From contig CP050848.1 in the NCBI GenBank assembly GCA_014873095.1, positions 5,019,850 through 5,083,849 on the forward strand: DNA of 64,000 nt. The letters are read 5' to 3'. Under the pieces are notes generated by a model. It made no database searches, was not told where the DNA came from, and worked only from the letters and a program-made list of their open reading frames with translations. Made by a program: the position numbers and the translations under genes. This DNA is from Planctomycetales bacterium ZRK34. Lineage in GTDB: Bacteria > Planctomycetota > Phycisphaerae > Phycisphaerales > Zrk34. Below are positions 1 to 64,000 of this stretch, piece by piece. The first letter of the stretch is position 1. Each line of letters begins with the position of its first letter.

Positions 1-186
1 GATCACGCCCGCCAAGATTTTGAACACGGCACCGACGGTCGTGATGATGCTGATCAGTACGCCGATCGCGGACCCCAGGCCGGAGATGATCACACCGAGC
101 ACGACCAGCACCGCACCTGCGGCGATGACGATCGCCGTGACTTTGGCGATGGTGACGATGACCTGGCGGTTGGCCTTGAACCAGCG
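1..186 (-). pseudogene. Phage tail tape-measure protein fragment
   Basis: Read on the minus strand, this stretch encodes about 60 residues of strongly hydrophobic, Ala/Val/Ile/Gly-rich sequence, preceded by a short segment containing WFKANRQ. That pattern resembles the membrane-like segment in the middle of tail tape-measure proteins (TIGR01760-like). The frame enters the recombinase gene at 187 without a sensible start, and the residues encoded there (antisense of the recombinase) no longer look like tape measure. I infer that the gene is cut at its upstream side, exactly where the recombinase begins. It runs off the left edge of the window. It could belong to the neighbouring integrated element. 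The family call rests on composition and pattern only. Confidence 0.4.
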
Positions 187-1779
187 ATGAATGTCGTGGC
201 ATGGGCACGAGTATCGTCCCGAGAGCAGCGTGAAGGCTATTCGATCGACGCGCAGGTACGCGCCATGCGGGATAAAGCGGGCAAGGCTGGCTGGACGATC
301 GTCAAGGAGTTCGTCGTCGCCGAGTCCGCCAAGCGCGGGGCCGACCGTGTGGCGTTCAACCAGATGTTCAACTGGGTCAAGGTGAACGCCAGGCGGGAGA
401 AGATCAACGCCATCTTCGCGCACAAGCTCGACCGGGTATGCCGGAACATGCGCGACGCCGTCCGGCTCCAGGAACTGGAAGACACCTGCGGCGTGCAACT
501 GACCTTCGTCGAGAACCAGTTCGGTCCCGGCGCGGCCGGAGCGCTGTCGTTCAACGTGATGGCCGCTGTGGCGCAGTACTACTCGGACAACCTGCGCACC
601 GAGGTCATCAAGGGAATGGACGAGAAGGTGCGGCAAGGGTGGCCGACAGGCCTCGCGCCGTTCGGCTACACCAACGTCGACGACCGCAACGAGCCGGTCG
701 TCCCGCACCCCGAGAAATCCAAGACCGTCCAGCGCATCTTCGAGCTCTACGCGGGCGGGCAATACACCTTCAAGAATCTGGCCGACAAGCTCGCGGCCGA
801 GGGCCACACATTTCGTCCGAGCCAGCCGCGATTCCACCGCACGGCGCTGTCGTACATCCTCAACACCCGGTTCTACATCGGCGAACTCGAACGCAACGGC
901 CAGGTCTTCAAGAGCAGTTACCGCTTGCTGATCGACCGCCGTCTCTTCGACGCCTGCCAAGACATCCTCAACGGGCGTAACCGCCGCACCGGCAACCCCG
1001 ACATCGCCTTCTCAGGCGGCATCCTGCGTTGCGCCTGCTGCGAGTTCGCCATGACCGGCGAACTCATCCGCCGAAAGATCAACGGCGGTGGTTGCAACCA
1101 CCACGTCTACTACCGCTGCGGCAACAACCATCCCGACAACGGCCACCCGAAGATTCGATGGCGCGAGGCGGACGTGGAACAGGCCATCGTTGCGGAGATT
1201 GAAGCGTTCCGTTTGCCCAATCCCAAGACGACGCACTGGTTCCGCAACGCGGTTGACGCGGCCTTCAGCGACGTCGGCACCGCCGCCGCCGAGAGGCGGA
1301 AGATGTTGACCAAACGCCGCACGGAACTGACGAACATGTTGGACCGGCTGCTCAACGGCTACCTCGCCGGCACCATCGAGGAGGCCGTCTTCCAGCTCAA
1401 GTCGGCCGATCTGAAATCGCAGACCGCGGAGGTCGAACGCCAACTCGACGAGGCCGAGGAATTCGATCCCGCCTTCGGCCAGGCGGCGCTGTCGGTGTTC
1501 GATTTCAGCCAGAATCTGCTGGAAATCTGGCGCGGTTCAAACTCGGCCCGCAAACGCACCATCCTAGAGTGCGTCAGTTTGAACCGTATGTTGGGTAGCG
1601 CAAGTCTTGTGTTGACAAAGAGAAAGCCGTTCGACTTTTTAGTCGAACGGCCTTTTCTGAAGAAAAGTCGGGGCGACTGGCGGAAACTGGAACCTGCCGC
1701 GACGGTCCAGCCCTTCGTGATCGTCTTCATGCACGGGCCAGTGCCGTGTGTTTCGCGCATCGTTGGCATGGTGGGTTGA
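187..1779 (+). CDS. Large serine recombinase (first copy)
   Basis: A 530-residue site-specific DNA recombinase of the large serine type. The N-terminal resolvase domain has the catalytic serine in WARVSS (S10) and a KLDRVCRN segment. The recombinase domain follows at about residues 150-270, then a zinc ribbon with paired cysteines (CACC and a later CGNNH) and a coiled coil at about 350-430. It is a close relative of the copy at 10415-11911. Similarity between the two starts exactly at the ATG, and no Shine-Dalgarno sequence precedes this start. The C-terminal end runs through a tRNA-derived 13-mer (1668-1680) and then gains about 32 residues not present in the other copy. It probably catalyses integration and excision of the neighbouring element, though whether it is expressed is unclear. 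Confidence 0.9.
   Translation: MNVVAWARVSSREQREGYSIDAQVRAMRDKAGKAGWTIVKEFVVAESAKRGADRVAFNQMFNWVKVNARREKINAIFAHKLDRVCRNMRDAVRLQELEDTCGVQLTFVENQFGPGAAGALSFNVMAAVAQYYSDNLRTEVIKGMDEKVRQGWPTGLAPFGYTNVDDRNEPVVPHPEKSKTVQRIFELYAGGQYTFKNLADKLAAEGHTFRPSQPRFHRTALSYILNTRFYIGELERNGQVFKSSYRLLIDRRLFDACQDILNGRNRRTGNPDIAFSGGILRCACCEFAMTGELIRRKINGGGCNHHVYYRCGNNHPDNGHPKIRWREADVEQAIVAEIEAFRLPNPKTTHWFRNAVDAAFSDVGTAAAERRKMLTKRRTELTNMLDRLLNGYLAGTIEEAVFQLKSADLKSQTAEVERQLDEAEEFDPAFGQAALSVFDFSQNLLEIWRGSNSARKRTILECVSLNRMLGSASLVLTKRKPFDFLVERPFLKKSRGDWRKLEPAATVQPFVIVFMHGPVPCVSRIVGMVG
1626..1651. terminator. Hairpin with flanking T/A runs inside recombinase 3' end
   Basis: An 11-bp perfect stem (GCCGTTCGACT and its complement) with a TTTT loop. 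On the plus strand it is followed by CTTTTCT. On the minus strand it is followed by a TTTCTCTTTG tract. It lies within the recombinase reading frame just before the tRNA-derived core. The matching copy at 11851-11876 lies downstream of tRNA-Pro, where it would act as that gene's terminator. It may alternatively be part of the attachment site. Confidence 0.5.
1668..1680 (+). other. Left attachment-site core (tRNA-Pro 3' end copy)
   Basis: The 13-mer TCGGGGCGACTGG repeats the last 13 bases of the tRNA-Pro gene at 11893-11905, in the same orientation relative to the adjoining recombinase gene. The identity between the two loci extends leftward through the recombinase 3' ends and stops abruptly at this core. 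That is the arrangement expected of one end of an integrated element in a tandem array. Confidence 0.6.
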
Positions 1780-1880
1780 CGGATACGGACGCGGGTGCAC
1801 GCTTTGATAGTTGCCCACGACCGGAGGGTTGCCTTGCGTTTTCGTTTGGGTGGGGTGCGTTCGGCGTTGCAGACGCTCCA

Positions 1881-2528
1881 TCACGCTTCGGCTGAGTTCT
1901 CGTCTGCAGTCCAGGTATCGATCGATGCGGCGGCTCGGCGAATGATCTTCTCATCGTCGCACTCACGCAGTGAGAGCATATCCGGCTCGTCGTCGCTGAT
2001 GTCACTCACGTGGCGAAGCACCAACTCTCGCTTGATGATGCCGTGATGCACGTCCATGTAGAGTTCGCCATCGTCGCGCTGCACGACGGGGGGCAGCATG
2101 AATTCGCCGTGTCGTTGGTACTCCTGCTTGAAACGGGCGAGCATGTCTGGCGCTTCGGGATTGCCGAACTGAGGATGCATCCTCACCACGCGGCCCACGA
2201 ATCTCCGATCCGTATCATCTTCGTCGAGATACTCGTTGAGCGAAGGCGACAAGCGGACGGTGTAGCCCGCTGTCTGCCCCGGCATGTCGCCTTCGATGAT
2301 CGCCACGCGCAGGTCGTCGTTCTCGTCGACATTGCCCACGGCATCAGTCCAGGTGCGGAAGATTTCGATGCCTTTGCGACCGTCGGCGAACACCAATCCC
2401 AAGACCGGCGGCATCTTGCTCGTCGGGTGCCATTGGTAGGCAGTTGCCAGCCAGATCGCTTCGTGCCAATGATGGGATTCGCAGAAACGCAGAGCGGCTT
2501 GTTCAGTGGTGGAAAGCATCTCAGACAT
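1881..2528 (-). CDS. Hypothetical protein in the RHS toxin module
   Basis: A soluble, acidic protein of 215 residues with no signal peptide or membrane segment. I do not recognise a named family. The chosen ATG at 2528 overlaps the stop codon of the upstream gene by a few bases, which suggests translational coupling; an in-frame ATG at 2552 is also possible. It is the last gene of a minus-strand series of transglutaminase-like, RHS tip/toxin, immunity candidate and this gene. Position and acidity make a second immunity or accessory protein likely, but this is inference from context. Confidence 0.75.
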   Translation of the reverse strand: MSEMLSTTEQAALRFCESHHWHEAIWLATAYQWHPTSKMPPVLGLVFADGRKGIEIFRTWTDAVGNVDENDDLRVAIIEGDMPGQTAGYTVRLSPSLNEYLDEDDTDRRFVGRVVRMHPQFGNPEAPDMLARFKQEYQRHGEFMLPPVVQRDDGELYMDVHHGIIKRELVLRHVSDISDDEPDMLSLRECDDEKIIRRAAASIDTWTADENSAEA

Positions 2529-3054
2529 GGCTCGGCGGTTCAAAGTAATCATCCATCGGCTTCTCGCTCATGATCCTTGACAACACTTCTCCGACATGTT
2601 CCGGCGTGAGATCGCACTCAAACGACGGGAAATCCTTGAACGTTACATGGCCCCCGCTTGCGCACCGCTGCGTAACAGATATCATGACACGGCCGGGGCT
2701 TGTTTCAACAACGGGTACATGCTGCCAGCGCTCTAACTCATACCAACCACTGACACCTGCGATCCGAAATCCCTTCTTCTCATTCCTAACAAAGACGTCT
2801 GGTTGTCCGGAGTACGACGATTCGATCCCGCTTCGACTCGATTTGACAGCATCAACTACAGCCTGTCCTAGTAACGATGGCTCGGCTGTTCGTTTCAATT
2901 TCCGTGGGTTGTCCCCTATGCCCGCCCGGCCATAAACATCAGTCCATATCGAATAAATGAAGACGCTGTCATTGCAGTAATAGACTGCCGCACCGTTCGG
3001 CAATGGTTCGGTCAACCGTTCGGATCTCCCTCGAATTCGGTCAAGCCAACTCAT
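2521..3054 (-). CDS. Candidate CDI/RHS immunity protein
   Basis: A 177-residue soluble protein beginning MSWLDRI. It resembles contact-dependent growth inhibition immunity proteins: a small protein with an FIYSIWTD strand, then an LGQAVVDAV helix. The ATG at 3054 lies 10 bases after the stop of the toxin gene, and the gene overlaps the next one downstream. A TTG start at 3084 would overlap the toxin end but looks weaker. Its expected role is to bind and neutralise the C-terminal toxin domain encoded just upstream in the cytoplasm. Family recognition is moderate; the toxin-then-immunity order supports it. Confidence 0.6.
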   Translation of the reverse strand: MSWLDRIRGRSERLTEPLPNGAAVYYCNDSVFIYSIWTDVYGRAGIGDNPRKLKRTAEPSLLGQAVVDAVKSSRSGIESSYSGQPDVFVRNEKKGFRIAGVSGWYELERWQHVPVVETSPGRVMISVTQRCASGGHVTFKDFPSFECDLTPEHVGEVLSRIMSEKPMDDYFEPPSHV

Positions 3055-3064
3055 GTATGGTTTC

Positions 3065-4030
3065 TCACGGAATGAATTGGACAACTACTTTGATGTCCGG
3101 GATTTTCGTGGCTATCTCACGGGACCACTGGACAAGCGCTTTGGCCTGCACAGATGTGGCAGAACCTTGCTCAAACGCCACGACGAGGATCTTGTCCGTA
3201 ATTGCTGGCCCTCCGTGAGGTGTCCCGATTCGGACCCCGTGGCTTGCATCGCCGGTGAAGGCGGCCAACTTACGGGCATACCTGTTTAATTGCGACCGAA
3301 GTCCCGCGGCTGTCTGATATGACGCGCGCGTAAGATCTAAACTCTTGATCGATGTGGCAATTCCACGCCCGCCCTTCACAATGAAGTCATCAATAACCGG
3401 GAAGTTTCGAATTTGTTGCCCCAAGAACGCAGTTGGACGGCTAAGAAGTGTTTTTTCAATGCGGAGTCCTCGCGCAAACTTCTCGAGCCGCCACACAGAG
3501 TTTGGCAGGCGTAATGCACGGAAGTTCCCAATCGCTTGTCCAGCCGCACGAATCTTGAAGGCGTTCGATCCAAACACTCGTGCTATGCCCGCCCCGCCGC
3601 CGCCCAAGACGGCTCCAATCGCAAAATCGAACAAGAGTCCTCTGCCAAAATCCAAGGCCACATCACGCAGGGATGCGCCAGCGGCAAGATCGTGTGCAGC
3701 GGCGATCGCTCGGAAAGGGGCTGATATCAGCAGAGAGATTAGGCCAGCCCGAAGTCCTGCATTCACGAGCGTGCCGACGAGAGATATCTCACCGCTCGGA
3801 TCGACATTCTGTATCGGATCGCCTTCGGCGTAAGCGTACTTGTTCAGCGACAGCGGGTTGGTGAGGACGCCGGGGTGTGGGTCGAGGCGGTTGAATCGGC
3901 CTATTTCCGGGTTGTAGCTGCGCGAGCGGTAGTCGATCGCGATGGGCCGACACGGCACCGTCAGACTCATCCAGGGCAGGCCGTCGCATCCCGGCCGTGT
4001 TTTGGCGTTTTCAGTCAGCATGACCATCAT
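3065..4030 (-). CDS. Short RHS-core protein with C-terminal nuclease-toxin-like domain
   Basis: A 321-residue protein. Near residues 28-75 it has the hyperconserved RHS-associated core (YRSRSYNPEIGRF and later KYAYAEGDPIQNVDPSG), which normally marks the boundary between a huge RHS shell and its variable toxin tip. A hydrophobic linker follows. The last ~120 residues (GIATSIKSLDL, then a Y..KLAAF helix and a final IKVVVQF strand) resemble the CdiA_C type of endonuclease toxin domain. The start ATG at 4030 overlaps the stop of the upstream gene as ATGA. No RHS shell, signal peptide or secretion domain is present, so this is an orphan tip. It may be mobile cargo acquired by recombination. The toxin activity is inferred. 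Confidence 0.65.
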   Translation of the reverse strand: MMVMLTENAKTRPGCDGLPWMSLTVPCRPIAIDYRSRSYNPEIGRFNRLDPHPGVLTNPLSLNKYAYAEGDPIQNVDPSGEISLVGTLVNAGLRAGLISLLISAPFRAIAAAHDLAAGASLRDVALDFGRGLLFDFAIGAVLGGGGAGIARVFGSNAFKIRAAGQAIGNFRALRLPNSVWRLEKFARGLRIEKTLLSRPTAFLGQQIRNFPVIDDFIVKGGRGIATSIKSLDLTRASYQTAAGLRSQLNRYARKLAAFTGDASHGVRIGTPHGGPAITDKILVVAFEQGSATSVQAKALVQWSREIATKIPDIKVVVQFIP

Positions 4031-5337
4031 TGGGCCTCCCGGTGAGCGTGCTGGAGTGAGAGTTCGGGGATGTTGGCCATGACGCAGGCGTCGGGACGCC
4101 GTTGGCCGTTCTGGTGGGATAATCCGAAGGCGGTCATCGCGGCGGCGATGGGATCGGCGATCAGCGACCCCCGGAATGGCGAGGGCGGCCTTGGCGTGCC
4201 GGCGGGGACACCGGGGCGGAGCGGGTCCTGCCCGCACGCCTCCCAGGGCAACGGCGCGGTCGAGCCGGTCTGCCGGGCTCGCAGCCGCTCGAAGAAGGCG
4301 GCACCGGTCAGGCCCCACGGCTCAAGGGCGGCTTGCAGTTTGCGCATGTGCGCCTCCTGAGTGGCCATCGCGGCGGCCGGATCGTGCGGAGCCAAGCGCC
4401 ATGCGTGCGTTGCTGCGATGAAACTCTCGCCATATCGGTCGTTGGCCAGCAGGACGTAGGCACGCTGCAAGAGGAAACTGGCCAGTTCTTCGTTGGGACC
4501 GAGCGACCGCAGGTACAACGGCTTGGCACGGCGGCGCTCGGCGGCGATGACCTGCGGCGTCCACTTCACTGGCCATTGCCGGTAGTGCTCGTCGGGCTTG
4601 ATCACCAGGCCGTTGCCGTGGCATTCGATGTTCATCCGCTCACGCCAGGTCGGATTGCCATGAGCTTGACCTTCACGACCATCCTATCGGCTGAACACGT
4701 GACACGGCGCATGGACCTGAAACATCGGGTAGCCGAGCCGACGACCGATGGCGATGATGAGCACCGGCAGCGATGGGCAACTGCCCGTGCGCCGCGAGCC
4801 CAGAACCCCGTGGAGCAGCACGTCGCGGGAGTCCTTCCAGTCCCAGCGATTCCAGTCGAGCAGACGTGGCTCGTACTGCACGCCGAAGTGCAGTTGCAGG
4901 ACGGTCGTCAGGACGATGATGCGCCAGTAAGGCTCGGAATGGTTGTACTCGGTGGCGTGCCCGTCGAAGTAGGATCGCTCGGCTGCGGTCTGCTGAGCGA
5001 TCCAGGCGGACCAGGCGTCGAGTCTCTCAAGGCACGCGTCGACATCGAGGTCTTCAGCACCCGGAAGGCCCGTGGCGCACAGCAGGTTCAGCCGGGCTGG
5101 ATCACATCGACCAATGTCGTCGGGTTGCAGATCGAGCAGGTCGTTGAAGTGCCGCGGGGTGATGTTGTACGGCTTGTGCAAGGTTCGCACGAAGGCCGGA
5201 TCGACCGATGGGGAGGGTGCTGCGTCTGTCGCAGAAGGAGCCGTGGACGGCGGCCGGGCGTCGGTGGGCCCTTGCCGACCGCGAGCCGCTTCACGTCTTT
5301 GTCTGGCCTGTTCCAGTCTGTGCGCGTCGGTTGCCAA
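4027..5337 (-). pseudogene. Transglutaminase-like protein interrupted by an amber codon
   Basis: One reading frame of 436 codons with a single internal TAG at 4684-4686. The upstream half ends CHVFSR and the next codons continue DGREG through WRERMNIECHGNG, so removing the stop restores a continuous protein. The region around the stop (IIAIGRRLGYP, the interrupted VFSR(W)DG segment, then NIE.HGNG) looks like the core of transglutaminase-like cysteine peptidase proteins, where a Trp is expected at the stop; TGG to TAG explains it. The N-terminus is a charged, Pro/Ala-rich tail. It is the first gene of the toxin operon. If readthrough does not occur, translation may restart at the ATG at 4635. 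Sequencing error remains possible. Confidence 0.6.
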
Positions 5338-5573
5338 GCGAAAGTCCCCGAAGATGAAGATGGAGGGATTATCGCTTTTGGGGAGGGCCTGTCAATCGCG
5401 GTCGTGCGATATCACGGTCAGTCAGACTGTGCCACGGGGTTCGGGGCAACATCGGTAACCGATTCTTCCGCAGATTCTCTGCCGAAAGCGGGCCGCAGGG
5501 CCGCCGATGGCATAGGTAACCAAGGGAGGGACGATGCGTTTTCGATTCACGATGAGGCCCGGATCGGCCCCAT

Positions 5574-5650
5574 GTACCAGATATGGCACGATTTGGGGCA
5601 TCTTCGCCGCGGCGTGTGGGGTTTGGGCCTCGGCGGCAAATAACCATAAC
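5574..5650 (+). repeat. Imperfect direct repeat, copy A
   Basis: Begins GTACCAGATATGGCACGATTTG and ends near GCGGCAAATAACCATAAC. It aligns with 5794-5870 over its whole length, with conserved blocks GTACCA, GGCACRATYTG, a GTTTTGGG-like block and GCGGCAA. Divergence is substantial, so the repeat was judged by eye. Confidence 0.4.
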
Positions 5651-5793
5651 CCTTCTGATGGCCTCGCGGCTGCGGAGATTCCGCCGACATTCTGCGGACG
5701 GGCCGGGTATGTAACCGGAGGGCAGACGCTGCGACCCGCTCCAGCGCTACCGGTGACCCCGCCGGACATGCGGGCGGTCTGAGACCGAAGTTC

Positions 5794-5870
5794 GTACCAA
5801 TACTGGCACAATCTGCGGAAAATCTGCGATTGGGCGCGAAGTTTTGGGGCCCTGCGGCAATAAGCACTAC
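5794..5870 (+). repeat. Imperfect direct repeat, copy B
   Basis: Partner of 5574-5650, beginning GTACCAATACTGGCACAATC and ending near GCGGCAATAAGCACTAC. The 220-base separation and conserved blocks suggest a duplicated regulatory or binding site in the leader. Confidence 0.4.
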
Positions 5871-6120
5871 GGGGCCCATGTGCCAATTCGCCCGCCCGTT
5901 TCGCTCCGCGCCGGGTAATTGATTGGTACCCCTCGCGCGGCAGATCGGCTGCTCAGGCGGGTGTAGTGGTCGAACGCACCATCGTCCGCTCAGTCGGGCT
6001 GGGACACATTCCGGCCGGGTGCAGATGTAGAGAGTGCTTGGAAGCGGGACGGTGCCGCGCGAATCGCATAGATAACCAGTATGGGGGTGTGGTGCCCCAT
6101 CAACGTCACGGAGGACGCCA

Positions 6121-8040
6121 ATGACTGCAGTTACGGAAGACGAGCAGATTGAACACGATGTGGAGGCCGAGCCGCTGGTACTTGCGGCCGAGGGCGTGCA
6201 GGTCGGGCGCAGGCTGCCGACGGTGGAGATCGTCGCCTATTCGGGTGGCGTGATGGCCGTGCCGGGCTGGGGCGATGTCATCATCGATCTGGCGGGCCTT
6301 GATGTTGCCGCAGGTGAGGTGGCGATCCTGGCCGACCACGACGCCAAACGCACCGGCGTCATCGGGCATGGTTCAACCAGCGTCGAGGGCGGCAAGCTGA
6401 TTGTCCGCGGCCGGGTCAGCGGTGATTCCGCTGCCGCCCGCGAGGTGGTTCGCGCCGCTCAAAACGGCTTTCCCTGGCAGGCCTCGGTCGGCGTGCAGCC
6501 GGTCGAGACGCGCCACCTGCGGCCCGGCGAAGCCATCCAGATCAACAACCAGACCGTGACGACGCCCAAGGGCGGCGCGGCGCTCATTGTTCGCGGTCGG
6601 CTGCGCGAGGTCAGCATCACGGCGCTGGGCTGCGACGCCGACACCCACGTTCGAATCGCCGCGATGCGGCAGAAAGGATTCACCCCTATGGAAACCGTCA
6701 AGGAACCGCCGGAATCTACCGACACCATCGCCACCGAGGAACGCAGCGAGATGACCGAGGCCGAGCGCCTCGAACAGATCGAAGCGGCTTATCAGCAGCA
6801 CGACAGGTCCGGCGGCAACGAGCGCGTGCAGGCCGTCCGGGCGCAGGCCATCGAGGAGAGCTGGCCCCCGAACAAGGCTGAGGTGGAGATGCTGCGTGCG
6901 GCTCGCCCGTTGGCATCCGACCTCAGCGTCCGGCGTGACACGGTCGGCGCGAGCCCGGACAAGATGCTCGAGGCGGCGCTGCTGACCTACATGGGCAAGC
7001 CGGAACTGGGCGCAGACGACCTCGGCCCCTACGCCATGGCGCGGGCCGAGCGGTTCGCGGCGACCGGGCTGCTCGACGTGTGCCGCGCCGCTCTGATCGC
7101 CGAGGGCGTGGGCGTTCCGAGCGGTCGCATGGCGATGGTCAAGGCCGCGCTGAGCACGTACTCGCTGCCGGTCGCGCTGGGCAACGTGGCCAACAAGGTC
7201 ATGCTCGATGCGTACAAGGAGACGCCCGCGAGCTGGCGGTCGTTCTGCTCGGTGCGGTCGGTCAGCGACTTCAAGACGCACACCGCCGTGCGTCCAACGT
7301 TCACTGGCCAACTCGAACAGGTCGCGCCGGGTGGTGAACTGCACCACGGCGGCGTCGCCGAGTGGACCACTGAGTACGCCGTGGACACGTTCGGCAAGCT
7401 GATCAGCATCGACCGCCGGGACATCATCAACGATGACCTGAGCATCTTCCACGAGACCGCTGCGGCGCTTGGCCGGTCGGCCATGCGCAAGGTCAGCGAT
7501 CTGATCTACGAGGTATTGCTCAGCAATCCGGGCAACTTCTTCAGCATCGGCAACGGCAACCTGATCACCGGTGCCGAAAGCGCGCTGACCATGGACGGGT
7601 TGAGCAAGGCGATCACCGCCATGCGGACGCAGCGCGACGACGAGGGCAACGACCTCGATCTCAAGCCCGCCGTGCTGCTGGTCGGGCCGGAACTGGAAAC
7701 GGTCGCGAGGGCGCTGCTGGAGAGTGAGTACATCCAGGCCCAGGTCGATGGCCCGACGGGCAATTCGCTGCGTCGCGCGGTGCAGTTGGAGGTCGAGCCG
7801 CGTCTGAGCAACACGCCCAAGTTCGGCTCGGACGCCAGCGATACGCACTGGTTCCTGTTGGCCTCGCCGTCGAACAGTCCGCAGATCGTGGCGTTCCTGA
7901 ACGGTCGCCAGCAGCCGACGACCGAGTTCTTCGGTATCGACCAGAACGTCAACCGCCTGGCGGTTGCGTGGCGCGTGTACCACGACTTCGGCAGCGCGAT
8001 GTGCGATCCGCGTGCGGCGGTTCGCAGCGTTGGCGAGTGA
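6121..8040 (+). CDS. Prohead protease-major capsid protein fusion
   Basis: A 639-residue phage head protein. Residues ~20-190 look like a prohead protease of the S78/Mu I-like kind, with candidate catalytic residues in LADHD and QASVG. A charged, helical scaffold-like linker follows at about 195-270. The remainder matches a Mu gpT/HK97-like major capsid subunit (DRRDIINDDLS, then a LLVGPELE segment and a C-terminal WRVYHDFG). Such fusions self-cleave to mature the capsid. The start is supported by GGAGG six bases upstream of the ATG. It is the only structural gene seen in the element; no portal, terminase or head-completion gene adjoins it. Confidence 0.8.
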   Translation: MTAVTEDEQIEHDVEAEPLVLAAEGVQVGRRLPTVEIVAYSGGVMAVPGWGDVIIDLAGLDVAAGEVAILADHDAKRTGVIGHGSTSVEGGKLIVRGRVSGDSAAAREVVRAAQNGFPWQASVGVQPVETRHLRPGEAIQINNQTVTTPKGGAALIVRGRLREVSITALGCDADTHVRIAAMRQKGFTPMETVKEPPESTDTIATEERSEMTEAERLEQIEAAYQQHDRSGGNERVQAVRAQAIEESWPPNKAEVEMLRAARPLASDLSVRRDTVGASPDKMLEAALLTYMGKPELGADDLGPYAMARAERFAATGLLDVCRAALIAEGVGVPSGRMAMVKAALSTYSLPVALGNVANKVMLDAYKETPASWRSFCSVRSVSDFKTHTAVRPTFTGQLEQVAPGGELHHGGVAEWTTEYAVDTFGKLISIDRRDIINDDLSIFHETAAALGRSAMRKVSDLIYEVLLSNPGNFFSIGNGNLITGAESALTMDGLSKAITAMRTQRDDEGNDLDLKPAVLLVGPELETVARALLESEYIQAQVDGPTGNSLRRAVQLEVEPRLSNTPKFGSDASDTHWFLLASPSNSPQIVAFLNGRQQPTTEFFGIDQNVNRLAVAWRVYHDFGSAMCDPRAAVRSVGE

Positions 8041-8062
8041 CATTTCCTTGACGGCGCGGGTG

Positions 8063-8097
8063 GTCGGGCCGGTGTATGTCTTCCGCACCGGCCCGAC
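8063..8097 (+). terminator. Strong GC hairpin after the capsid gene
   Basis: A 12-bp perfect stem (GTCGGGCCGGTG and its complement) with an 11-base loop, 22 bases after the capsid stop codon. It is followed by GCCCGCTTTCATTC, so the U-tract is poor. It probably ends or attenuates capsid transcription before the helicase gene. Confidence 0.5.
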
Positions 8098-8138
8098 GCC
8101 CGCTTTCATTCATGTCCAAGCCGTGGATAGGAACAGGC

Positions 8139-9497
8139 ATGGTCGCCGAGCAGACAACCGTGATCCCGCCGGGTTACCATGAAGCGAAGATCGTCGCCTC
8201 GCAGATGAACGACACGACCGACGGCAACCGCCTTGATCTGAACTTCGAGATCGTCGGCGGTGCGCATGACGGCTGCACTGTCACCAAGCAACTCCATTTG
8301 AACAGCCGCAACGCGAACACGCTGTGGCGAGACCGTCATGATCTGGCCCGCATCTGTGCTGCGGTCGGGATCATGGCCCCGCACGACAGCAGCGAACTGC
8401 ACAACATTCCGGTGCTCATCGAGGTCGGCGTGAACAAGCGGCGGAACACCATCCTGTCGTATGGGCGCTCGCCTTCAGCCAAGAACAATCCGCCGTCGAA
8501 GCAACGACGCCTCACACTCACGCGCGCCGACCGGATCGAGATGCGCCCGCCCGACTGGCTGCTGCGCGGCATGCTCGAACGCGACACGCTCGCTCTGGTG
8601 TTCGGCGACCCGGGCACCGGCAAATCGTTCCTGGCTATCGACTGGGCCGCGAGGGTGGCCACAGGGACGCCCTGGCGCGGCCAGGCGGTCAAGGCTGGCC
8701 CGGTGGTCTACTTGGCCGGAGAGGGCCGACAGGGGTTCGGCAGGCGTACCCGGGCGTGGGAACAACATCACGGCGTCAGCCTCGCCGAAGCGCCGCTCTA
8801 CGTCGGCCCGGCGGTGGCGATTGCCGACCCGACGGAACTTGTCGATCTGATCGACGCCATCGACGAGGGTGAAGCGCCCGCACTGATCGTGCTGGACACA
8901 TTGGCCCGCTGCTTTGGCGGCGGAGATGAGAACAGCACGCAGGACATGAGCAAGTTCGTATCGGCCTGCGACGCGCTTCGTCGGCGCTACGGCTGCACGA
9001 TCCTCGTGATTCATCACACCGGTCATGCCGACAAGAGCCGCGCCCGAGGTGCGATCGCGCTGAAGGCGGCGCTCGACGCCGAGTATCGATTGTCCGACAA
9101 CGACGCGGGGTTGATATTGACCGCGACGAAGATGAAAGATGCTGAGACGCCGACGCCGTTGAGCTTGGAGATGGTCAGTGTCGAACTGCCGGACCTCGTC
9201 GATGACTATGGCAACCCGGTCACGTCAGCGGCGGTCGAGGTGACGGACGCCGACACCGGCGCTCTCGAATCGCAAGCCCGGACGGTGGCGACCCGTCGAA
9301 GCAAGTGGCAACGGATCGGGTTGGAGATCGCCAGGCGGCTGATGGCCATCGGTGACGATGGTCAGGCCAGCGTCAAGGACTGGCACACCGAGTGCAATGC
9401 CGCCGGGATGCGGCAGTCCACCCGATACGACGTGCTGGCCAAGCTGCAAGAGCGTGGCGACCTGGTGGTGGACAGCGAAAGCATCGTTCCACCGTGA
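8139..9497 (+). CDS. DUF669-like domain fused to RepA-type AAA helicase
   Basis: A 452-residue replication/recombination protein. The first ~110 residues (VIPPGYHEAKI, LDLNFEIV, then LHLNSRNANT) look like DUF669, a phage domain usually found alone next to recombination genes. After a short linker, residues ~130-370 form an AAA_25/RepA-type hexameric helicase: Walker A GDPGTGKS near 156-163, Walker B LIVLDT, and sensor-like VIHHTGH. A winged-helix-like C-terminus follows. In-frame ATGs at 8076 and 8112 also exist; 8139 was chosen because DUF669 proteins begin just before the IPPG segment and the hairpin at 8063-8097 overlaps the longest form. The iteron-rich region directly downstream suggests it helps replicate the element. 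Confidence 0.75.
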   Translation: MVAEQTTVIPPGYHEAKIVASQMNDTTDGNRLDLNFEIVGGAHDGCTVTKQLHLNSRNANTLWRDRHDLARICAAVGIMAPHDSSELHNIPVLIEVGVNKRRNTILSYGRSPSAKNNPPSKQRRLTLTRADRIEMRPPDWLLRGMLERDTLALVFGDPGTGKSFLAIDWAARVATGTPWRGQAVKAGPVVYLAGEGRQGFGRRTRAWEQHHGVSLAEAPLYVGPAVAIADPTELVDLIDAIDEGEAPALIVLDTLARCFGGGDENSTQDMSKFVSACDALRRRYGCTILVIHHTGHADKSRARGAIALKAALDAEYRLSDNDAGLILTATKMKDAETPTPLSLEMVSVELPDLVDDYGNPVTSAAVEVTDADTGALESQARTVATRRSKWQRIGLEIARRLMAIGDDGQASVKDWHTECNAAGMRQSTRYDVLAKLQERGDLVVDSESIVPP

Positions 9498-9520
9498 CCG
9501 ACCTCGCCCTTCCATTTCCG

Positions 9521-9560
9521 ATTCCAATTCCAATGTCCTTAAGGACATTGGAATTGGAAT
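9521..9560. repeat. 40-bp perfect palindrome
   Basis: The 20 bases 9521-9540 (starting ATTCCAATTCC, ending TGTCCTT) are followed directly by their exact reverse complement, with AAGG at the centre-right. There is no spacer. The symmetry continues imperfectly for about 9 more bases on each side. It could extrude as a cruciform and lies 24 bases after the helicase stop codon. Confidence 0.9.
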
Positions 9561-9709
9561 GGAAATTGGAATGAGGGCCTGAACTGAGAGATTGGAATTG
9601 GAGCCCCGAAATTGGAATCGCCACATGCTACTGATAGCAAGCGATTTGCGAGCGACGCAAAGCGAGTCGGCGAAGGCCAGATTGGAACGATTGGAATCCG
9701 AAATTGGAA
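9522..9709 (+). repeat. Iteron cluster, candidate replication origin
   Basis: The heptamer ATTGGAA occurs eight times on the plus strand (at 9547, 9553, 9565, 9591, 9611, 9681, 9690 and 9703) and twice inverted (9522, 9528) within about 190 bases of non-coding DNA. Clusters of short direct repeats beside a RepA-like gene are typical of iteron-controlled origins in plasmids and phages. Function is inferred from arrangement only. No convincing gene overlaps the cluster. Confidence 0.6.
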
Positions 9710-9837
9710 TCGTCGCGGCATGGGTCCTCCCGGGCCGCGAATCTTCCCGATGGCGGCGGAACCAGTCGCGGCCCATGGAAGAGTTTGTTCAAGGTGCGCC
9801 GCTTCTGCCGTAACGCGCCACGGAGGGCATGGTCGCC

Positions 9838-10035
9838 ATGTGGACCCGACGGATGCTGCTGGAGGCCGCGTGGCGGCGATATGGCGACCATCGCGGCTGC
9901 TATCGACGCCGGTGCCAGACCTGCGGGCGGGTGTTCTTCGCCGGCCGGCCCGAGGCACGGTACTGCCGCCCGGCGTGTCGCCAACGGGCCTATCGCAACC
10001 GGCTTCGCGCCGCGATTCATCTCGATCCCATGTGA
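9838..10035 (+). CDS. Small zinc-finger protein
   Basis: A 65-residue basic protein with a CQTCGRVFFA knuckle and a YCRPACRQRAYRNRL segment, giving a C-x2-C...C-x3-C zinc-binding pattern. Similar small proteins occur near phage and mobile-element recombinases and are thought to bind DNA. The ATG at 9838 has GGAGGG about ten bases upstream; the ATG at 9829 is too close to it. It lies between the iterons and the recombinase gene, so a role in transcription or DNA binding of the element is plausible. Confidence 0.6.
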   Translation: MWTRRMLLEAAWRRYGDHRGCYRRRCQTCGRVFFAGRPEARYCRPACRQRAYRNRLRAAIHLDPM

Positions 10036-10053
10036 AAGGACTCACAAGGATGG

Positions 10054-10329
10054 TTGCTGTTTGTGAATCTCGTACCCGACCCCGGAAAGGTCGCTGCACT
10101 CGCCCCGGCCGTGACCAGGCGCATTGCCCGCAAGATCGCGCTGATTCTGCGGCTCAATCGGGCAGATTCGCCCACGATGGCGACCTTCGAGAATCGACTG
10201 GATGTTCGGCCCGAATCGAGGAACATGAAGCTGGTCCGGAGCGGCAGCGTCCCTTGTCGATGGCGTGGATTCCCGACGACCTGCTGGCCGAGACCATCGA
10301 ACTCTGGTCGGAGTCGTACGGCCGCCTGA
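10054..10329 (+). CDS. Possible small basic protein, doubtful
   Basis: The first ~40 codons of this frame have high GC at the third position and encode a basic amphipathic stretch (PDPGKVAALAP, IARKIALILRLNR). The second half loses that character and overlaps the better-supported gene at 10260-10418. It may be a short gene whose end has been lost, or chance. Another frame across the same bases also stays open but has poorer codon use. Confidence 0.25.
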   Translation: MLFVNLVPDPGKVAALAPAVTRRIARKIALILRLNRADSPTMATFENRLDVRPESRNMKLVRSGSVPCRWRGFPTTCWPRPSNSGRSRTAA

Positions 10330-10418
10330 TCAGCGAAGACGAAGCCGTGGAGATTCTCATGAACGTCAAACGAATGGGCGAGTTGCTGGTGAGACTGCGA
10401 AGGGAGGACGTCGAATGA
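10260..10418 (+). CDS. Small acidic protein coupled to recombinase
   Basis: A 52-residue helical protein (MAWIPDDLLAE at its start, then ISEDEAVEIL and MGELLVRLRRED). Its stop overlaps the recombinase start as ATGA, with GGAGG inside its end serving as the recombinase ribosome-binding site. I recall similar short proteins directly upstream of planctomycete phage-type recombinases. Coupled expression suggests a helper role, possibly a recombination directionality factor, but nothing in the sequence proves this. The first recombinase copy at 187 lacks it. Confidence 0.6.
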   Translation: MAWIPDDLLAETIELWSESYGRLISEDEAVEILMNVKRMGELLVRLRREDVE

Positions 10419-11850
10419 ACGTAGTGGCATGGGCACGAGTATCGTCCCGCGAACAGCGCGAGGGCTATTCCATCGACGCGCAGATTCGCGCGATGCGCGA
10501 GAAGGCGGCGAAGGCGGGCTGGACCATCGTCCGCGAATTCGTCGTCGCCGAGTCGGCCAAGCGTGGTGCCGATCGCGTCGCGTTCAACCAGATGTTCAAG
10601 TGGGTCAAGGCCAACGCCAAGCGAGAGAAGATCAACGCCATCTTCGCGCACAAGCTGGACCGCGTCTGCCGCAACATGCGGGACGCGGTTCGGCTTCAGG
10701 AATTGGAAGACACCTGTGGCGTGCAACTGACCTTCGTCGAAAACCAGTTCGGCCCAGGCGCGGCGGGCGCTCTGTCATTCAACGTGATGGCGGCGGTGGC
10801 GCAGTACTACTCGGACAACCTGCGCACCGAGGTCATCAAGGGCATGGACGAGAAGGTCAAACAGGGCTGGCCGACGGGCCTCGCACCGTACGGGTACACG
10901 AACGTCGATGATCGCAACGAGCCGGTCGTGCCGCACCCGGAGAAGTCCAAGACGGTCGTCCGCATCTTCGAGCTCTACGCCAGCGGGCGGTTCACGTTCA
11001 AGAGTCTGGCCGACAAGCTCGCCGCCGAGGGGCACACGTACCGGCCCAGCCAGCCACGATTCCATCGCACCGCACTGTCCTACATCCTCAATAACCGGTT
11101 CTACATCGGCGAACTTGAACGCAACGGGCAGGTCTTCAAGGGCCGTTACCGTCTGCTGATCGACCGCAAGATGTTCGACACCTGACAGGACATCCTCCAC
11201 GGTCGCAACCGTCGGACCGGCAACCCGGACATCGCCTTCTCCGGTGGCCTCCTCCGCTGCGCCTGCTGCGACTTCGCCATGACCGGCGAGTTGATTCGCC
11301 GCAAGCTCAACGACGGTGGGCACAACAAGCACGTCTACTATCGCTGTGGCAACAACCATCCCACCGATGGCCACCCGAAGATTCGCTGGCGCGAGAGCGA
11401 GATCGAAGCGGCCATCGTGAAAGAACTGGATGCGGTCAGATTGCCCGAGCGACACGCGCGATGGTTCCGCAACGCGCTGGAAGCCAGCTTCAGCGACATC
11501 GGCACCGTGCAGGCAGAACAGCGTCGCGTGATGGCCAAGCGTCGCACCGAGTTGGTCAACATGCAGGATCGACTGCTCAACGCCTACCTCGCTGGCTCCA
11601 TCGATGAGCAGACGTTCCAGATCAAGTCGCACGACCTGAAGACGCAGCTTGAGGAGGTCGAACGTCAACTCGACGAGGTGGACAAATTTGACCCGGCATG
11701 CGGCGAGGCGGCGCTGGCGACGTTCGAGTTCAGCCAGAACCTGGTCGAACTGTGGCGTGGTTCAAACTCGACGGGTAAACGGGAGCTGCTGGACGTGGTC
11801 AGTTTGAACCGTAAGGTGAGCGACGTAAGTCTAGTGTTGACAAAAAGAAA

Positions 11851-11876
11851 GCCGTTCGATTTTTTAGTCGAACGGC
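11851..11876 (-). terminator. Terminator of tRNA-Pro inside recombinase 3' end
   Basis: A stem GCCGTTCGA paired with TCGAACGGC. On the minus strand it is followed by TTTCTTTTTG, a good U-tract, and it lies 17 bases after the tRNA 3' end. The hairpin is part of the element (the same structure sits at 1626-1651), so integration appears to have given the tRNA a new terminator. It may also work in the plus direction (CCCTTTTT). Confidence 0.6.
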
Positions 11877-11892
11877 CCTTTTTGAAGAAAAG

Positions 11893-11905
11893 TCGGGGCG
11901 ACTGG
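11893..11905 (+). other. Right attachment-site core within tRNA-Pro
   Basis: The tRNA-Pro 3' end (TCGGGGCGACTGG on the plus strand), identical to 1668-1680. Right of this point the sequence is intact tRNA and chromosome; left of it, recombinase. This marks the junction where the element entered the tRNA gene. Confidence 0.6.
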
Positions 11906-11966
11906 ATTTGAACCAGCGACCTTCTCGTCCCGAACGAGACGCGCTACCAAGCTGCGCTACGCCCCG
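11893..11966 (-). tRNA. tRNA-Pro (anticodon CGG)
   Basis: A complete cloverleaf of 74 bases without encoded CCA. The acceptor stem CGGGGCG pairs with CGCCCCG. The D arm is GCGC-AGCTTGGTA-GCGC. The anticodon arm TCTCG-TTCGGGA-CGAGA gives anticodon CGG. The T arm is GCTGG-TTCAAAT-CCAGT. The discriminator base is A. It is transcribed leftward into the recombinase gene and serves as the integration site. Confidence 0.95.
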
Positions 11967-12059
11967 TAACCATGGTGCGGGATTCGGGATCGCCCGCACA
12001 CGAGCCGCGTATTGTAGGCTCCGGTTATCGCGGATGCAAACACGTCGGCGGCCTTCGAT

Positions 12060-15000
12060 TTATTTGGATTTGGCGGCCTTGTATTCGGCGGTGACCTTGT
12101 CGAGGGCGGCCTGGGCCTGCTTGATGGCGACGGCGGCCTGCTCGATCTGGGTTTGCAGGGTCTTGGACTCCTCGTCGGCCTTTTTCACGTTGGACTGAGC
12201 GACCGCCAGAGCCTCGGGGGCCTTGGTCGACTTGTCCTGCAGGGCGGCGAGTGCGGCGTCGGCCTTGGCCAACTTGTCGGCCGCTTCGGCGGCGAGTTTC
12301 GTCTTGGCCTCGACATCCTTTTGCAGGGCGGCGACCGCGGCGGCGGAATCATCCGCGGCCTTTTTCGTTGAGGCCACGGTCTGTGTCGCCTGCTTGTGCT
12401 GAGCGGTCAGATCGGCGACCTGTTTGGCCGCTGCCTGGTGGGCGGCGTCGGCCTTGGCCAGTTTGTCGGTGGCGGACTGATGCGTATTGCGCGCCTTGGC
12501 CAGGGCATCGTTGAGTTTCTTGACTTCGGCTTTGAGCTTGTCGGCCTCGGTGGTGAATTTCTTGTGCTCGGCGTCGAGGTTGGCGACGGTCTGTGTCAGG
12601 TTCTTATGCTCGGCCTCGAGTTGTGCGACGCGGTCAGCGAGTTGCTTGTTTTCCTTGTCGGCCTCGTGTGCCTTGCGGGCTTCGGCAAGTTCGGCTGTTT
12701 TGGCTTCGAGTTGTTTCTTCGCCTGGTTATGGCCGTCTGCGCGCTTGTCGGCCTCGGCTACGGCGGCGTTCATCGCGTCGGTTTTGGATTTGACGTCAGA
12801 CTCAGCTTGCTTGAGCGCTTTGTTTGCCGAGTCAGCCTCGGCGCGGGCCTTGTTCAACGCATCGGATTTCGACTTGGCATCCGCCTGAGCCTTGTTGAGC
12901 GCATCGGCCTTGGCCTTGGCGTCTTTTTCCGCTGCGGCCAAGGCGTCGGATTTGGTTTTGGCATCCGACTGTTTGGCTTTGAGATCAGCCGCGGCGGCGG
13001 ACTGGGCTTTGTCGGCATCGGACTTGGCGGCGCGAGCCTGGGCGAGGGCCTGCTGAGCGGACTTGAGCATGTCCGGCGACTGGGCCATGAACTGTTTGGT
13101 TTCGGTGACATCCTCGGCGGCGCTGTCGCCGGAGGCGCGGGCGAGTGTCAGCGCCTGCTGTAAGTCAGCATGTTCGGCCTTGCGCTGCTCGAGTTGACGC
13201 CGCGCGTCATAGACTCTGGCGAACTGTCGGGCGGCACTGTACTCGTGCAGGCGAGCTTCGGCGGCGGCGAGTTGGGTGTGAAGCTTCTGAATCTGGGCCA
13301 GGTCGCCTGCGGCCTGCTCGGATTTCTTCTGCAGATCGGGGATCGACTTGGCGAGTTGATCGGCTTCGGTTTTCTCGGCTTTGAGTTGCTCGTGTAACTT
13401 GCTGCGCTGATCATTCAGCGGGTTGATGGCTTTCTGTTTTTCGTCAGCCTTGGCGACTTGTTGGTCGAGTTGGCTGCGAGCCTGGTCGGCCTGCTGACGC
13501 TCGGTCTGGGCTTTGGCCTGGGCCTGCTTGACCTGCTCCGCAATGGCGGCGGACTTTTTCTCCAGGTCTGCAAGCTGCGCCTTGGCCTGTTCACGCTGCT
13601 TGCGGGCTTTGTCTGCCGCGTTTTTTGCTGCCGCGTCGTCCGGTGTCTTGGCGGCGTTTTCTTCGGCGACCTTGACGTTCTTTTCAGCGGCTTCAACGGC
13701 ACCTCGCTGATCCTTGAGCTGCTTGAGCACCGGTTCGTGATTCTTCTGCAAATCGGCCAGGGCTTTTTCCGCCTGCTGGGCCTGCTTGTTCTGCTGGTCG
13801 GCTTTCTTGCGAAGGTCGTCGATCGGCTTGCTCAGGTCGTTGCGCTGTTGTTCGAGCGGCTTGATCTTTTCGTTTAGGTCGTGAATCTTCGCCTTGATCG
13901 ATTCGGCGGATTTGTCCAGGGCGGACTTGCGAGCCTGAGCTTTTTTCAGCGCGGCGGCCGTCTCTTCGGCACGCTTCTTCGCGGCGTCGAGCGGGGCGGG
14001 GGCTGATTGGATTTTGCTGCGCAGGTCAGAGAGGTTCTGGTTCGCCTGGGCGATGCGCGTGTCGAGCGTCGGCGGGTTGGGGGTGAGGGCGCCGATCACT
14101 TTGCCGGACTCGGTGTCGTAAACACGGAGCAGGCCGGTGTAGTCGCCGGCGATGATGCGCGAACCGTCGTGGTTGAAGGTGACGCGCGTGGCGATGTCCG
14201 GGAAGGCTTCCAGGTCACGGAGCTTGCCGCCGTCGGGTTTCCACAGCTTGACCTTGCGATCACGACCGACGGAAACGATGCGGCCGTCATGGGTGAAGCG
14301 GACATCGAGCACACCGCCGCCGTGGGCATTCCAGCTTTTGATCTGGCTGCCGTTGGTCATATTCCAAAGGCGGATGGTGCCGTCTTCGGAAGCGGAAGCC
14401 ATGACGTTGGAATCATCGCGCCAGGCGATGGCGGTGATGGCGTCCTTGTGGCCGCGCAGGTCGTAGAAGATCTCGCCGGTGTAGGCTTCCCAGACGTGGA
14501 GACCGCCGTTGCGGTCACCGCTGGCCAACAGCACGCCGTCGGGACTGAACCCGAGCGAGAGCACCCACTCGGTGTGTTTCTTGATCTGGTAGCGGGGGGC
14601 TCCGGTGTCGGTGTTGAAGGCTTTGACCAGGCGGTTGGGCCCGCCGATGGCAATGATGGTCTGCTGAGCGTTGATGTCGGCGGCGAGCGCGGTGTCCAAC
14701 TCATCGCCGACGGTGGTGACACGCTCGCCGGTCTTCACATCGAACAGCGCGGCAAGCCCTGCGGCCGCGCCTTTACCACCGCCGACCAGCAGGTAGCTGC
14801 CGTTGCGTGTGAAACGCAGCACGCGCGGGAAGCCCTCCTCGAAGGGGATGACACCATAAAACTCGAGCGTGTCGGAGTTGTAGAGCACGACCTGCTTCTG
14901 TCCGCCGACGGCGAGGACCGGCCCCCACGGGCTGTGCGACAGGGCGGTGATGGCGTCCAGATGACGGGTGTGGACGATCGGCTCCATGAGGATCTCACCC

Positions 15001-15767
15001 GGCTCGGCGACCGGCCCGGTGGGCTTGCCGATGGGGGCGTCAGCGAGGGCGAGATTCACGGTGGGTTTCTTGAGTTTGATGGGCTTGGAGTCGGCGTTTT
15101 CCAGTGCGCCATCGCTGATCCACTGCTCGATGATGCGCAGCTCCTTGTCTGGGAGCTTGTCGCGATCCTTGGGCATGTATGGCTGTTCCTGGTGGGTCAC
15201 GACCAGGTAGAGCGATGACCCGCCCGGATTGCCCGGCTCGACAACCTGCCCGCTGCTGGATCCGGCCATGACGCCGTTGAAACTGGTGAGCACCAGGTCG
15301 GCTTTCTTCTGGTCGGTGCTGTGGCAGTCGGCACAAAACTGTTGAAAGATCGGCTTGACGTGCTGATCGTAGTTGAGTCGATTCGACTGCGGCGAGCCGT
15401 CAGAGATCCACTGCTTGATCGTTTCGATCTGATCGGCGGGAATCTTCGGCTTCTTCGGCGGCATCGCCGGTTCTTCGGCGTGAGTGATCACGAGATAGAG
15501 CGAGGAAAAGTCAGGATTGCTCTGTTCGAACAAGGGGCCGCTGCTGGAGCCGGCCATCACGCCGGTGAAGGTCGTCAGGTCGAGGTCGGCTTTTTTCTTT
15601 TCGGGACTGTGGCAGTTGAAGCAGTGCTCGCGGAAGATCGGCTTGACGCTGTCTTCATACGTCGGGGCGGCCGCTTGCGCCAAAGCGCTGCAGCAGAACA
15701 CGATCGCCAGCATCGCAATTTGTCGTGCGAGACGATCGGTGTGGCGGATTGATGCATCGTACAGCAT
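12060..15767 (-). CDS. Cytochrome c (two domains)-WD40-coiled-coil secreted protein
   Basis: A 1235-residue protein. A hydrophobic segment near residues 15-33 acts as signal peptide or anchor. Two planctomycete-type cytochrome c domains follow, with heme motifs CFNCH (49-53) and CADCH (145-149). Residues ~260-560 form WD40 repeats (several GH...W or RLWN units), giving a beta-propeller. The last ~650 residues are an almost uninterrupted Ala/Lys/Gln/Asp-rich coiled coil. It is the last gene of a minus-strand operon with DUF1549/DUF1553, PPC and DUF1501 proteins, a combination typical of planctomycete envelopes. The role may be periplasmic electron transfer on a scaffold, but no substrate can be named. 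Confidence 0.85.
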   Translation of the reverse strand: MLYDASIRHTDRLARQIAMLAIVFCCSALAQAAAPTYEDSVKPIFREHCFNCHSPEKKKADLDLTTFTGVMAGSSSGPLFEQSNPDFSSLYLVITHAEEPAMPPKKPKIPADQIETIKQWISDGSPQSNRLNYDQHVKPIFQQFCADCHSTDQKKADLVLTSFNGVMAGSSSGQVVEPGNPGGSSLYLVVTHQEQPYMPKDRDKLPDKELRIIEQWISDGALENADSKPIKLKKPTVNLALADAPIGKPTGPVAEPGEILMEPIVHTRHLDAITALSHSPWGPVLAVGGQKQVVLYNSDTLEFYGVIPFEEGFPRVLRFTRNGSYLLVGGGKGAAAGLAALFDVKTGERVTTVGDELDTALAADINAQQTIIAIGGPNRLVKAFNTDTGAPRYQIKKHTEWVLSLGFSPDGVLLASGDRNGGLHVWEAYTGEIFYDLRGHKDAITAIAWRDDSNVMASASEDGTIRLWNMTNGSQIKSWNAHGGGVLDVRFTHDGRIVSVGRDRKVKLWKPDGGKLRDLEAFPDIATRVTFNHDGSRIIAGDYTGLLRVYDTESGKVIGALTPNPPTLDTRIAQANQNLSDLRSKIQSAPAPLDAAKKRAEETAAALKKAQARKSALDKSAESIKAKIHDLNEKIKPLEQQRNDLSKPIDDLRKKADQQNKQAQQAEKALADLQKNHEPVLKQLKDQRGAVEAAEKNVKVAEENAAKTPDDAAAKNAADKARKQREQAKAQLADLEKKSAAIAEQVKQAQAKAQTERQQADQARSQLDQQVAKADEKQKAINPLNDQRSKLHEQLKAEKTEADQLAKSIPDLQKKSEQAAGDLAQIQKLHTQLAAAEARLHEYSAARQFARVYDARRQLEQRKAEHADLQQALTLARASGDSAAEDVTETKQFMAQSPDMLKSAQQALAQARAAKSDADKAQSAAAADLKAKQSDAKTKSDALAAAEKDAKAKADALNKAQADAKSKSDALNKARAEADSANKALKQAESDVKSKTDAMNAAVAEADKRADGHNQAKKQLEAKTAELAEARKAHEADKENKQLADRVAQLEAEHKNLTQTVANLDAEHKKFTTEADKLKAEVKKLNDALAKARNTHQSATDKLAKADAAHQAAAKQVADLTAQHKQATQTVASTKKAADDSAAAVAALQKDVEAKTKLAAEAADKLAKADAALAALQDKSTKAPEALAVAQSNVKKADEESKTLQTQIEQAAVAIKQAQAALDKVTAEYKAAKSK

Positions 15768-15814
15768 GAATCAGACTCCGTGGTGCGACGAACTGGGCCG
15801 TCCGCGGTTCACGT

Positions 15815-18277
15815 TTAATGGTTGAATATGAATTCCTTTGAATTCAGCATCGCCCAGAAGACATCGTGCAGAACATCGGCGGGGTTCTTTTCATCTTTCA
15901 GCGCGGCGGCGAGGCGCTGAGATTCTGTCTCGGTCGGTTTGCGGCTGAAGCAGCGGATAAACAGATCGTCGATGATCTGCTGTGGCGTCTTGCCGTCTTT
16001 CAGCAAGGTTTCGATCACCTTGCCGGAGACGATCTTGCGGTTGACGGTGTCGCCGTTGAGCAAGTGAAGCGCCTGCGAAAGGTTCGGCTCCATCTTCACC
16101 TCGCAGGAACAGACGGTTTCGCGTGACGCTCGGCCGAAGGTTTCCAGGAAATAGGTCGAGGTGTTGCCATCGGCGATCTGCACCGCCCGGGCGCCGCGGG
16201 GCAGGCCTTTGAACTTGTTGTCCTTCTCGGTTTCGGTCACCTGCGAGATGGCATCGAAGAGCACCTCGGCCCGGATGCGACGAACATATGCGTGCGAGAA
16301 GTTGGTGCCATCCGATTCGTTGGTCGCGTTGGTCTGCGTCGAAAGCTGGTATGTGCGCGAGGTACAGATATCGCGGACAAGCTTTTTGAAGTCGTAGTTG
16401 TACTCAGTGAACCGCTTGGCGAGTTCGGCGAGCAGCTCGGGGTTGGAGGCGGGGTTGGACACGCGCACATCGTCGACGGGATCGACGATGCCGCGGCCGA
16501 AGAAGTGTGCCCAGACGATGTTGGCGAGATTGCGGGCGAAGTAGGGATTCTCCGGCGAGGCCAGCCAGTCGGCGAGCACCTTGCGGCGATCCTGATCGCC
16601 TGTGATTTCAGGCACAGCGCCGCCGAGGAACTTGGGTTTCATCACGCGGTTGCCCACGGGGTGGCGGGCATCGCCCTTGTTCGAATCGAAGATGATCTGC
16701 TCGCGGGGGTCTTCGGCGCCCTTGCGGCCGACCTGCGTGAAGAACGACACAAAACCGTAGTAGTCGTCCATCGTCCAGCGATCGAACGGATGGTTGTGGC
16801 ACTGGGCGCACTGCAATCGCATACCCATGAACACCTGTGCGACGTTTTCCGACAGCTTCTTGTTGTCGCGTTCGATCTGGTAGAAGTTGCTGGGCGGATT
16901 GGAGAAAGTGCCGCCGGAGGCGCCCAGCAGTTGGCGGACGATTTTGTCCATCGGCACATCGTTGGCGATCTGCTCCTGCAGCCAGTTGTAGTACAGCACG
17001 GCCGCCTTGTAGCTGATGCCCTGGGCGACATTGCCGTTGGAGCGGATCTGCAGCAGCTCCGCGAACTTCATCACCCACATCTCGACGAATTCCTTGCGGT
17101 TCAGCAATTCGTCGACGAGTTTTTCACGCTTGTCAGGGGACTTGTCCGCGATGAACTTGTCGAACTGCTCACGCGTCGGCAGCGTGCCGGTGATATCCAG
17201 CGAGGCCCGGCGGATGAAGACCTCATCGGAGCAGATCTTGGACGGGGTGACGCGCAGCTTCTTGAGCTTGTCGTGGATGAGCTTGTCGACGTAGTTGTTT
17301 TCCAGCGCGTTCGGCCATTCGTAGTTCAGCCCCTTGGGCAGCACGATGGCGTCGGAGCCTTCGGTGAACTCTGCGAAGCGGGCCATGAGAAAGGCCTCGC
17401 CGCGGTGGCCGGCGGTGACGCGGCCGTGCGTGTCGATGTCGGCCGAGCGATCGTTGTTGGTGATGAAGACGGCGAGGTTGGTGACATCGCGATCGGTACC
17501 GTCGGAGTAGTGGGCGATGACGGTCATCTGCTGCGATTCGCCCTTGCCGTCGAGCACCATCTTGTGCGGAAGCAACTCGATGCCGACCGGGCGAGCGACG
17601 TCTTTTGAGTCATCGGGAGCGCCCGCTTCGAGCCATCGCATGAGCGTGGCGTAGTAGGGGCTCTGGGCGCTGAACAGGTCGCCACCGGTGTGCTGGACAG
17701 TGCCCAGGGATTTGGTCACCAGCAGCGACTCGGCCGGCAGGGCGAGGTTGATGCGCCGGCCGGACATCTGCCGCGTGATGTTGTGGTAGTCGCCGGCGGG
17801 ATCGTACCCGAACAGCGACAGGTGGAATCCATCCTTGCCGCGGGCCGCGCCGTGACAGGCGCCGCTGTTGCAACCGGCCTTGGCGAACACCGGCATGACA
17901 TCCAGGCGGAAGCTGATCGGCCGCTCTTTCTGGGCGTCTTTGACGGTGACGGGAAGCTTGACGGACTGCCCGCCATACTCGACGGTCAACTCAGTCTTGC
18001 CGTCCTTGGCGGGGTGAACCACATCGCGGTCGAACTTGACCAGCGAGTTGTCGGCGAAGGTGTATTTGGCCTGCCGGGTCACATCACGCGTCAGGCCGTT
18101 GTCGAAGGTCGCCTGCACGACGAGCGACTGGGCATCGCGCAGCGTGTTGAGGTTCACCGCGTCGGGGTAGACCGTGATCCTGGTGATCTTCGGTTCGGCC
18201 AGGGCGGACAGACTCAGCGTCAACATCACAGCCAGAGTCGTGCCAGTCGTCAGTATGTTTTTCGAAATGCGTTTCAT
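15815..18277 (-). CDS. DUF1549/DUF1553 cytochrome-like secreted protein
   Basis: An 820-residue protein with signal peptide (MKRISKNILTTG through SALAEP). A bacterial Ig-like segment lies at about 30-110. A heme-type domain has CNSGACH near 140, and a second Ig-like segment lies at about 240-310. DUF1549 follows at about 330-540, including the CAQCHNHPFDRW heme-binding motif, then DUF1553 to the end. These proteins are abundant in Planctomycetes; their enzymatic role is not established, although sugar degradation or periplasmic redox chemistry has been suggested. The gene sits 2 bases after the PPC-domain gene and 47 bases before the cytochrome/WD40 gene, so the three are likely co-transcribed. 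Confidence 0.9.
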   Translation of the reverse strand: MKRISKNILTTGTTLAVMLTLSLSALAEPKITRITVYPDAVNLNTLRDAQSLVVQATFDNGLTRDVTRQAKYTFADNSLVKFDRDVVHPAKDGKTELTVEYGGQSVKLPVTVKDAQKERPISFRLDVMPVFAKAGCNSGACHGAARGKDGFHLSLFGYDPAGDYHNITRQMSGRRINLALPAESLLVTKSLGTVQHTGGDLFSAQSPYYATLMRWLEAGAPDDSKDVARPVGIELLPHKMVLDGKGESQQMTVIAHYSDGTDRDVTNLAVFITNNDRSADIDTHGRVTAGHRGEAFLMARFAEFTEGSDAIVLPKGLNYEWPNALENNYVDKLIHDKLKKLRVTPSKICSDEVFIRRASLDITGTLPTREQFDKFIADKSPDKREKLVDELLNRKEFVEMWVMKFAELLQIRSNGNVAQGISYKAAVLYYNWLQEQIANDVPMDKIVRQLLGASGGTFSNPPSNFYQIERDNKKLSENVAQVFMGMRLQCAQCHNHPFDRWTMDDYYGFVSFFTQVGRKGAEDPREQIIFDSNKGDARHPVGNRVMKPKFLGGAVPEITGDQDRRKVLADWLASPENPYFARNLANIVWAHFFGRGIVDPVDDVRVSNPASNPELLAELAKRFTEYNYDFKKLVRDICTSRTYQLSTQTNATNESDGTNFSHAYVRRIRAEVLFDAISQVTETEKDNKFKGLPRGARAVQIADGNTSTYFLETFGRASRETVCSCEVKMEPNLSQALHLLNGDTVNRKIVSGKVIETLLKDGKTPQQIIDDLFIRCFSRKPTETESQRLAAALKDEKNPADVLHDVFWAMLNSKEFIFNH

Positions 18278-18279
18278 GT

Positions 18280-20766
18280 TTACTTACCTTCCGCTTGGGC
18301 TTTGGCACGCTGCTCGGCTTCAAGTCGCAACTGCTCGAGTCGGCTCAGGCGCTTGGGCGGGGCGTCGGTTTTCTTCGCCTCGGGTTTTTCCTTGTCGGCT
18401 TTCTTGTTGTCGGTTTTGACCGGTTCGGGGCGCGGCTTGTCGATGCGGAGCACGCCGCCGCCGGCCAGGCTCTGGGTCATCTGCTCGCCGTTGCGAGCCA
18501 GGGCAAACTGGCAGAACAGCGATTTGTGCTGGCCGACCGGCGTGTCCTTGTCGGTGACGACTTTGAACACGACCTGTTCGGTGTCCTTGGTGATCTTCGC
18601 CGGCTCGGTGGTCGCCTTGTTGGGCAGGCCCACCAGCTCGAGCGTCGCTTCACCGTCGAAGGGGCGGCGCTGGTCGAGCTTGCAGATCACGTCAACGGTC
18701 TGGCCCTGCTCGGCGACCGCCATGTCGATCTTGCCGGTGACGAATTCCTTCTCGATCGTCAACGGCGTCAGCGGCGTGGCTACGTACTGACGGTCACGCC
18801 CCTTGCCCAGATCCGCCGAGGCGATCATGGCGAGCTGCCATTGGCCGTCGGCGGCGTTGCCGTTGGCGTTGACCGGATAGTCGACTTCGGTTTGACCCTT
18901 GGGGATCGTGATGTTGCTGCGGCAATTGAATCCCGGGGACTTGCGGATCATCTCGACCTTGATCGGTTCGTCGAAGCCTTCATCCCGCTCGGCCACCACC
19001 TTCAGGTTCATCCGGCCGCTCTGCAGCAGCGGAACCTTCGGCTCGACGATCTTTACACGAAACGGCGCCGGCTCGGTCACAGCCACGGCCAGACGATCGA
19101 CCGTCGTGCTGTAATAGTTGGTGCCGTTCGGATTGCCGGTGACCAGGTGCGGCTCCTGGGTGAAGTCGCCCGCGATGTGCTTGGATTCATCCACATGGCG
19201 GCCGTAGAGATGAGCGAGGCGGCCTTCGAGCTTGGCGTCGCCTGCCGCTTCGAAGATCACGGGCACCTGGCTGACGTTGCTCTTCATCTCCGGTACGTGC
19301 ATCGTCACGCCCGGCGGCAGGTTGTCGCAGAGAATCTTCAGGTCACCGCCGAAGTTTTCACGCCTGGCCTGGAGCAACACGCCGTAGCGGTTGCCCTTGG
19401 CCACGGAGATCATCTTGCGCGACTGCGTGTTGCGCTGATCGACATCCGGGATGAAGAATCCGAGCTCCGGCGATTTGGGCGTGACTTCGACACGGTAAAC
19501 ATAGTCCGGCCCGCCGCTGTGCAGGTGATCGCGCACCGTGAGGATGTATTCACCGTCTTCCTGCGGGCGGAAGTTCACGTAGCTGTCCATCGAGCCGCGT
19601 GTGTCATCGTTGCCGCCGCCGCCTTTGCCGTTGACGCTCATGACCGGGTCCAGTGGTGAGCGCAACGAACGGGCATAGATTTGAATGTCGAGGTTCTGGC
19701 CCTTTTTCGCCTTGAATTTGAAGCGATCGGTGTCGCCGGCTTCCTGGATGATGCCGTTGACAGCGAACGGTGGTTCCAGCTTCACTTCCGTGGCCTGGTT
19801 CGTGTCGTTGTTGGGCTCGGCTTCGTTGACATCGTCAAACGGCGAGCTTCTGACCCAGTTCGGCGACGTGGCTGGGACGCCGTTCTGCTCGGCGAACACG
19901 CCCATGGTGCCCGGGGTTTCCTGCAGCTTCAGCTTGGCGGGGATCGGGCCGGTCACATCGCCGAGGTACTGAACTTCGACGTACTGGCCGGCGCGGCCGC
20001 CGGGCGGGAAGACCGCGGTGGGGCGGGGAAAGTCGCCGATGTGTACACGGTAATGATCACGCTTGCCGCCGCCGTAAGCGCTGTCGCGCACCAGCACGGT
20101 GTAAACCCCGTCAGCCGGTGCGATCGCCGAGCAGAACGCATCCTGTTTCAACAGGGCGGTGTCGTCCGCTGACGCCAGTTCGAAACGGCGGGCGTCGAGA
20201 ATCGCCACGTACGGATCAAGCAACTGACGCCCCAGGCGAATCGCCTCAACCTCCACGCTGATGCGCTGGCCCTTCTTGGCTTCGACGAGGTAGTAGTCGA
20301 GGTCTTCATTGTCGACGACGCCCTCGACGGTACTGCCGAGCGTGACTTTCTGCGGCTCGTCGAAACTGCTGTTGGGCTCTTTTTCTTCGACCGTCGGGTA
20401 CGGGCCCACGAAGAACGTATGCAGGAAGCTGAGGCCGGTCTTGGTCCGCAGGCGAAGGCGCTGTTCGCCGAGTTTGCAATCCGGCGCGACTTGGATCGTC
20501 GCTTTGACGTGCTTGCCGTCGACGCCTTCGAGCTTGGTCACAGTGACGCCGGGATCGTACAGCACGACCTCCAGCGGGCCGTCGAGATTGCCGCCGCGGA
20601 AAGTCAGTTCGGTGATCGTGCCGCGCTGAACCCCGCAGGGCGATACATCGTTGACTTCCGGGCCTTCATCTTGGCCGCGCGCAGCACGCAGGCCGCTGGT
20701 GGTCATCAGCAACAGGATAAAGATCCCGATGGTGCGGAATTTGCCTTCGAGTGCAGTCGTTGGCAT
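18280..20766 (-). CDS. Secreted PPC-domain (pre-peptidase C-terminal) protein
   Basis: An 828-residue exported protein. The ATG at 20766 has AGGGGA upstream and starts a signal peptide (MPTTALEGKF, then IGIFILLLM); an ATG at 20805 is possible. It contains an IPT-like N-terminal segment and at least two PPC domains marked by EPN motifs (KEPNSSFDEPQ near 150, NEAEPNNDTNQA near 310), each a bacterial beta-sandwich often attached to secreted enzymes. No catalytic domain is evident. The C-terminus is a Lys/Glu/Pro-rich charged tail. It lies between DUF1501 and DUF1549/DUF1553 genes in the same operon, a neighbourhood repeated in planctomycete genomes, so it probably works with them at the cell surface. 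Confidence 0.8.
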   Translation of the reverse strand: MPTTALEGKFRTIGIFILLLMTTSGLRAARGQDEGPEVNDVSPCGVQRGTITELTFRGGNLDGPLEVVLYDPGVTVTKLEGVDGKHVKATIQVAPDCKLGEQRLRLRTKTGLSFLHTFFVGPYPTVEEKEPNSSFDEPQKVTLGSTVEGVVDNEDLDYYLVEAKKGQRISVEVEAIRLGRQLLDPYVAILDARRFELASADDTALLKQDAFCSAIAPADGVYTVLVRDSAYGGGKRDHYRVHIGDFPRPTAVFPPGGRAGQYVEVQYLGDVTGPIPAKLKLQETPGTMGVFAEQNGVPATSPNWVRSSPFDDVNEAEPNNDTNQATEVKLEPPFAVNGIIQEAGDTDRFKFKAKKGQNLDIQIYARSLRSPLDPVMSVNGKGGGGNDDTRGSMDSYVNFRPQEDGEYILTVRDHLHSGGPDYVYRVEVTPKSPELGFFIPDVDQRNTQSRKMISVAKGNRYGVLLQARRENFGGDLKILCDNLPPGVTMHVPEMKSNVSQVPVIFEAAGDAKLEGRLAHLYGRHVDESKHIAGDFTQEPHLVTGNPNGTNYYSTTVDRLAVAVTEPAPFRVKIVEPKVPLLQSGRMNLKVVAERDEGFDEPIKVEMIRKSPGFNCRSNITIPKGQTEVDYPVNANGNAADGQWQLAMIASADLGKGRDRQYVATPLTPLTIEKEFVTGKIDMAVAEQGQTVDVICKLDQRRPFDGEATLELVGLPNKATTEPAKITKDTEQVVFKVVTDKDTPVGQHKSLFCQFALARNGEQMTQSLAGGGVLRIDKPRPEPVKTDNKKADKEKPEAKKTDAPPKRLSRLEQLRLEAEQRAKAQAEGK

Positions 20767-20818
20767 GACGTCCCCTGGGGTTGGGTTTTGAGAACAGGCT
20801 GTCATGGCCTTGGTAAGA

Positions 20819-22159
20819 TCAGGCGAGCAGGTCGCTGACGACCTGGCCGCCGTTGACGATTTCGATGGGGCGGTCGCCGGGAGCCATCAGCTCCTTGTCG
20901 GCGGTGATGCCCATCTGGTTGTAGACGGTGGTGGCCCAATCCGGCACGCTGAGCGGATTTTCCTCGGGCTCGGTGCTCGTGGAATCGCTCTTGCCGTAGA
21001 CGAAGCCCTTCTTGAGCCCGCCGCCGGCCATCATGATGGAGAAGACCTTGGGGTAGTGGTCGCGGCCGGCGTTGTCGTTGATCTTCGGGGTGCGGCCGAA
21101 CTCGCTGGTCACCATCACCAGCGTGCTGTCGAGCATGCCGCGCCGATCCAGGTCGCGCACCAGCGTGGCCAGCGCCTTGTCCAGCGGCGGGGCCTGACGC
21201 TTGAAGCCGTTTTCGATGCCGTTGTGGTGATCCCACCCGCCGTAGGTCAGTGTGACAAAACGCACGCCGGCTTCAACGAGGCGACGGGCCATCAGCATGC
21301 GCATGCCCGCATCGTTTTCGCCATACTCCTTGCGGAGCGCGTCCGGCTCGGCTTTGAGGTCGAACGCCTCACGGGCGTTTTTCGAGCTGATCATCGAGTA
21401 GGCCCGCTGGTAGAACGAATCCATCGCGTCCAGCGAGTCGGATTTCTCCAGGGCGGCGAAGTGTGAGTCGACCGTCTGCAGGATCGACCGGCGACGATCA
21501 AACCGCTTCAGGTCCACCCCGCTGGGCAGCGACAGGTCGCGCACCTGGAAGTTCTTGTTGGCCGGGTCGGACCCCAGGCTGAACGGGCCGTAGGAACTGG
21601 AAAGGTATCCGCTGCCGGCAAACTCGTTGGGCTGACGCGGAATGCACACGTACTGTGGCATACTGTTGCGCGAAGCGAACTCGTGAGCTGTCACCGAGCC
21701 CATCGACGGAAACTGCAACGCCGGGCTGGGCCGATAGCCGGTGAACATGTTGTGGGTGCCGCGCTCGTGGGCGGCTTCACCATGACTCATCGAACGCACC
21801 ACGCAAAGCTTGTCCGCGATGCCGGCGCAGTCCTTGAACAGTTCGCCGAACCGCTCGCCGTCGATCTTCGTCGGGATCGAACCCATCGGGCCCTTGTATT
21901 CCACCGGCGCGTACAGCTTGGGGTCCCACGACTCCTGTGCGGCCATGCCGCCGGGCAGGAAGATGTTGATCACGCTCTTGGCCGGACCGTCCTTGGTCTC
22001 GTAGAACTTCGCGGCGCCGCGCGCTTCAGAGCGCAGCACATCGCCGAGGGTGACGCCGAGCCCACCGAGCATGCCGACGTAGAGAAAATCGCGGCGGCGG
22101 GGCTTGGGGGCGAAGTGGGCCGGGTCGTCGTGCCATGTGCCGGTAATGCGTTTGCTCAT
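20819..22159 (-). CDS. DUF1501 sulfatase-like secreted protein
   Basis: A 446-residue DUF1501 protein of the alkaline phosphatase/sulfatase-like fold. The N-terminus has a Tat-like signal (RRRDFLYVGMLGG). Recognisable segments are NIFLPGGMAAQESWDPK, the HGEAAHERGTHNMFTGY region, GGWDHH and EFGRTPKIN, the last two being the usual DUF1501 signatures. It is the first gene of the four-gene operon, with a ~350-base upstream region containing a possible promoter. Activity is not known for the family; Tat export suggests a folded or metal-bound periplasmic protein. Confidence 0.9.
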   Translation of the reverse strand: MSKRITGTWHDDPAHFAPKPRRRDFLYVGMLGGLGVTLGDVLRSEARGAAKFYETKDGPAKSVINIFLPGGMAAQESWDPKLYAPVEYKGPMGSIPTKIDGERFGELFKDCAGIADKLCVVRSMSHGEAAHERGTHNMFTGYRPSPALQFPSMGSVTAHEFASRNSMPQYVCIPRQPNEFAGSGYLSSSYGPFSLGSDPANKNFQVRDLSLPSGVDLKRFDRRRSILQTVDSHFAALEKSDSLDAMDSFYQRAYSMISSKNAREAFDLKAEPDALRKEYGENDAGMRMLMARRLVEAGVRFVTLTYGGWDHHNGIENGFKRQAPPLDKALATLVRDLDRRGMLDSTLVMVTSEFGRTPKINDNAGRDHYPKVFSIMMAGGGLKKGFVYGKSDSTSTEPEENPLSVPDWATTVYNQMGITADKELMAPGDRPIEIVNGGQVVSDLLA

Positions 22160-22315
22160 GTGAAGCGTTCCTTCCTGTGAGCAGGGCCGGAAATTCCGGA
22201 AGATCGAAAGAGGACCGGCGCTACGTGCCGGGGCTTTCCGGGGGTGTTGTCAGGCTGCTGCTGATGCGTCCTCGGAAGTCGATATCAGCTTGCTGCGTGA
22301 AAAAGTGTTAGAACC

Positions 22316-22380
22316 ATTATATCTCGGTTGATCCGCCCGGGGCCAGCCTCCCACGAACATTGGCCAAACATACCGAGATA
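22316..22380 (-). promoter_or_regulatory. Candidate promoter and nested dyad upstream of DUF1501 operon
   Basis: On the minus strand a TATAAT hexamer (22321-22316) overlaps one arm of a 9-bp inverted repeat (TATCTCGGT at 22320-22328, ACCGAGATA at 22372-22380), which encloses a second one (GGCCA/TGGCC). No convincing -35 box is seen. The arrangement could be a promoter with an operator. The rest of 22160-22511 shows nothing else. Confidence 0.3.
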
Positions 22381-22511
22381 ATGTCGTGTAATCCAGTAGG
22401 CTCATCATCGGCACAACGAACCGGATCAACAAACTATTTCATGATAAGTCGAACGATTAATTGGCCGATATTGCACATGGCGGAACCCGCCTTCAAGGAG
22501 GAGTATCCATC

Positions 22512-22688
22512 ATGAGCGAGCCGGTTGTCCGAATCATGTGCCCGAATCTCAAGTGCCGACGCATTCTGGCGGTTCCGGCCAGTGCCCGCGGTAAAAACAT
22601 CCGCTGCGGCAACTGCGGGGCCAATGTGAAGGTTCCCGCACCCCGCACGGATCAGCCCGCGCCGTCGTCGGAAAAAACCGTCGGCTGA
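22512..22688 (+). CDS. Small zinc-ribbon protein
   Basis: A 58-residue protein with two CxxC-type knuckles (CPNLKC and CGNCG), resembling the MJ0042/zinc-ribbon domains common at the N-termini of planctomycete proteins. An AAGGAGGAG ribosome-binding site lies close upstream of the ATG. It has a Pro/Ser-rich tail and no other domain. It precedes dapA by 68 bases and may be co-transcribed. Function is unknown; single-domain zinc ribbons often mediate protein or nucleic-acid contacts. Confidence 0.65.
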   Translation: MSEPVVRIMCPNLKCRRILAVPASARGKNIRCGNCGANVKVPAPRTDQPAPSSEKTVG

Positions 22689-22756
22689 GCCCCGCCCGGT
22701 AGTTGCATCAACGTGCCAAAGGCCTAAGATTGCCCACGATACGAAAGGGCAATCCC

Positions 22757-23641
22757 ATGTTTCAAGGCGCTATTACTGCAATGATCACCCCCTTCGCCGA
22801 CGGCCGCGTCGACGAAGCCCGTCTCCGTGCCAACGTCGAAACCCAGATCGAAAAGGGCATCGACGGGCTTGTGCCGTGTGGCACCACCGGTGAATCCCCC
22901 ACGCTGTCGCACGACGAGCACAACAAGGTCATCGACATCGTCATCGACGCCGTCGGCGGCCGCGTCCCGGTCATCGCCGGCACCGGCTCCAACGCCACCG
23001 ATGAAGCCCTGGACATGACCCGCCACGCCGCCGAATCCGGCGCCACCGCCAGCCTCCAGGTCAGTCCCTACTACAACAAGCCCACGCAGGAAGGCCTGTA
23101 TCGCCACTTCATGGCGATCGCCGATGACGTCGAACTGCCCATGGTGCTGTACAACATCCCCGGCCGCTGCGGCGTGGCGCTCTCCATCGCCACCATCCAG
23201 CGTCTGGCCCAGCACCCGAACATCGTCGCCATCAAGGAAGCGACCGGCTCCCTGGACCTGGCCTCGGAAATCTCCGCCACCACCGATCTGGACATCCTCT
23301 CGGGTGACGACTCGCTGACGCTGCCACTGATGAGCGTCGGCGGCAAGGGCGTGATTTCCGTGGCGTCAAACATCATTCCCGATCGCGTGGCTGAACTGGC
23401 CCACCTCGCCCTCGAAGGCCGCTGGGACGAAGCCCGCGATCGCCATCTCAAGCTGTTCGAACTCTTCAAGGGCCTGTTCATCGAGACCAACCCCGTCCCG
23501 GTGAAGACCGCCGCCCATCTGATGGGCTTCGACACCGGCCAGATGCGCCTGCCGATGTGCGAGATGTCCGAAACCAACCTTGCCGCCCTCAAGACCCTGC
23601 TCCAGAAGCACGGCCTGCTAAGCGCCGCCGCATCCGCGTAG
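22757..23641 (+). CDS. dapA: 4-hydroxy-tetrahydrodipicolinate synthase
   Basis: A 294-residue class I aldolase that condenses pyruvate with aspartate semialdehyde, the first committed step of lysine and diaminopimelate synthesis. The TIM barrel shows GTTGES near 43-48, the catalytic Tyr in LYNIPGR (Y132) and the Schiff-base Lys in AIKEATG (K160). Length is normal for the family. The gene stands alone with a convergent ABC transporter downstream, separated by a large palindromic repeat. The start follows a weak AAAGGG; an upstream in-frame ATG would add 18 non-conserved residues. Confidence 0.95.
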   Translation: MFQGAITAMITPFADGRVDEARLRANVETQIEKGIDGLVPCGTTGESPTLSHDEHNKVIDIVIDAVGGRVPVIAGTGSNATDEALDMTRHAAESGATASLQVSPYYNKPTQEGLYRHFMAIADDVELPMVLYNIPGRCGVALSIATIQRLAQHPNIVAIKEATGSLDLASEISATTDLDILSGDDSLTLPLMSVGGKGVISVASNIIPDRVAELAHLALEGRWDEARDRHLKLFELFKGLFIETNPVPVKTAAHLMGFDTGQMRLPMCEMSETNLAALKTLLQKHGLLSAAASA

Positions 23642-23653
23642 CGAAGGGCCTCG

Positions 23654-23787
23654 CGCAAAGACGCCAAGGCGCAAAGAAAATATTTTTTGACTGGATAACA
23701 GGATCAAACAGGATTTGATCATTCTCAATCCTGCCTATCCTGTAATCCCGTCAACTCGGATCTGCTTTGCGCCTTGGCGTCTTTGCG
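23654..23787. repeat. Composite palindromic repeat between convergent genes
   Basis: A 23-bp perfect inverted repeat (CGCAAAGACGCCAAGGC... at 23654-23676 and its complement at 23765-23787) encloses a second imperfect pair built on GGATAACAGGAT and ATCCTGT. The inner motif recurs near 48663. Such intergenic palindromes are widespread in planctomycete and other genomes. Here it fills the gap between dapA and the ABC permease and could terminate both. Confidence 0.8.
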
Positions 23788-23792
23788 TGAGA

Positions 23793-24611
23793 CTACTGTC
23801 TTAACCCGATGCCCCGGTTGAGCATCCACAGGGCGAGGCTGAATAAAAACACGATGAACAGCGCGATCACCGCGAAGGCGGTGTAGATGTTGATGTCGAT
23901 GTACTCGGGTTTCAGATGGCCCTGAAGAATCCCGTAGCGGAAAGCGTTGACCATGTACACGATCGGATTCGCCCGCGACACGCCCTCCCAGAACGGCGGC
24001 AGCAGCTTGATCGAGTAGAACACGCCGCCGAGATAAGTTAGCGGGGTCAGCACGAAGGTCGGAATGATCGACACGTCGTCGAACTTCCGCGCCAGCAGCG
24101 CGTTGATGAATCCGCCGATGGAAAACAGCGTCGCGGTCAGCACCGCCACCGCCACGGTGATCCACACGCTGTAGATCACCATCTCCTCGACGAAGAAAGC
24201 ACTGACCAGCAGCACGGTCGTGCCGATCGTCAGCGCGCGGACGACCCCGCCGGTCATGTAGCCCAGCAGAATCACGCTGTTGTGCATCGGCGCTACGAGC
24301 ATCTCTTCGACGTTCTTCTGAAACTTCGAACTGAAAAACGACGAGACGACATTGGTGTAGGCATTGTTGATCACCGACATCATCACCAGCCCCGGCACGA
24401 TGAACTCCATGTACGGCACGCCGCCCATCTCGCCGACGCGCGAGCCGATGACCTTGCCGAAGATGATGAAGTACAGCGTCGTGGTGATCACCGGCGGCAC
24501 AATCGTCTGCGGCCAGATCCGCAAAAGACGCACCACCTCCTTGATCACGATCGTCTGAAGACCGACCAGATTTGTTTTGAGGCGGGATTGCTCTTCGAGC
24601 GCTACGTTCAT
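23793..24611 (-). CDS. ABC-2 type transporter permease
   Basis: A 272-residue membrane protein with six predicted transmembrane segments and the ABC-2 signature region (FILTPLTYLGG-like: TFVLTPLTYLGGVFYS). It resembles YadH-type export permeases. The start ATG at 24611 overlaps the stop of the ATPase gene as ATGA, indicating an operon. Together they form a simple exporter; the substrate cannot be deduced. Confidence 0.9.
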   Translation of the reverse strand: MNVALEEQSRLKTNLVGLQTIVIKEVVRLLRIWPQTIVPPVITTTLYFIIFGKVIGSRVGEMGGVPYMEFIVPGLVMMSVINNAYTNVVSSFFSSKFQKNVEEMLVAPMHNSVILLGYMTGGVVRALTIGTTVLLVSAFFVEEMVIYSVWITVAVAVLTATLFSIGGFINALLARKFDDVSIIPTFVLTPLTYLGGVFYSIKLLPPFWEGVSRANPIVYMVNAFRYGILQGHLKPEYIDINIYTAFAVIALFIVFLFSLALWMLNRGIGLRQ

Positions 24612-25531
24612 GTGAGGCTTTCGTTCTTTTCCACGAGCGTGACGAACAGCTCTTCGAGGCGGTTGGCCTTGTTGCGCATCGACAGCACGCTGATGTTCTG
24701 ACTCGACAGGCGGGCGAACACTTCGTTCAGCGAGCGTTCCTTGGTCACGTCGACTTCGAGCGTGGTCGCATCGGTCAGCCGGTGGGCGTATCCGTCGAGG
24801 GCCAGCGAGTCCGGCGCGGGCTTGGCGAGGTCGAGGATGAAGGTCTCCATGTGCAACTTCGCCAGCAGGGTTTTCTTGTCGGTGTCTTCCACGATGCGGC
24901 CGCGGTCGATGATGGCGATGCGGCGGCAGAGGCTTTCGGCCTCTTCGAGGTAATGCGTGGTGAGGATGACGGTGGTGCCCTGATCGTTGATTTCCTGCAT
25001 CAGGGACCATGTGGCGCGGCGAAGTTCGATGTCGACACCGGCGGTCGGCTCGTCGAGGATCACCAGCCGGGGTTCATGGACCAGGGCACGGGCGATCATG
25101 AGCCGGCGTTTCATGCCGCCGGAAAGCTGGCGAGCATTGCCGGAGCGCTTTTCCCACAGGCCCATCTTGCGAAGGTATTTTTCAGTCTGCAGGCGTGCCT
25201 CGCGGCGGGGCAGGCCGTAGTACCCGGCCTGTTGCATCACGATCTGCTGGACCTGTTCGAACTGGTTGAAGTTGAATTCCTGCGGCACGAGCCCGATCTG
25301 ACGTTTCACGCCGGCCGGATCGGCATCGAGGTCGACCCCGAAACAGCGGACGGTTCCGCTGGACTTGTTGACCAGCGAGGTGATGATGCCGATCGTGGTC
25401 GACTTGCCCGCGCCGTTGGGCCCGAGCAGACCGAAGAACTCACCGGCGGCGACGTTCATGTCGATCCCCTGCAGGGCGACGACGCCGTTGCGATAGGTCT
25501 TGGCGAGTTGACTGACTTCGAGGGCTTGCAT
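24608..25531 (-). CDS. ABC transporter ATP-binding protein
   Basis: A 307-residue ATPase of the YadG/CcmA kind. Walker A is GPNGAGKST, the Q-loop lies in LVPQEF, the ABC signature is QLSGGMKRR, Walker B is LVILDEP and the switch His is in TTHYLEEAE. A ~90-residue C-terminal extension is typical of ABC-2 exporter ATPases. Start MQALEVS at 25531; an upstream ATG at 25576 would overlap the divergent transferase gene. It is translationally coupled to the permease gene that follows. The start sites of this gene and the divergent gene at 25575 lie only 43 bases apart, so their promoters overlap. Confidence 0.92.
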   Translation of the reverse strand: MQALEVSQLAKTYRNGVVALQGIDMNVAAGEFFGLLGPNGAGKSTTIGIITSLVNKSSGTVRCFGVDLDADPAGVKRQIGLVPQEFNFNQFEQVQQIVMQQAGYYGLPRREARLQTEKYLRKMGLWEKRSGNARQLSGGMKRRLMIARALVHEPRLVILDEPTAGVDIELRRATWSLMQEINDQGTTVILTTHYLEEAESLCRRIAIIDRGRIVEDTDKKTLLAKLHMETFILDLAKPAPDSLALDGYAHRLTDATTLEVDVTKERSLNEVFARLSSQNISVLSMRNKANRLEELFVTLVEKNESLT

Positions 25532-25574
25532 GGTGACGATTATAGCGCGGCATCGGGCGGGGTATACTGCTGAC

Positions 25575-27257
25575 ATGAGGTGCTTATTTCATCGAGCGTG
25601 TTGGGCGTTGCTGCTGGTGTGCGTGATCAGCGGTTGCGCGACGACGGAATCAACCACGCATAGCCCCGTAAAAGTCGAGGTTGCCGCCGCCACGGTCCAC
25701 CCGTTGGCGACGGCTGCCGCGGAGGCTGCTGTGCAGCGGGGCGGTAATGCCATCGATGCCGCCGTCGCCGCGGCGCTGACGCTCAACGTCGTCGACGGTC
25801 ACAACAGCGGCATCGGCGGTGGGTGTCTGATGCTGATTCACACCGCCGACGGGCGCAACATCGCCATCGACGGTCGCGAGGTCGCTCCCGCGGCGGCATA
25901 TCGCAACCTGTATGTCCGCAACGGCCAGGTCGATACCGACGCCTCGAAGACCGGGGCGCTGGCGAGCGGTGTGCCCGGGGCGCTGGCGGCGTATGACATG
26001 GCGGTGAGCGAATATGGACGCTTGCGACTGGCTGACGCGCTGCGTCCGGCGGCGGACCTGGCCGAGCGTGGCTACCCGCTCAGCGCGATCGGGGCGCAAC
26101 GGCTGGCGTCCGTGGCTGACACGATGCGGAAATTTCCGGCTGCGGCGCGCATTTTCCTCGATCGCCATGGCGACCCGCTGAAGGCCGGCGACACCCTCAA
26201 GCAGCGCGATCTGGCCATCACCTTCCGGGCGATCGCCGATGGCGGGATCGACTGGTTTTATCGTGGCCCATTTGCCAAACGCTGCGCCGTGTGGATGCGC
26301 GACAACGGCGGCATTCTCAGCGAGGCGGATTTCGCCGGCTACAAGGCTGTGCAGCGCGAGCCGATCGTCGGTCAGTACCGCGGGTTCACGATCATCGGGT
26401 TTCCTCCGCCATCCAGCGGCGGCACGCATGTGGCCCAGATTCTGAACATCCTCGAAAACTTCAACCTCGCCAGGATGCCCGCCGCCCAGCGTGCTCATGT
26501 GATGGTCGAGGCGATGAAGCTCGCATTCGCCGATCGCGCCTACTGGCTCGGCGACAGTGATTTTGTGGATGTGCCCAGCGGGTTGGTCGATCCGTCATAC
26601 GGTAAGGCGCTGGCGAAGAAGATTGACATCAATCACGTGACTGAAGTACCCGACCACGGCACGCCGCCAAATTCCAACAGCTATTTCTTCGGCGGTAATC
26701 ACACGACGCACCTGTCCGTCGCCGACAGCGAAGGCAACTGGGTCGCCATCACCGCGACGATCAATACATCGTTCGGCTCGAAGGTGGTGATCCCCGACAC
26801 GGGTGTGGTGATGAACAACGAGATGGATGACTTTTCGATTCAACCCGGCGTGCCCAACGCCTTCGGGCTCGTCGGGGCGGAGGCCAATGCGGTGGTGGCC
26901 CGCAAGCGTCCGTTGTCGAGTATGAGTCCGACGATCGTGTTGGGGCCGCGTGGCAACGTGGTCTTTTCGTGCGGGGCGGCCGGCGGTCCGACGATCATCA
27001 CGCAGGTGGTGCAGACCATCGTCAACCACATCGATCTGCTGATGCCGATGCGCCAGGCGGTCGGAGCGCCGCGCCTTCATCATCAATGGAAGCCGGATCG
27101 TGTGCTGGTCGAAAGCGACATGCCCGCCGAGCTCATCGACGGGCTCAAGCAGTACGGCCATACCGTGAAGCTGCGCGACCGCATCGGGTTCTCACAGGCG
27201 GTCGAGCAGCAGGGGGATCGTTTCAATTCGGTCAGCGATCCGAGGCTGTCTGAGTAA
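25575..27257 (+). CDS. ggt: Gamma-glutamyltransferase lipoprotein
   Basis: A 560-residue gamma-glutamyl transpeptidase that would cleave glutathione and other gamma-glutamyl compounds outside the cytoplasm. The N-terminus is a lipoprotein signal (LLLVCVISGC). The large-subunit part holds GGNAIDAAVA and GGGCLMLIH. Autocleavage is expected before T377 in NHTTHLSVAD, creating the N-terminal nucleophile, and a GGPTII glycine loop follows. Length is normal. It diverges from the ABC exporter genes. The C-terminal end is followed by a palindromic repeat shared with the convergent MBL gene. Confidence 0.92.
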   Translation: MRCLFHRACWALLLVCVISGCATTESTTHSPVKVEVAAATVHPLATAAAEAAVQRGGNAIDAAVAAALTLNVVDGHNSGIGGGCLMLIHTADGRNIAIDGREVAPAAAYRNLYVRNGQVDTDASKTGALASGVPGALAAYDMAVSEYGRLRLADALRPAADLAERGYPLSAIGAQRLASVADTMRKFPAAARIFLDRHGDPLKAGDTLKQRDLAITFRAIADGGIDWFYRGPFAKRCAVWMRDNGGILSEADFAGYKAVQREPIVGQYRGFTIIGFPPPSSGGTHVAQILNILENFNLARMPAAQRAHVMVEAMKLAFADRAYWLGDSDFVDVPSGLVDPSYGKALAKKIDINHVTEVPDHGTPPNSNSYFFGGNHTTHLSVADSEGNWVAITATINTSFGSKVVIPDTGVVMNNEMDDFSIQPGVPNAFGLVGAEANAVVARKRPLSSMSPTIVLGPRGNVVFSCGAAGGPTIITQVVQTIVNHIDLLMPMRQAVGAPRLHHQWKPDRVLVESDMPAELIDGLKQYGHTVKLRDRIGFSQAVEQQGDRFNSVSDPRLSE

Positions 27258-27263
27258 CTGTTT

Positions 27264-27358
27264 TTCACAGAGGACACAAAGAGCACAGAGACTCACAGAG
27301 TTGTTTTTTATTCATTCGCTCTCTGTGGCCCTCTGTGTACTTCGTGTTCTCTGTGAGA
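27264..27358. repeat. CACAGAG-type palindromic repeat
   Basis: Arms rich in CACAGAG (27264-27300) and CTCTGTG (27320-27358) form an imperfect inverted repeat around a T-rich loop, between the convergent ggt and MBL genes. It is AT-richer than its surroundings. It probably acts as a bidirectional terminator or is a dispersed repeat. Confidence 0.7.
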
Positions 27359-27368
27359 ACTTGATTGA

Positions 27369-28016
27369 TCAACCCCAGGTGATGTTGATTTCGCGGAGGT
27401 ACTGCTTCCAGTTCTGGCGGAGATGCCAGAAGCTGGCGAAGTCGGGTTGCTGGAGGTAGGGATTGGTGCGACGTTCGTGACCGATGGTGGACGAGGGGGT
27501 TGGGCCGTAGTCGTGGCCGGGGTAGATTTCGAGATTGTCGTCGAGGGCGAGCAGCTTCTCGTGAAGATTGCGATAGTGCAGTCTGGCTTGTGATTCGGAG
27601 CGTGTGATGCCAACGCCGCCGACGAAGATTTCATCACCGACGATGAGTTTGTTCTCGCCGCACAGCAGGAGGATCGAATCGCGGCAGTGGCCGGGGCAGA
27701 AGATCGCCTTGATCGGCACCGAGCCCACGTGAATGACCTGCCCGTCGGTGAGACGAAGATCGGCCGCATCGATGGTCTGGTAAGCCGCGTATTTTGCATC
27801 CGTCTTGCGAAGGATTTCATCGACGCCGGCGATGTGGTCGTAGTGTGAATGCGTGGCGATGACGTACGTGATGCGCGCGCCGAGTTCGTCGGCACGTTTG
27901 ATCAGCATGTAGGGATTGGCGCCGGGGTCGACCGCGGCCACTTCATGGGATGACTCGTCGCCAATGAGATAGGCGAGGTTTTTGTCGCCGCCGATGTGCA
28001 GTTGCTCGAAGATCAT
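27369..28016 (-). CDS. MBL-fold metallo-hydrolase (glyoxalase II-like)
   Basis: A 215-residue metallo-beta-lactamase fold protein. Metal ligands are visible in HSHYDH (near residues 56-61), a CPGH segment (near 109-112), GDE (near 127-129) and a C-terminal PGHDYG. This ligand set is typical of hydroxyacylglutathione hydrolase-like and persulfide dioxygenase-like enzymes. The C-terminal substrate domain is short. It precedes the motor-like cluster's last gene by 17 bases on the opposite-direction side and is transcribed the same way, so it may be the last gene of that operon. Substrate unknown. Confidence 0.85.
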   Translation of the reverse strand: MIFEQLHIGGDKNLAYLIGDESSHEVAAVDPGANPYMLIKRADELGARITYVIATHSHYDHIAGVDEILRKTDAKYAAYQTIDAADLRLTDGQVIHVGSVPIKAIFCPGHCRDSILLLCGENKLIVGDEIFVGGVGITRSESQARLHYRNLHEKLLALDDNLEIYPGHDYGPTPSSTIGHERRTNPYLQQPDFASFWHLRQNWKQYLREINITWG

Positions 28017-28033
28017 GCGGCATTATGCGACGG

Positions 28034-29164
28034 TCAATCGATGGTATCCACCGGAGGCGGAGGACGGACATGCCGCGTCTCGGCGGGGTGGTTTTGTTCG
28101 GGGCGTGTTTCGGGCGGCGGGGGTGGCTGCGGGGGGCGACCTTTGCAGTAGTAACCACCGTCGAGCATGGTGCTGTATTCATCGGAGCCCGTGCGTGGCT
28201 CCCAGCCGGCCTCCATGCCCAGGTCCGAAGTGACGGCGCGAGCTTCGATGTAGGTGTCGAAGCTGTCGGGCCAGACCAGGAACTGGGCGTAGTAGCTCGT
28301 TTTGCTGACGCCGCGCACGGTGCGTTGGAAGTTTGAATCCGGCTCGATCAGCCGCTCGGTGCTTTCCCCGGCGGCAGGGCGCAGTTCGAGCACCATCCAC
28401 GGGCGGAAATTGTGAATGCGGATGCGGATGCGGAAGTTTTCATCGCCCAGCGTGTGTGTGTCAAAAAATTCAACGAGCTTCTCGCAGTCGATCTCCTTGT
28501 CGGAACCGATTTCACCGACGGCACGCGGCAGGCTGACTTCGACCACCCGCTGCAGGCGCTCGATGTTGACCGGCATGATGCGGCCTTTGACGCACAAAAA
28601 CTTCAGCGGCTCGGACCCCGGCGGCGCGGGGCGCGGATTCGGCAGCGTCACGACCTTCGGCGCCGGGGTCTTGTAAACCGGCGTCTTCTCGATCTGCGCC
28701 ATGAGCTTGGCGCGCTCCTGCTCGGCCTGGCTGATCTTCTTTTCGAGTTGCTGCGATTCCTTTTCTCGATCGTTGATCAGCTTGCGGATCTGATCCGCGT
28801 TGACCGCGGAGTCGGGTTTCTGCTGGAGTTCGCGCTTGAGTTCGTCGATCAGTTTGCGGATTTCATCAAGACGGGCGCTGTCCAAGTCGCGCTGGGCTTT
28901 GATGTCAGCCCATTGGGCGCGCAGTTTGACCAGCAGTTCGTTGAGTTGTTCTGCTTCCTGCTCGGTGACTTTGAGTTCTTCGGGGGGGACATTCAGGGCT
29001 GTGCCATTGCCGCCGGTGCGCGATCGCAAAATGCGTTTGACCGCGTCACCGACGCCGAGCTGTGTGACCGCCAGCAGAATCACGAGGATGCCCACGACAT
29101 TGGTCATGGTGTCCAGCAGTGAATCGAGGCTGCCTGTGTCGGCTTTTCGAATGCGTCGTGCCAT
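28034..29164 (-). CDS. ExbD/MotB-like membrane protein with coiled coil
   Basis: A 376-residue protein with one transmembrane helix at about residues 20-37 (NVVGILVILLAVTQLG), preceded by a conserved-looking DTMTN that may hold the proton-carrying Asp. A long coiled coil follows at about 60-170, then a globular periplasmic domain and a Pro-rich tail. It follows the gene at 29166 after 1 base, and both follow an ExbB/MotA homologue, so the three probably form a proton-driven motor complex. Start MARRIR at 29164; longer forms overlap the upstream gene. Planctomycetes have several such sets; their partner is unknown. Confidence 0.75.
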   Translation of the reverse strand: MARRIRKADTGSLDSLLDTMTNVVGILVILLAVTQLGVGDAVKRILRSRTGGNGTALNVPPEELKVTEQEAEQLNELLVKLRAQWADIKAQRDLDSARLDEIRKLIDELKRELQQKPDSAVNADQIRKLINDREKESQQLEKKISQAEQERAKLMAQIEKTPVYKTPAPKVVTLPNPRPAPPGSEPLKFLCVKGRIMPVNIERLQRVVEVSLPRAVGEIGSDKEIDCEKLVEFFDTHTLGDENFRIRIRIHNFRPWMVLELRPAAGESTERLIEPDSNFQRTVRGVSKTSYYAQFLVWPDSFDTYIEARAVTSDLGMEAGWEPRTGSDEYSTMLDGGYYCKGRPPQPPPPPETRPEQNHPAETRHVRPPPPVDTID

Positions 29165-29165
29165 G

Positions 29166-30017
29166 TTACTTGCCGTGTTTGGCCTTGTTGCGTGCGATGA
29201 TGTCGTCGAAAAGGCTGAGGTCGAGCCGGCCGTGCCCGACCACGGGCAACTTGCCGTTGCGGGCGAAACGTGAACGCGCAATGCCGCGCGCCACGTAATA
29301 GGTGCCCAGGCCGTCTTCGCGAAGCAGGAAGATCACCGTCCGCTCATCGGAGTTTGCCACTTCGTCCAGCAGGTTCAAAAACGGTTCGCTCTTGGCCAGG
29401 TCGCCGCGGCGCACGTGCACCGGCGGCTCGTAGGTATGCAGCAGAATCCCGCTGGCGGTGCACTCGACGAAGCTGGGGATCAGATCGGTCCCGGAACCGC
29501 TGGGGCGGATGGTGACGGTTGCTTCCTCGGGCTTCTGCTTGCGCTGGGCGAGTTCTTCCTTGAGCATGCGGATCTGCTCAAGCAACTGGTTGAGTTCGGG
29601 TTCAAGATCGGCGACGCGCAGACGCAGACGGTTGGCATTGGCCAGCATCTGGGCGCTGTTTTTGTTGTCGGGCGTGGCGGATAGAAGCTGCTTGCGTTGT
29701 TCGGTCTGCAGCTTCTCATACTCGGCGCGGGCGGACTCAAGCTGCTTGCGGATGGACTCGGCCTCATCGATCAATCGCTTGATCCGCTCGACTTCCTTGC
29801 GATCCTTGTCGGTTTTTTCCTTGGCCTCGGCGTAGCGGTTGTCCATGCGCTGCTGGACATAAACCATGCGTTCGGCGGCGCGGACCTGGCCGGGATCAAG
29901 CTGGCCCAGCGCCAGCGCCGTGATCATCAGCGTCAACACGCCGATGACACAGGCGAGGATGCTCAGAAAAGGAAACAGCGAGACGATGTGATCGTTTTTG
30001 TGGCGGCGCCGGGACAT
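29166..30017 (-). CDS. ExbD/MotB-like membrane protein
   Basis: A 283-residue protein with one N-terminal transmembrane segment (FPFLSILACVIGVLTLM), a central coiled coil (~45-155) and a C-terminal globular domain. The topology, short cytoplasmic N-terminus, single helix and periplasmic domain, matches ExbD/TolR/MotB-type stator partners. It is linked closely (3 bases) to the upstream MotA/ExbB gene and 1 base from the next gene. It differs from the 28034 protein in sequence but shares the same plan, so the motor may use two different partners. Confidence 0.75.
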   Translation of the reverse strand: MSRRRHKNDHIVSLFPFLSILACVIGVLTLMITALALGQLDPGQVRAAERMVYVQQRMDNRYAEAKEKTDKDRKEVERIKRLIDEAESIRKQLESARAEYEKLQTEQRKQLLSATPDNKNSAQMLANANRLRLRVADLEPELNQLLEQIRMLKEELAQRKQKPEEATVTIRPSGSGTDLIPSFVECTASGILLHTYEPPVHVRRGDLAKSEPFLNLLDEVANSDERTVIFLLREDGLGTYYVARGIARSRFARNGKLPVVGHGRLDLSLFDDIIARNKAKHGK

Positions 30018-30020
30018 GGA

Positions 30021-31577
30021 TTACCCCCCGTTTTTGCGTCCGCCGAACCAGCCGCGTCGAGCGGCATGGGTTTCGATCTTGATCTGTTTTTCACCGAGAT
30101 TGCCGAGCACCTCATTCAGAGCCGCCAGCCCTTCGGTCAACCCGTTGAAGTAGGTCCGCAAGGAGGTGGCGGACTCCCGCATCGACTCGGCGACTTCCGA
30201 CTGCACCGACTGGGTTTCTTCACGCAGCGTCTTGATCGCGTCGCGCACCTCGGCGGCGAGGTCGGAAAGATTCTCATCGCCGGAGAGGGTGGAGACCACG
30301 TTGTTCAGCTGCGTGAGTTTTTCTTCGTGGTCCTGCTGGAGCTTGTGGTGCATTTCGGTCCACCCGTCAGCGACCTGCGACGTGATCGTCGAACCGACGG
30401 ATTCGATTTTCTGCTTCCAGGATTCGAGTTCGGCGTGGTGATTGGCCAGGGCCTGCTCGACCGCGAGGCGGAGTGTCTGGGCATCGGGCGGGGCGCCGAC
30501 GGCGCCGAGGGATGCGACCACACCAGGGGCATGCTCGACGGGCGCGCCGGCGGCGGCCAGGGCATCGGTGGCGGCGGCGGCGGCGGGGTGGATGCCGTCG
30601 TCGAGTCGCTTCAGTACGTTCTCGTTGCAGTATTCGTCGACCCAGTTCAGCAGGTCTTCTTCAGCCTTCTGCACGGCACTGGCCCAGAACGAAACCAGCA
30701 GGCTCATCACCAGCGCGACCAGCGTCGTGTCGAAAGCGGTGGCCAGACCGCTGGTGACGTTGTTCAGCGAGGTTTTGAGCACATCGATGTTCGCCGCCTG
30801 ATCCATCGAGCCGGAAAAGCCCTTGACCGCGGCGCTGATGCCGACGACGGTGCCGATGAACCCGAGAATTGGAATCGCCCAGATGAAGACCTTCACGATC
30901 GTGTAGCTGGATTCGACGGCATTGGCGTCGATGTCCGACTGACTGGACATCATGCCGGCGACCTCGCTGTGCGATTTGCGAACCCGGAAGTGCTCCAGGC
31001 CGCGTATGACCCGGTTGATCAGAAAACTTTCGGAGGGCTTGGCCGGCAGGCTGCGAATGTGTTCGACGAACTTGTCGAGATTCTCGGGATTGATCTCTTC
31101 GGCGATGTCGGTGGGCACGACGTCAAACAGCATCGAATCCTTCTGGCGGCGATGCTTACGTTGTTTGAGCACAAGAATGCCGACGGACCAGCCCATCAGA
31201 AACACCAGGGCGTAGGGCACCCACGAGCCGGTGTCGGTCTTGATGAAGAGATTGCCGAAGTAGCTGGTTTTGAAGGGGAACAGGATGGAGAAGAAGATGA
31301 CGGTAAGGATGACGCCGATGATGGCGCTGGGGGTCAGGGCGATGTTGGTGCCGATGGACCATTCGGTGCCGCCGGACGTGCCGCCCTTGGCCCGCTTGGA
31401 GGTCGACGGGGTGGTGGCCCGCTTGCCGCGCGGCGTGGCGACGGGGATGTCCGCGGCGGTCACATGGGGAATGGTGATGGCCTTGTGGCAGTACGGGCAG
31501 CGCGCACGTCGCCCGACATTCTCTTCACTGACCTTCAGACTTTTCCCGCAATGCTCACACGGAAACTTAAAATACAT
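30021..31577 (-). CDS. MotA/TolQ/ExbB-type proton channel with N-terminal zinc ribbon
   Basis: A 518-residue membrane protein. Residues 7-30 form a zinc ribbon (C7, C10, C27, C30; MJ0042 type). Two hydrophobic segments near 100-150 precede a large cytoplasmic loop. The MotA/ExbB core at about 225-330 has the paired helices (WAIPILGFIGTVVGIS and a following TALVALVMSLLVSF-like helix). The C-terminal ~180 residues are a coiled coil. The N-terminal zinc ribbon and long C-terminal extension are unusual for ExbB. It heads an operon with two ExbD/MotB-like genes and possibly the MBL hydrolase, suggesting an energised envelope machine. Confidence 0.8.
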   Translation of the reverse strand: MYFKFPCEHCGKSLKVSEENVGRRARCPYCHKAITIPHVTAADIPVATPRGKRATTPSTSKRAKGGTSGGTEWSIGTNIALTPSAIIGVILTVIFFSILFPFKTSYFGNLFIKTDTGSWVPYALVFLMGWSVGILVLKQRKHRRQKDSMLFDVVPTDIAEEINPENLDKFVEHIRSLPAKPSESFLINRVIRGLEHFRVRKSHSEVAGMMSSQSDIDANAVESSYTIVKVFIWAIPILGFIGTVVGISAAVKGFSGSMDQAANIDVLKTSLNNVTSGLATAFDTTLVALVMSLLVSFWASAVQKAEEDLLNWVDEYCNENVLKRLDDGIHPAAAAATDALAAAGAPVEHAPGVVASLGAVGAPPDAQTLRLAVEQALANHHAELESWKQKIESVGSTITSQVADGWTEMHHKLQQDHEEKLTQLNNVVSTLSGDENLSDLAAEVRDAIKTLREETQSVQSEVAESMRESATSLRTYFNGLTEGLAALNEVLGNLGEKQIKIETHAARRGWFGGRKNGG

Positions 31578-31716
31578 TTCACCGGCTCCGGGTTTTAGGA
31601 CCTGGACCGGCGGTGATAGGATTCCGCCGCACCGACTGCTGCAGTATTTGAATGATGCGCACTCGTTTTATGACGGAACACCGCCTGCACATTCATTTTA
31701 ACCCAAAGCCCTCAGA

Positions 31717-31953
31717 TTACAAACATTTATTTTGATCGGCACCCGGGTCGGCGGTCTGATCGGCGGTGGGGGTGAAGCTTTTATCCGCCTTGTCCACATT
31801 GCATTGTGAACGATCATCCGGCAGTGTGCGGCAGGCGCATCCGCCATACAGTCCCAGCCAGGCCCCCAGGCCATGTCGCAATTTTGCCCAGAGTCCCATC
31901 CGGGGGGCGGGGCGGGCGTCGGTCGAGTTTGCAGGTGTTTGTGGCCGAGGCAT
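31717..31953 (-). CDS. Small Cys-containing hypothetical protein
   Basis: A 78-residue protein supported mainly by a good ribosome-binding site (GGAGG nine bases upstream of the ATG at 31953) and plausible codon use. It contains four cysteines (GGCACRT, SQC and a C-terminal NKCL) and no membrane segment. It stands alone between the motor operon and metG. No family is recognised. The rest of 31578-32049 shows no other gene. Confidence 0.45.
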   Translation of the reverse strand: MPRPQTPANSTDARPAPRMGLWAKLRHGLGAWLGLYGGCACRTLPDDRSQCNVDKADKSFTPTADQTADPGADQNKCL

Positions 31954-32049
31954 GGCTTAACCTCCGATGGATCATAGGTTGCCGCCGCCGGTCGGACCGC
32001 CGGATTATGCCGCTGGCAATGAGCCCCGGACTCAGTAGAATGCCCCCAT

Positions 32050-33609
32050 ATGCCTACGAACGACCCGAAGTTCTACGTCTCCACCCCGATCTACTACGTC
32101 AATGATCGGCCGCATATCGGCCACATCTACACGACGACCCTCGCCGACGTGCTGGCCCGCTACCACCGCCTGCGCGGCGACCGGACCTTCTTCCTGACCG
32201 GCACCGATGAACATGCCGCCAAGGTGGTCGACACCGCCAAAGAGAAGGGGTTCACCGCTCAGCAGTGGGCCGACCAGAACGCCGGCGTCTTCCAGGACAC
32301 ATTCAAGAAACTGGGCATGTCCAACGACGACTTCATCCGCACCTCGCAGGATCGCCATACCAGCCGCGTCAAGCAATATATCCAGCAGCTGATCGAGTCC
32401 GGCGATGTCTATGCCGGTGAGTACGAAGGCTGGTACGACGCCGGGCAGGAGGAATACCTCCCCGAGAACAAGGCCAAAGAATACGACTACCGTTCGCCGT
32501 TCAACAACAAGCCGCTGGTCCGCAAGGTCGAGACCAACTACTTCTTCAAGCTCAGCGCCTACCAGGACCGTCTGACCGAACTGCTGAATGATCATCCGCA
32601 ATTCGTGCAGCCGGACGCGCGGCGCAACGAGGTGCTCGGTCGTATCCGGGAGGGGCTTAACGATGTGCCGATCTCGCGATCGGGCTCGGGCGGCTGGGGC
32701 ATCGCGATGCCGGGTGATGAGTCACAGACGGTCTATGTATGGATCGACGCCCTGTTCAACTACTACACGACGGTCGACACCGACGACCGCCGCGCGTTCT
32801 GGCCGGCGGATGTGCACCTGATCGCCAAGGACATTCTCTGGTTTCACGCGGTGATCTGGCCAGCGATGCTGATGGCCCTGGACCTGCCGCTGCCGAAGCA
32901 GGTGTACTCGCACAGCTTCTGGATCAGCGAAGGCCAGAAGATGTCCAAGTCGCTGGGCAACTTCATCGACCTGGAAAAGATCGACGAATACGTCGATGAG
33001 TTTTCACTGGACGCGCTGCGTTGGTACCTGTCGACGCAGGGGCCGCTGGGCTCGACGGACTCGGACTTCGCCCATGGCAAGTTCGTCGATGTGTACAACT
33101 CGGACCTGGCCAACACGCTGGGCAACTGCGCGGCTCGTGTCACGAACATGATCGTCCGCTACTTCGACGGCAAGATGCCCGCCGCGGCGCCGGGGCGTGA
33201 AGACGCCGAGGCGCGGCAGCTGCGCAGCGTGGCGATGGGCATGTACGAGAAGGTCGATACGCTGTACGAGAAAGTCGCCGTGGCGGCGGCCAACGACGCG
33301 GCGCTCGAGGTCGTGCGGGCGGTCGACACATTCATCGAACAGACGCAGCCGTTTAAACTTGCCAAGGATGAGTCGCAACGCGAGCGACTGGGTATGATTC
33401 TGTACTACTGCGCCGAGGCACTGCGCATCGCATCGCTGGGACTTTCGCCGGTCTTGCCGGACAAGATGGCGGAGTTCTGGCAACTGCTGGGCATCACCTA
33501 CGACACCCAGGCCGGCGATCTGGCCGATTGGTGCCAGTGGGGTGGCTTGCAGCTGGGATCGGATGTGCAGAAAGGCGCGCCGCTGTTTCCACGCAAGCAG
33601 GACAAGTGA
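32050..33609 (+). CDS. metG: Methionyl-tRNA synthetase
   Basis: A 519-residue class I aminoacyl-tRNA synthetase charging tRNA-Met. The HIGH motif is PHIGH (residues 21-25) and the KMSKS loop is at 297-301. The anticodon-binding helical domain occupies the C-terminal third. The connective-peptide region lacks the zinc-binding CxxC knuckles of the E. coli type, and there is no C-terminal EMAP/tRNA-binding domain, matching the shorter MetG2 class. pdxJ follows 41 bases downstream. Confidence 0.95.
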   Translation: MPTNDPKFYVSTPIYYVNDRPHIGHIYTTTLADVLARYHRLRGDRTFFLTGTDEHAAKVVDTAKEKGFTAQQWADQNAGVFQDTFKKLGMSNDDFIRTSQDRHTSRVKQYIQQLIESGDVYAGEYEGWYDAGQEEYLPENKAKEYDYRSPFNNKPLVRKVETNYFFKLSAYQDRLTELLNDHPQFVQPDARRNEVLGRIREGLNDVPISRSGSGGWGIAMPGDESQTVYVWIDALFNYYTTVDTDDRRAFWPADVHLIAKDILWFHAVIWPAMLMALDLPLPKQVYSHSFWISEGQKMSKSLGNFIDLEKIDEYVDEFSLDALRWYLSTQGPLGSTDSDFAHGKFVDVYNSDLANTLGNCAARVTNMIVRYFDGKMPAAAPGREDAEARQLRSVAMGMYEKVDTLYEKVAVAAANDAALEVVRAVDTFIEQTQPFKLAKDESQRERLGMILYYCAEALRIASLGLSPVLPDKMAEFWQLLGITYDTQAGDLADWCQWGGLQLGSDVQKGAPLFPRKQDK

Positions 33610-33650
33610 TCCGAGGCATGTGGGCAGACGGGTTAACGGATTAACCGCTC

Positions 33651-34364
33651 ATGATCGAACTGGGTGTCAATATTGATCACGTGGCCACGCTGCGTCAGGC
33701 GCGGCGAACCTATGAGCCGGACCCGATCCAGGCGGCGGCCGAGGCCGAAGCCGGCGGGGCCGACGGCATCACCATTCATCTGCGTGAAGATCGCCGCCAC
33801 ATCCAGGACGACGATGTGCGCCGCTTGCGCGACACGGTCAAAACCAAGCTGAATCTCGAACTGAGTTTGTCGGCGGAGATTCTGACGATCGCCGCGCAGG
33901 TCAAACCCGAGCAGGCGACGCTGGTGCCGGAAAACCGCCAGGAGATCACCACCGAAGGCGGGCTCGATCTGACCGAAAACGTCGCCCGCATCCAGGCGGC
34001 CGTGTCCCAACTCAGCGAGGCGGGTATCTTCCTCAGCGCCTTCATCGATCCCGATCCCGAGCAGGTCGAAAGCGCCGCCGCACTCGGTTTCGGCGCCATC
34101 GAACTGCACACCGGAACCTACGCCAACGCGACAGGCGATCAGGTCGCCCAAGAGCTCGAACGGCTCACCGCGGCCGGCGCGATAGCCCGCAAACTCGGGC
34201 TGCGTCTGCATGCCGGGCACGGGCTGAACTATGTAAACACCCTGCCGGTGGCCGCCATCACCGACATGGCTGAACTCAACATCGGCCACGCCATCGTCAG
34301 CCGCGCCGTATTTACGGGGTTGCGCCAGGCGGTGGCAGACATGGTCGCTCTGATCCGCAAATAA
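33651..34364 (+). CDS. pdxJ: Pyridoxine 5'-phosphate synthase
   Basis: A 237-residue TIM-barrel enzyme condensing 1-deoxyxylulose 5-phosphate with 3-amino-2-oxopropyl phosphate, the last step of the DXP-dependent vitamin B6 pathway. Signature segments are [28 protein letters not shown] and HAGHGLNY. Length is normal. It is probably co-transcribed with metG. The alanine racemase a few genes away uses the same cofactor, though the operons are separate. Confidence 0.95.
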
Positions 34365-34365
34365 A

Positions 34366-34395
34366 AAGAGCCCCTCGCTGACGCTTGGGGCTCTT
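34366..34395 (-). terminator. Rho-independent terminator between convergent genes
   Basis: A 9-bp stem (AAGAGCCCC with GGGGCTCTT) and a 12-base loop. On the minus strand it is followed by CTTTTTATTT, a good U-tract, so it ends the DUF1080-like gene at 34418. In the plus direction, after pdxJ, the tail is weak. Confidence 0.8.
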
Positions 34396-34417
34396 AAAGA
34401 TCAGATGATTTCTGCCG

Positions 34418-35137
34418 TTACTTCTGTTTGAAGAACGGCGCGTTTTCCCGGATGACCTTCGGCGCCCACAGCTTGATGTTGGACACGCGACCGAGGTCAT
34501 CGAACGAACCGAAACCCACGTAACCGATGTCATGGGCCTTGGAGTGGGTCGTCATGATCGGCGTGTCCATGTCGTTGACATAGATGGCGATCAGACCCGA
34601 GTCGGCCTCGCGGATGACCTTGACGTGATGCCATTGATCCATCGAGGCCCAGTCATACCCGTCGGTGCCTTTTTCCGTGATCGCCTTGCGCGGAGCGTCG
34701 TCGACATTCATGATCTGGTGAGCATGAGGATCGGACTTCTTGGCGATGTGGGTGTAGAAAAAGTTGGCGGGGTCTTCGAAGTTGAAAAAGACGCAGTGAT
34801 CGCGGTGGTTGCCGGTCTGACTGCGCTGCTGCACGTCGTACTCGAGCCGGAAACTGGCGACCTTGATGTCGCGGATCAGACCGATGTACAGCGGTGAGCG
34901 GTGCGGCGGCTTGTACTCCGACTTGCGGCTGTCGTTGCCGTACTCCATCGCCCAGCGATCGCCGACCTTGACCCGCCGAAAATCATCCGGCGAGGCGAAG
35001 ACGAAGTCGCCGAGCGCATCGGCCTTGGCAAAGTCCTGCTGATAGACCAGGTCGCCGCTGTCGGTTTTGTCCGCAGCGCAACCGAGGCCCGGCGACAACA
35101 ACAGCATCGCGATCAACGCAAAGGAAAAACGCTTCAT
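34418..35137 (-). CDS. Secreted DUF1080/LamG-like protein
   Basis: A 239-residue exported protein with signal peptide (MKRFSFALIAMLLLSPG) followed by a Cys that is not in a standard lipobox. The body resembles the concanavalin-like beta-sandwich of DUF1080 and related proteins (RLEYDVQQRSQTGNHRDHC, VGFGSFDDLGRVSNIKLW). These domains often bind or cleave glycans. It lies 21 bases after the Gfo/Idh/MocA oxidoreductase gene on the same strand, a frequent planctomycete pairing in sugar metabolism, so the two may act on the same carbohydrate. Confidence 0.75.
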   Translation of the reverse strand: MKRFSFALIAMLLLSPGLGCAADKTDSGDLVYQQDFAKADALGDFVFASPDDFRRVKVGDRWAMEYGNDSRKSEYKPPHRSPLYIGLIRDIKVASFRLEYDVQQRSQTGNHRDHCVFFNFEDPANFFYTHIAKKSDPHAHQIMNVDDAPRKAITEKGTDGYDWASMDQWHHVKVIREADSGLIAIYVNDMDTPIMTTHSKAHDIGYVGFGSFDDLGRVSNIKLWAPKVIRENAPFFKQK

Positions 35138-35158
35138 GTTTGAATCATCCTCTGAAAG

Positions 35159-36631
35159 TTACGACATATCCGGGACGACGAACTCGCCGCGGTAAGCGCG
35201 GGTCAGCATCTTGTTGGCGTCGTCGTTGCCGTTGAAACGCTCAGTCTGGGGATTCATATCCAGCTGCGGACCCATGGTCAGGACCGGCTTGGAGATGTCG
35301 ATGCCGAGGTGGGACAGGTGCTGGCTCATGCGATCGAAGGACTCGGCCTGGATCGGCTGGCTCTTGATCTGAGCGGCGATCTCGGCGGCGGGTTTCTTCG
35401 AGCCCAGCACGTAGCTGATGTTGCCGGTGTGGCACAGGGCTGAAGACAGGTGGCCTTCGAGGATGTCGGCGTTGAGCTCTTCGTGCTTGCGTGAGCGGAC
35501 GGCGTCGAGGAAATTGCCCATGTGATTGCCGCCGCCGGAGAAGGACTTGATCTTCTTGCCGTTGTTGTCGTAGGCGGTGCCAGAATGGTAGCTGTTGACG
35601 GCCATGTAGCCGTTTTCACACTGCACGAGCACGCCGATGGAGCCGACGTTCTTGGGCCCGGGGTCCATATCGCCGTTGCCCCAGCTCTGCTTCTCGAACT
35701 TCTCCTTGTTGGCGGGCAGGCCGCGCACTTCGAAGATGACCGGGCAGCCGGGGTAGTCGTGGAAGACGACCTGGGTGTTGGCGCTGTTGCCGGCGTCCTT
35801 GTACCCGAGGCGGCCGCCGATGCTCATGACGCGCGGCGACAGGGCGGTATGACCGCAGAACCAGCGAGCGAGGTCCATCTGGTGAATGCCCTGGTTGCCA
35901 AGGTCGCCGTTGCCGGTGTTCAGATCCCAGTGCCAGTCGTAGTGCAGGCTGTTGCGATACAGATCGACCTTGGCGGCGGGGCCGCACCACAGGTCGTAGT
36001 CGATGTTGTCGGAGATATCCAGCGGGGTGTCGCGCAGGCCGATCGACTTGCGGGCTTTGTAGCAGGTGCCGATGGCGTACTTGACCTTGCCGAGCTGACC
36101 GCTGTGAACATAGTCGATCATCTTGTGCATGCCGTGCATCGAACGCGACTGCGTGCCGGTCTGCACGATCTTCTTCGCCTTGCGGGCGGCGTTGACGATC
36201 TGGCGGCCTTCCCACACGTTGTGGCTGACGGGCTTTTCGACGTAGACGTCCTTGCCGGCCTGGATCGCTTCGATGGCCATCAGCGAATGCCAGTGGTTCG
36301 GTGTGGCGATGGTGATGATGTCGATGTCTTTGCGGTCCAGCAGACGGCGGTAGTCCTGCACGCCTTCGCACTTGAACTTGTATTCCTTCTCGGTCCACTT
36401 CAGGCGATCTTCGAGCACGCCCTTGTCGCAATCGGCCAGAGCGACCAATTCGGCATTGTGCGATTCACGGCAGTCGGAAACGTAGTCGACGTGGGTCTTG
36501 CCACGTGCACGCATGCCGATGGTGGCAATACGAAGACGGTCATTGGCGCCGCGGACACGGATCGGCATAACCGACAGTGCGGCGGAGGCGGCGAGCGTAC
36601 CTTGTACAAAGCGCCTGCGGGTGGTGGACAT
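35159..36631 (-). CDS. Tat-exported Gfo/Idh/MocA family oxidoreductase
   Basis: A 490-residue NAD(P)-dependent sugar oxidoreductase. A Tat signal (TTRRRFVQGTLAASAAL) suggests export with its cofactor. The Rossmann domain begins at LRIATIGMRARGK. The EKPVSHN segment holds the conserved EKP motif, and the C-terminal alpha/beta domain includes DLGNQGIHQMDLARWF. Family members act on sugars and inositols. It is paired with the DUF1080-like gene downstream. The upstream 138 bases contain no recognisable gene. Confidence 0.9.
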   Translation of the reverse strand: MSTTRRRFVQGTLAASAALSVMPIRVRGANDRLRIATIGMRARGKTHVDYVSDCRESHNAELVALADCDKGVLEDRLKWTEKEYKFKCEGVQDYRRLLDRKDIDIITIATPNHWHSLMAIEAIQAGKDVYVEKPVSHNVWEGRQIVNAARKAKKIVQTGTQSRSMHGMHKMIDYVHSGQLGKVKYAIGTCYKARKSIGLRDTPLDISDNIDYDLWCGPAAKVDLYRNSLHYDWHWDLNTGNGDLGNQGIHQMDLARWFCGHTALSPRVMSIGGRLGYKDAGNSANTQVVFHDYPGCPVIFEVRGLPANKEKFEKQSWGNGDMDPGPKNVGSIGVLVQCENGYMAVNSYHSGTAYDNNGKKIKSFSGGGNHMGNFLDAVRSRKHEELNADILEGHLSSALCHTGNISYVLGSKKPAAEIAAQIKSQPIQAESFDRMSQHLSHLGIDISKPVLTMGPQLDMNPQTERFNGNDDANKMLTRAYRGEFVVPDMS

Positions 36632-36769
36632 GTTGCTGCTCCTGCGTTTGATTTATTTGCGGCGGGGACAAATCAGGGTCTATCCTACCACCAAATAACG
36701 CTGCCTGTGAGAACAATAATGCTTCACGGAATACCCAAATCTGCGTCGCAGGGAGGGTTGGCGTGGCGA

Positions 36770-37960
36770 TCAGACCGTGGCGACGTGCCCGACGCGACCG
36801 GTGGCGAGGTCCGTGGTGGTGTAGCGCCGCTGATTGCGGGAAGACAGACGGCACAGCAACTCATACACGCTGGACTGAGCGAGTTTGGCCAGCTTCGGCA
36901 GGGCGTTGGGGGCCGCGGCGTCCGAGGCGATCAGCTCGACGGGGCTGCCGATGCGGGCTTCGGGAATCTGCGACAGATCGATGCTGATCTGATCCATGTT
37001 GATCTGCCCGCGGACCGGCGCTTCAGCCAGCGACTCGCCGACGCGCACCACCGCCTTGTCGCCCAGCGCCAGCGGGTAGCCATCGGCATGTCCGACCGGG
37101 ACCACGCCAAGGCGCGTCGGCCGGCGGGTCAGATACTTGCCGTGGTAGCCGACGGGGACATTCGCCGGCACGTCATGTTCATGCACGATGTGGCTGGTCC
37201 AGCGCACGATCGGTTCGATCGCCGGCAGGGTGCTGAGCACCGGCGGGCCGACCAGGTCTTCGAGCCCGTACCCGAAAAGGCCCAGCCCGAGGCGGACCAT
37301 CGAGCTGTGGTAGCGTGTTTCGCGGGCGGCCGCATGGGTGTTGGCGAAATGAATCAGCACGTTGGGCTTAATCACTTCGCGGCAGTTGCGAATCACCCGG
37401 TCAAATTGATCATACTGACGCTCGGTGAACACGACGCTGTCGTCAGCCCGGGCCGGGTGGGTGAACACGCCCGCCAGCCGAACGTATCGCCGCGACGGCA
37501 GGGACTTGATTAGCTGCTCCGCTTCCTCGGGGCTCATGCCCGTGCGGCTCATCCCCGTGTCGATTTCGATGTGTACCGGCATCGGCGAGCCGAATTTAAG
37601 CCCGATCGACTCGATCGCGCCGAGCTGGTCGGCATTGTGGACCGTCATGTGCAGCCGACCGGACACCGCCCAGCGATAGAGCACATCCGTGCGATCCAGT
37701 GTATCGACGGGCATAAGCACCAGCAGGTCGGCGTTGACGCCCGCCTGGGCGAGTTGCGTGGCCTGATTCATGTTGTACACGGCCAGTAGCTTCACGCCGT
37801 GCGAGGCCAGGCGTTGAGCCACCGGCACCGCGCCCAGACCGTATGCGTCGGCTTTCACCACCGCGCAGACCTGTGAACCATCCGCGAGAACTGACTGCCA
37901 TGCCGAGAGATTCGCATCGAGCTGGCCCAGATCGATCTCGATGCAGCTGGGAGGGGTCAT
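36770..37960 (-). CDS. alr: Alanine racemase
   Basis: A 396-residue PLP enzyme making D-alanine for peptidoglycan. The PLP Lys is K36 in VVKADAYGLG, followed by a TIM barrel and a C-terminal beta domain with RGQINMDQISIDL. The usual IPxGYADG segment reads VPVGHADGYP, with His in place of the Tyr; a candidate catalytic Tyr precedes it in VGYHGKY. The ATG at 37960 has AAGGA upstream. A longer form to 38008 would reach the divergent helicase region and is unlikely. Confidence 0.93.
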   Translation of the reverse strand: MTPPSCIEIDLGQLDANLSAWQSVLADGSQVCAVVKADAYGLGAVPVAQRLASHGVKLLAVYNMNQATQLAQAGVNADLLVLMPVDTLDRTDVLYRWAVSGRLHMTVHNADQLGAIESIGLKFGSPMPVHIEIDTGMSRTGMSPEEAEQLIKSLPSRRYVRLAGVFTHPARADDSVVFTERQYDQFDRVIRNCREVIKPNVLIHFANTHAAARETRYHSSMVRLGLGLFGYGLEDLVGPPVLSTLPAIEPIVRWTSHIVHEHDVPANVPVGYHGKYLTRRPTRLGVVPVGHADGYPLALGDKAVVRVGESLAEAPVRGQINMDQISIDLSQIPEARIGSPVELIASDAAAPNALPKLAKLAQSSVYELLCRLSSRNQRRYTTTDLATGRVGHVATV

Positions 37961-38181
37961 GATGAATCCTTCGTCAAAATTCGGGCGTCCTTGTCCGTTC
38001 CGGATCACCGATATAGTATATGAACGTCACAATACCCGGTTTTAATGTAACTTTTCCTATTTTGGAGCTGTGGGACCCGGGCAGAAGGCGCCGTTACGCC
38101 AATGATGTCTTTGCTGGCCAGCATCCAGCAAGCACGCCATTCGCGTACCGGCTTCTGCCCCAAGGCCCCCGACAACAACTC

Positions 38182-39537
38182 ATGGGCGATATTTTCAACG
38201 AAGACATTACCTTCGCCGATCTCGGTCTGCGCGATTCGGTGATGAAGGGCGTCGACGAGTGCGGGTTTATCCACCCGACCCACATCCAGGCGACGCTGAT
38301 TCCGCACATTCTCGAAGGCAAGGACGTGCTCGGCCAGGCCAAGACCGGCTCCGGCAAGACCGCGACCTTCAGCCTGCCGCTGCTGCATCTGGCCGACAAA
38401 GACACGCATGTCCAGGCCCTGGTGCTTGCCCCGACGCGCGAGTTGGCGGTCCAGATCACCAGGGAGATGGAGCGCCTCGGCAAGCACACGCCGATCCGCG
38501 CCGCGGCCGTGGTCGGTGGCGAGTCTTACAACAAGCAGATCAAGGCCATCAAGGGGGGCGCTCAGATTATCGTCGGCACCCCCGGCCGCATTATGGATCT
38601 GAATCAGAAGGGCCAACTCAGCTTCTCGAATCTCCGCTGGGTCGTGCTCGACGAGATCGACCGCATGCTCGACATCGGCTTCCGCGACGACATCCGCCGC
38701 CTGCTGAGCAAGGTCAAAACCGATCATCAGACCATCTTCGTGTCAGCCACCATCAGCGAAGAGATCGAGCGACTCGGCCGTCAGCACATGAGGCCGGACG
38801 CCGAGAAGATTTCGACCGTCGCCGATTCGCTGACGGTGAATCTTGTCGAGCAGTATTACGTGCCGGTTCAGCCTTGGGACAAGCAGCGCATGCTCATCCA
38901 CCTGCTGACACATATCGATCCGGCGTTGACGCTGATCTTCTGCCGCACGAAGAAGACCGTCAGCCGCGTGGCCAAGGCGCTTCAGAAAAAGGACATCGAA
39001 GCCTTCGAGATTCACGGCGACCTGCCCCAGTCCAAGCGGACGCGCATCATGGATCGGCTGCGATCGGGCAAGCTGGAGGTGCTGGTGGCGTCGGACCTGG
39101 CCAGCCGCGGGCTTGACGTCGACGGTATCACGCATGTGGTCAACTACGATCTGCCGGACGATCCCGAGGTGTATGTCCACCGCATCGGCCGCACCGCTCG
39201 CGCCGGTCGCGGGGGCCATGCCTGGGCGTTTGTCACCCCCGAGCAGGGCCAGCTTCTCAGCGAGATCGAAAAGCTCACCAACGTCCACATCGAGAAACTC
39301 GAATACGGCGACTTCGAGCCCACCGAGCGCCCCGCCGACTGGAAGGACGAAAAACGCGGTGGGTGGGGCGGCCCCGAACCGCCGACCGCCAAACAGCCCC
39401 CCAAATCCCGCTTCGACAGCGACGAGATCAAGCCCGAAGAGGCCGATCCGAACCTGTTCCCCGGCGGCATCGTACCCAAAGGCAAGCCGGCGCGCACCCT
39501 CGGGTCGCGCTTCAAGACCCGCCGCGGCGGACGCTGA
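38182..39537 (+). CDS. DEAD-box family ATP-dependent RNA helicase (DEID variant)
   Basis: A 451-residue RNA helicase. The Q motif (FADLGLRD...PTHIQATLIP), Walker A AKTGSGKT, Ia PTREL, motif II DEID instead of DEAD, motif III SAT, RGLDVDGI and HRIGRTARAG are all present. The C-terminus is a basic, Pro-rich tail ending in RFKTRRGGR, which may bind RNA. Start MGDIFNED at 38182 is where similarity to the family begins; an ATG at 38020 would add 54 residues with no conserved character. It diverges from alr. Confidence 0.88.
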   Translation: MGDIFNEDITFADLGLRDSVMKGVDECGFIHPTHIQATLIPHILEGKDVLGQAKTGSGKTATFSLPLLHLADKDTHVQALVLAPTRELAVQITREMERLGKHTPIRAAAVVGGESYNKQIKAIKGGAQIIVGTPGRIMDLNQKGQLSFSNLRWVVLDEIDRMLDIGFRDDIRRLLSKVKTDHQTIFVSATISEEIERLGRQHMRPDAEKISTVADSLTVNLVEQYYVPVQPWDKQRMLIHLLTHIDPALTLIFCRTKKTVSRVAKALQKKDIEAFEIHGDLPQSKRTRIMDRLRSGKLEVLVASDLASRGLDVDGITHVVNYDLPDDPEVYVHRIGRTARAGRGGHAWAFVTPEQGQLLSEIEKLTNVHIEKLEYGDFEPTERPADWKDEKRGGWGGPEPPTAKQPPKSRFDSDEIKPEEADPNLFPGGIVPKGKPARTLGSRFKTRRGGR

Positions 39538-39596
39538 GCTGAATTCACCGACTGCTCACATGAGCGGCCACGGTCCAGCGCATACGATCAATACAC

Positions 39597-40802
39597 ATGA
39601 GTAAGCAAATCTGCATCCTGTTCGCGATGGTGGGATTGTTGCCGTCAGCGCCGGCGCTGGCGGAGAGCGCCGCCGCCACGTTCAACCGGATGTTCGCCGA
39701 CAAGATTCACGATGTCGGCTCCACCTTCTCAGACACATCCGACGATCTCGCCCTGGCCCAAGAAATGGTTCAGGCTGTCGCGAAACATGCTGACGAACCG
39801 GAACTGGTGGCGATCCTCTGCGACCGCGCATACAAACTCGCCAGTCAGGACCCCGCCGGCGCCGACACCGCCATCGAGGCGTTGAACATGCTCGCCGTGG
39901 TGACTCCGTCACGCGAACTTGAAGCACGACGTAATATTGTCGATCTCCGTTCGACGCAGTACACAGCATCTCGCGGAGCTGAAAAAGCCCGTGTCGCTGA
40001 ACGCCTGATCGATGAAACCATCGCGTTGGGTGAAGCCCTCGAGCAGACCAACGACTACAACACAGCGCTGCTGACTTACCGCCGCGCCGGTTCCGTGGCC
40101 CTGGCGACTCGGTCATCGCGCGTGAAGTTGATACAGGCCGGCATCAAGGCCGCCGCCGATCGCCAGAGTCGATTCAACCTGATGCAGAAGTTGCTGAAGC
40201 GTGCCGAGCAGAATCCCGATGACGCCGCGATGGCCACGCAGATCGCCCGCATGTATCTGTTCGACTTCGACGACCCGGCCAGCGCCGCGCCCTTCGCAGC
40301 GAAATCCGACGACGAGGCGATCCGCAACAATGTCGCGCTGATGCAGCAGCCGATTAAATCACTTGACGCCGAGCAGGCCCGTACCCTTGGCGCCTGGTAC
40401 CAGGGTAAAGGTTTTCTATCGGACCCCGCCATGCGTGGGGCGCTGCACCTGCGGGCTCATGCCTTTTATCGCCGTGCCTATGACGCCGCGGAAGATCAGG
40501 ACGCGCTGCAACGTCAGGTGCTCGCGTCGCTGGACACGCTGAGCCTGAGTCTGCAGGAAGTCGGCATCACGCCGCCGGCGACGCCGATGCTCGCTGTGGC
40601 TGACGCGCCCCAGCAACCGGTTCCGGTAAAACCCGCCCCCGCGCAGCCGAAGCCGCAGCCCCAGCCGAAAACTCCGGTGACTGTAGTTGCAGACACCTCG
40701 CCCAACGACCCACCGCGATCTGAATTGCTGCGTCGGCCCGTCGACGACCCAACCCAACCGCGCCGTGGTCGGCCGACATTCTTCGGCATCCCCGCCGACT
40801 GA
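39597..40802 (+). CDS. Secreted helical-repeat protein of unknown function
   Basis: A 401-residue protein with signal peptide (ILFAMVGLLPSAPALAE). Residues ~30-330 are rich in paired helices with TPR-like spacing (ALLTYRRAGSVAL, ALHLRAHAFYRRAYDAAED). A Pro/Gln-rich low-complexity stretch follows (~345-365), then a short basic tail. I do not recognise a family. A strong terminator lies 120 bases downstream at 40923-40958. It could be an envelope-associated adaptor. Confidence 0.75.
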   Translation: MSKQICILFAMVGLLPSAPALAESAAATFNRMFADKIHDVGSTFSDTSDDLALAQEMVQAVAKHADEPELVAILCDRAYKLASQDPAGADTAIEALNMLAVVTPSRELEARRNIVDLRSTQYTASRGAEKARVAERLIDETIALGEALEQTNDYNTALLTYRRAGSVALATRSSRVKLIQAGIKAAADRQSRFNLMQKLLKRAEQNPDDAAMATQIARMYLFDFDDPASAAPFAAKSDDEAIRNNVALMQQPIKSLDAEQARTLGAWYQGKGFLSDPAMRGALHLRAHAFYRRAYDAAEDQDALQRQVLASLDTLSLSLQEVGITPPATPMLAVADAPQQPVPVKPAPAQPKPQPQPKTPVTVVADTSPNDPPRSELLRRPVDDPTQPRRGRPTFFGIPAD

Positions 40803-40922
40803 TCCCCTGGCAATTTGCTCTCCGTGTCGTATCAACCGCTTAAGTTGTCCCATGCGCCGGTCGATATCAGTCAGGTCGCAAGACAAACCTTTGGGGCGGA
40901 GCGATATTTTGGGAGTGAGATG

Positions 40923-40958
40923 ACCGGCCCGGCGTGCGGAGGAGCACGCCGGGCCGGT
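40923..40958 (+). terminator. Strong GC-rich terminator hairpin
   Basis: A 14-bp perfect stem (ACCGGCCCGGCGTG and its complement) with an 8-base loop, followed by TCATTTT. It lies between the helical-repeat gene and the small secreted protein gene and probably ends the former's transcript. Confidence 0.8.
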
Positions 40959-41075
40959 TCATTTTGCGCGGAGGTGACCGACGCTTGCGGATCAGTCAGC
41001 GGATGGTTTTAATATTTACTTGAAACCGTCGCATGTCGCGGCGGGCGCCACTTCTCTGCTATCAAGGGGCTGACC

Positions 41076-41501
41076 ATGCTTCGCGCCGCCACCGCCTTCT
41101 GCGTTGTGTTGCTGCTCTCACTGTCGACTCAAGCCGCCGAAGGCCCGACCCTGCCCGACGGCGCCAAGGGTTTCGCCGGCCAGCTGCGCGGCACGGTGGT
41201 GGAAAAAGTCGCCAAAGGTAAAGGGTTTCGACTGAAGGTCGCCGCGATCGGCAAGACCTTCCCCAAAAACAACGCGACCAACCCGCAGGTGCTCGTGGGC
41301 GAGTCCGTCCTCATCAATGCACAATGGCGCAAGGGTGAAAACGGCAAGTGGCATCCCGTCGAAAACCACATCCGTTTCATCCGCTCGCTCAAGCCCGGCC
41401 AGGAAATCACCATCGAGGTGATCAACGACGAAGGCGGCCGCCTCCACATCCTCGAACTCACCCATGAACAGCGCAACGCCGGCGAAGGCGAACGCCGCTG
41501 A
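41076..41501 (+). CDS. Small secreted protein of unknown function
   Basis: A 141-residue exported protein with a clear signal peptide (MLRAATAFCVVLLLSLSTQAAE). The mature part is a compact, beta-rich domain (FAGQLRGTVVEKV, then GQEITIEVIND) that looks like a small OB- or SH3-like barrel. Family not recognised. It is convergent with the SGNH lipoprotein gene, 12 bases apart. Confidence 0.7.
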   Translation: MLRAATAFCVVLLLSLSTQAAEGPTLPDGAKGFAGQLRGTVVEKVAKGKGFRLKVAAIGKTFPKNNATNPQVLVGESVLINAQWRKGENGKWHPVENHIRFIRSLKPGQEITIEVINDEGGRLHILELTHEQRNAGEGERR

Positions 41502-41513
41502 GTGATCGATGAT

Positions 41514-42782
41514 TCACTTGTCGCGGTTGACCAGGAAGTGGACGATGCGGCAGGCGTGGCCGGCGCTGCGGTCGTCCTTCTGGTCGCTGATGCGGACCTC
41601 CAGCGTGTGCATCGTGTTGGCGCCGGGGGCGTCGTCGATGTTCGCGGCCAGCACGTAGGCCCACGGGATGTGAAGCTGATTGCTCCACTCGGTGAACAGG
41701 TTCTGCTGTTTCCACTCGCCATCGTCGAGGCGCCAGTCGATGATGCCTGCGTCTTCACCCGCGGCGACAAATAGCCCAACCGCGTTGCCGGTGAACTTGA
41801 ACTTCATCACCGCGCCCGGCGTCTCACTGACGAGCATCGGCACATCGACGAAACCCGGCCGGGTGTGCGCCTTCTTCGCAGGCTTCCATGACGGATCGAC
41901 CTTCCAGCCCTTGCCCAGCTGCGCCTCGCGGACATCGACCAGCCGCCCGCCATAATAGCTGGCGTCATCCAGCAACCGCTTGGGGTATTCATGCGGCGTG
42001 ATCTTCGCGTCCGGCGTCAGCGGCTGGCTCCACGCCGTATCCAGCAGACGCCCGATCGTCGAGGTGTAAAGCTTGTGACCGAACGGCGACGGATGAAGAT
42101 CACGGAAATCCTTCTTCCACTCAAACTCACCGGCGTTGATGCGCTGCGTGACTTCAAGGGCGAGGTTGATCGACGGCACATCGTAATACGCCGACACCTG
42201 CTCATGTCGCTGCACGACCACGGGAACCTTCCCGGCGTTGTAATCCTCCATCAGCCACGGCGCGACAAAGTGCATCGTGATCACGTCCATATCCGGCTGG
42301 GCCAGACGCGCGTGACGGATGATGCCTTCGTAGCCGCGCGTCATCTCGGTGGGTGTGCGGAAGTTGGTCGAGTCGTTGACGGCCGCCTCTTCAAACAGCA
42401 GATCAACACGCCCGTGCCCGAGCACATCGCGCTCAAAGCGGAACGCCCCCGGCGTCGAACCTGTCGAGGGGATGCCCGCGTCGATGAACTCGAACTTCGT
42501 CTCCGGGAAACGCTCCTGCAGCATCTTCGCCGTCATGTCGCGCCAGCCGCGCATGTGCGTGATCGACCCCCCGAGAAAGACCACGCGACCGACCTTGTCA
42601 CGCTCGAAGCGGATGCGGCAGTTGTCCAGGCTCCCGCGCATCGTGAACCAGTCATCCGGCCGCTGGGTGATGTCGATGGTGGTGGCGATGCGCTGTGATT
42701 GCAGCGGAGTGCAGCCGGCCAGAAGAACCATGGCAGCGATTGCCGCCAGACGGAGAGCAGATGCGGATGTCGATTGATTCAT
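41514..42782 (-). CDS. SGNH/GDSL-type hydrolase lipoprotein
   Basis: A 422-residue exported esterase-like protein. The lipobox is LLAGC near residue 24. Block I is FLGGSITHMRGW with the candidate nucleophile Ser, and block V is DLHPSPFG with the Asp-His pair near residue 220. A C-terminal beta domain (~290-420) may bind carbohydrate. SGNH lipoproteins often deacetylate glycans. It overlaps functionally with the next gene (42793), a large secreted carbohydrate-active protein 10 bases upstream on the same strand, so the two are probably one operon. Confidence 0.82.
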   Translation of the reverse strand: MNQSTSASALRLAAIAAMVLLAGCTPLQSQRIATTIDITQRPDDWFTMRGSLDNCRIRFERDKVGRVVFLGGSITHMRGWRDMTAKMLQERFPETKFEFIDAGIPSTGSTPGAFRFERDVLGHGRVDLLFEEAAVNDSTNFRTPTEMTRGYEGIIRHARLAQPDMDVITMHFVAPWLMEDYNAGKVPVVVQRHEQVSAYYDVPSINLALEVTQRINAGEFEWKKDFRDLHPSPFGHKLYTSTIGRLLDTAWSQPLTPDAKITPHEYPKRLLDDASYYGGRLVDVREAQLGKGWKVDPSWKPAKKAHTRPGFVDVPMLVSETPGAVMKFKFTGNAVGLFVAAGEDAGIIDWRLDDGEWKQQNLFTEWSNQLHIPWAYVLAANIDDAPGANTMHTLEVRISDQKDDRSAGHACRIVHFLVNRDK

Positions 42783-42792
42783 GGTTGAAATT

Positions 42793-45405
42793 CTACTGTT
42801 TCAAAGCGGGGGTGACAGCGGGTAGGTTCAGCGGGATGGTCGGTCCATTGTCGGCGGGGACGTTGATGATTTGTTCGCCGTTGATGAGCAACTGGTAAGC
42901 GAGGCCGGGCGGGACATGGCGGGGGTCGATTCGCGCGACGCCGGCGTCGATCGTCACGGGGAACGGGGCGACGACGCGATGGTGATCATCGGCGGCGACG
43001 TACACACCGACCGGCTGGCCGGCCAGACGCTTGTGCATGTAGATCGTCGCGCAGGGGTTGATGTCCCACGGGCGACGGGTCTGATCCGCTAAGGCGAACG
43101 AGTCGGGCAGACACCCGATGTGCGGGCCGTCGGGGTACTGCATCTGCTCGGCGACGACGGTGATGCCCCGGGCCACGCGCCGCCAGTCGAAGGTGGCATC
43201 ATGATCGGCCAGCAGGTCGATCGCCTCGGCGTAGATCAGGCCGCACCATTGCACGGGCAGGCCGATCCAGTTGCCGCGCCAGTCGGTCGCGCCGAGCACG
43301 GGGATGGTCGCGTACATCATGACAGGGCGGTCGGACCACTGGTAGATGAACGGGATGCCCGTCATCGCCCATCGCCGCGCCGCGGCCAGGTGGGCCTTGT
43401 CGCCGGTCAACCGAAATGCCAGTACATGCGCTTTACAGAGGTGGCCGCTGGCCATGATGTCGGGCGTGTGCAGGGATAGTTCCCATGTCTGCGCCCCGCG
43501 CGGGGTGCGGAATCGCTTGCAGAATTCAAGTGCCTTGAGGCCGGCGGCCAGTGCTTCACGATCGCCGGTGTAGTAGGCCGCTTCGAGCAGTTGCGCGGCG
43601 CGGAGGCCGCAGTGCCCGCTGGCGGTGTCTTCGAAGTGGCCCTTGAGATATTTGCCCTGGTAGCGGAATGAACCGTCGGGCTGCTGCTCGCGGATGAGAT
43701 TGGCGGTGCGCTGGCGCAGATGGTCGCGCCACTGATCCGTGTGACCGGTGATGAAGAACGCGGCGGGATCGTTGAGGTGCGATCCGCCCCACGGCAGCAG
43801 TTTCGGAAGGTCCGGCATCTTCCCGGTCAGTCGCCACACCGTCGACGCCATCGCGCCATACGGCAGGCGGGGCCAGCGATCTTCGACGCAATGCCCCCAG
43901 CCCTTTTCATTCCGCAGATTGCCATCGAGCGCCGCCATGCAAAGTTTCCACTGCTCATCTTCGGAACGCGGCGGCGTCGGAACCTCCGGCAGGCCATGCT
44001 TGCGGACGGCCCATTCGATGGCCGATTCGATGCCGTGTTGATCCGAATAGGCGGCGTCGAGTTTGATTGTGGCGTGAATCGTTTTGCCGCGCATCGCCAT
44101 GCGGTGATCATCCGTGCCGTCGAAAAAGTTCGGTGTGGCGTAGACCGGTTGATTGGTCATGTCCTGCCAGGTCATCGCCATCGACGCAGTGTCGGTCACG
44201 AACGCCATCAGCGGCATGGTCACATGACGCAGCGGCGGCTCGTAGCGCAGGTGTTCAGCGGTTTCGATATCCAGCGTCGAACTCGACCGCTCACCGCGCC
44301 CCAGGTACTCAACGCCGGCGAGCAGTCCCTGCTCCAGGGAGCCGGCGGCGCGAACCACCGGGCCTTCAAGTTCATCGGCTGCCTGCAGTGTGTATGCGAT
44401 TTCGCTGCCGGTCAGTCGCAGGAAAAGGCGCTCAATGCCGTCGCCCGAAAATGTCACTTCATGGTCATCGTGTTTGATCAGCTTCAGGCTTGGCAGTGTC
44501 TGGCGATTCCACGCCAGCGGTGCGATCACGCCGATGAGTTGGCCGCCGCGTTCGATGCGGGCCCCGCGCCCTATGGGATCGACCTGCAGCGTGATGTCGC
44601 CTTCGCGCAGCGTCACCCACTTGGTCTGCACATCTGGGTGATGGACCACGATCGCCCGCTGTACCGGCGGAAGATTCTCCGCTTCGACAGTGATCGGCAG
44701 TAGTTCAAACGGCTGCTGGCCGCTCACGTTCGCCGTGATGTTCGCATGGGTGCGCGGTTCGAGGCGATGCGACTTGCCGTAGGCGGAAAAGACCAGCGGT
44801 TGGTCGCCGAGGTTGTCGACGATCGCGGTGACTTCACGCCCGTGCACCTGCACCGCAGAGATCGTCAGCGGGTGGCGTATCACGCGGCGAACGGTGATGT
44901 GATCGACCTCGATCCATCCCGGGCCGGTGCTCGGGTCTAACCGCAGGCGCGTCAGCATGTCGTCGGTGTCGATGGCGAATGTGACTTCATGCCACTGGCC
45001 ATCGAATTTGATTTCGTTGGCGGTGAACTGATCGCCGGCCCACTGAGGGTGTTGTTGGCTGATCCAGTAGATCTGCCCGGCCCCTTCGCTGTCGCCCCGT
45101 ACACGCAGCGTCACTTCGATCGGTCCGGCGATCGGCTTCGCCAGCGGCGGCAGCAGCAGATACGGATCACCTGCGTTCGCCTCGATGCGCAGCATGCCGT
45201 CGCGCCCGTCGATGCGGCAGGCATGCAGGGCCTGACAACCGTCGATGTTCTGATCAAAAGACCACTGGACCGCCAGCGGCCGCTGCATCACCGGCCGGGG
45301 AAAAGGATTCACCGGCGCCCCCGAAAGTTCATCAGCCGAGACGGCCAGTGTCGTGAGACAGAGAAAAGCCAGACACGATGTACAACAGAGCAGTGTGATG
45401 CGCAT
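42793..45405 (-). CDS. Large secreted carbohydrate-active protein, family not recognised
   Basis: An 870-residue exported protein with signal peptide (MRITLLCCTSCLAFLCL). Residues ~40-190 look like a carbohydrate-binding beta-sandwich (VTLRVRGDSEGAG, WIEVDHITVRR). The central region (~220-470) is beta-rich. The C-terminal half (~480-800) is helix-rich with the spacing of an (alpha/alpha)6 toroid (GWGHCVEDRW, GHCGLRAAQLLEAA), as seen in polysaccharide lyases and GH families with that fold. No catalytic residues can be assigned. It is paired with the SGNH lipoprotein downstream. Confidence 0.75.
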   Translation of the reverse strand: MRITLLCCTSCLAFLCLTTLAVSADELSGAPVNPFPRPVMQRPLAVQWSFDQNIDGCQALHACRIDGRDGMLRIEANAGDPYLLLPPLAKPIAGPIEVTLRVRGDSEGAGQIYWISQQHPQWAGDQFTANEIKFDGQWHEVTFAIDTDDMLTRLRLDPSTGPGWIEVDHITVRRVIRHPLTISAVQVHGREVTAIVDNLGDQPLVFSAYGKSHRLEPRTHANITANVSGQQPFELLPITVEAENLPPVQRAIVVHHPDVQTKWVTLREGDITLQVDPIGRGARIERGGQLIGVIAPLAWNRQTLPSLKLIKHDDHEVTFSGDGIERLFLRLTGSEIAYTLQAADELEGPVVRAAGSLEQGLLAGVEYLGRGERSSSTLDIETAEHLRYEPPLRHVTMPLMAFVTDTASMAMTWQDMTNQPVYATPNFFDGTDDHRMAMRGKTIHATIKLDAAYSDQHGIESAIEWAVRKHGLPEVPTPPRSEDEQWKLCMAALDGNLRNEKGWGHCVEDRWPRLPYGAMASTVWRLTGKMPDLPKLLPWGGSHLNDPAAFFITGHTDQWRDHLRQRTANLIREQQPDGSFRYQGKYLKGHFEDTASGHCGLRAAQLLEAAYYTGDREALAAGLKALEFCKRFRTPRGAQTWELSLHTPDIMASGHLCKAHVLAFRLTGDKAHLAAARRWAMTGIPFIYQWSDRPVMMYATIPVLGATDWRGNWIGLPVQWCGLIYAEAIDLLADHDATFDWRRVARGITVVAEQMQYPDGPHIGCLPDSFALADQTRRPWDINPCATIYMHKRLAGQPVGVYVAADDHHRVVAPFPVTIDAGVARIDPRHVPPGLAYQLLINGEQIINVPADNGPTIPLNLPAVTPALKQ

Positions 45406-45467
45406 GCGGTAGATACCTCGTTATCGATGATAACGCACCGCAGGACAGCATGTATTGCGTCAACCCT

Positions 45468-45554
45468 GTTTAGCCGGCGAGTTTACTCGCCGCGTCGAAC
45501 GTGTATCGCCATGCGGTCGCCTGCTCAAGCGGCGGGCAAGCCCGCCGGCTAAAC
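45468..45554. repeat. Nested palindromic repeat
   Basis: A 12-bp perfect outer pair (GTTTAGCCGGCG and CGCCGGCTAAAC) encloses two strong hairpins, GGCGAG-TTTA-CTCGCC and CGGCGGGC-AA-GCCCGCCG. It lies just downstream of uvrA on the minus strand and may terminate it. Confidence 0.8.
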
Positions 45555-45570
45555 GTCACTGAACCGGGCA

Positions 45571-48516
<2,946 letters not shown>

Positions 48517-48591
48517 GCTCAGATCCGTGGTAGGGGACCGCCGAAGGCAGCCCGAATTCGAATCGTTCATGATACCGCGCCGCCGGTGAGG

Positions 48592-48612
48592 CGGGCAATT
48601 GTCAATTGCCCG
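48592..48612. promoter_or_regulatory. Perfect palindrome upstream of uvrA
   Basis: CGGGCAATTG and CAATTGCCCG separated by one T. It lies 76-96 bases upstream of the uvrA start and ~215 bases upstream of the divergent hotdog gene. It could be an operator. It does not match known LexA boxes. The rest of 48517-48826 holds a partial GGATAACAGGAT-type repeat and no gene. Confidence 0.3.
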
Positions 48613-48826
48613 TAAAGGAACATCATCACAGCGGCTCCAAGGCGTGAAGCGTGAAGAGGTTGACCGGATAACAGGATGGTCAGGAGAAAATCCCATTTCC
48701 CACCAGCAGCATCCTGTTGATCCTGTCAAAACTTTTCCCGGTGCACGGTCATGCCTGAATCACGTGGCAAACTTGCCTCAAACCCGCTTCCGGCATACGC
48801 TACCGGCCCTGCGACGCGGAGCATGC

Positions 48827-49222
48827 ATGCGATTCGAACTCATCGACACGGTACTGGAACAAGGCGACGATCGCCTGGTCGGAATCAAGTCGGTCACGGC
48901 GGCTGAGGAATACCTCGGCGACCACTTTCCGACCTTCGCCGTGCTGCCGGGCGTGATGATGCTCGAAGCGATGGTGCAGGCGGCCCGCAAGCTGCTCGGC
49001 GACGGCCCCGACGGTCGGCCCTGGGTGCTGGCGGAAGTCCGCAATGTGCGGTACGGTAACATGGTCCGGCCGGGGCAGCAGCTCCGGGTTGAGGTTCAAT
49101 TGACCAAGTCCGACGAGCAGACCCGCACCTTCCAGGGACGCGGCACCGTCGATGGCGAAGTCGCTGTGCAGGGACGATTCAAGCTCAGGCCACGGCAGGA
49201 TGCCCGGCCCCACGAGCAATGA
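48827..49222 (+). CDS. FabZ-like hotdog dehydratase
   Basis: A 131-residue single hotdog protein related to 3-hydroxyacyl-ACP dehydratases. The segment GDHFPTFAVLPGVMMLEAMVQAARKL carries the candidate catalytic His and Glu in the right order for FabZ. It stands first in a small plus-strand cluster with an acyl carrier protein and a second FabZ-like gene. Start ATG at 48827 begins MRFELIDTV; no strong ribosome-binding site. Whether it dehydrates or hydrolyses acyl-ACP is not decided by the sequence. Confidence 0.8.
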   Translation: MRFELIDTVLEQGDDRLVGIKSVTAAEEYLGDHFPTFAVLPGVMMLEAMVQAARKLLGDGPDGRPWVLAEVRNVRYGNMVRPGQQLRVEVQLTKSDEQTRTFQGRGTVDGEVAVQGRFKLRPRQDARPHEQ

Positions 49223-49246
49223 GCATTAGACCACGGAGCTACGAAC

Positions 49247-49627
49247 ATGACCCACGATGAAATTTTCGCCAAGGTTCAGGAAGTCCTCGTCGATGCGCTC
49301 GGCGTGGATGACGATGAAGTCACCCCGACTGCCACGCTCACCGGCGACCTTGGCGCTGAATCGATCGACTTCCTCGACATCGTCTTCCGCCTCGAAAAGG
49401 CCTTCGACATCAAGATCAGCCAGGGCGAACTGTTCCCCGACAACGTCCTGCAGAATGCCGAGTATGTCCAGGACGGCAAGGTCACCGACAAGGGCCTGAC
49501 CGAGCTCAAAGCCCGCATGCCCCACGCCGATTTCTCCGAGTTCGAGCAGGACCCCGACGTCAACAAGGTCGGTGAGATCTTCACCGTCGAAGCCGTCGTC
49601 AAGTTCGTCGAAGCCAAGCTGGGCTGA
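49247..49627 (+). CDS. Acyl carrier protein, extended form
   Basis: A 126-residue acyl carrier protein. The phosphopantetheine Ser lies in GAESIDFLDIVFRLE near residue 41. Normal ACPs have about 80 residues; this one carries roughly 40 additional residues between helix II and the last helix (ELFPDNVLQNAEYVQDG, then TELKARMPHADF). It sits 24 bases after the hotdog gene and before a second FabZ-like gene. A dedicated lipid or polyketide pathway is more likely than housekeeping fatty-acid synthesis, given the extra segment and the neighbours. Confidence 0.85.
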   Translation: MTHDEIFAKVQEVLVDALGVDDDEVTPTATLTGDLGAESIDFLDIVFRLEKAFDIKISQGELFPDNVLQNAEYVQDGKVTDKGLTELKARMPHADFSEFEQDPDVNKVGEIFTVEAVVKFVEAKLG

Positions 49628-49724
49628 TCAAACGCGGAACTCCGAACGCGGAACTCGGATCTGTCCGAAGCGGCGCGTTGTGTTTTGAGGTCCGCGTTGC
49701 ACATTCCACGTTCCGAGTTCATTG

Positions 49725-50270
49725 ATGCGCTGGTGCTGGATCGATCGCATTCTGGTGTTGGACAAGGGCGCTCGCTGCGTGGCGATCAAAAACGTCTCGC
49801 TGGCTGAAGAGCACCTGCACGATCATTTTCCCGGCACGCCCGTCGTGCCCGCCTCGCTGATGATCGAAGGCATGGCGCAGACCGCCGGCATCCTCACCGG
49901 TCATGCCCGCGGATTCAAGGAAAAGGTCATTCTTGCCAAGATCGGCAAGGCCCAGTTCGACTGCGAAGTCTACCCCGGTCAGAGCCTGATCTACGACGCC
50001 ACGCTCGACCGCATCGACGAAGCCGGCGCCTCCACGACCGGCATCGTCCGCCTGATCGATCACGCCGCCCCCACCAGGCCGCACGCTGAGCAAAGCGAAG
50101 CGTCGGATGCCCCCCTCTGGCAAACCGCCCCGCAGATCGGCGTCATCGAGTTGATGTTCAGCCACATCGACAAAAACATGCGCGGTCTCGGCTTCCCCGA
50201 GCACAATTTCGTGTTCACCGATCAGTTCATGAACCTGCTGAAAAACAGCGGTTTTGACCCCGGTAGCTGA
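49725..50270 (+). CDS. FabZ-like 3-hydroxyacyl-ACP dehydratase
   Basis: A 181-residue hotdog protein. Catalytic His in DHFPGTPVVPA and Glu in LMIEGMAQTAG match FabZ. Between a strand ending RLIDHAA and the next ELMFSHIDKN, an insertion of about 20 residues (PTRPHAEQSEASDAPLWQT) is encoded by a dispersed repeat (50085-50106 and flanks). The start is ATG at 49725, with a TTG just before it as a less likely alternative. It belongs with the ACP and the hotdog gene upstream. Confidence 0.88.
   Translation: MRWCWIDRILVLDKGARCVAIKNVSLAEEHLHDHFPGTPVVPASLMIEGMAQTAGILTGHARGFKEKVILAKIGKAQFDCEVYPGQSLIYDATLDRIDEAGASTTGIVRLIDHAAPTRPHAEQSEASDAPLWQTAPQIGVIELMFSHIDKNMRGLGFPEHNFVFTDQFMNLLKNSGFDPGS
50085..50106 (+). 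repeat. GCTGAGC...GAAGCGTCGG repeat inside FabZ-like gene
   Basis: A 22-mer that matches 57830-57851 at 20 of 22 positions and resembles 51113-51143. It lies in frame within the dehydratase gene and encodes the AEQSEAS part of the extra segment. Confidence 0.65.
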
Positions 50271-50358
50271 TCATCACCGCCGCGCTGCGGCGATTCTTCC
50301 TAAAAATAAATGTAAATCCCTGTACAGTTGGGGCCGCGTGCCGGGATAGCAGTACAGC

Positions 50359-50883
50359 ATGGCTCTTGACCACTCGCATCTTGTACAAGCTCTGGTTGCT
50401 GATCGCGCCCGGCTGCTGGCGTATATCCTGTCGATTCTCAGCGATGAACACGCCGCCGAGGATGTCTACCAGGAAGTTTGCACCCTCGCGCTGGAAAAGC
50501 GTGACCAGATCCGTGATGCCGATCATCTCAGGGCATGGCTGCGTGTCACTGCCCGTCATCGCAGTCTCAAGGCGGTCGAGCGACTGAAGCGCGGGCCCTG
50601 TGTGCTGGATGACAAAATGCTCGACCTGCTCGAGCCCCACTGGGATTCGCTGGCCCACCTCGAATCGTCACGCATGGTCGACGCGTTGCGCGGCTGCATG
50701 AAGCAGCTCACGCCGCATGCCCGCCAGCTTGTGCAACTGCGATACGGTCAGGGCATCGCCTCCAGCGGCATCGCCCAGAAACTCAGCCGCCCGCTGAACA
50801 CGGTCTATGTGGCGATGACCCGCATCCACAAGCAACTCGGCGAGTGCATCCGCAAACAACTGGCCCAGGGAGAACAGGCATGA
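50359..50883 (+). CDS. ECF-type RNA polymerase sigma factor
   Basis: A 174-residue ECF sigma factor, planctomycete type (sigma-70 region 2 with AEDVYQEV; region 4 with a helix-turn-helix ending NTVYVAMTRIHKQL). It overlaps the next gene as ATGA. In this phylum such sigma factors are encoded next to FecR-domain membrane proteins that act as anti-sigma or signal-transducing partners. Its regulon probably includes the PEP-CTERM and pseudopilin genes that follow. Confidence 0.88.
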   Translation: MALDHSHLVQALVADRARLLAYILSILSDEHAAEDVYQEVCTLALEKRDQIRDADHLRAWLRVTARHRSLKAVERLKRGPCVLDDKMLDLLEPHWDSLAHLESSRMVDALRGCMKQLTPHARQLVQLRYGQGIASSGIAQKLSRPLNTVYVAMTRIHKQLGECIRKQLAQGEQA

Positions 50884-52301
50884 CCGATCCCCTGGCCATC
50901 CAGCGCGACGCGAAGTTCACCGAGCTGGTGATGCGCTACCTCGAAGGGCAGTTGACCGAGGACCAGGCGGATCAGCTCCGCGAGGCGATGGCCGCGGACC
51001 CGGATCGTCGACAGACCTTCGTGCTGATGTGCTACGAGTCACGCCTGCTCGCCGAGGCGACCGCCGGCGAAGTTGAAAGTTTCAAGTTCAAAGCCCCAGT
51101 CGACGCCCCAAGCCCGATGCCGAGGCGAAGCCGAAGCGTCGGGGTATTGATCGCCGCCGCACTGGTCGTGCTGGCTCTCACGGCATGGTTTGTGCTTTCA
51201 CCTGAACCACAAACCCCGACCGCGAAGCCCTCGACGACATCTTCCCCGTCGGTCGCGATGCTCACCAACCTTTCCGCCGACGCTGTTTTTGCCGAGGACC
51301 GTGACCGCATGCAGCTCGGTTCTGAATTGACCACCGGGCCGATCAAACTCGCCGCCGGTCGGGCGCAGCTCATGTTCAAGTCCGCCGCCGTGGTTGATCT
51401 GGCCGGTCCCTGTGAATTCGAAATGACCGGCCCCAACCGCGGCCGGCTCGCGGCCGGCATGCTCGAAGCCTACGTTCCCGAAAGTGCGCGAGGCTTCACG
51501 CTCGACCTCCCCGACGGCTCACGCATCATCGACCTGGGCACAAAATTTGGAATTCAGACGCAAGACCTCGAAGCACCGCGGGTCGAAGTCTACGACGGAT
51601 CAGTTCGCGTGGAGATGGTCGGCGGGCAGAGCCAGATTCTGCTGGCAGGCCAAGCGGCGCAGTTGGCCGGCGGCCGGTTGACCTCGATCGGGCGGTCTAA
51701 TCTGTTGGTCAACGGCGATTTTGAACCCGGCGACCCGGATAAGCCGTCACCGCCGCAGGGCTGGACCGTCAGCCAGGGCGACTGGTGGTTGACCGATGGG
51801 CAAAATCACGCCATGGCCGATCCGCCGTCCGCCCGGCGCGGTCAGTCGTATGTGACCGCCAGTCGATCCGCCGCCGAGTCGGGTGGCAGGCGCTCCAGCG
51901 CGGAATCGGTGTTGACGCAGACCGTTGAGCTTTCGGCTGACGATCTGGCATTCGCTCAGCAGGACGGGGTGAAGGTCGAACTGCACTTTTTCTATTGTGC
52001 TGCCGACCCGCATGACCGGGCCGGGGTTTGGATCGAATTGCTGGACTCATCGGGCGCGGTGCTCCAATCGATGACTCGCGATCGCCTGGAGACAACCGCC
52101 GAGGCCGCCTGGACGCCGGGCCAGGTGTCATTGCCGCTCGTGGCAGGCACACGCTCGATCCGCGTCCGGCTGCAGGCCAACCGCCGGAAGATGAACGACA
52201 CGAACGTGAACTTCGACCATGTCCGACTGACGCTGAGCGCGCCGTACGTTGTGGCGGAACGCGCTACGCGCCCGTTGAGCGATGGTTCTCAAGCTCCATG
52301 A
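50880..52301 (+). CDS. FecR-domain membrane protein, putative sigma regulator
   Basis: A 473-residue protein. The cytoplasmic N-terminus (DQADQLREAMAADP, ~1-80) is anti-sigma-like. One transmembrane helix lies near 90-112 (VGVLIAAALVVLALTAW). A FecR-type beta domain follows (~150-270, IIDLGTKFGIQT, VYDGSVRVE), then a C-terminal carbohydrate-binding-like sandwich (~280-455, NLLVNGDFEPGD). The start overlaps the sigma gene's stop. A dispersed repeat at 51113-51143 encodes the Pro/Arg/Ser-rich segment before the helix. It probably senses a periplasmic or surface signal and controls the sigma factor. Confidence 0.82.
   Translation: MTDPLAIQRDAKFTELVMRYLEGQLTEDQADQLREAMAADPDRRQTFVLMCYESRLLAEATAGEVESFKFKAPVDAPSPMPRRSRSVGVLIAAALVVLALTAWFVLSPEPQTPTAKPSTTSSPSVAMLTNLSADAVFAEDRDRMQLGSELTTGPIKLAAGRAQLMFKSAAVVDLAGPCEFEMTGPNRGRLAAGMLEAYVPESARGFTLDLPDGSRIIDLGTKFGIQTQDLEAPRVEVYDGSVRVEMVGGQSQILLAGQAAQLAGGRLTSIGRSNLLVNGDFEPGDPDKPSPPQGWTVSQGDWWLTDGQNHAMADPPSARRGQSYVTASRSAAESGGRRSSAESVLTQTVELSADDLAFAQQDGVKVELHFFYCAADPHDRAGVWIELLDSSGAVLQSMTRDRLETTAEAAWTPGQVSLPLVAGTRSIRVRLQANRRKMNDTNVNFDHVRLTLSAPYVVAERATRPLSDGSQAP
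51113..51143 (+). repeat. Dispersed repeat within the FecR-domain gene
   Basis: Starts CCCGATGC and ends GAAGCGTCGGGG, the same ends as the intergenic copy at 57824-57852, with a differing centre. It is in frame and encodes SPMPRRSRSVG, just before the transmembrane helix. Confidence 0.5.
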
Positions 52302-52368
52302 CATTCAAGGTTCCAATGAAAACGTTTTTCGAAATTTCGCAAGTACCACTGATTAAAAGGAGAAACTC

Positions 52369-53166
52369 ATGAAACGCTCTCTCATGGCCGCCGCGCTGGT
52401 TGCACTGGTCGGACTGTTGATGTTCACTTCGCCGACTCAAGCGGCCATCTCGGTTGTCAATATTGACAACATCGTGGCCGATCCGTCGCCCGGTGGAATC
52501 AGCCTCAACTACAACGTCCAGCAAGCCGGCAGCGTGCTGGTCGTCGGGTCTTACACCGACACCATGGGCGCCGCCCTCAAGGAACTTGATTTCGGCGGCA
52601 ATGCCGCGGACGGCGCCATCGAAGGCAGCAGAACGTCGATGTTCTACTACTTGAATCCCGCTGTCGGAAACATCACCATCAGCAGCGCGGCCGAGGTGGG
52701 CAACTCCAGCGGCCTGGTCGTCTGGGAGCTTTCGGGTGTGGACCTGACGGCCCAGGTCAGATCCGTCGTCGGCGTAAGAGGCCATGAGTCTGATTCGCAG
52801 ATCACGACGATCGCCGACAACTCGTTCATCGTCGACGTGGTCGGATTCAACACCTCCAGCACCCTCGATCCAGATTTTGTGGAGACCGCGCCGGACGGCG
52901 TCAATTCCATTTTGACCAAGATGTTTGACTTTGACGTGAACGTGGCCGGCGGGGGCGGGTTCATGTCGGGCGCGACGGCCGTGGCGGGTCCGGCTGGGAC
53001 TTACGATCTGGGTTGGACGGTGACCTTCACCAACGGCGACTCCCCGGGCAACCTGAATGAATTGGCCTTCGCATTCGCCCCGGCGGTGGGCATCCCCACG
53101 CCTGCCGCGCTGCCGGCCGGCCTGATGATGCTCGGTCTGTTCGGAGTTTGCCGCCGTCATCGTTGA
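52369..53166 (+). CDS. PEP-CTERM sorting-domain protein
   Basis: A 265-residue exported protein. Signal peptide [19 protein letters not shown], beta-rich middle, and a C-terminal PEP-CTERM-like signal: [17 protein letters not shown] followed by CRRHR. Such proteins are cleaved and anchored or released by an exosortase. AAAAGGAGA precedes the ATG. It lies directly after the ECF sigma/FecR pair. No enzymatic domain is visible; it may be a matrix or surface protein. Confidence 0.82.
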
Positions 53167-53176
53167 CTGTGATACG

Positions 53177-53203
53177 AAGCCCACGGATTTGATCCGTGGG
53201 CTT
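53177..53203 (+). terminator. Hairpin after PEP-CTERM gene
   Basis: A 12-bp perfect stem (AAGCCCACGGAT with its complement) and a TTG loop, 10 bases after the PEP-CTERM stop. It has no U-tract, so termination may be partial before the pseudopilin gene. Confidence 0.5.
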
Positions 53204-53218
53204 CATGAGGCCTTACTC

Positions 53219-53983
53219 ATGCGCCGACGTGGTTTCACCCTGCTCGAGTTGCTCGTGGTCGTGTCGATCCTGGCGATGCTGGTGGCGATTCTGCTGCCGT
53301 CCCTGGCCCGGGCGCGCGAGCAGGCGAGGCGCGCGGTGTGTGCGGCCAATCAGCGTCAGGTGTTCACGCTCGCGCTGGTCTACGCCTCGGACAACGGCGG
53401 CCGGTTCATCTCCACCAACTACATGAACGACTTGGACGGCAGCCACGGCGAGACCAATCACATCTCGTGGATCAATCGCCTGGCGGCGCATGACTTCGTG
53501 CCGTCGTTTGATCCGCAGGCGCCGCGAGAAGCCGCCGGGACGCTGCCGACGGTGACCAATCCCGACGAGCGCTTGCTTTACTGCCCCAACCGCCTGGAGA
53601 ACTGGCGTCGGGATGATCGCGACAGCGACAAGGGTGTGATCCGCACCGGCTACTACTTCATGTTCGGACACTACGGGGGCCAATATCCAGGCCCCAATCG
53701 GTGGATGTCGCCGGTGGCGCTCACGTCTGCTCAGAACGGGGCGCAAACCACCGTGATGGGCGACATCATCGAGATGGGAACCAACATCCCGGCCGTCACC
53801 AGCGCCTCGCATGGCCCCATCGGGCCGATCGACGACGAGCAGGTCAATCTGCCGACCGACCTGGACATCGACGGCGGCAATCTCAGCTACATCGATGGTT
53901 CGACCCGGTGGACGCCGCTGGACGAAATGAAACCGCATCAGGCCCTGCGCACGCAGTCGGTGATCCGTCGCGGGTGGTGGTGA
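53219..53983 (+). CDS. Type IV pilin-like/DUF1559-type secreted protein
   Basis: A 254-residue protein with a prepilin signal ([21 protein letters not shown]): the basic leader, G/F cleavage site, Glu+5 and hydrophobic helix are as in pseudopilins. The globular part resembles the planctomycete DUF1559-type (H-x9-DG) proteins in layout, with a C-terminal SYIDGSTRW that approximates the DG motif. GAGG lies nine bases before the ATG at 53219; an upstream TTG is unlikely because it lies in the hairpin. It may be part of a surface pseudopilus or a secreted carbohydrate-associated structure. Confidence 0.8.
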
Positions 53984-54053
53984 ATCGGTTAGCGGGCGAA
54001 TGCGGGTTCCCCCGGAAGTTGGTGGTGTGTGTTTCGACGGCGGGGTGTTGCTG

Positions 54054-54059
54054 TATAAT
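54054..54059 (+). promoter_or_regulatory. Candidate -10 box of the DUF1080 gene
   Basis: TATAAT 39 bases upstream of the ATG at 54098, with a weak TTTCGA 16 bases further upstream. It stands out in this GC-rich DNA, but the -35 match is poor. Confidence 0.35.
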
Positions 54060-54097
54060 GGTCGATTCACCACTGCTACCTTTCGAAAGGACCATTG

Positions 54098-54820
54098 ATG
54101 TTCCAATCCCACCAAATGTTGATGCTGATGTTCGTTGCCGTGCTGATGGGGACGTTCAACATCGCGCTCGCCGAAGACAAACCACTGGCTGAGATTCCCC
54201 CGCTGCGCCACCCCGATTCCAGCAAGTGGGACAACCTGATCGCCGACGATCTGTCGAACATGATTCTCCCCGGCGGCGTGTGGTCGATGGACGACGGCAT
54301 CCTCACCGCCACCGAAGACAAGAACATCTTCACCAAGAAGACCTACAAGGACTTCGTGCTCGATCTCGAATTCAAGACCGCCGACGGCACCAACAGCGGC
54401 GTGGTCGTGCACTGCTCGGATGTCAAGAAGTGGATCCCGAACTCCGTGGAGATTCAGATCGCCGACGACTATGCCGCCAAGTGGGCGGATTCGCCGACGA
54501 CGTGGCAGTGCGCCGCCGTGTTCGGCCACCTCGCCCCGACGCACAGTGCCGTGAAGAAACCCGGCGAGTGGAACCGCTACACGATCACCTGCAAGGGCAA
54601 GATGATCTACGTGCTGCTGAACGGCCAGATGGTGACCGTGATGGACATGAACCAGTGGACCAGCGGCAAGACCAACCCCGATGGCAGCGAGATTCCCGCC
54701 TGGATGCCCAAGCCGTTCTGCCAGCTTCCGCTGGAAGGCCACATCGGTTTCCAGGGCAAGCATGCCGGCGCCCCGATCTACTTCCGCAATATTAAGATCA
54801 AGGAACTGTCCGCTGAGTAA
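54098..54820 (+). CDS. Secreted DUF1080 family protein
   Basis: A 240-residue exported DUF1080 protein (3-keto-disaccharide hydrolase/lectin-like beta-sandwich). Signal peptide to about residue 26, then typical segments GGVWSMDDGILTATED, DLEFKTADGTNSGV, SVEIQIADD and a final GHIGFQGKHAGAPIYFRNIKIKEL. AAAGG precedes the start; a TTG three bases upstream is an alternative. DUF1080 proteins often occur with Gfo/Idh/MocA oxidoreductases; here the next gene is a putative glycan hydrolase. Reaction not provable from sequence. Confidence 0.88.
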   Translation: MFQSHQMLMLMFVAVLMGTFNIALAEDKPLAEIPPLRHPDSSKWDNLIADDLSNMILPGGVWSMDDGILTATEDKNIFTKKTYKDFVLDLEFKTADGTNSGVVVHCSDVKKWIPNSVEIQIADDYAAKWADSPTTWQCAAVFGHLAPTHSAVKKPGEWNRYTITCKGKMIYVLLNGQMVTVMDMNQWTSGKTNPDGSEIPAWMPKPFCQLPLEGHIGFQGKHAGAPIYFRNIKIKELSAE

Positions 54821-54843
54821 CGGCGCGGCTTGATCGCGAGATG

Positions 54844-54909
54844 TGTGGTACAGCCGCCCTCGGCTGTGCGTGCGTTGGCTTCCGCACAGCCGAGGGCGGC
54901 TGTGCCACA
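54844..54909. repeat. 27-bp inverted repeat at GH gene start
   Basis: 54844-54870 and 54883-54909 are complementary at 26 of 27 positions (TGTGGTACAGCCGCCC... and its partner). It lies between the DUF1080 gene and the next gene and overlaps the longest possible N-terminus of the latter, which is why that longer start is rejected. Confidence 0.85.
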
Positions 54910-54920
54910 GGGTGCTTGTG

Positions 54921-56189
54921 GTGCGATTGACTCGGCGCACAGCGCTGCAGTGTTTCGTCGCCGGCGCTGTGACGCCGCGGGTGTTGCGCGCCGGTGAGAT
55001 TGCCGAGGCATCGGATGTCGTCGGCCGGGTCAACTGCGGCTACCAGGGTTGGTTTCGCACGCCCGGCGACGGGACGAACCTCGGGTGGTACCACTACGGC
55101 ACCCATGGCAAGTTCAAACCCGGCGCCTGCGGGATCGACCTTTGGCCGGACGTGTCGGAACTGGGCGAGGGGCAGACCGAGGCGACGGAGTTTCGTCATG
55201 CCGACGGCTCAGTCGCCCGTGTGTTCAGCTCGCATCACCCCAAGACGATCGACCTGCATTTCAAGTGGATGGCGGACTACGGCATCGACGGGGTGTTCAT
55301 GCAGCGTTTTTCCACGCTGATCGGATCGCGATTTGAAGCGTCATTTACCGACATACTCGGCTGGGCCGGCGAGGCGGCGGGCAGGCACGGGCGCAAGCTG
55401 GCGGTCATGTACGATCTGACGGGCCTGCGCGAAGGTCAGATCGATCGCGTGATCGACGACTGGAAGAAGCTGCAGCAGATGCCCGGGCTGATCCAGCGTG
55501 ATCGATACATGCACCACGGCGGGCGGCCGGTCGTGTCGATCTGGGGCGTCGGGTTCAGCGATGATCGCAGGTACACGCTGGCCGAGTGTCGCCGACTGGT
55601 CCATTTTTTGAAGTCTGAAGCCGGCGGGCGCTGTTGTGTGAAACTCGGCGTGCCGTTCTGGTGGCGACAGCTCAAAGACGATGCGGTCGACGACCCGACC
55701 CTGCATGAAATCATCGCCATGGCGGATATCGTCTCGCCGTGGTCGGTGGGGCGGTACCGTAATTTCGAGCACATTGACACCTGGGTTCGGCAGCAGTGGG
55801 CCGACGATGCCGCCTGGTGCGCCGAGCGGGGCGTCGTGTATCTGCCGGTCGCCTTTGCGGGATTCAGTTGGCACAACCTGATGAAGGCCCGCGGGCACGA
55901 AGCAGAACTTAATTACATCCCACGGCAGGGCGGCCGCTTCCTCTGGCGGCAGTTTGTCACCGCTCGCGAAGTGGGTATCCGCTCGATGTACATCGCGATG
56001 TTTGACGAGATGGACGAAGCGACCGCTATCTTCAAGTGCACGAACAATCCCCCCGTCGGCGAAAGCCCGTTCGTCACGTACGACTCGCTGCCCAGCGATC
56101 ATTATCTCTGGCTCACCGGGCAGGGCGCCCGCCTGCTGCGCGGCGAGATCGAGCCCACGATGCAGTTGCCTGCACGAGGCGAGCAATAG
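54921..56189 (+). CDS. GH71/GH99-like secreted protein
   Basis: A 422-residue exported protein resembling the GH71/GH99-type TIM barrel seen in planctomycete xylosidase/arabinosidase-like proteins (VNCGYQGWFRTPGDG, WMADYGIDGVFMQRF, YMHHGGRPVVSIWG, FDEMDEATAIFKC). The N-terminus is Tat-like (RLTRRTALQCFVAG). The GTG at 54921 is chosen because the upstream in-frame ATG (54843) would translate the 27-bp inverted repeat. Candidate acid residues in FDEMDE lie near the C-terminal third. Probably degrades or modifies an extracellular glycan together with the DUF1080 protein. Confidence 0.78.
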   Translation: MRLTRRTALQCFVAGAVTPRVLRAGEIAEASDVVGRVNCGYQGWFRTPGDGTNLGWYHYGTHGKFKPGACGIDLWPDVSELGEGQTEATEFRHADGSVARVFSSHHPKTIDLHFKWMADYGIDGVFMQRFSTLIGSRFEASFTDILGWAGEAAGRHGRKLAVMYDLTGLREGQIDRVIDDWKKLQQMPGLIQRDRYMHHGGRPVVSIWGVGFSDDRRYTLAECRRLVHFLKSEAGGRCCVKLGVPFWWRQLKDDAVDDPTLHEIIAMADIVSPWSVGRYRNFEHIDTWVRQQWADDAAWCAERGVVYLPVAFAGFSWHNLMKARGHEAELNYIPRQGGRFLWRQFVTAREVGIRSMYIAMFDEMDEATAIFKCTNNPPVGESPFVTYDSLPSDHYLWLTGQGARLLRGEIEPTMQLPARGEQ

Positions 56190-56244
56190 CCGCGACCTGA
56201 CAGGGCGTGGATGCTGATCCGCAGCCTGTCAGGCTGCGGCTATT
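56185..56244. repeat. Imperfect palindromic repeat
   Basis: Arms AATAGCCGC..ACCTGACAGG (from 56185) and GCCTGTCAGG..GCGGCTATT (to 56244) pair with a few mismatches, overlapping the GH71/99-like gene's stop. It may terminate that gene. Confidence 0.7.
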
Positions 56245-56292
56245 ATTGAGCCGAAATATTGGTTATTCCCCGTTATCACCCTAAAATCGGAC

Positions 56293-56853
56293 ATGCCTAT
56301 CGCTCGCCTTGTTCGTGAACAGACCGTTTTACTGGTCGTCGACATGCAGCAGAAACTGCTGCCGCTGATCGATCAGCACGAGCGGATCACCGAGCAGGTG
56401 GCGAAGCTGATTCGCGGTTGTGCCGGCCTGGAGGTGCCGATCGTGGTGACCGAGCAGTACCCCGCGGGGCTCGGGCCGACGGTTGACGCCATCGCGTCGG
56501 TGCTGCCGATGGGTGATCCGGGCGCGCCGAAGTTCACGAAGGTGAAGTTTTCCGCGTGTATTGAGGCCATGCGGACGCACCTGTCGGCACTTGGCCGATC
56601 GACGGTTTTGATCTGCGGCATCGAGTCGCACATCTGCGTGATGCAGACGGTGCTGGACGTGATGGGCATGGGGCTGGTGGCGGCCGTGGCGGGCGATGCG
56701 GTCTCCTCGCGGCAGGCGAGCGATCACCAGCTTGCGATGCGGCGCATCAGCGAGGCCGGGGCGATGACCGTAAGCGTTGAAATGGCGCTGATGGAGATGG
56801 TCAAAGAGGCGGGCACGGATCGTTTCAAGGCGATCCTGCCAATCATCCGATGA
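56293..56853 (+). CDS. Isochorismatase-family cysteine hydrolase
   Basis: A 186-residue alpha/beta hydrolase of the isochorismatase superfamily. The catalytic triad is visible: D17 in VDMQQ, K85 in KVKFSA and C115 in SHICVMQT. Members cleave amides or hydrolyse isochorismate, nicotinamide or related compounds. No neighbours point to a substrate. Length is normal. Confidence 0.88.
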   Translation: MPIARLVREQTVLLVVDMQQKLLPLIDQHERITEQVAKLIRGCAGLEVPIVVTEQYPAGLGPTVDAIASVLPMGDPGAPKFTKVKFSACIEAMRTHLSALGRSTVLICGIESHICVMQTVLDVMGMGLVAAVAGDAVSSRQASDHQLAMRRISEAGAMTVSVEMALMEMVKEAGTDRFKAILPIIR

Positions 56854-56978
56854 CCCTGTGAAACGGGGTGATGCGGGTTTTTGATACTGTGGCGCGGGGG
56901 TGCCGCTTGCGTGCGAGGGGCACTTTCCGTAGCCTGTGATGCATCAGATGTCCTTATTAACCACATTGGAGACTTTCC

Positions 56979-57158
56979 ATGCAAGAATATGAACAGCTCA
57001 AGAGCCTGGTTGAAGCCGCTGCTGAAGACATCGCCAAGGCCGAAGGCGGCAACAAGGCTGCCGGGACCCGCGTCCGCAAGTCGATGCAGGACATCAAGGC
57101 CGCCGCTCAGGCCGTCCGCGTCAAGGTTCTGGAACTGCGCGACTCGAGTCAGGGCTGA
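56979..57158 (+). CDS. Histone H1-like (Hc1-type) protein
   Basis: A 59-residue helical, Lys/Ala/Arg-rich protein that starts MQEYEQLKSLVEAAA and contains DIAKAEGGNKAAGTRVRK, matching the N-terminal domain of chlamydial Hc1 histone-like proteins. GGAG sits nine bases before the ATG. It lacks the long Lys/Ala/Pro tail of chlamydial Hc1. It presumably binds and compacts DNA. A GC hairpin with no U-tract (57171-57192) follows. Confidence 0.75.
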   Translation: MQEYEQLKSLVEAAAEDIAKAEGGNKAAGTRVRKSMQDIKAAAQAVRVKVLELRDSSQG

Positions 57159-57316
57159 TCATCGCAGCCGCCCCGATCCGGCGGATCAGGGGTTGTAGTG
57201 CAATTTGGGAATCGCTGATTAGCCGCCGACGTGTGTTGGCGGCGTTTAAGGGGTCTGTGACGTGTGATTGACACGCCGCACAGCTATGGTTCTTTCACGC
57301 CGCAAGTGAGCTTCGC

Positions 57317-57790
57317 ATGCCTCCGAGCCTGTTTTTCGACCTCAGCCAGATCGATTTCGACAACCCCGTTGGCGGGCCTGAAGAGATCGAATCCATCAAC
57401 CCCCAGCGCGGCGACATGCGCCACCTCGACGCCATCGACTGGCTCGCCGATGACATGACCGCCGTCGTCGGGCACAAGGATGTTCGTGACGACGAATTCT
57501 GGGTGCCGGGGCACATTCCCGGTCGGCCGCTGCTGCCGGGTGTGATCATGATCGAGGCCGCCGCCCAACTCGCCGCCTACATCATGATCAAGCGTCGCCC
57601 CGATGCCGGGTTTGTCGGGTTCGTAGGATGCGACAACGTCAAGTTTCGCGGGCAGGTCGCCCCCGGTCAGCGCCTGATCCTGCTGGGCAAGGAAGTGCAG
57701 TTCAAACCCCGCCGTGTCATCTGCGACGCCCAGGGCGTCGTCGACGGCCAACTCGTCTTCGAAGCCCGCATCACCGGCATGCCGATCTGA
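57317..57790 (+). CDS. FabZ/FabA-like hotdog protein
   Basis: A 157-residue hotdog protein. VPGHIPGRPLLPGVIMIEAAAQLAAY contains the catalytic-type His and Glu of FabZ. The N-terminal ~40 residues (MPPSLFFDLSQIDFDNPVG...) are an extension not typical of FabZ. It is the third such protein within 9 kb and lies alone. It may supply dehydration to the same acyl pathway as the ACP cluster. Confidence 0.82.
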   Translation: MPPSLFFDLSQIDFDNPVGGPEEIESINPQRGDMRHLDAIDWLADDMTAVVGHKDVRDDEFWVPGHIPGRPLLPGVIMIEAAAQLAAYIMIKRRPDAGFVGFVGCDNVKFRGQVAPGQRLILLGKEVQFKPRRVICDAQGVVDGQLVFEARITGMPI

Positions 57791-57823
57791 CCCCCGCAAG
57801 TATCCCTCAAATGTTTCATCAAG

Positions 57824-57852
57824 CCCGATGCTGAGCGCAGCGAAGCGTCGGG
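57824..57852 (+). repeat. Intergenic copy of dispersed palindrome
   Basis: CCCGATGCTGAGCGCAGCGA followed by AGCGTCGGG, with complementary 9-base ends (one wobble) forming a hairpin. It matches the in-frame copy at 50085-50106 at 20 of 22 positions and shares both ends with 51113-51143. Confidence 0.75.
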
Positions 57853-57969
57853 ATATCTCTGCCGATTACGCCACACTTCTTTCAGCTACTCCCACAGTTG
57901 CCACTGGCCGCTTTACCCGTGACGTGGTGTTTATACAGTATTACAGATACACCACCCGGGAGGCGTCTC

Positions 57970-58551
57970 ATGCAATGCCCCGTCTGTAAAACTGCGTCAC
58001 TGCACAACGATCAACTTGAGTCCAATCTCGCCACGCTCAGTTGCACCGCGTGCGGCGGACATTGGATCAAAAGCTATCAGTATTGGCGATGGCGCGATGC
58101 CCATGGCCGTGACCTTCCTGAACTGCCGCCCACGCCGATTCTCGACGAGGCGTCATCTGTGCCGAATGCTGGCTCAGCCACTGCTCCGCGCCTGTGTCCT
58201 GATTGCGGTCACTTCATGCGCCGTTATCCCGTTGGGCACGAGACCGACATCGAACTCGAACGTTGCGGGAACTGCGGCGGCATGTGGTTCGATGCCAGCG
58301 AATGGGAATCACTCCGCGAGCGCAACTTGCACGACGATGTGCATAAGGTCTTCTCCGAAGTCTGGCAAACCGAAGTGTTCCGTCGCCAACGAGCCGAAGC
58401 CCGGGAGAAACTCCTGCATGAGATGCTCGGTGCAGAGGATCTCGACAAGGTGCGAAATATTAAGAGTTGGCTCGACAAACACCCGCGTCGTAGCGAGCTT
58501 TATGCACTGCTGCACGAAGGGTATCCCGATCATCGACTTTTTGGTGAGTGA
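57970..58551 (+). CDS. Two zinc-ribbon (TFIIB-type) protein
   Basis: A 193-residue protein with two zinc ribbons: CPVC...CTACGG near residues 3-31 and CPDCG...CGNCGGMWFDASEWESL near 75-110, the latter matching the zf-TFIIB family. The C-terminal ~80 residues are charged and helical. GGGAGG precedes the ATG at 57970. It converges with, and overlaps by 22 bases, the OxyR-type gene. Function unknown; such proteins are common in planctomycetes. Confidence 0.75.
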   Translation: MQCPVCKTASLHNDQLESNLATLSCTACGGHWIKSYQYWRWRDAHGRDLPELPPTPILDEASSVPNAGSATAPRLCPDCGHFMRRYPVGHETDIELERCGNCGGMWFDASEWESLRERNLHDDVHKVFSEVWQTEVFRRQRAEAREKLLHEMLGAEDLDKVRNIKSWLDKHPRRSELYALLHEGYPDHRLFGE

Positions 58552-59441
58552 TACCGCAACGTGGTGAGTTGGTCTTTGAGTATCTCCGCCAGCGTCCGCA
58601 GCAGGGGGGAGTACCCGCGGTTGGTGCGCCAGGCCAGGGTGATCACACGACTCGGGGCGTGGGTGCGAATCGGCAGAAAGTGATAGCTGCTCTGTGAGCT
58701 TGTCGCCGCCGCCATTTCGGGGACGACCGACACGCCGAGGCCCATCCGCACCAGTTCCAGCACCGTCATCAACTGCGATGATCGGCACACGATGCGGCTG
58801 CCCACGCCGCGCGTGGCGCAGAACTCGTTGACCTGCCTGCCCAGGCAGTGCATGCGGCTGATCAGCACGACGGGCTGTTCGCGCAGGTCCGTCAGATTCA
58901 CATGCCGCTTTTTCGCCAGCGGGCTGCTCATCGGCACGACTGCCATCATCTTTTCTGTCGCCAGCGTCTGATACTCGACGAGCTCGTGCTCGACGGGTGT
59001 GCTCATGATGGCCGCGTCCAGTGTGTTGTCGACGAGCCCTTCGACGAGCCGTTCGCTGAGGTCTTCGGTGATCTGCAACTCGCAGCGGTCAAACCGCCGG
59101 GTGAACTGCGACAGCGCCCCCGGCAGAAGATACGGCGCGATGGTGGCGATCGCGCCCAGGTGAAACCCGCCGCACCCGGCATCCAGGTCATCGCGCAGCA
59201 GTCGGCCGGCGTCCTGCACCTCGGCGAGTATCCGCTTGGCGCGCGGCAGCAGGGCGCGTCCGGCATCATTCAGCGCGATGCCGCGCCCCACCCGGTCGAA
59301 CAGCGGCATCCCCACGGACTTTTCCAGCTTCTGGATCTGTTGACTGACCGTGGGCTGTGCCGTCTCGCATCGCTGTGACGCCCGGCTGATCGACCCGGCC
59401 TCCGCCGCGGCCACGAAGTAACGAAGTTGATGTAGTTCCAT
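58530..59441 (-). CDS. oxyR: LysR-family peroxide regulator (OxyR type)
   Basis: A 303-residue LysR-type regulator. The winged helix-turn-helix occupies residues 1-60 (SISRASQRCETAQPTVSQQI). In the effector domain, SRMHCLGRQVNEFC places cysteines at 199 and 208, the same positions as the redox-sensing pair of E. coli OxyR. It diverges from the catalase gene, its expected target. Start MELHQLRYF at 59441; an ATG nine bases upstream would add three residues. Confidence 0.9.
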   Translation of the reverse strand: MELHQLRYFVAAAEAGSISRASQRCETAQPTVSQQIQKLEKSVGMPLFDRVGRGIALNDAGRALLPRAKRILAEVQDAGRLLRDDLDAGCGGFHLGAIATIAPYLLPGALSQFTRRFDRCELQITEDLSERLVEGLVDNTLDAAIMSTPVEHELVEYQTLATEKMMAVVPMSSPLAKKRHVNLTDLREQPVVLISRMHCLGRQVNEFCATRGVGSRIVCRSSQLMTVLELVRMGLGVSVVPEMAAATSSQSSYHFLPIRTHAPSRVITLAWRTNRGYSPLLRTLAEILKDQLTTLRYHSPKSR

Positions 59442-59476
59442 AGCTATCACCTATTAGTTATATCGATAATACATCG
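59440..59476. promoter_or_regulatory. Candidate OxyR operator
   Basis: ATAG-N7-CTAT-N7-ATCG-N7-ATCG follows the OxyR consensus ATAG-N7-CTAT-N7-ATAG-N7-CTAT perfectly in the first two quarters and partly in the third; the fourth does not match. It overlaps the oxyR start and lies 69-105 bases upstream of the catalase start, where it could regulate both. Confidence 0.4.
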
Positions 59477-59544
59477 TTGATCGTGAATAATCCAGCGGCT
59501 ACTCTGACATCAGTTAATTCAAACCACCATTGGAGGTCGCACTC

Positions 59545-61041
59545 ATGTCACAGCAGCACAACAAATCCAAATGCCCCGTTCTCACCACCGCCGAGGGAGC
59601 CCCCATCGGCATGCAGCAGGCGATGACCGCCGGGCCGCGCGGGCCGCTGCTCATGCAGGATGTTCAACTGCTCGAGCAGATGCAGCATTTCAACCGCGAG
59701 CGCATCCCCGAGCGCGTCGTCCACGCCAAGGGCTCCGGCGCCTACGGCACCTTCACCGTCACCGGCGACATCACCCGGTACACCAGCGCGTCGCTGTTCA
59801 GCGAGGTCGGCAAGCAGACCGATCTGTTTGTGCGGTTTTCAACCGTCGCCGGTGAGCGCGGCGCCGCCGATGCCGAACGTGATGTGCGCGGTTTCGCCGT
59901 CAAGTTCTACACCGACCAGGGCAACTGGGACATGGTCGGCAACAACACACCCGTCTTCTTCATCCGCGATCCTTACAAGTTCGCCAACTTCATCCACACC
60001 CAGAAGCGGCTGCCGGACAAGAACGTCCGCAACAACGATATGCAGTGGGACTTCTGGTCGATGTGTCCCGAGTCGCTGCACCAGGTGACAATCCTGTTTT
60101 CCGACCGCGGCATCCCCGCCAGCTATCGCAATATGAACGGGTACTCCTCGCACACGTATTCGTTCATCAATGCCGACGGCGAGCGCGTCTGGTGCAAGTT
60201 CCACTTCAAGACCGACCAGGGCATCAAGTGCATGACCGACGACGAGTCGGCGAACACCATCGCCGGTGATCGTGAGTCGCATCAGCGTGACCTCTTCGAA
60301 GCGATCGAGCGCGGCGAGTATCCGACCTGGACGGTGCATGTGCAGATCATGACCCAGGAGCAGGCAGATCAGTTTCAGTGGAATCCGTTCGACCTGACCA
60401 AGGTCTGGCCGCACGCAGATTATCCGCTGATCGAGGTGGGGCGGATGGAGCTGAACCGCAACCCGGAAAATTATCACGCGGAAGTCGAACAGGCGGCGTT
60501 CAAGCCTTCCGCGCTGGTGCCGGGGATCGGCCCGAGCCCGGACAAGATGCTTCAGGCCCGGCTGATGAGCTATGCCGACACGCACCTGCACCGCCTCGGC
60601 GTCAACCACCATCAGATTCCGGTCAACAAGCCGCGCTGCCCCGTGATGCACTACATGCGCGACGGTCACCTGGCCACCGCCGAAACCTACGGCAGCGCCC
60701 CCAACTACTGGCCCAACACCCGCGAAGGCGCCCCCGAGCCGGAGCCGAAGTTCAAAGATCCCGCCTGGAAACTCGGCCAGACGATTGTCGACCGCTATGA
60801 TTCAACCGAAGACCACGATGACTTCACGCAGGCCGGGAACCTGTACCGGATGTTCGATGAAGGTCATCGTGATCGTCTGACCACGCGGATCGCCGGCGTG
60901 CTCGGCGACGCTCGACAGGATGTGCAGATGCGACAGCTCTGTCACTTCTTCCGGGCAGACCCGGATTACGGGCGGCGCGTGGCCGAGAAACTGGGAATCG
61001 AAATCCCCGAAGAAATGCTCAACGCCGCACGGAACGCCTGA
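59545..61041 (+). CDS. katA: Heme catalase
   Basis: A 498-residue monofunctional catalase that disproportionates hydrogen peroxide. The distal His is H60 in ERVVHAKGSGAYG, a GNNTPVFF segment supplies the Asn, and the proximal heme Tyr is Y343 in RLMSYADTHLHR. The C-terminus is of the short type (no flavodoxin-like extension). GGAGG lies nine bases before the ATG. The gene diverges from oxyR and is followed after 2 bases by a DUF454 gene, so peroxide control of both is likely. Confidence 0.96.
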   Translation: MSQQHNKSKCPVLTTAEGAPIGMQQAMTAGPRGPLLMQDVQLLEQMQHFNRERIPERVVHAKGSGAYGTFTVTGDITRYTSASLFSEVGKQTDLFVRFSTVAGERGAADAERDVRGFAVKFYTDQGNWDMVGNNTPVFFIRDPYKFANFIHTQKRLPDKNVRNNDMQWDFWSMCPESLHQVTILFSDRGIPASYRNMNGYSSHTYSFINADGERVWCKFHFKTDQGIKCMTDDESANTIAGDRESHQRDLFEAIERGEYPTWTVHVQIMTQEQADQFQWNPFDLTKVWPHADYPLIEVGRMELNRNPENYHAEVEQAAFKPSALVPGIGPSPDKMLQARLMSYADTHLHRLGVNHHQIPVNKPRCPVMHYMRDGHLATAETYGSAPNYWPNTREGAPEPEPKFKDPAWKLGQTIVDRYDSTEDHDDFTQAGNLYRMFDEGHRDRLTTRIAGVLGDARQDVQMRQLCHFFRADPDYGRRVAEKLGIEIPEEMLNAARNA

Positions 61042-61043
61042 AC

Positions 61044-61484
61044 ATGAGCCGTGACTTTTCCAGTACGCGACCCGAAGCAGCTGAGGTTCGCCCCCGTTCG
61101 CAGCGGTGGGCGAACCGGCTGCTCGCGTTGGCAGCGATCTCGCTGTTCGCCATCGGCTGGATCGGACTGATTCTGCCCGGCCTGCCGACGACGATCTTCT
61201 GGATCTTCGCCGCCGTGCTGGCGACGCGCTCGTGCCCGACGCTGCAACGTCACATCTACAACAGCGGCCGACTCGGTCAAAGCGTCAAGCTGTACGTGGA
61301 AGAACACGCCCTGACGCCTCGCGCCAAAAGGGGCGCCTTGATCGGCATGACCTGCGGTGTCAGCGTTTCGGCGATCGTCATGAGCCTGACGGGCACCCCC
61401 GAGTGGATCGTCGGCCTCGTCATCGCCGCGGGATTCATCGGCGGCGCCTATGTCATCTGGGGCATCAACACCGCTTCATCTTGA
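61044..61484 (+). CDS. DUF454 (YbaN-type) inner-membrane protein
   Basis: A 146-residue membrane protein with about three to four transmembrane helices. The first includes GWIGLILPGLPTTIFWIFAA, the DUF454 signature, followed by the CPTLQRHIYNSGRLG loop. It lies 2 bases after the catalase gene and shares its transcript. Function of the family is unknown; co-expression with catalase hints at stress, but that is weak. Confidence 0.85.
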   Translation: MSRDFSSTRPEAAEVRPRSQRWANRLLALAAISLFAIGWIGLILPGLPTTIFWIFAAVLATRSCPTLQRHIYNSGRLGQSVKLYVEEHALTPRAKRGALIGMTCGVSVSAIVMSLTGTPEWIVGLVIAAGFIGGAYVIWGINTASS

Positions 61485-61515
61485 TCAGACATCCGATTCG
61501 TGTTCTGATGAACGC

Positions 61516-62658
61516 ATGAGCCTGCTGCATCGAGTCGGGTGTATTCTGGCCATCGGTGTCACCGCATGGTTGGGTTCGTGTCGAGCCACGTCGCCGATGC
61601 CTGCCGAAGCGCCATCGCTCCAGCGGATTGTGGTCAGTCAAGACGGGCGGCACTTCGTCGGCGAACGTACCGGGCAGCGTGTTGTGATCTGGGGCGTCAA
61701 TTACGATCACGATCATGAAGGCCGTCTGCTTGAAGACTACTGGTATGACCAGTGGCCGATCGTCGTTGAAGACTTTCACGAGATCAAGGCGCTTGGGGCC
61801 AATGCGGTGCGGGTGCATCTGCAGGTCGGTCGATTCATGATCGGCCCGGATGCGGTCAACGAAAGGGCGATTCAACAGTTGGCCAGGCTGGTCAAACTCG
61901 CCGAGCGCATCGGGCTCTATCTCGATATCACCGGGCTGGGCTGTTACCACAAAGCCGATGTCCCGGCGTGGTACGACACGCTGAGTGAACACGACCGCTG
62001 GGAAGTTCAGGCGACATTCTGGCAGGCGGTGGCGGGGGTGTGTGCCGACAGCCCGACGATCTTCTGCTACGACCTGATGAACGAACCGATCCTGCCGGGA
62101 CGCAACAAGGTCGAGACCGACTGGCTGGCCGGTGAATTCGGCGGCAAGCATTTCGTGCAGCGGATCAGTCTGGACCTGGCCGGCCGCACACGTCAGCAGG
62201 TGGCCGGGGCGTGGGTCAATCGTCTGACCAAGGCGATACGCAGCCGTGATAAACGACACATGATCACCGTCGGCGTGATTCCATGGGTGATGACATTTCC
62301 CGGGGCGCGCCCGCTGTTTTACGATGATGCGGTCGGCGCCGGGCTCGACTTCGTCAGCATTCATGTGTATCCGCGCAAGGGTGAACTCGACAGCGCACTG
62401 AATGCCGTGAAGGTGTTCGACCTCGGTAAGCCGCTCGTGATCGAAGAGTGCGCGCCGCTTTACTGTGGGCGTGAAGCGTTCGATCGGTTTGTTGATGCTT
62501 CACGCGATCGCGCCGACGGGTACTTCGGCTTTTACTGGGGCCGCACCCTGGCGGAGTGCCGGGCGGACAACACATTGCGCAGCGGCATCATGGCCGATTG
62601 GCTGGACTACTTTCAGACCAAGTCGCCGCAGATGATCCCTGCGGAAGATTCACGTTGA
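61516..62658 (+). CDS. GH5-like glycoside hydrolase lipoprotein
   Basis: A 380-residue exported TIM-barrel hydrolase. The lipobox lies in AWLGSC. GH-A clan features are visible: the acid/base Glu in YDLMNEP and a candidate nucleophile Glu in VIEECAPLY; substrate loops include HVYPRKGEL. The ATG at 61516 gives a normal signal; longer starts overlap the DUF454 gene. Substrate may be a beta-1,4-linked glycan, but the subfamily cannot be told from sequence alone. Confidence 0.82.
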   Translation: MSLLHRVGCILAIGVTAWLGSCRATSPMPAEAPSLQRIVVSQDGRHFVGERTGQRVVIWGVNYDHDHEGRLLEDYWYDQWPIVVEDFHEIKALGANAVRVHLQVGRFMIGPDAVNERAIQQLARLVKLAERIGLYLDITGLGCYHKADVPAWYDTLSEHDRWEVQATFWQAVAGVCADSPTIFCYDLMNEPILPGRNKVETDWLAGEFGGKHFVQRISLDLAGRTRQQVAGAWVNRLTKAIRSRDKRHMITVGVIPWVMTFPGARPLFYDDAVGAGLDFVSIHVYPRKGELDSALNAVKVFDLGKPLVIEECAPLYCGREAFDRFVDASRDRADGYFGFYWGRTLAECRADNTLRSGIMADWLDYFQTKSPQMIPAEDSR

Positions 62659-62667
62659 TCGTCGCGG

Positions 62668-63675
62668 TCAACGTCCCACCATGTCCATCATCTCGTCGGG
62701 ATAACGCAGGCCGGCCGCCGCGCCGGCGGGCATGATCTCATCGATGCGTTTGAACTCGTCCGAGGTCAACGCCACCTGCAACGCACCGACATTGTCTTCG
62801 AGATACCTGCGATGCTTGGTTCCGGGGATCGGCACGATATCTTCGCCCTGGGCCAGCACCCACGCCAACGCGAGCTGCGCCGCGGTGCAACCCTTCTGCT
62901 CGGCCAGCGCCTGAATGTGTTTGACCAGGTCGAGGTTCTTCTGAAAGTTCTCGCCCTGAAAGCGCGGCGTCCGCCGGCGGTAATCATCTTCCGGCAGATC
63001 ATCGAACGACTGAATCTGCCCCGTCAGAAACCCCCGGCCGAGCGGGCTGTAAGCCACGAAGCTGACGCCGAGTTCACGGCAGGTGTTCAGCAACTCCGCT
63101 TCCGGGTCGCGCGTCCACAGTGAATACTCCGACTGCAAAGCCGCGATCGGATGCACCGTCGCAGCGCGGCGCAACGTCTGCGGGCCCGCTTCAGAAAGAC
63201 CCAGGTAGCGGACTTTGCCCTGCTCGACGAGGCGCGACATGGCGCCGACGGTTTCCTCGATCGGCGTGTCGGGGTCGACGCGGTGCTGGTAGTACAGGTC
63301 GATCGTGTCGATGCCGAGCCGCTGGAGGCTGGCTTCGCAGGCGGACTGCACATAGTCGGGCTTGCCGCACACGCCTCGCACCATCGGGTCGGACGGATCG
63401 CGCACGATGCCGAACTTGGTCGCGATCACGATCTGATCCCGCCGGCCGGCGATGGCTTTGCCGACCAGGCGTTCGTTGGTGTGCGGGCCGTACATGTCAG
63501 CGGTGTCGAGAAAGTTGATGCCCAGTTCCAGGGCGCGGTCGATCGTCGCCAGCGCCTCGGCCTCATCCCGCCGGCCGTAGAAATCCGACATCCCCATGCA
63601 CCCGAGCCCGAGTGATGAAACCTCCAACTCGCTCCGCCCCAACTGATAACGCGGCATCTGTTCGGAATCGGCCAT
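62668..63675 (-). CDS. Aldo/keto reductase
   Basis: A 335-residue NADPH-dependent aldo/keto reductase. The catalytic tetrad is visible: Asp in FLDTADMYG, Tyr in the same segment, Lys in VIATKFG and His in YYQHRVD. The C-terminal cofactor site includes [15 protein letters not shown]. It resembles the AKR13/YajO-like group. Convergent with the GH5-like gene. Confidence 0.93.
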
Positions 63676-63803
63676 GGCAACACTCCTTTGCGTGTGAATT
63701 CAAATATATAGACTACACCGTAGCGCCGCCGATGCTTCGAATGCCATCAGGCCATGACTGAATGTATTTCTCACAGAAGGTTGCTGAGCTATACTGTTGC
63801 ATC

Positions 63804-64000
63804 ATGATCAAAATCGATCGCATCCACTCGCTGTCTGACTTGCAGGCTGATCCCGAACGTCTGCTGAAGCATTTGAACCAGACTGGTCAGCCCGAGAAGC
63901 TCACCGTGGGCGATCACGAAGCGGTTCTGTTGAGCCCCGAGGCTTATGCCGCCTTGATTGACGAAGTCGAACGCGCCCGCAGTCTCGCAGTAATCGACAC
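63804..64000 (+). CDS. Phd/YefM-type antitoxin (partial, runs off the window)
   Basis: At least 65 residues, starting MIKIDRIHSLSDLQ, with LSPEAYAALIDEV typical of Phd/YefM-family antitoxins: an N-terminal DNA-binding part, then the start of the toxin-binding tail. A RelE/Doc-type toxin gene would be expected just beyond 64000. A TATACT hexamer lies about 14 bases upstream of the start. The window ends inside the gene. Confidence 0.65.
   Translation, partial: MIKIDRIHSLSDLQADPERLLKHLNQTGQPEKLTVGDHEAVLLSPEAYAALIDEVERARSLAVID

Follow-up and report, generated by a model that had tools for sequence, protein, structure and literature searches.

Serine recombinase genes of tRNA-Pro-integrated elements in Phycisphaerae cross their attachment core and probably encode a longer enzyme in the circular form

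Results

Two integrated elements and their recombinase genes

The window, that is, the whole stretch of 64,000 nucleotides that was analysed, contains part or all of two elements, A and B, integrated in tandem at a tRNA-Pro(cgg) gene (11,892-11,966, minus strand), which is the target of integration. Element B extends from core to core over ~10.2 kb (1,668-11,905), and is called prophage-like because it carries phage capsid genes (PF25209, PF10124) and AAA genes. Element A is ~5.4 kb in size, and its left end is located outside the window, 3.7 kb beyond the edge (G000:C1:5016146; L007:16147). The 13-bp attachment core, TCGGGGCGACTGG, is found at the A/B junction (1,668-1,680, plus strand), where the crossover was placed by comparing left with right ends, and at the 3' end of the tRNA gene (11,893-11,905, plus strand). 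The 5.7-Mb genome contains three copies of this 13-mer: those at the two junctions and one at a second tRNA-Pro gene (L042, L108; G000:C1:4151675-4161810). This second gene adjoins a frame-broken tyrosine-integrase-like gene and has, at a distance of 10.1 kb, a left end with a tail like that of element A. It should be noted that attL, attR and the tandem integrations are known here from sequence alone.

The gene int A (187-1,779, plus strand) encodes a protein of 530 residues. It has an N-terminal resolvase catalytic domain (Resolvase, PF00239; E 8.9e-20), followed by a recombinase domain (Recombinase, PF07508) and a zinc ribbon (Zn_ribbon_recom, PF13408), and an AlphaFold model contains a long coiled coil (helices 346-393 and 399-422). 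By domain content int A is a large serine recombinase, with a putative role in attP x attB recombination; the domain order is that of the TP901-1 integrase and of SPbeta SprA/YokA, to which it also shows remote sequence similarity. The reading frame crosses the core and runs 32 codons into the left end of element B, so that the protein continues past SRGDW with RKLEPAATVQPFVIVFMHGPVPCVSRIVGMVG before the stop, in agreement with the ~32 additional residues that an earlier note on this DNA had described. These last codons constitute a stranded tail exon of element B (1,669-1,779, plus strand; RGDWRKLEPAATVQPFVIVFMHGPVPCVSRIVGMVG followed by a stop), which is read here as the C-terminus of int A; data from outside the window were needed to assign positions 1,681-1,779 to the left end of element B. 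Element A, too, encodes a version of this tail at its left end. While the enzyme is modelled well by AlphaFold, no structure is obtained for the tail (pLDDT <50). Upstream of int A, positions 1-186 are open, by eye, antisense to a phage tail tape-measure-like fragment, and do not resemble the sequence preceding int B. The original promoter of int A may have been lost.

The second recombinase frame, int B (10,415-11,911, plus strand), is 82% identical to int A, passes through the core at 11,893-11,905 and ends as SRGDWI at a TGA in the T-arm of the tRNA-Pro(cgg) gene, which thus supplies its last codons and its stop, as had been proposed before. The earlier claim that both recombinases read through the 13-mer holds for both frames at the core, but int B is interrupted by an in-frame TGA at codon 257 (11,183-11,185). 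Since int A has TGC at this position, int B is probably a nonsense pseudogene, and the internal stop is absent from the other relatives checked. This TGA may be an assembly error, or element B may rely for its mobility on another copy of the enzyme.

Crossing of the core is a family trait

Searches of related genomes, many of them metagenome assemblies, yielded 49 distinct copies of the recombinase whose end could be read. The int frame enters a tRNA gene in 38 of these (35 tRNA-Pro, and one each for Lys, Arg and Gln), and in three others it leaves the contig inside the tRNA. Three copies are joined to a tail at tandem junctions, namely those of the window, G007 (= L046) and G061 (= L109), and the remaining five have odd ends (L026, which has neither core nor tRNA; L030; L040; L103; and L048, which has a second type of tail). 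Chance is excluded as an explanation because so many relatives (38/49) enter the tRNA in the same way, and the crossing of the core by the int frame is therefore a trait of this family of Phycisphaerae elements. Relatives whose recombinase ends before the core, which would speak against the earlier proposal, were looked for, and one odd copy, L026, was all that emerged. The case of L040 counts against a tRNA-dependent ending: it retains 45 bp of tRNA past the core, and would end as SRGDWI even without the tRNA gene.

The integrated endings range from RI to RIRTCDLLTPSQAR and longer. When the T-arm of the host tRNA is of the TTTGA type the protein stops at SRGDRI, and when it is TTCGA the frame reads on as SRGDRIRTCDLLTPSQAR or much longer. 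The integrated C-terminus thus depends on the host tRNA and nothing fixes it, and, given how widely these endings vary, constraint would have to act on the circular form.

The tail shows constraint at the protein level

The left ends of the elements encode an in-frame tail of ~30-50 residues, roughly RGDxxN(L/F)EPxxx(V/I)xPYVxxFLxPPxPHLLR. A protein profile built from the left ends of A, B and G007 detected the tail at 23 sites, distributed over 16 of 397 Phycisphaerae genomes; most of these are stranded left ends without a recombinase, with host sequence, often including a terminator-like hairpin, before the core. Matches also occur elsewhere in the phylum. The main set was therefore found by a method that favours conserved residues, a bias from which the three seed ends and a DNA-pattern search that was frame-blind past its first 19 bases are free, although these are few (17 matches in 14 genomes for the pattern search, mostly known already). 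Neither the viral contigs, searched with the tail alignment, nor 50,697 phage records, searched with the tail as query, yielded a match or a circular form; TP901-1 and SPbeta SprA/YokA thus differ from int A in that no similar tail was found by sequence.

Several properties of the left ends point to coding function. In 21 of 22 left ends, phase 0 stays free of stops for 33 codons or more; in 15 of the 22 the stop falls at codons 37-41, and no such cluster is seen in phases 1 and 2. Mean pairwise identity is 0.54, 0.60 and 0.44 at codon positions 1, 2 and 3, indels are multiples of three, and NG86 dN/dS lies between 0.07 and 0.50 in all 14 pairs. In six independent pairs the substitutions are distributed 21/23/48 over the three codon positions (p=1.5e-4), and the third-position excess persists beyond codon 10 (p=7.5e-4), these tests resting on short, related sequences. 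Judged by these patterns, the tail evolves as protein.

Two other explanations bear on this result. If the frame merely overlapped the attachment site, neither C-terminus would matter; the very variable, host-dictated integrated endings do indicate that short and odd C-termini are tolerated, but the purifying selection on the tail and its recurrence across the phylum make such a neutral by-product very improbable. It could also be that the left end is conserved as DNA, being the recombinase-binding half of attP, and that the open frame and the tail are by-products. The first ~27 bp are in fact partly conserved as DNA too, with the Glu codon always being GAA, and the same left end is kept by elements that lack an integrase; taken alone, the codon-position test may be compatible with a DNA role for these ~27 bp. 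However, conservation extends over ~110 bp, and a purely DNA-level constraint would leave the third-position excess, the multiple-of-three indels, the dN/dS values below 0.5 and the clustered stop unaccounted for, so that we consider this explanation unlikely. It should be noted that many tail-bearing left ends are located on small elements of ~1-2 kb without an integrase and have no integrase end today; part of the coding signature would hence have been inherited from integrase-bearing ancestors.

Long and short forms of the enzyme

Circular forms were predicted by joining the right and left ends of complete elements. In all five of them (window A, window B, G007, G061 and G068) the int frame remains open into the tail, giving 34-48 residues after RG. 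Both endings also occur in one genome (G033), where two recombinases that are 100% identical over 495 residues, L033 and L036, have different ends: L033 ends as SRGDRI at tRNA-Pro, and L036, located elsewhere, has 48 further residues. The view that the circular form encodes the longer protein and the integrated form the shorter one, which was already put forward in the earlier note, is therefore well supported by the open attP junctions, the protein-level conservation of the tail, and these identical recombinases with both endings. Because the tail evolves as protein and the five predicted circles are open, the long form is probably the selected one, and would be cut short by integration.

The tail of L036 is shared by L048 (G017) and represents a second type, FE[PR]..P..FL.WF....LQ...IEELM.DW, which is attached to recombinases of the same kind, with no TCGGGG core following AGTCG; a relation to the first type was not detectable with the tail profile. 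As they lack the core, L036 and L048 were considered as deletion junctions, and this was dropped since both share the second tail type. The first tail type, in turn, is joined by other recombinases: in G463 (L161) by a remnant resembling a recombinase group of 35% identity, and in G415 (L162) by a member of a different serine recombinase family, which shares only 20% identity with int A and crosses the same tRNA-Pro core, just ahead of which it carries a hairpin of its own.

A hairpin in the 3' end of the int genes

Shortly before the core, the int genes contain a terminator-like bidirectional hairpin (1,623-1,654 in int A, within the codons for KPFDFLVERP; 11,848-11,879 in int B, placed so as to end minus-strand transcription of the tRNA-Pro gene), which a terminator scan detected on both strands at both junctions. 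The corresponding codons, KPFDxLxE(R/G), form a hairpin in 35 aligned distinct relatives. Across this alignment, 98.4% of the cells are paired, and five pairs show double changes, amounting to 30 double-change cells; for instance, the Pro codon (CCG/CCC) changes jointly with the codon for Arg (CGG) or Gly (GGG). None of 500 shuffles was as good, and sliding the alignment destroys the pairing. In addition, the arginine of the KRK motif upstream of the hairpin is encoded by AGA in 29 of 31 cases, compared with 2.1% AGA in the remainder of the genes; on the tRNA strand, this choice of codon places a U-rich run behind the hairpin.

Most likely, this strongly covarying hairpin terminates transcription of the tRNA-Pro gene after integration, replacing the terminator that the incoming element has pushed away. 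On the host side of the left junction of element A, a hairpin precedes a T-run on the tRNA strand; this is presumably the original terminator of the tRNA gene, which now lies ~15.6 kb away. A single stretch of DNA at the 3' end of int would then combine coding sequence, a candidate tRNA terminator and an attachment site.

Discussion

We think it likely that these are tRNA-Pro-targeting serine recombinases of prophage-like elements whose attP site is located in the end of the recombinase gene, and that the tail is a module which would be present only in the circular state and lost on integration. In the circular element, int would be translated at full length, tail included. Integration would take place at TCGGGG[CT]GAC in the 3' end of the tRNA gene; the crossover is placed within this sequence because, to the left of TCGGGG, left ends have the bases of the host and right ends those of the element, with GACTG versus GACAGG showing the converse pattern. 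Recombination with the tRNA gene would relocate the tail exon to the opposite end of the element, where it has no start codon, and the integrated int gene would be completed by codons and a stop provided by the tRNA, ending as SRGDRI or with antisense-tRNA codons that vary with the host. Excision would restore the tail. The most likely role of the tail would be to control the activity or lifetime of the enzyme before integration, for example by promoting integration, by limiting the enzyme or by marking it for degradation, and its loss would mark the integrated state. The change of C-terminus could, as suggested in the earlier note, tune the enzyme between integration and excision.

The closest parallel for such a change is the integration-dependent immunity of mycobacteriophage BPs and its relatives; in BPs, integration removes 33 residues from the repressor, the long form of which is degraded (Broussard et al. 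2013; PMC4557955). In both cases attP lies inside an open reading frame and integration shortens the C-terminus, by 33 residues in BPs and by ~30-48 here; in contrast, the BPs protein is a repressor and the change was demonstrated experimentally, while the protein considered here is a serine recombinase known from its sequence. In this precedent, the viral form of the repressor, gp33, has 33 extra residues and is degraded (PMC4557955), which also lends some weight to the idea that the tail is an ssrA-like C-terminal degradation tag, so that the enzyme of the circular form would be short-lived and integration would remove the tag. Consistent with this idea, the last residue is Ala in 16 of 26 tails, frequently within [I/L]xRx[S/C/T]A and in one case within LVA. 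However, the tail is conserved along its whole length, which is more than a simple degron needs, and the tails of A, B and G007 lack a terminal Ala; we regard a degradation tag as a possibility, though not a probable one.

Archaeal suicidal integrases of the SSV type resemble the present case in that the attachment site lies inside the integrase gene, which is altered on integration (PMC8371274). They differ in being tyrosine recombinases that are split into two large pieces, whereas the bacterial serine recombinase would lose only a short tail. According to a review, self-disrupting recombinases are exclusively archaeal (PMC8371274), and our own search found no bacterial serine integrase with an integration-dependent C-terminus among the open-access papers covered. 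In KplE1-type prophages, which also integrate at a tRNA gene, attL overlaps the integrase promoter (PMC2951348); there, as here, the integration state and the position of the attachment site bear on integrase expression, but the overlap concerns the 5' end of the integrase gene instead of its 3' coding end. If our view is correct, the integration state of these enzymes is written into their own sequence and recombination edits the recombinase, which would provide a bacterial serine-recombinase counterpart to the self-altering archaeal integrases, with a circle-only tail that is maintained by selection. Serine integrases are used in genome engineering, and a natural tail would be useful if it biased the reaction towards one direction, as it might here.

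A more speculative view, which we consider doubtful, is that the tail is an exchangeable 3' exon. A recombinase in a tandem array would acquire the tail of its right-hand neighbour, be it an element or a cassette without an integrase, so that its C-terminus would read out its state (circular, at a tRNA gene or next to a particular neighbour), and the left ends would allow the recombinase to move small gene cassettes in trans at tRNA-Pro, in an integron-like manner.

Small elements of ~0.7-1.8 kb without an integrase, each starting with a core and a tail, are stacked at tRNA-Pro genes at several loci (L121, L112, L113, L114, L115, L118 and L125); in L121 (G195:C241), cores are located at ~1514, 2477 and 3223, and the tRNA-Pro gene at 4495. 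Their cargo consists of single genes which, as judged by eye, include a VapC/Phd-like pair, an S23-like four-helix protein, a secreted glycosidase-like protein and an AlbA_2-like protein. Such a locus has the appearance of an array of cassettes that the serine recombinase mobilizes in trans. Another locus, L117 (G347:C108, 3448-3570), is a deletion derivative that has kept the tail at its left end and only the last ~40-50 recombinase codons at its right end, as would be expected if both halves of attP are needed.
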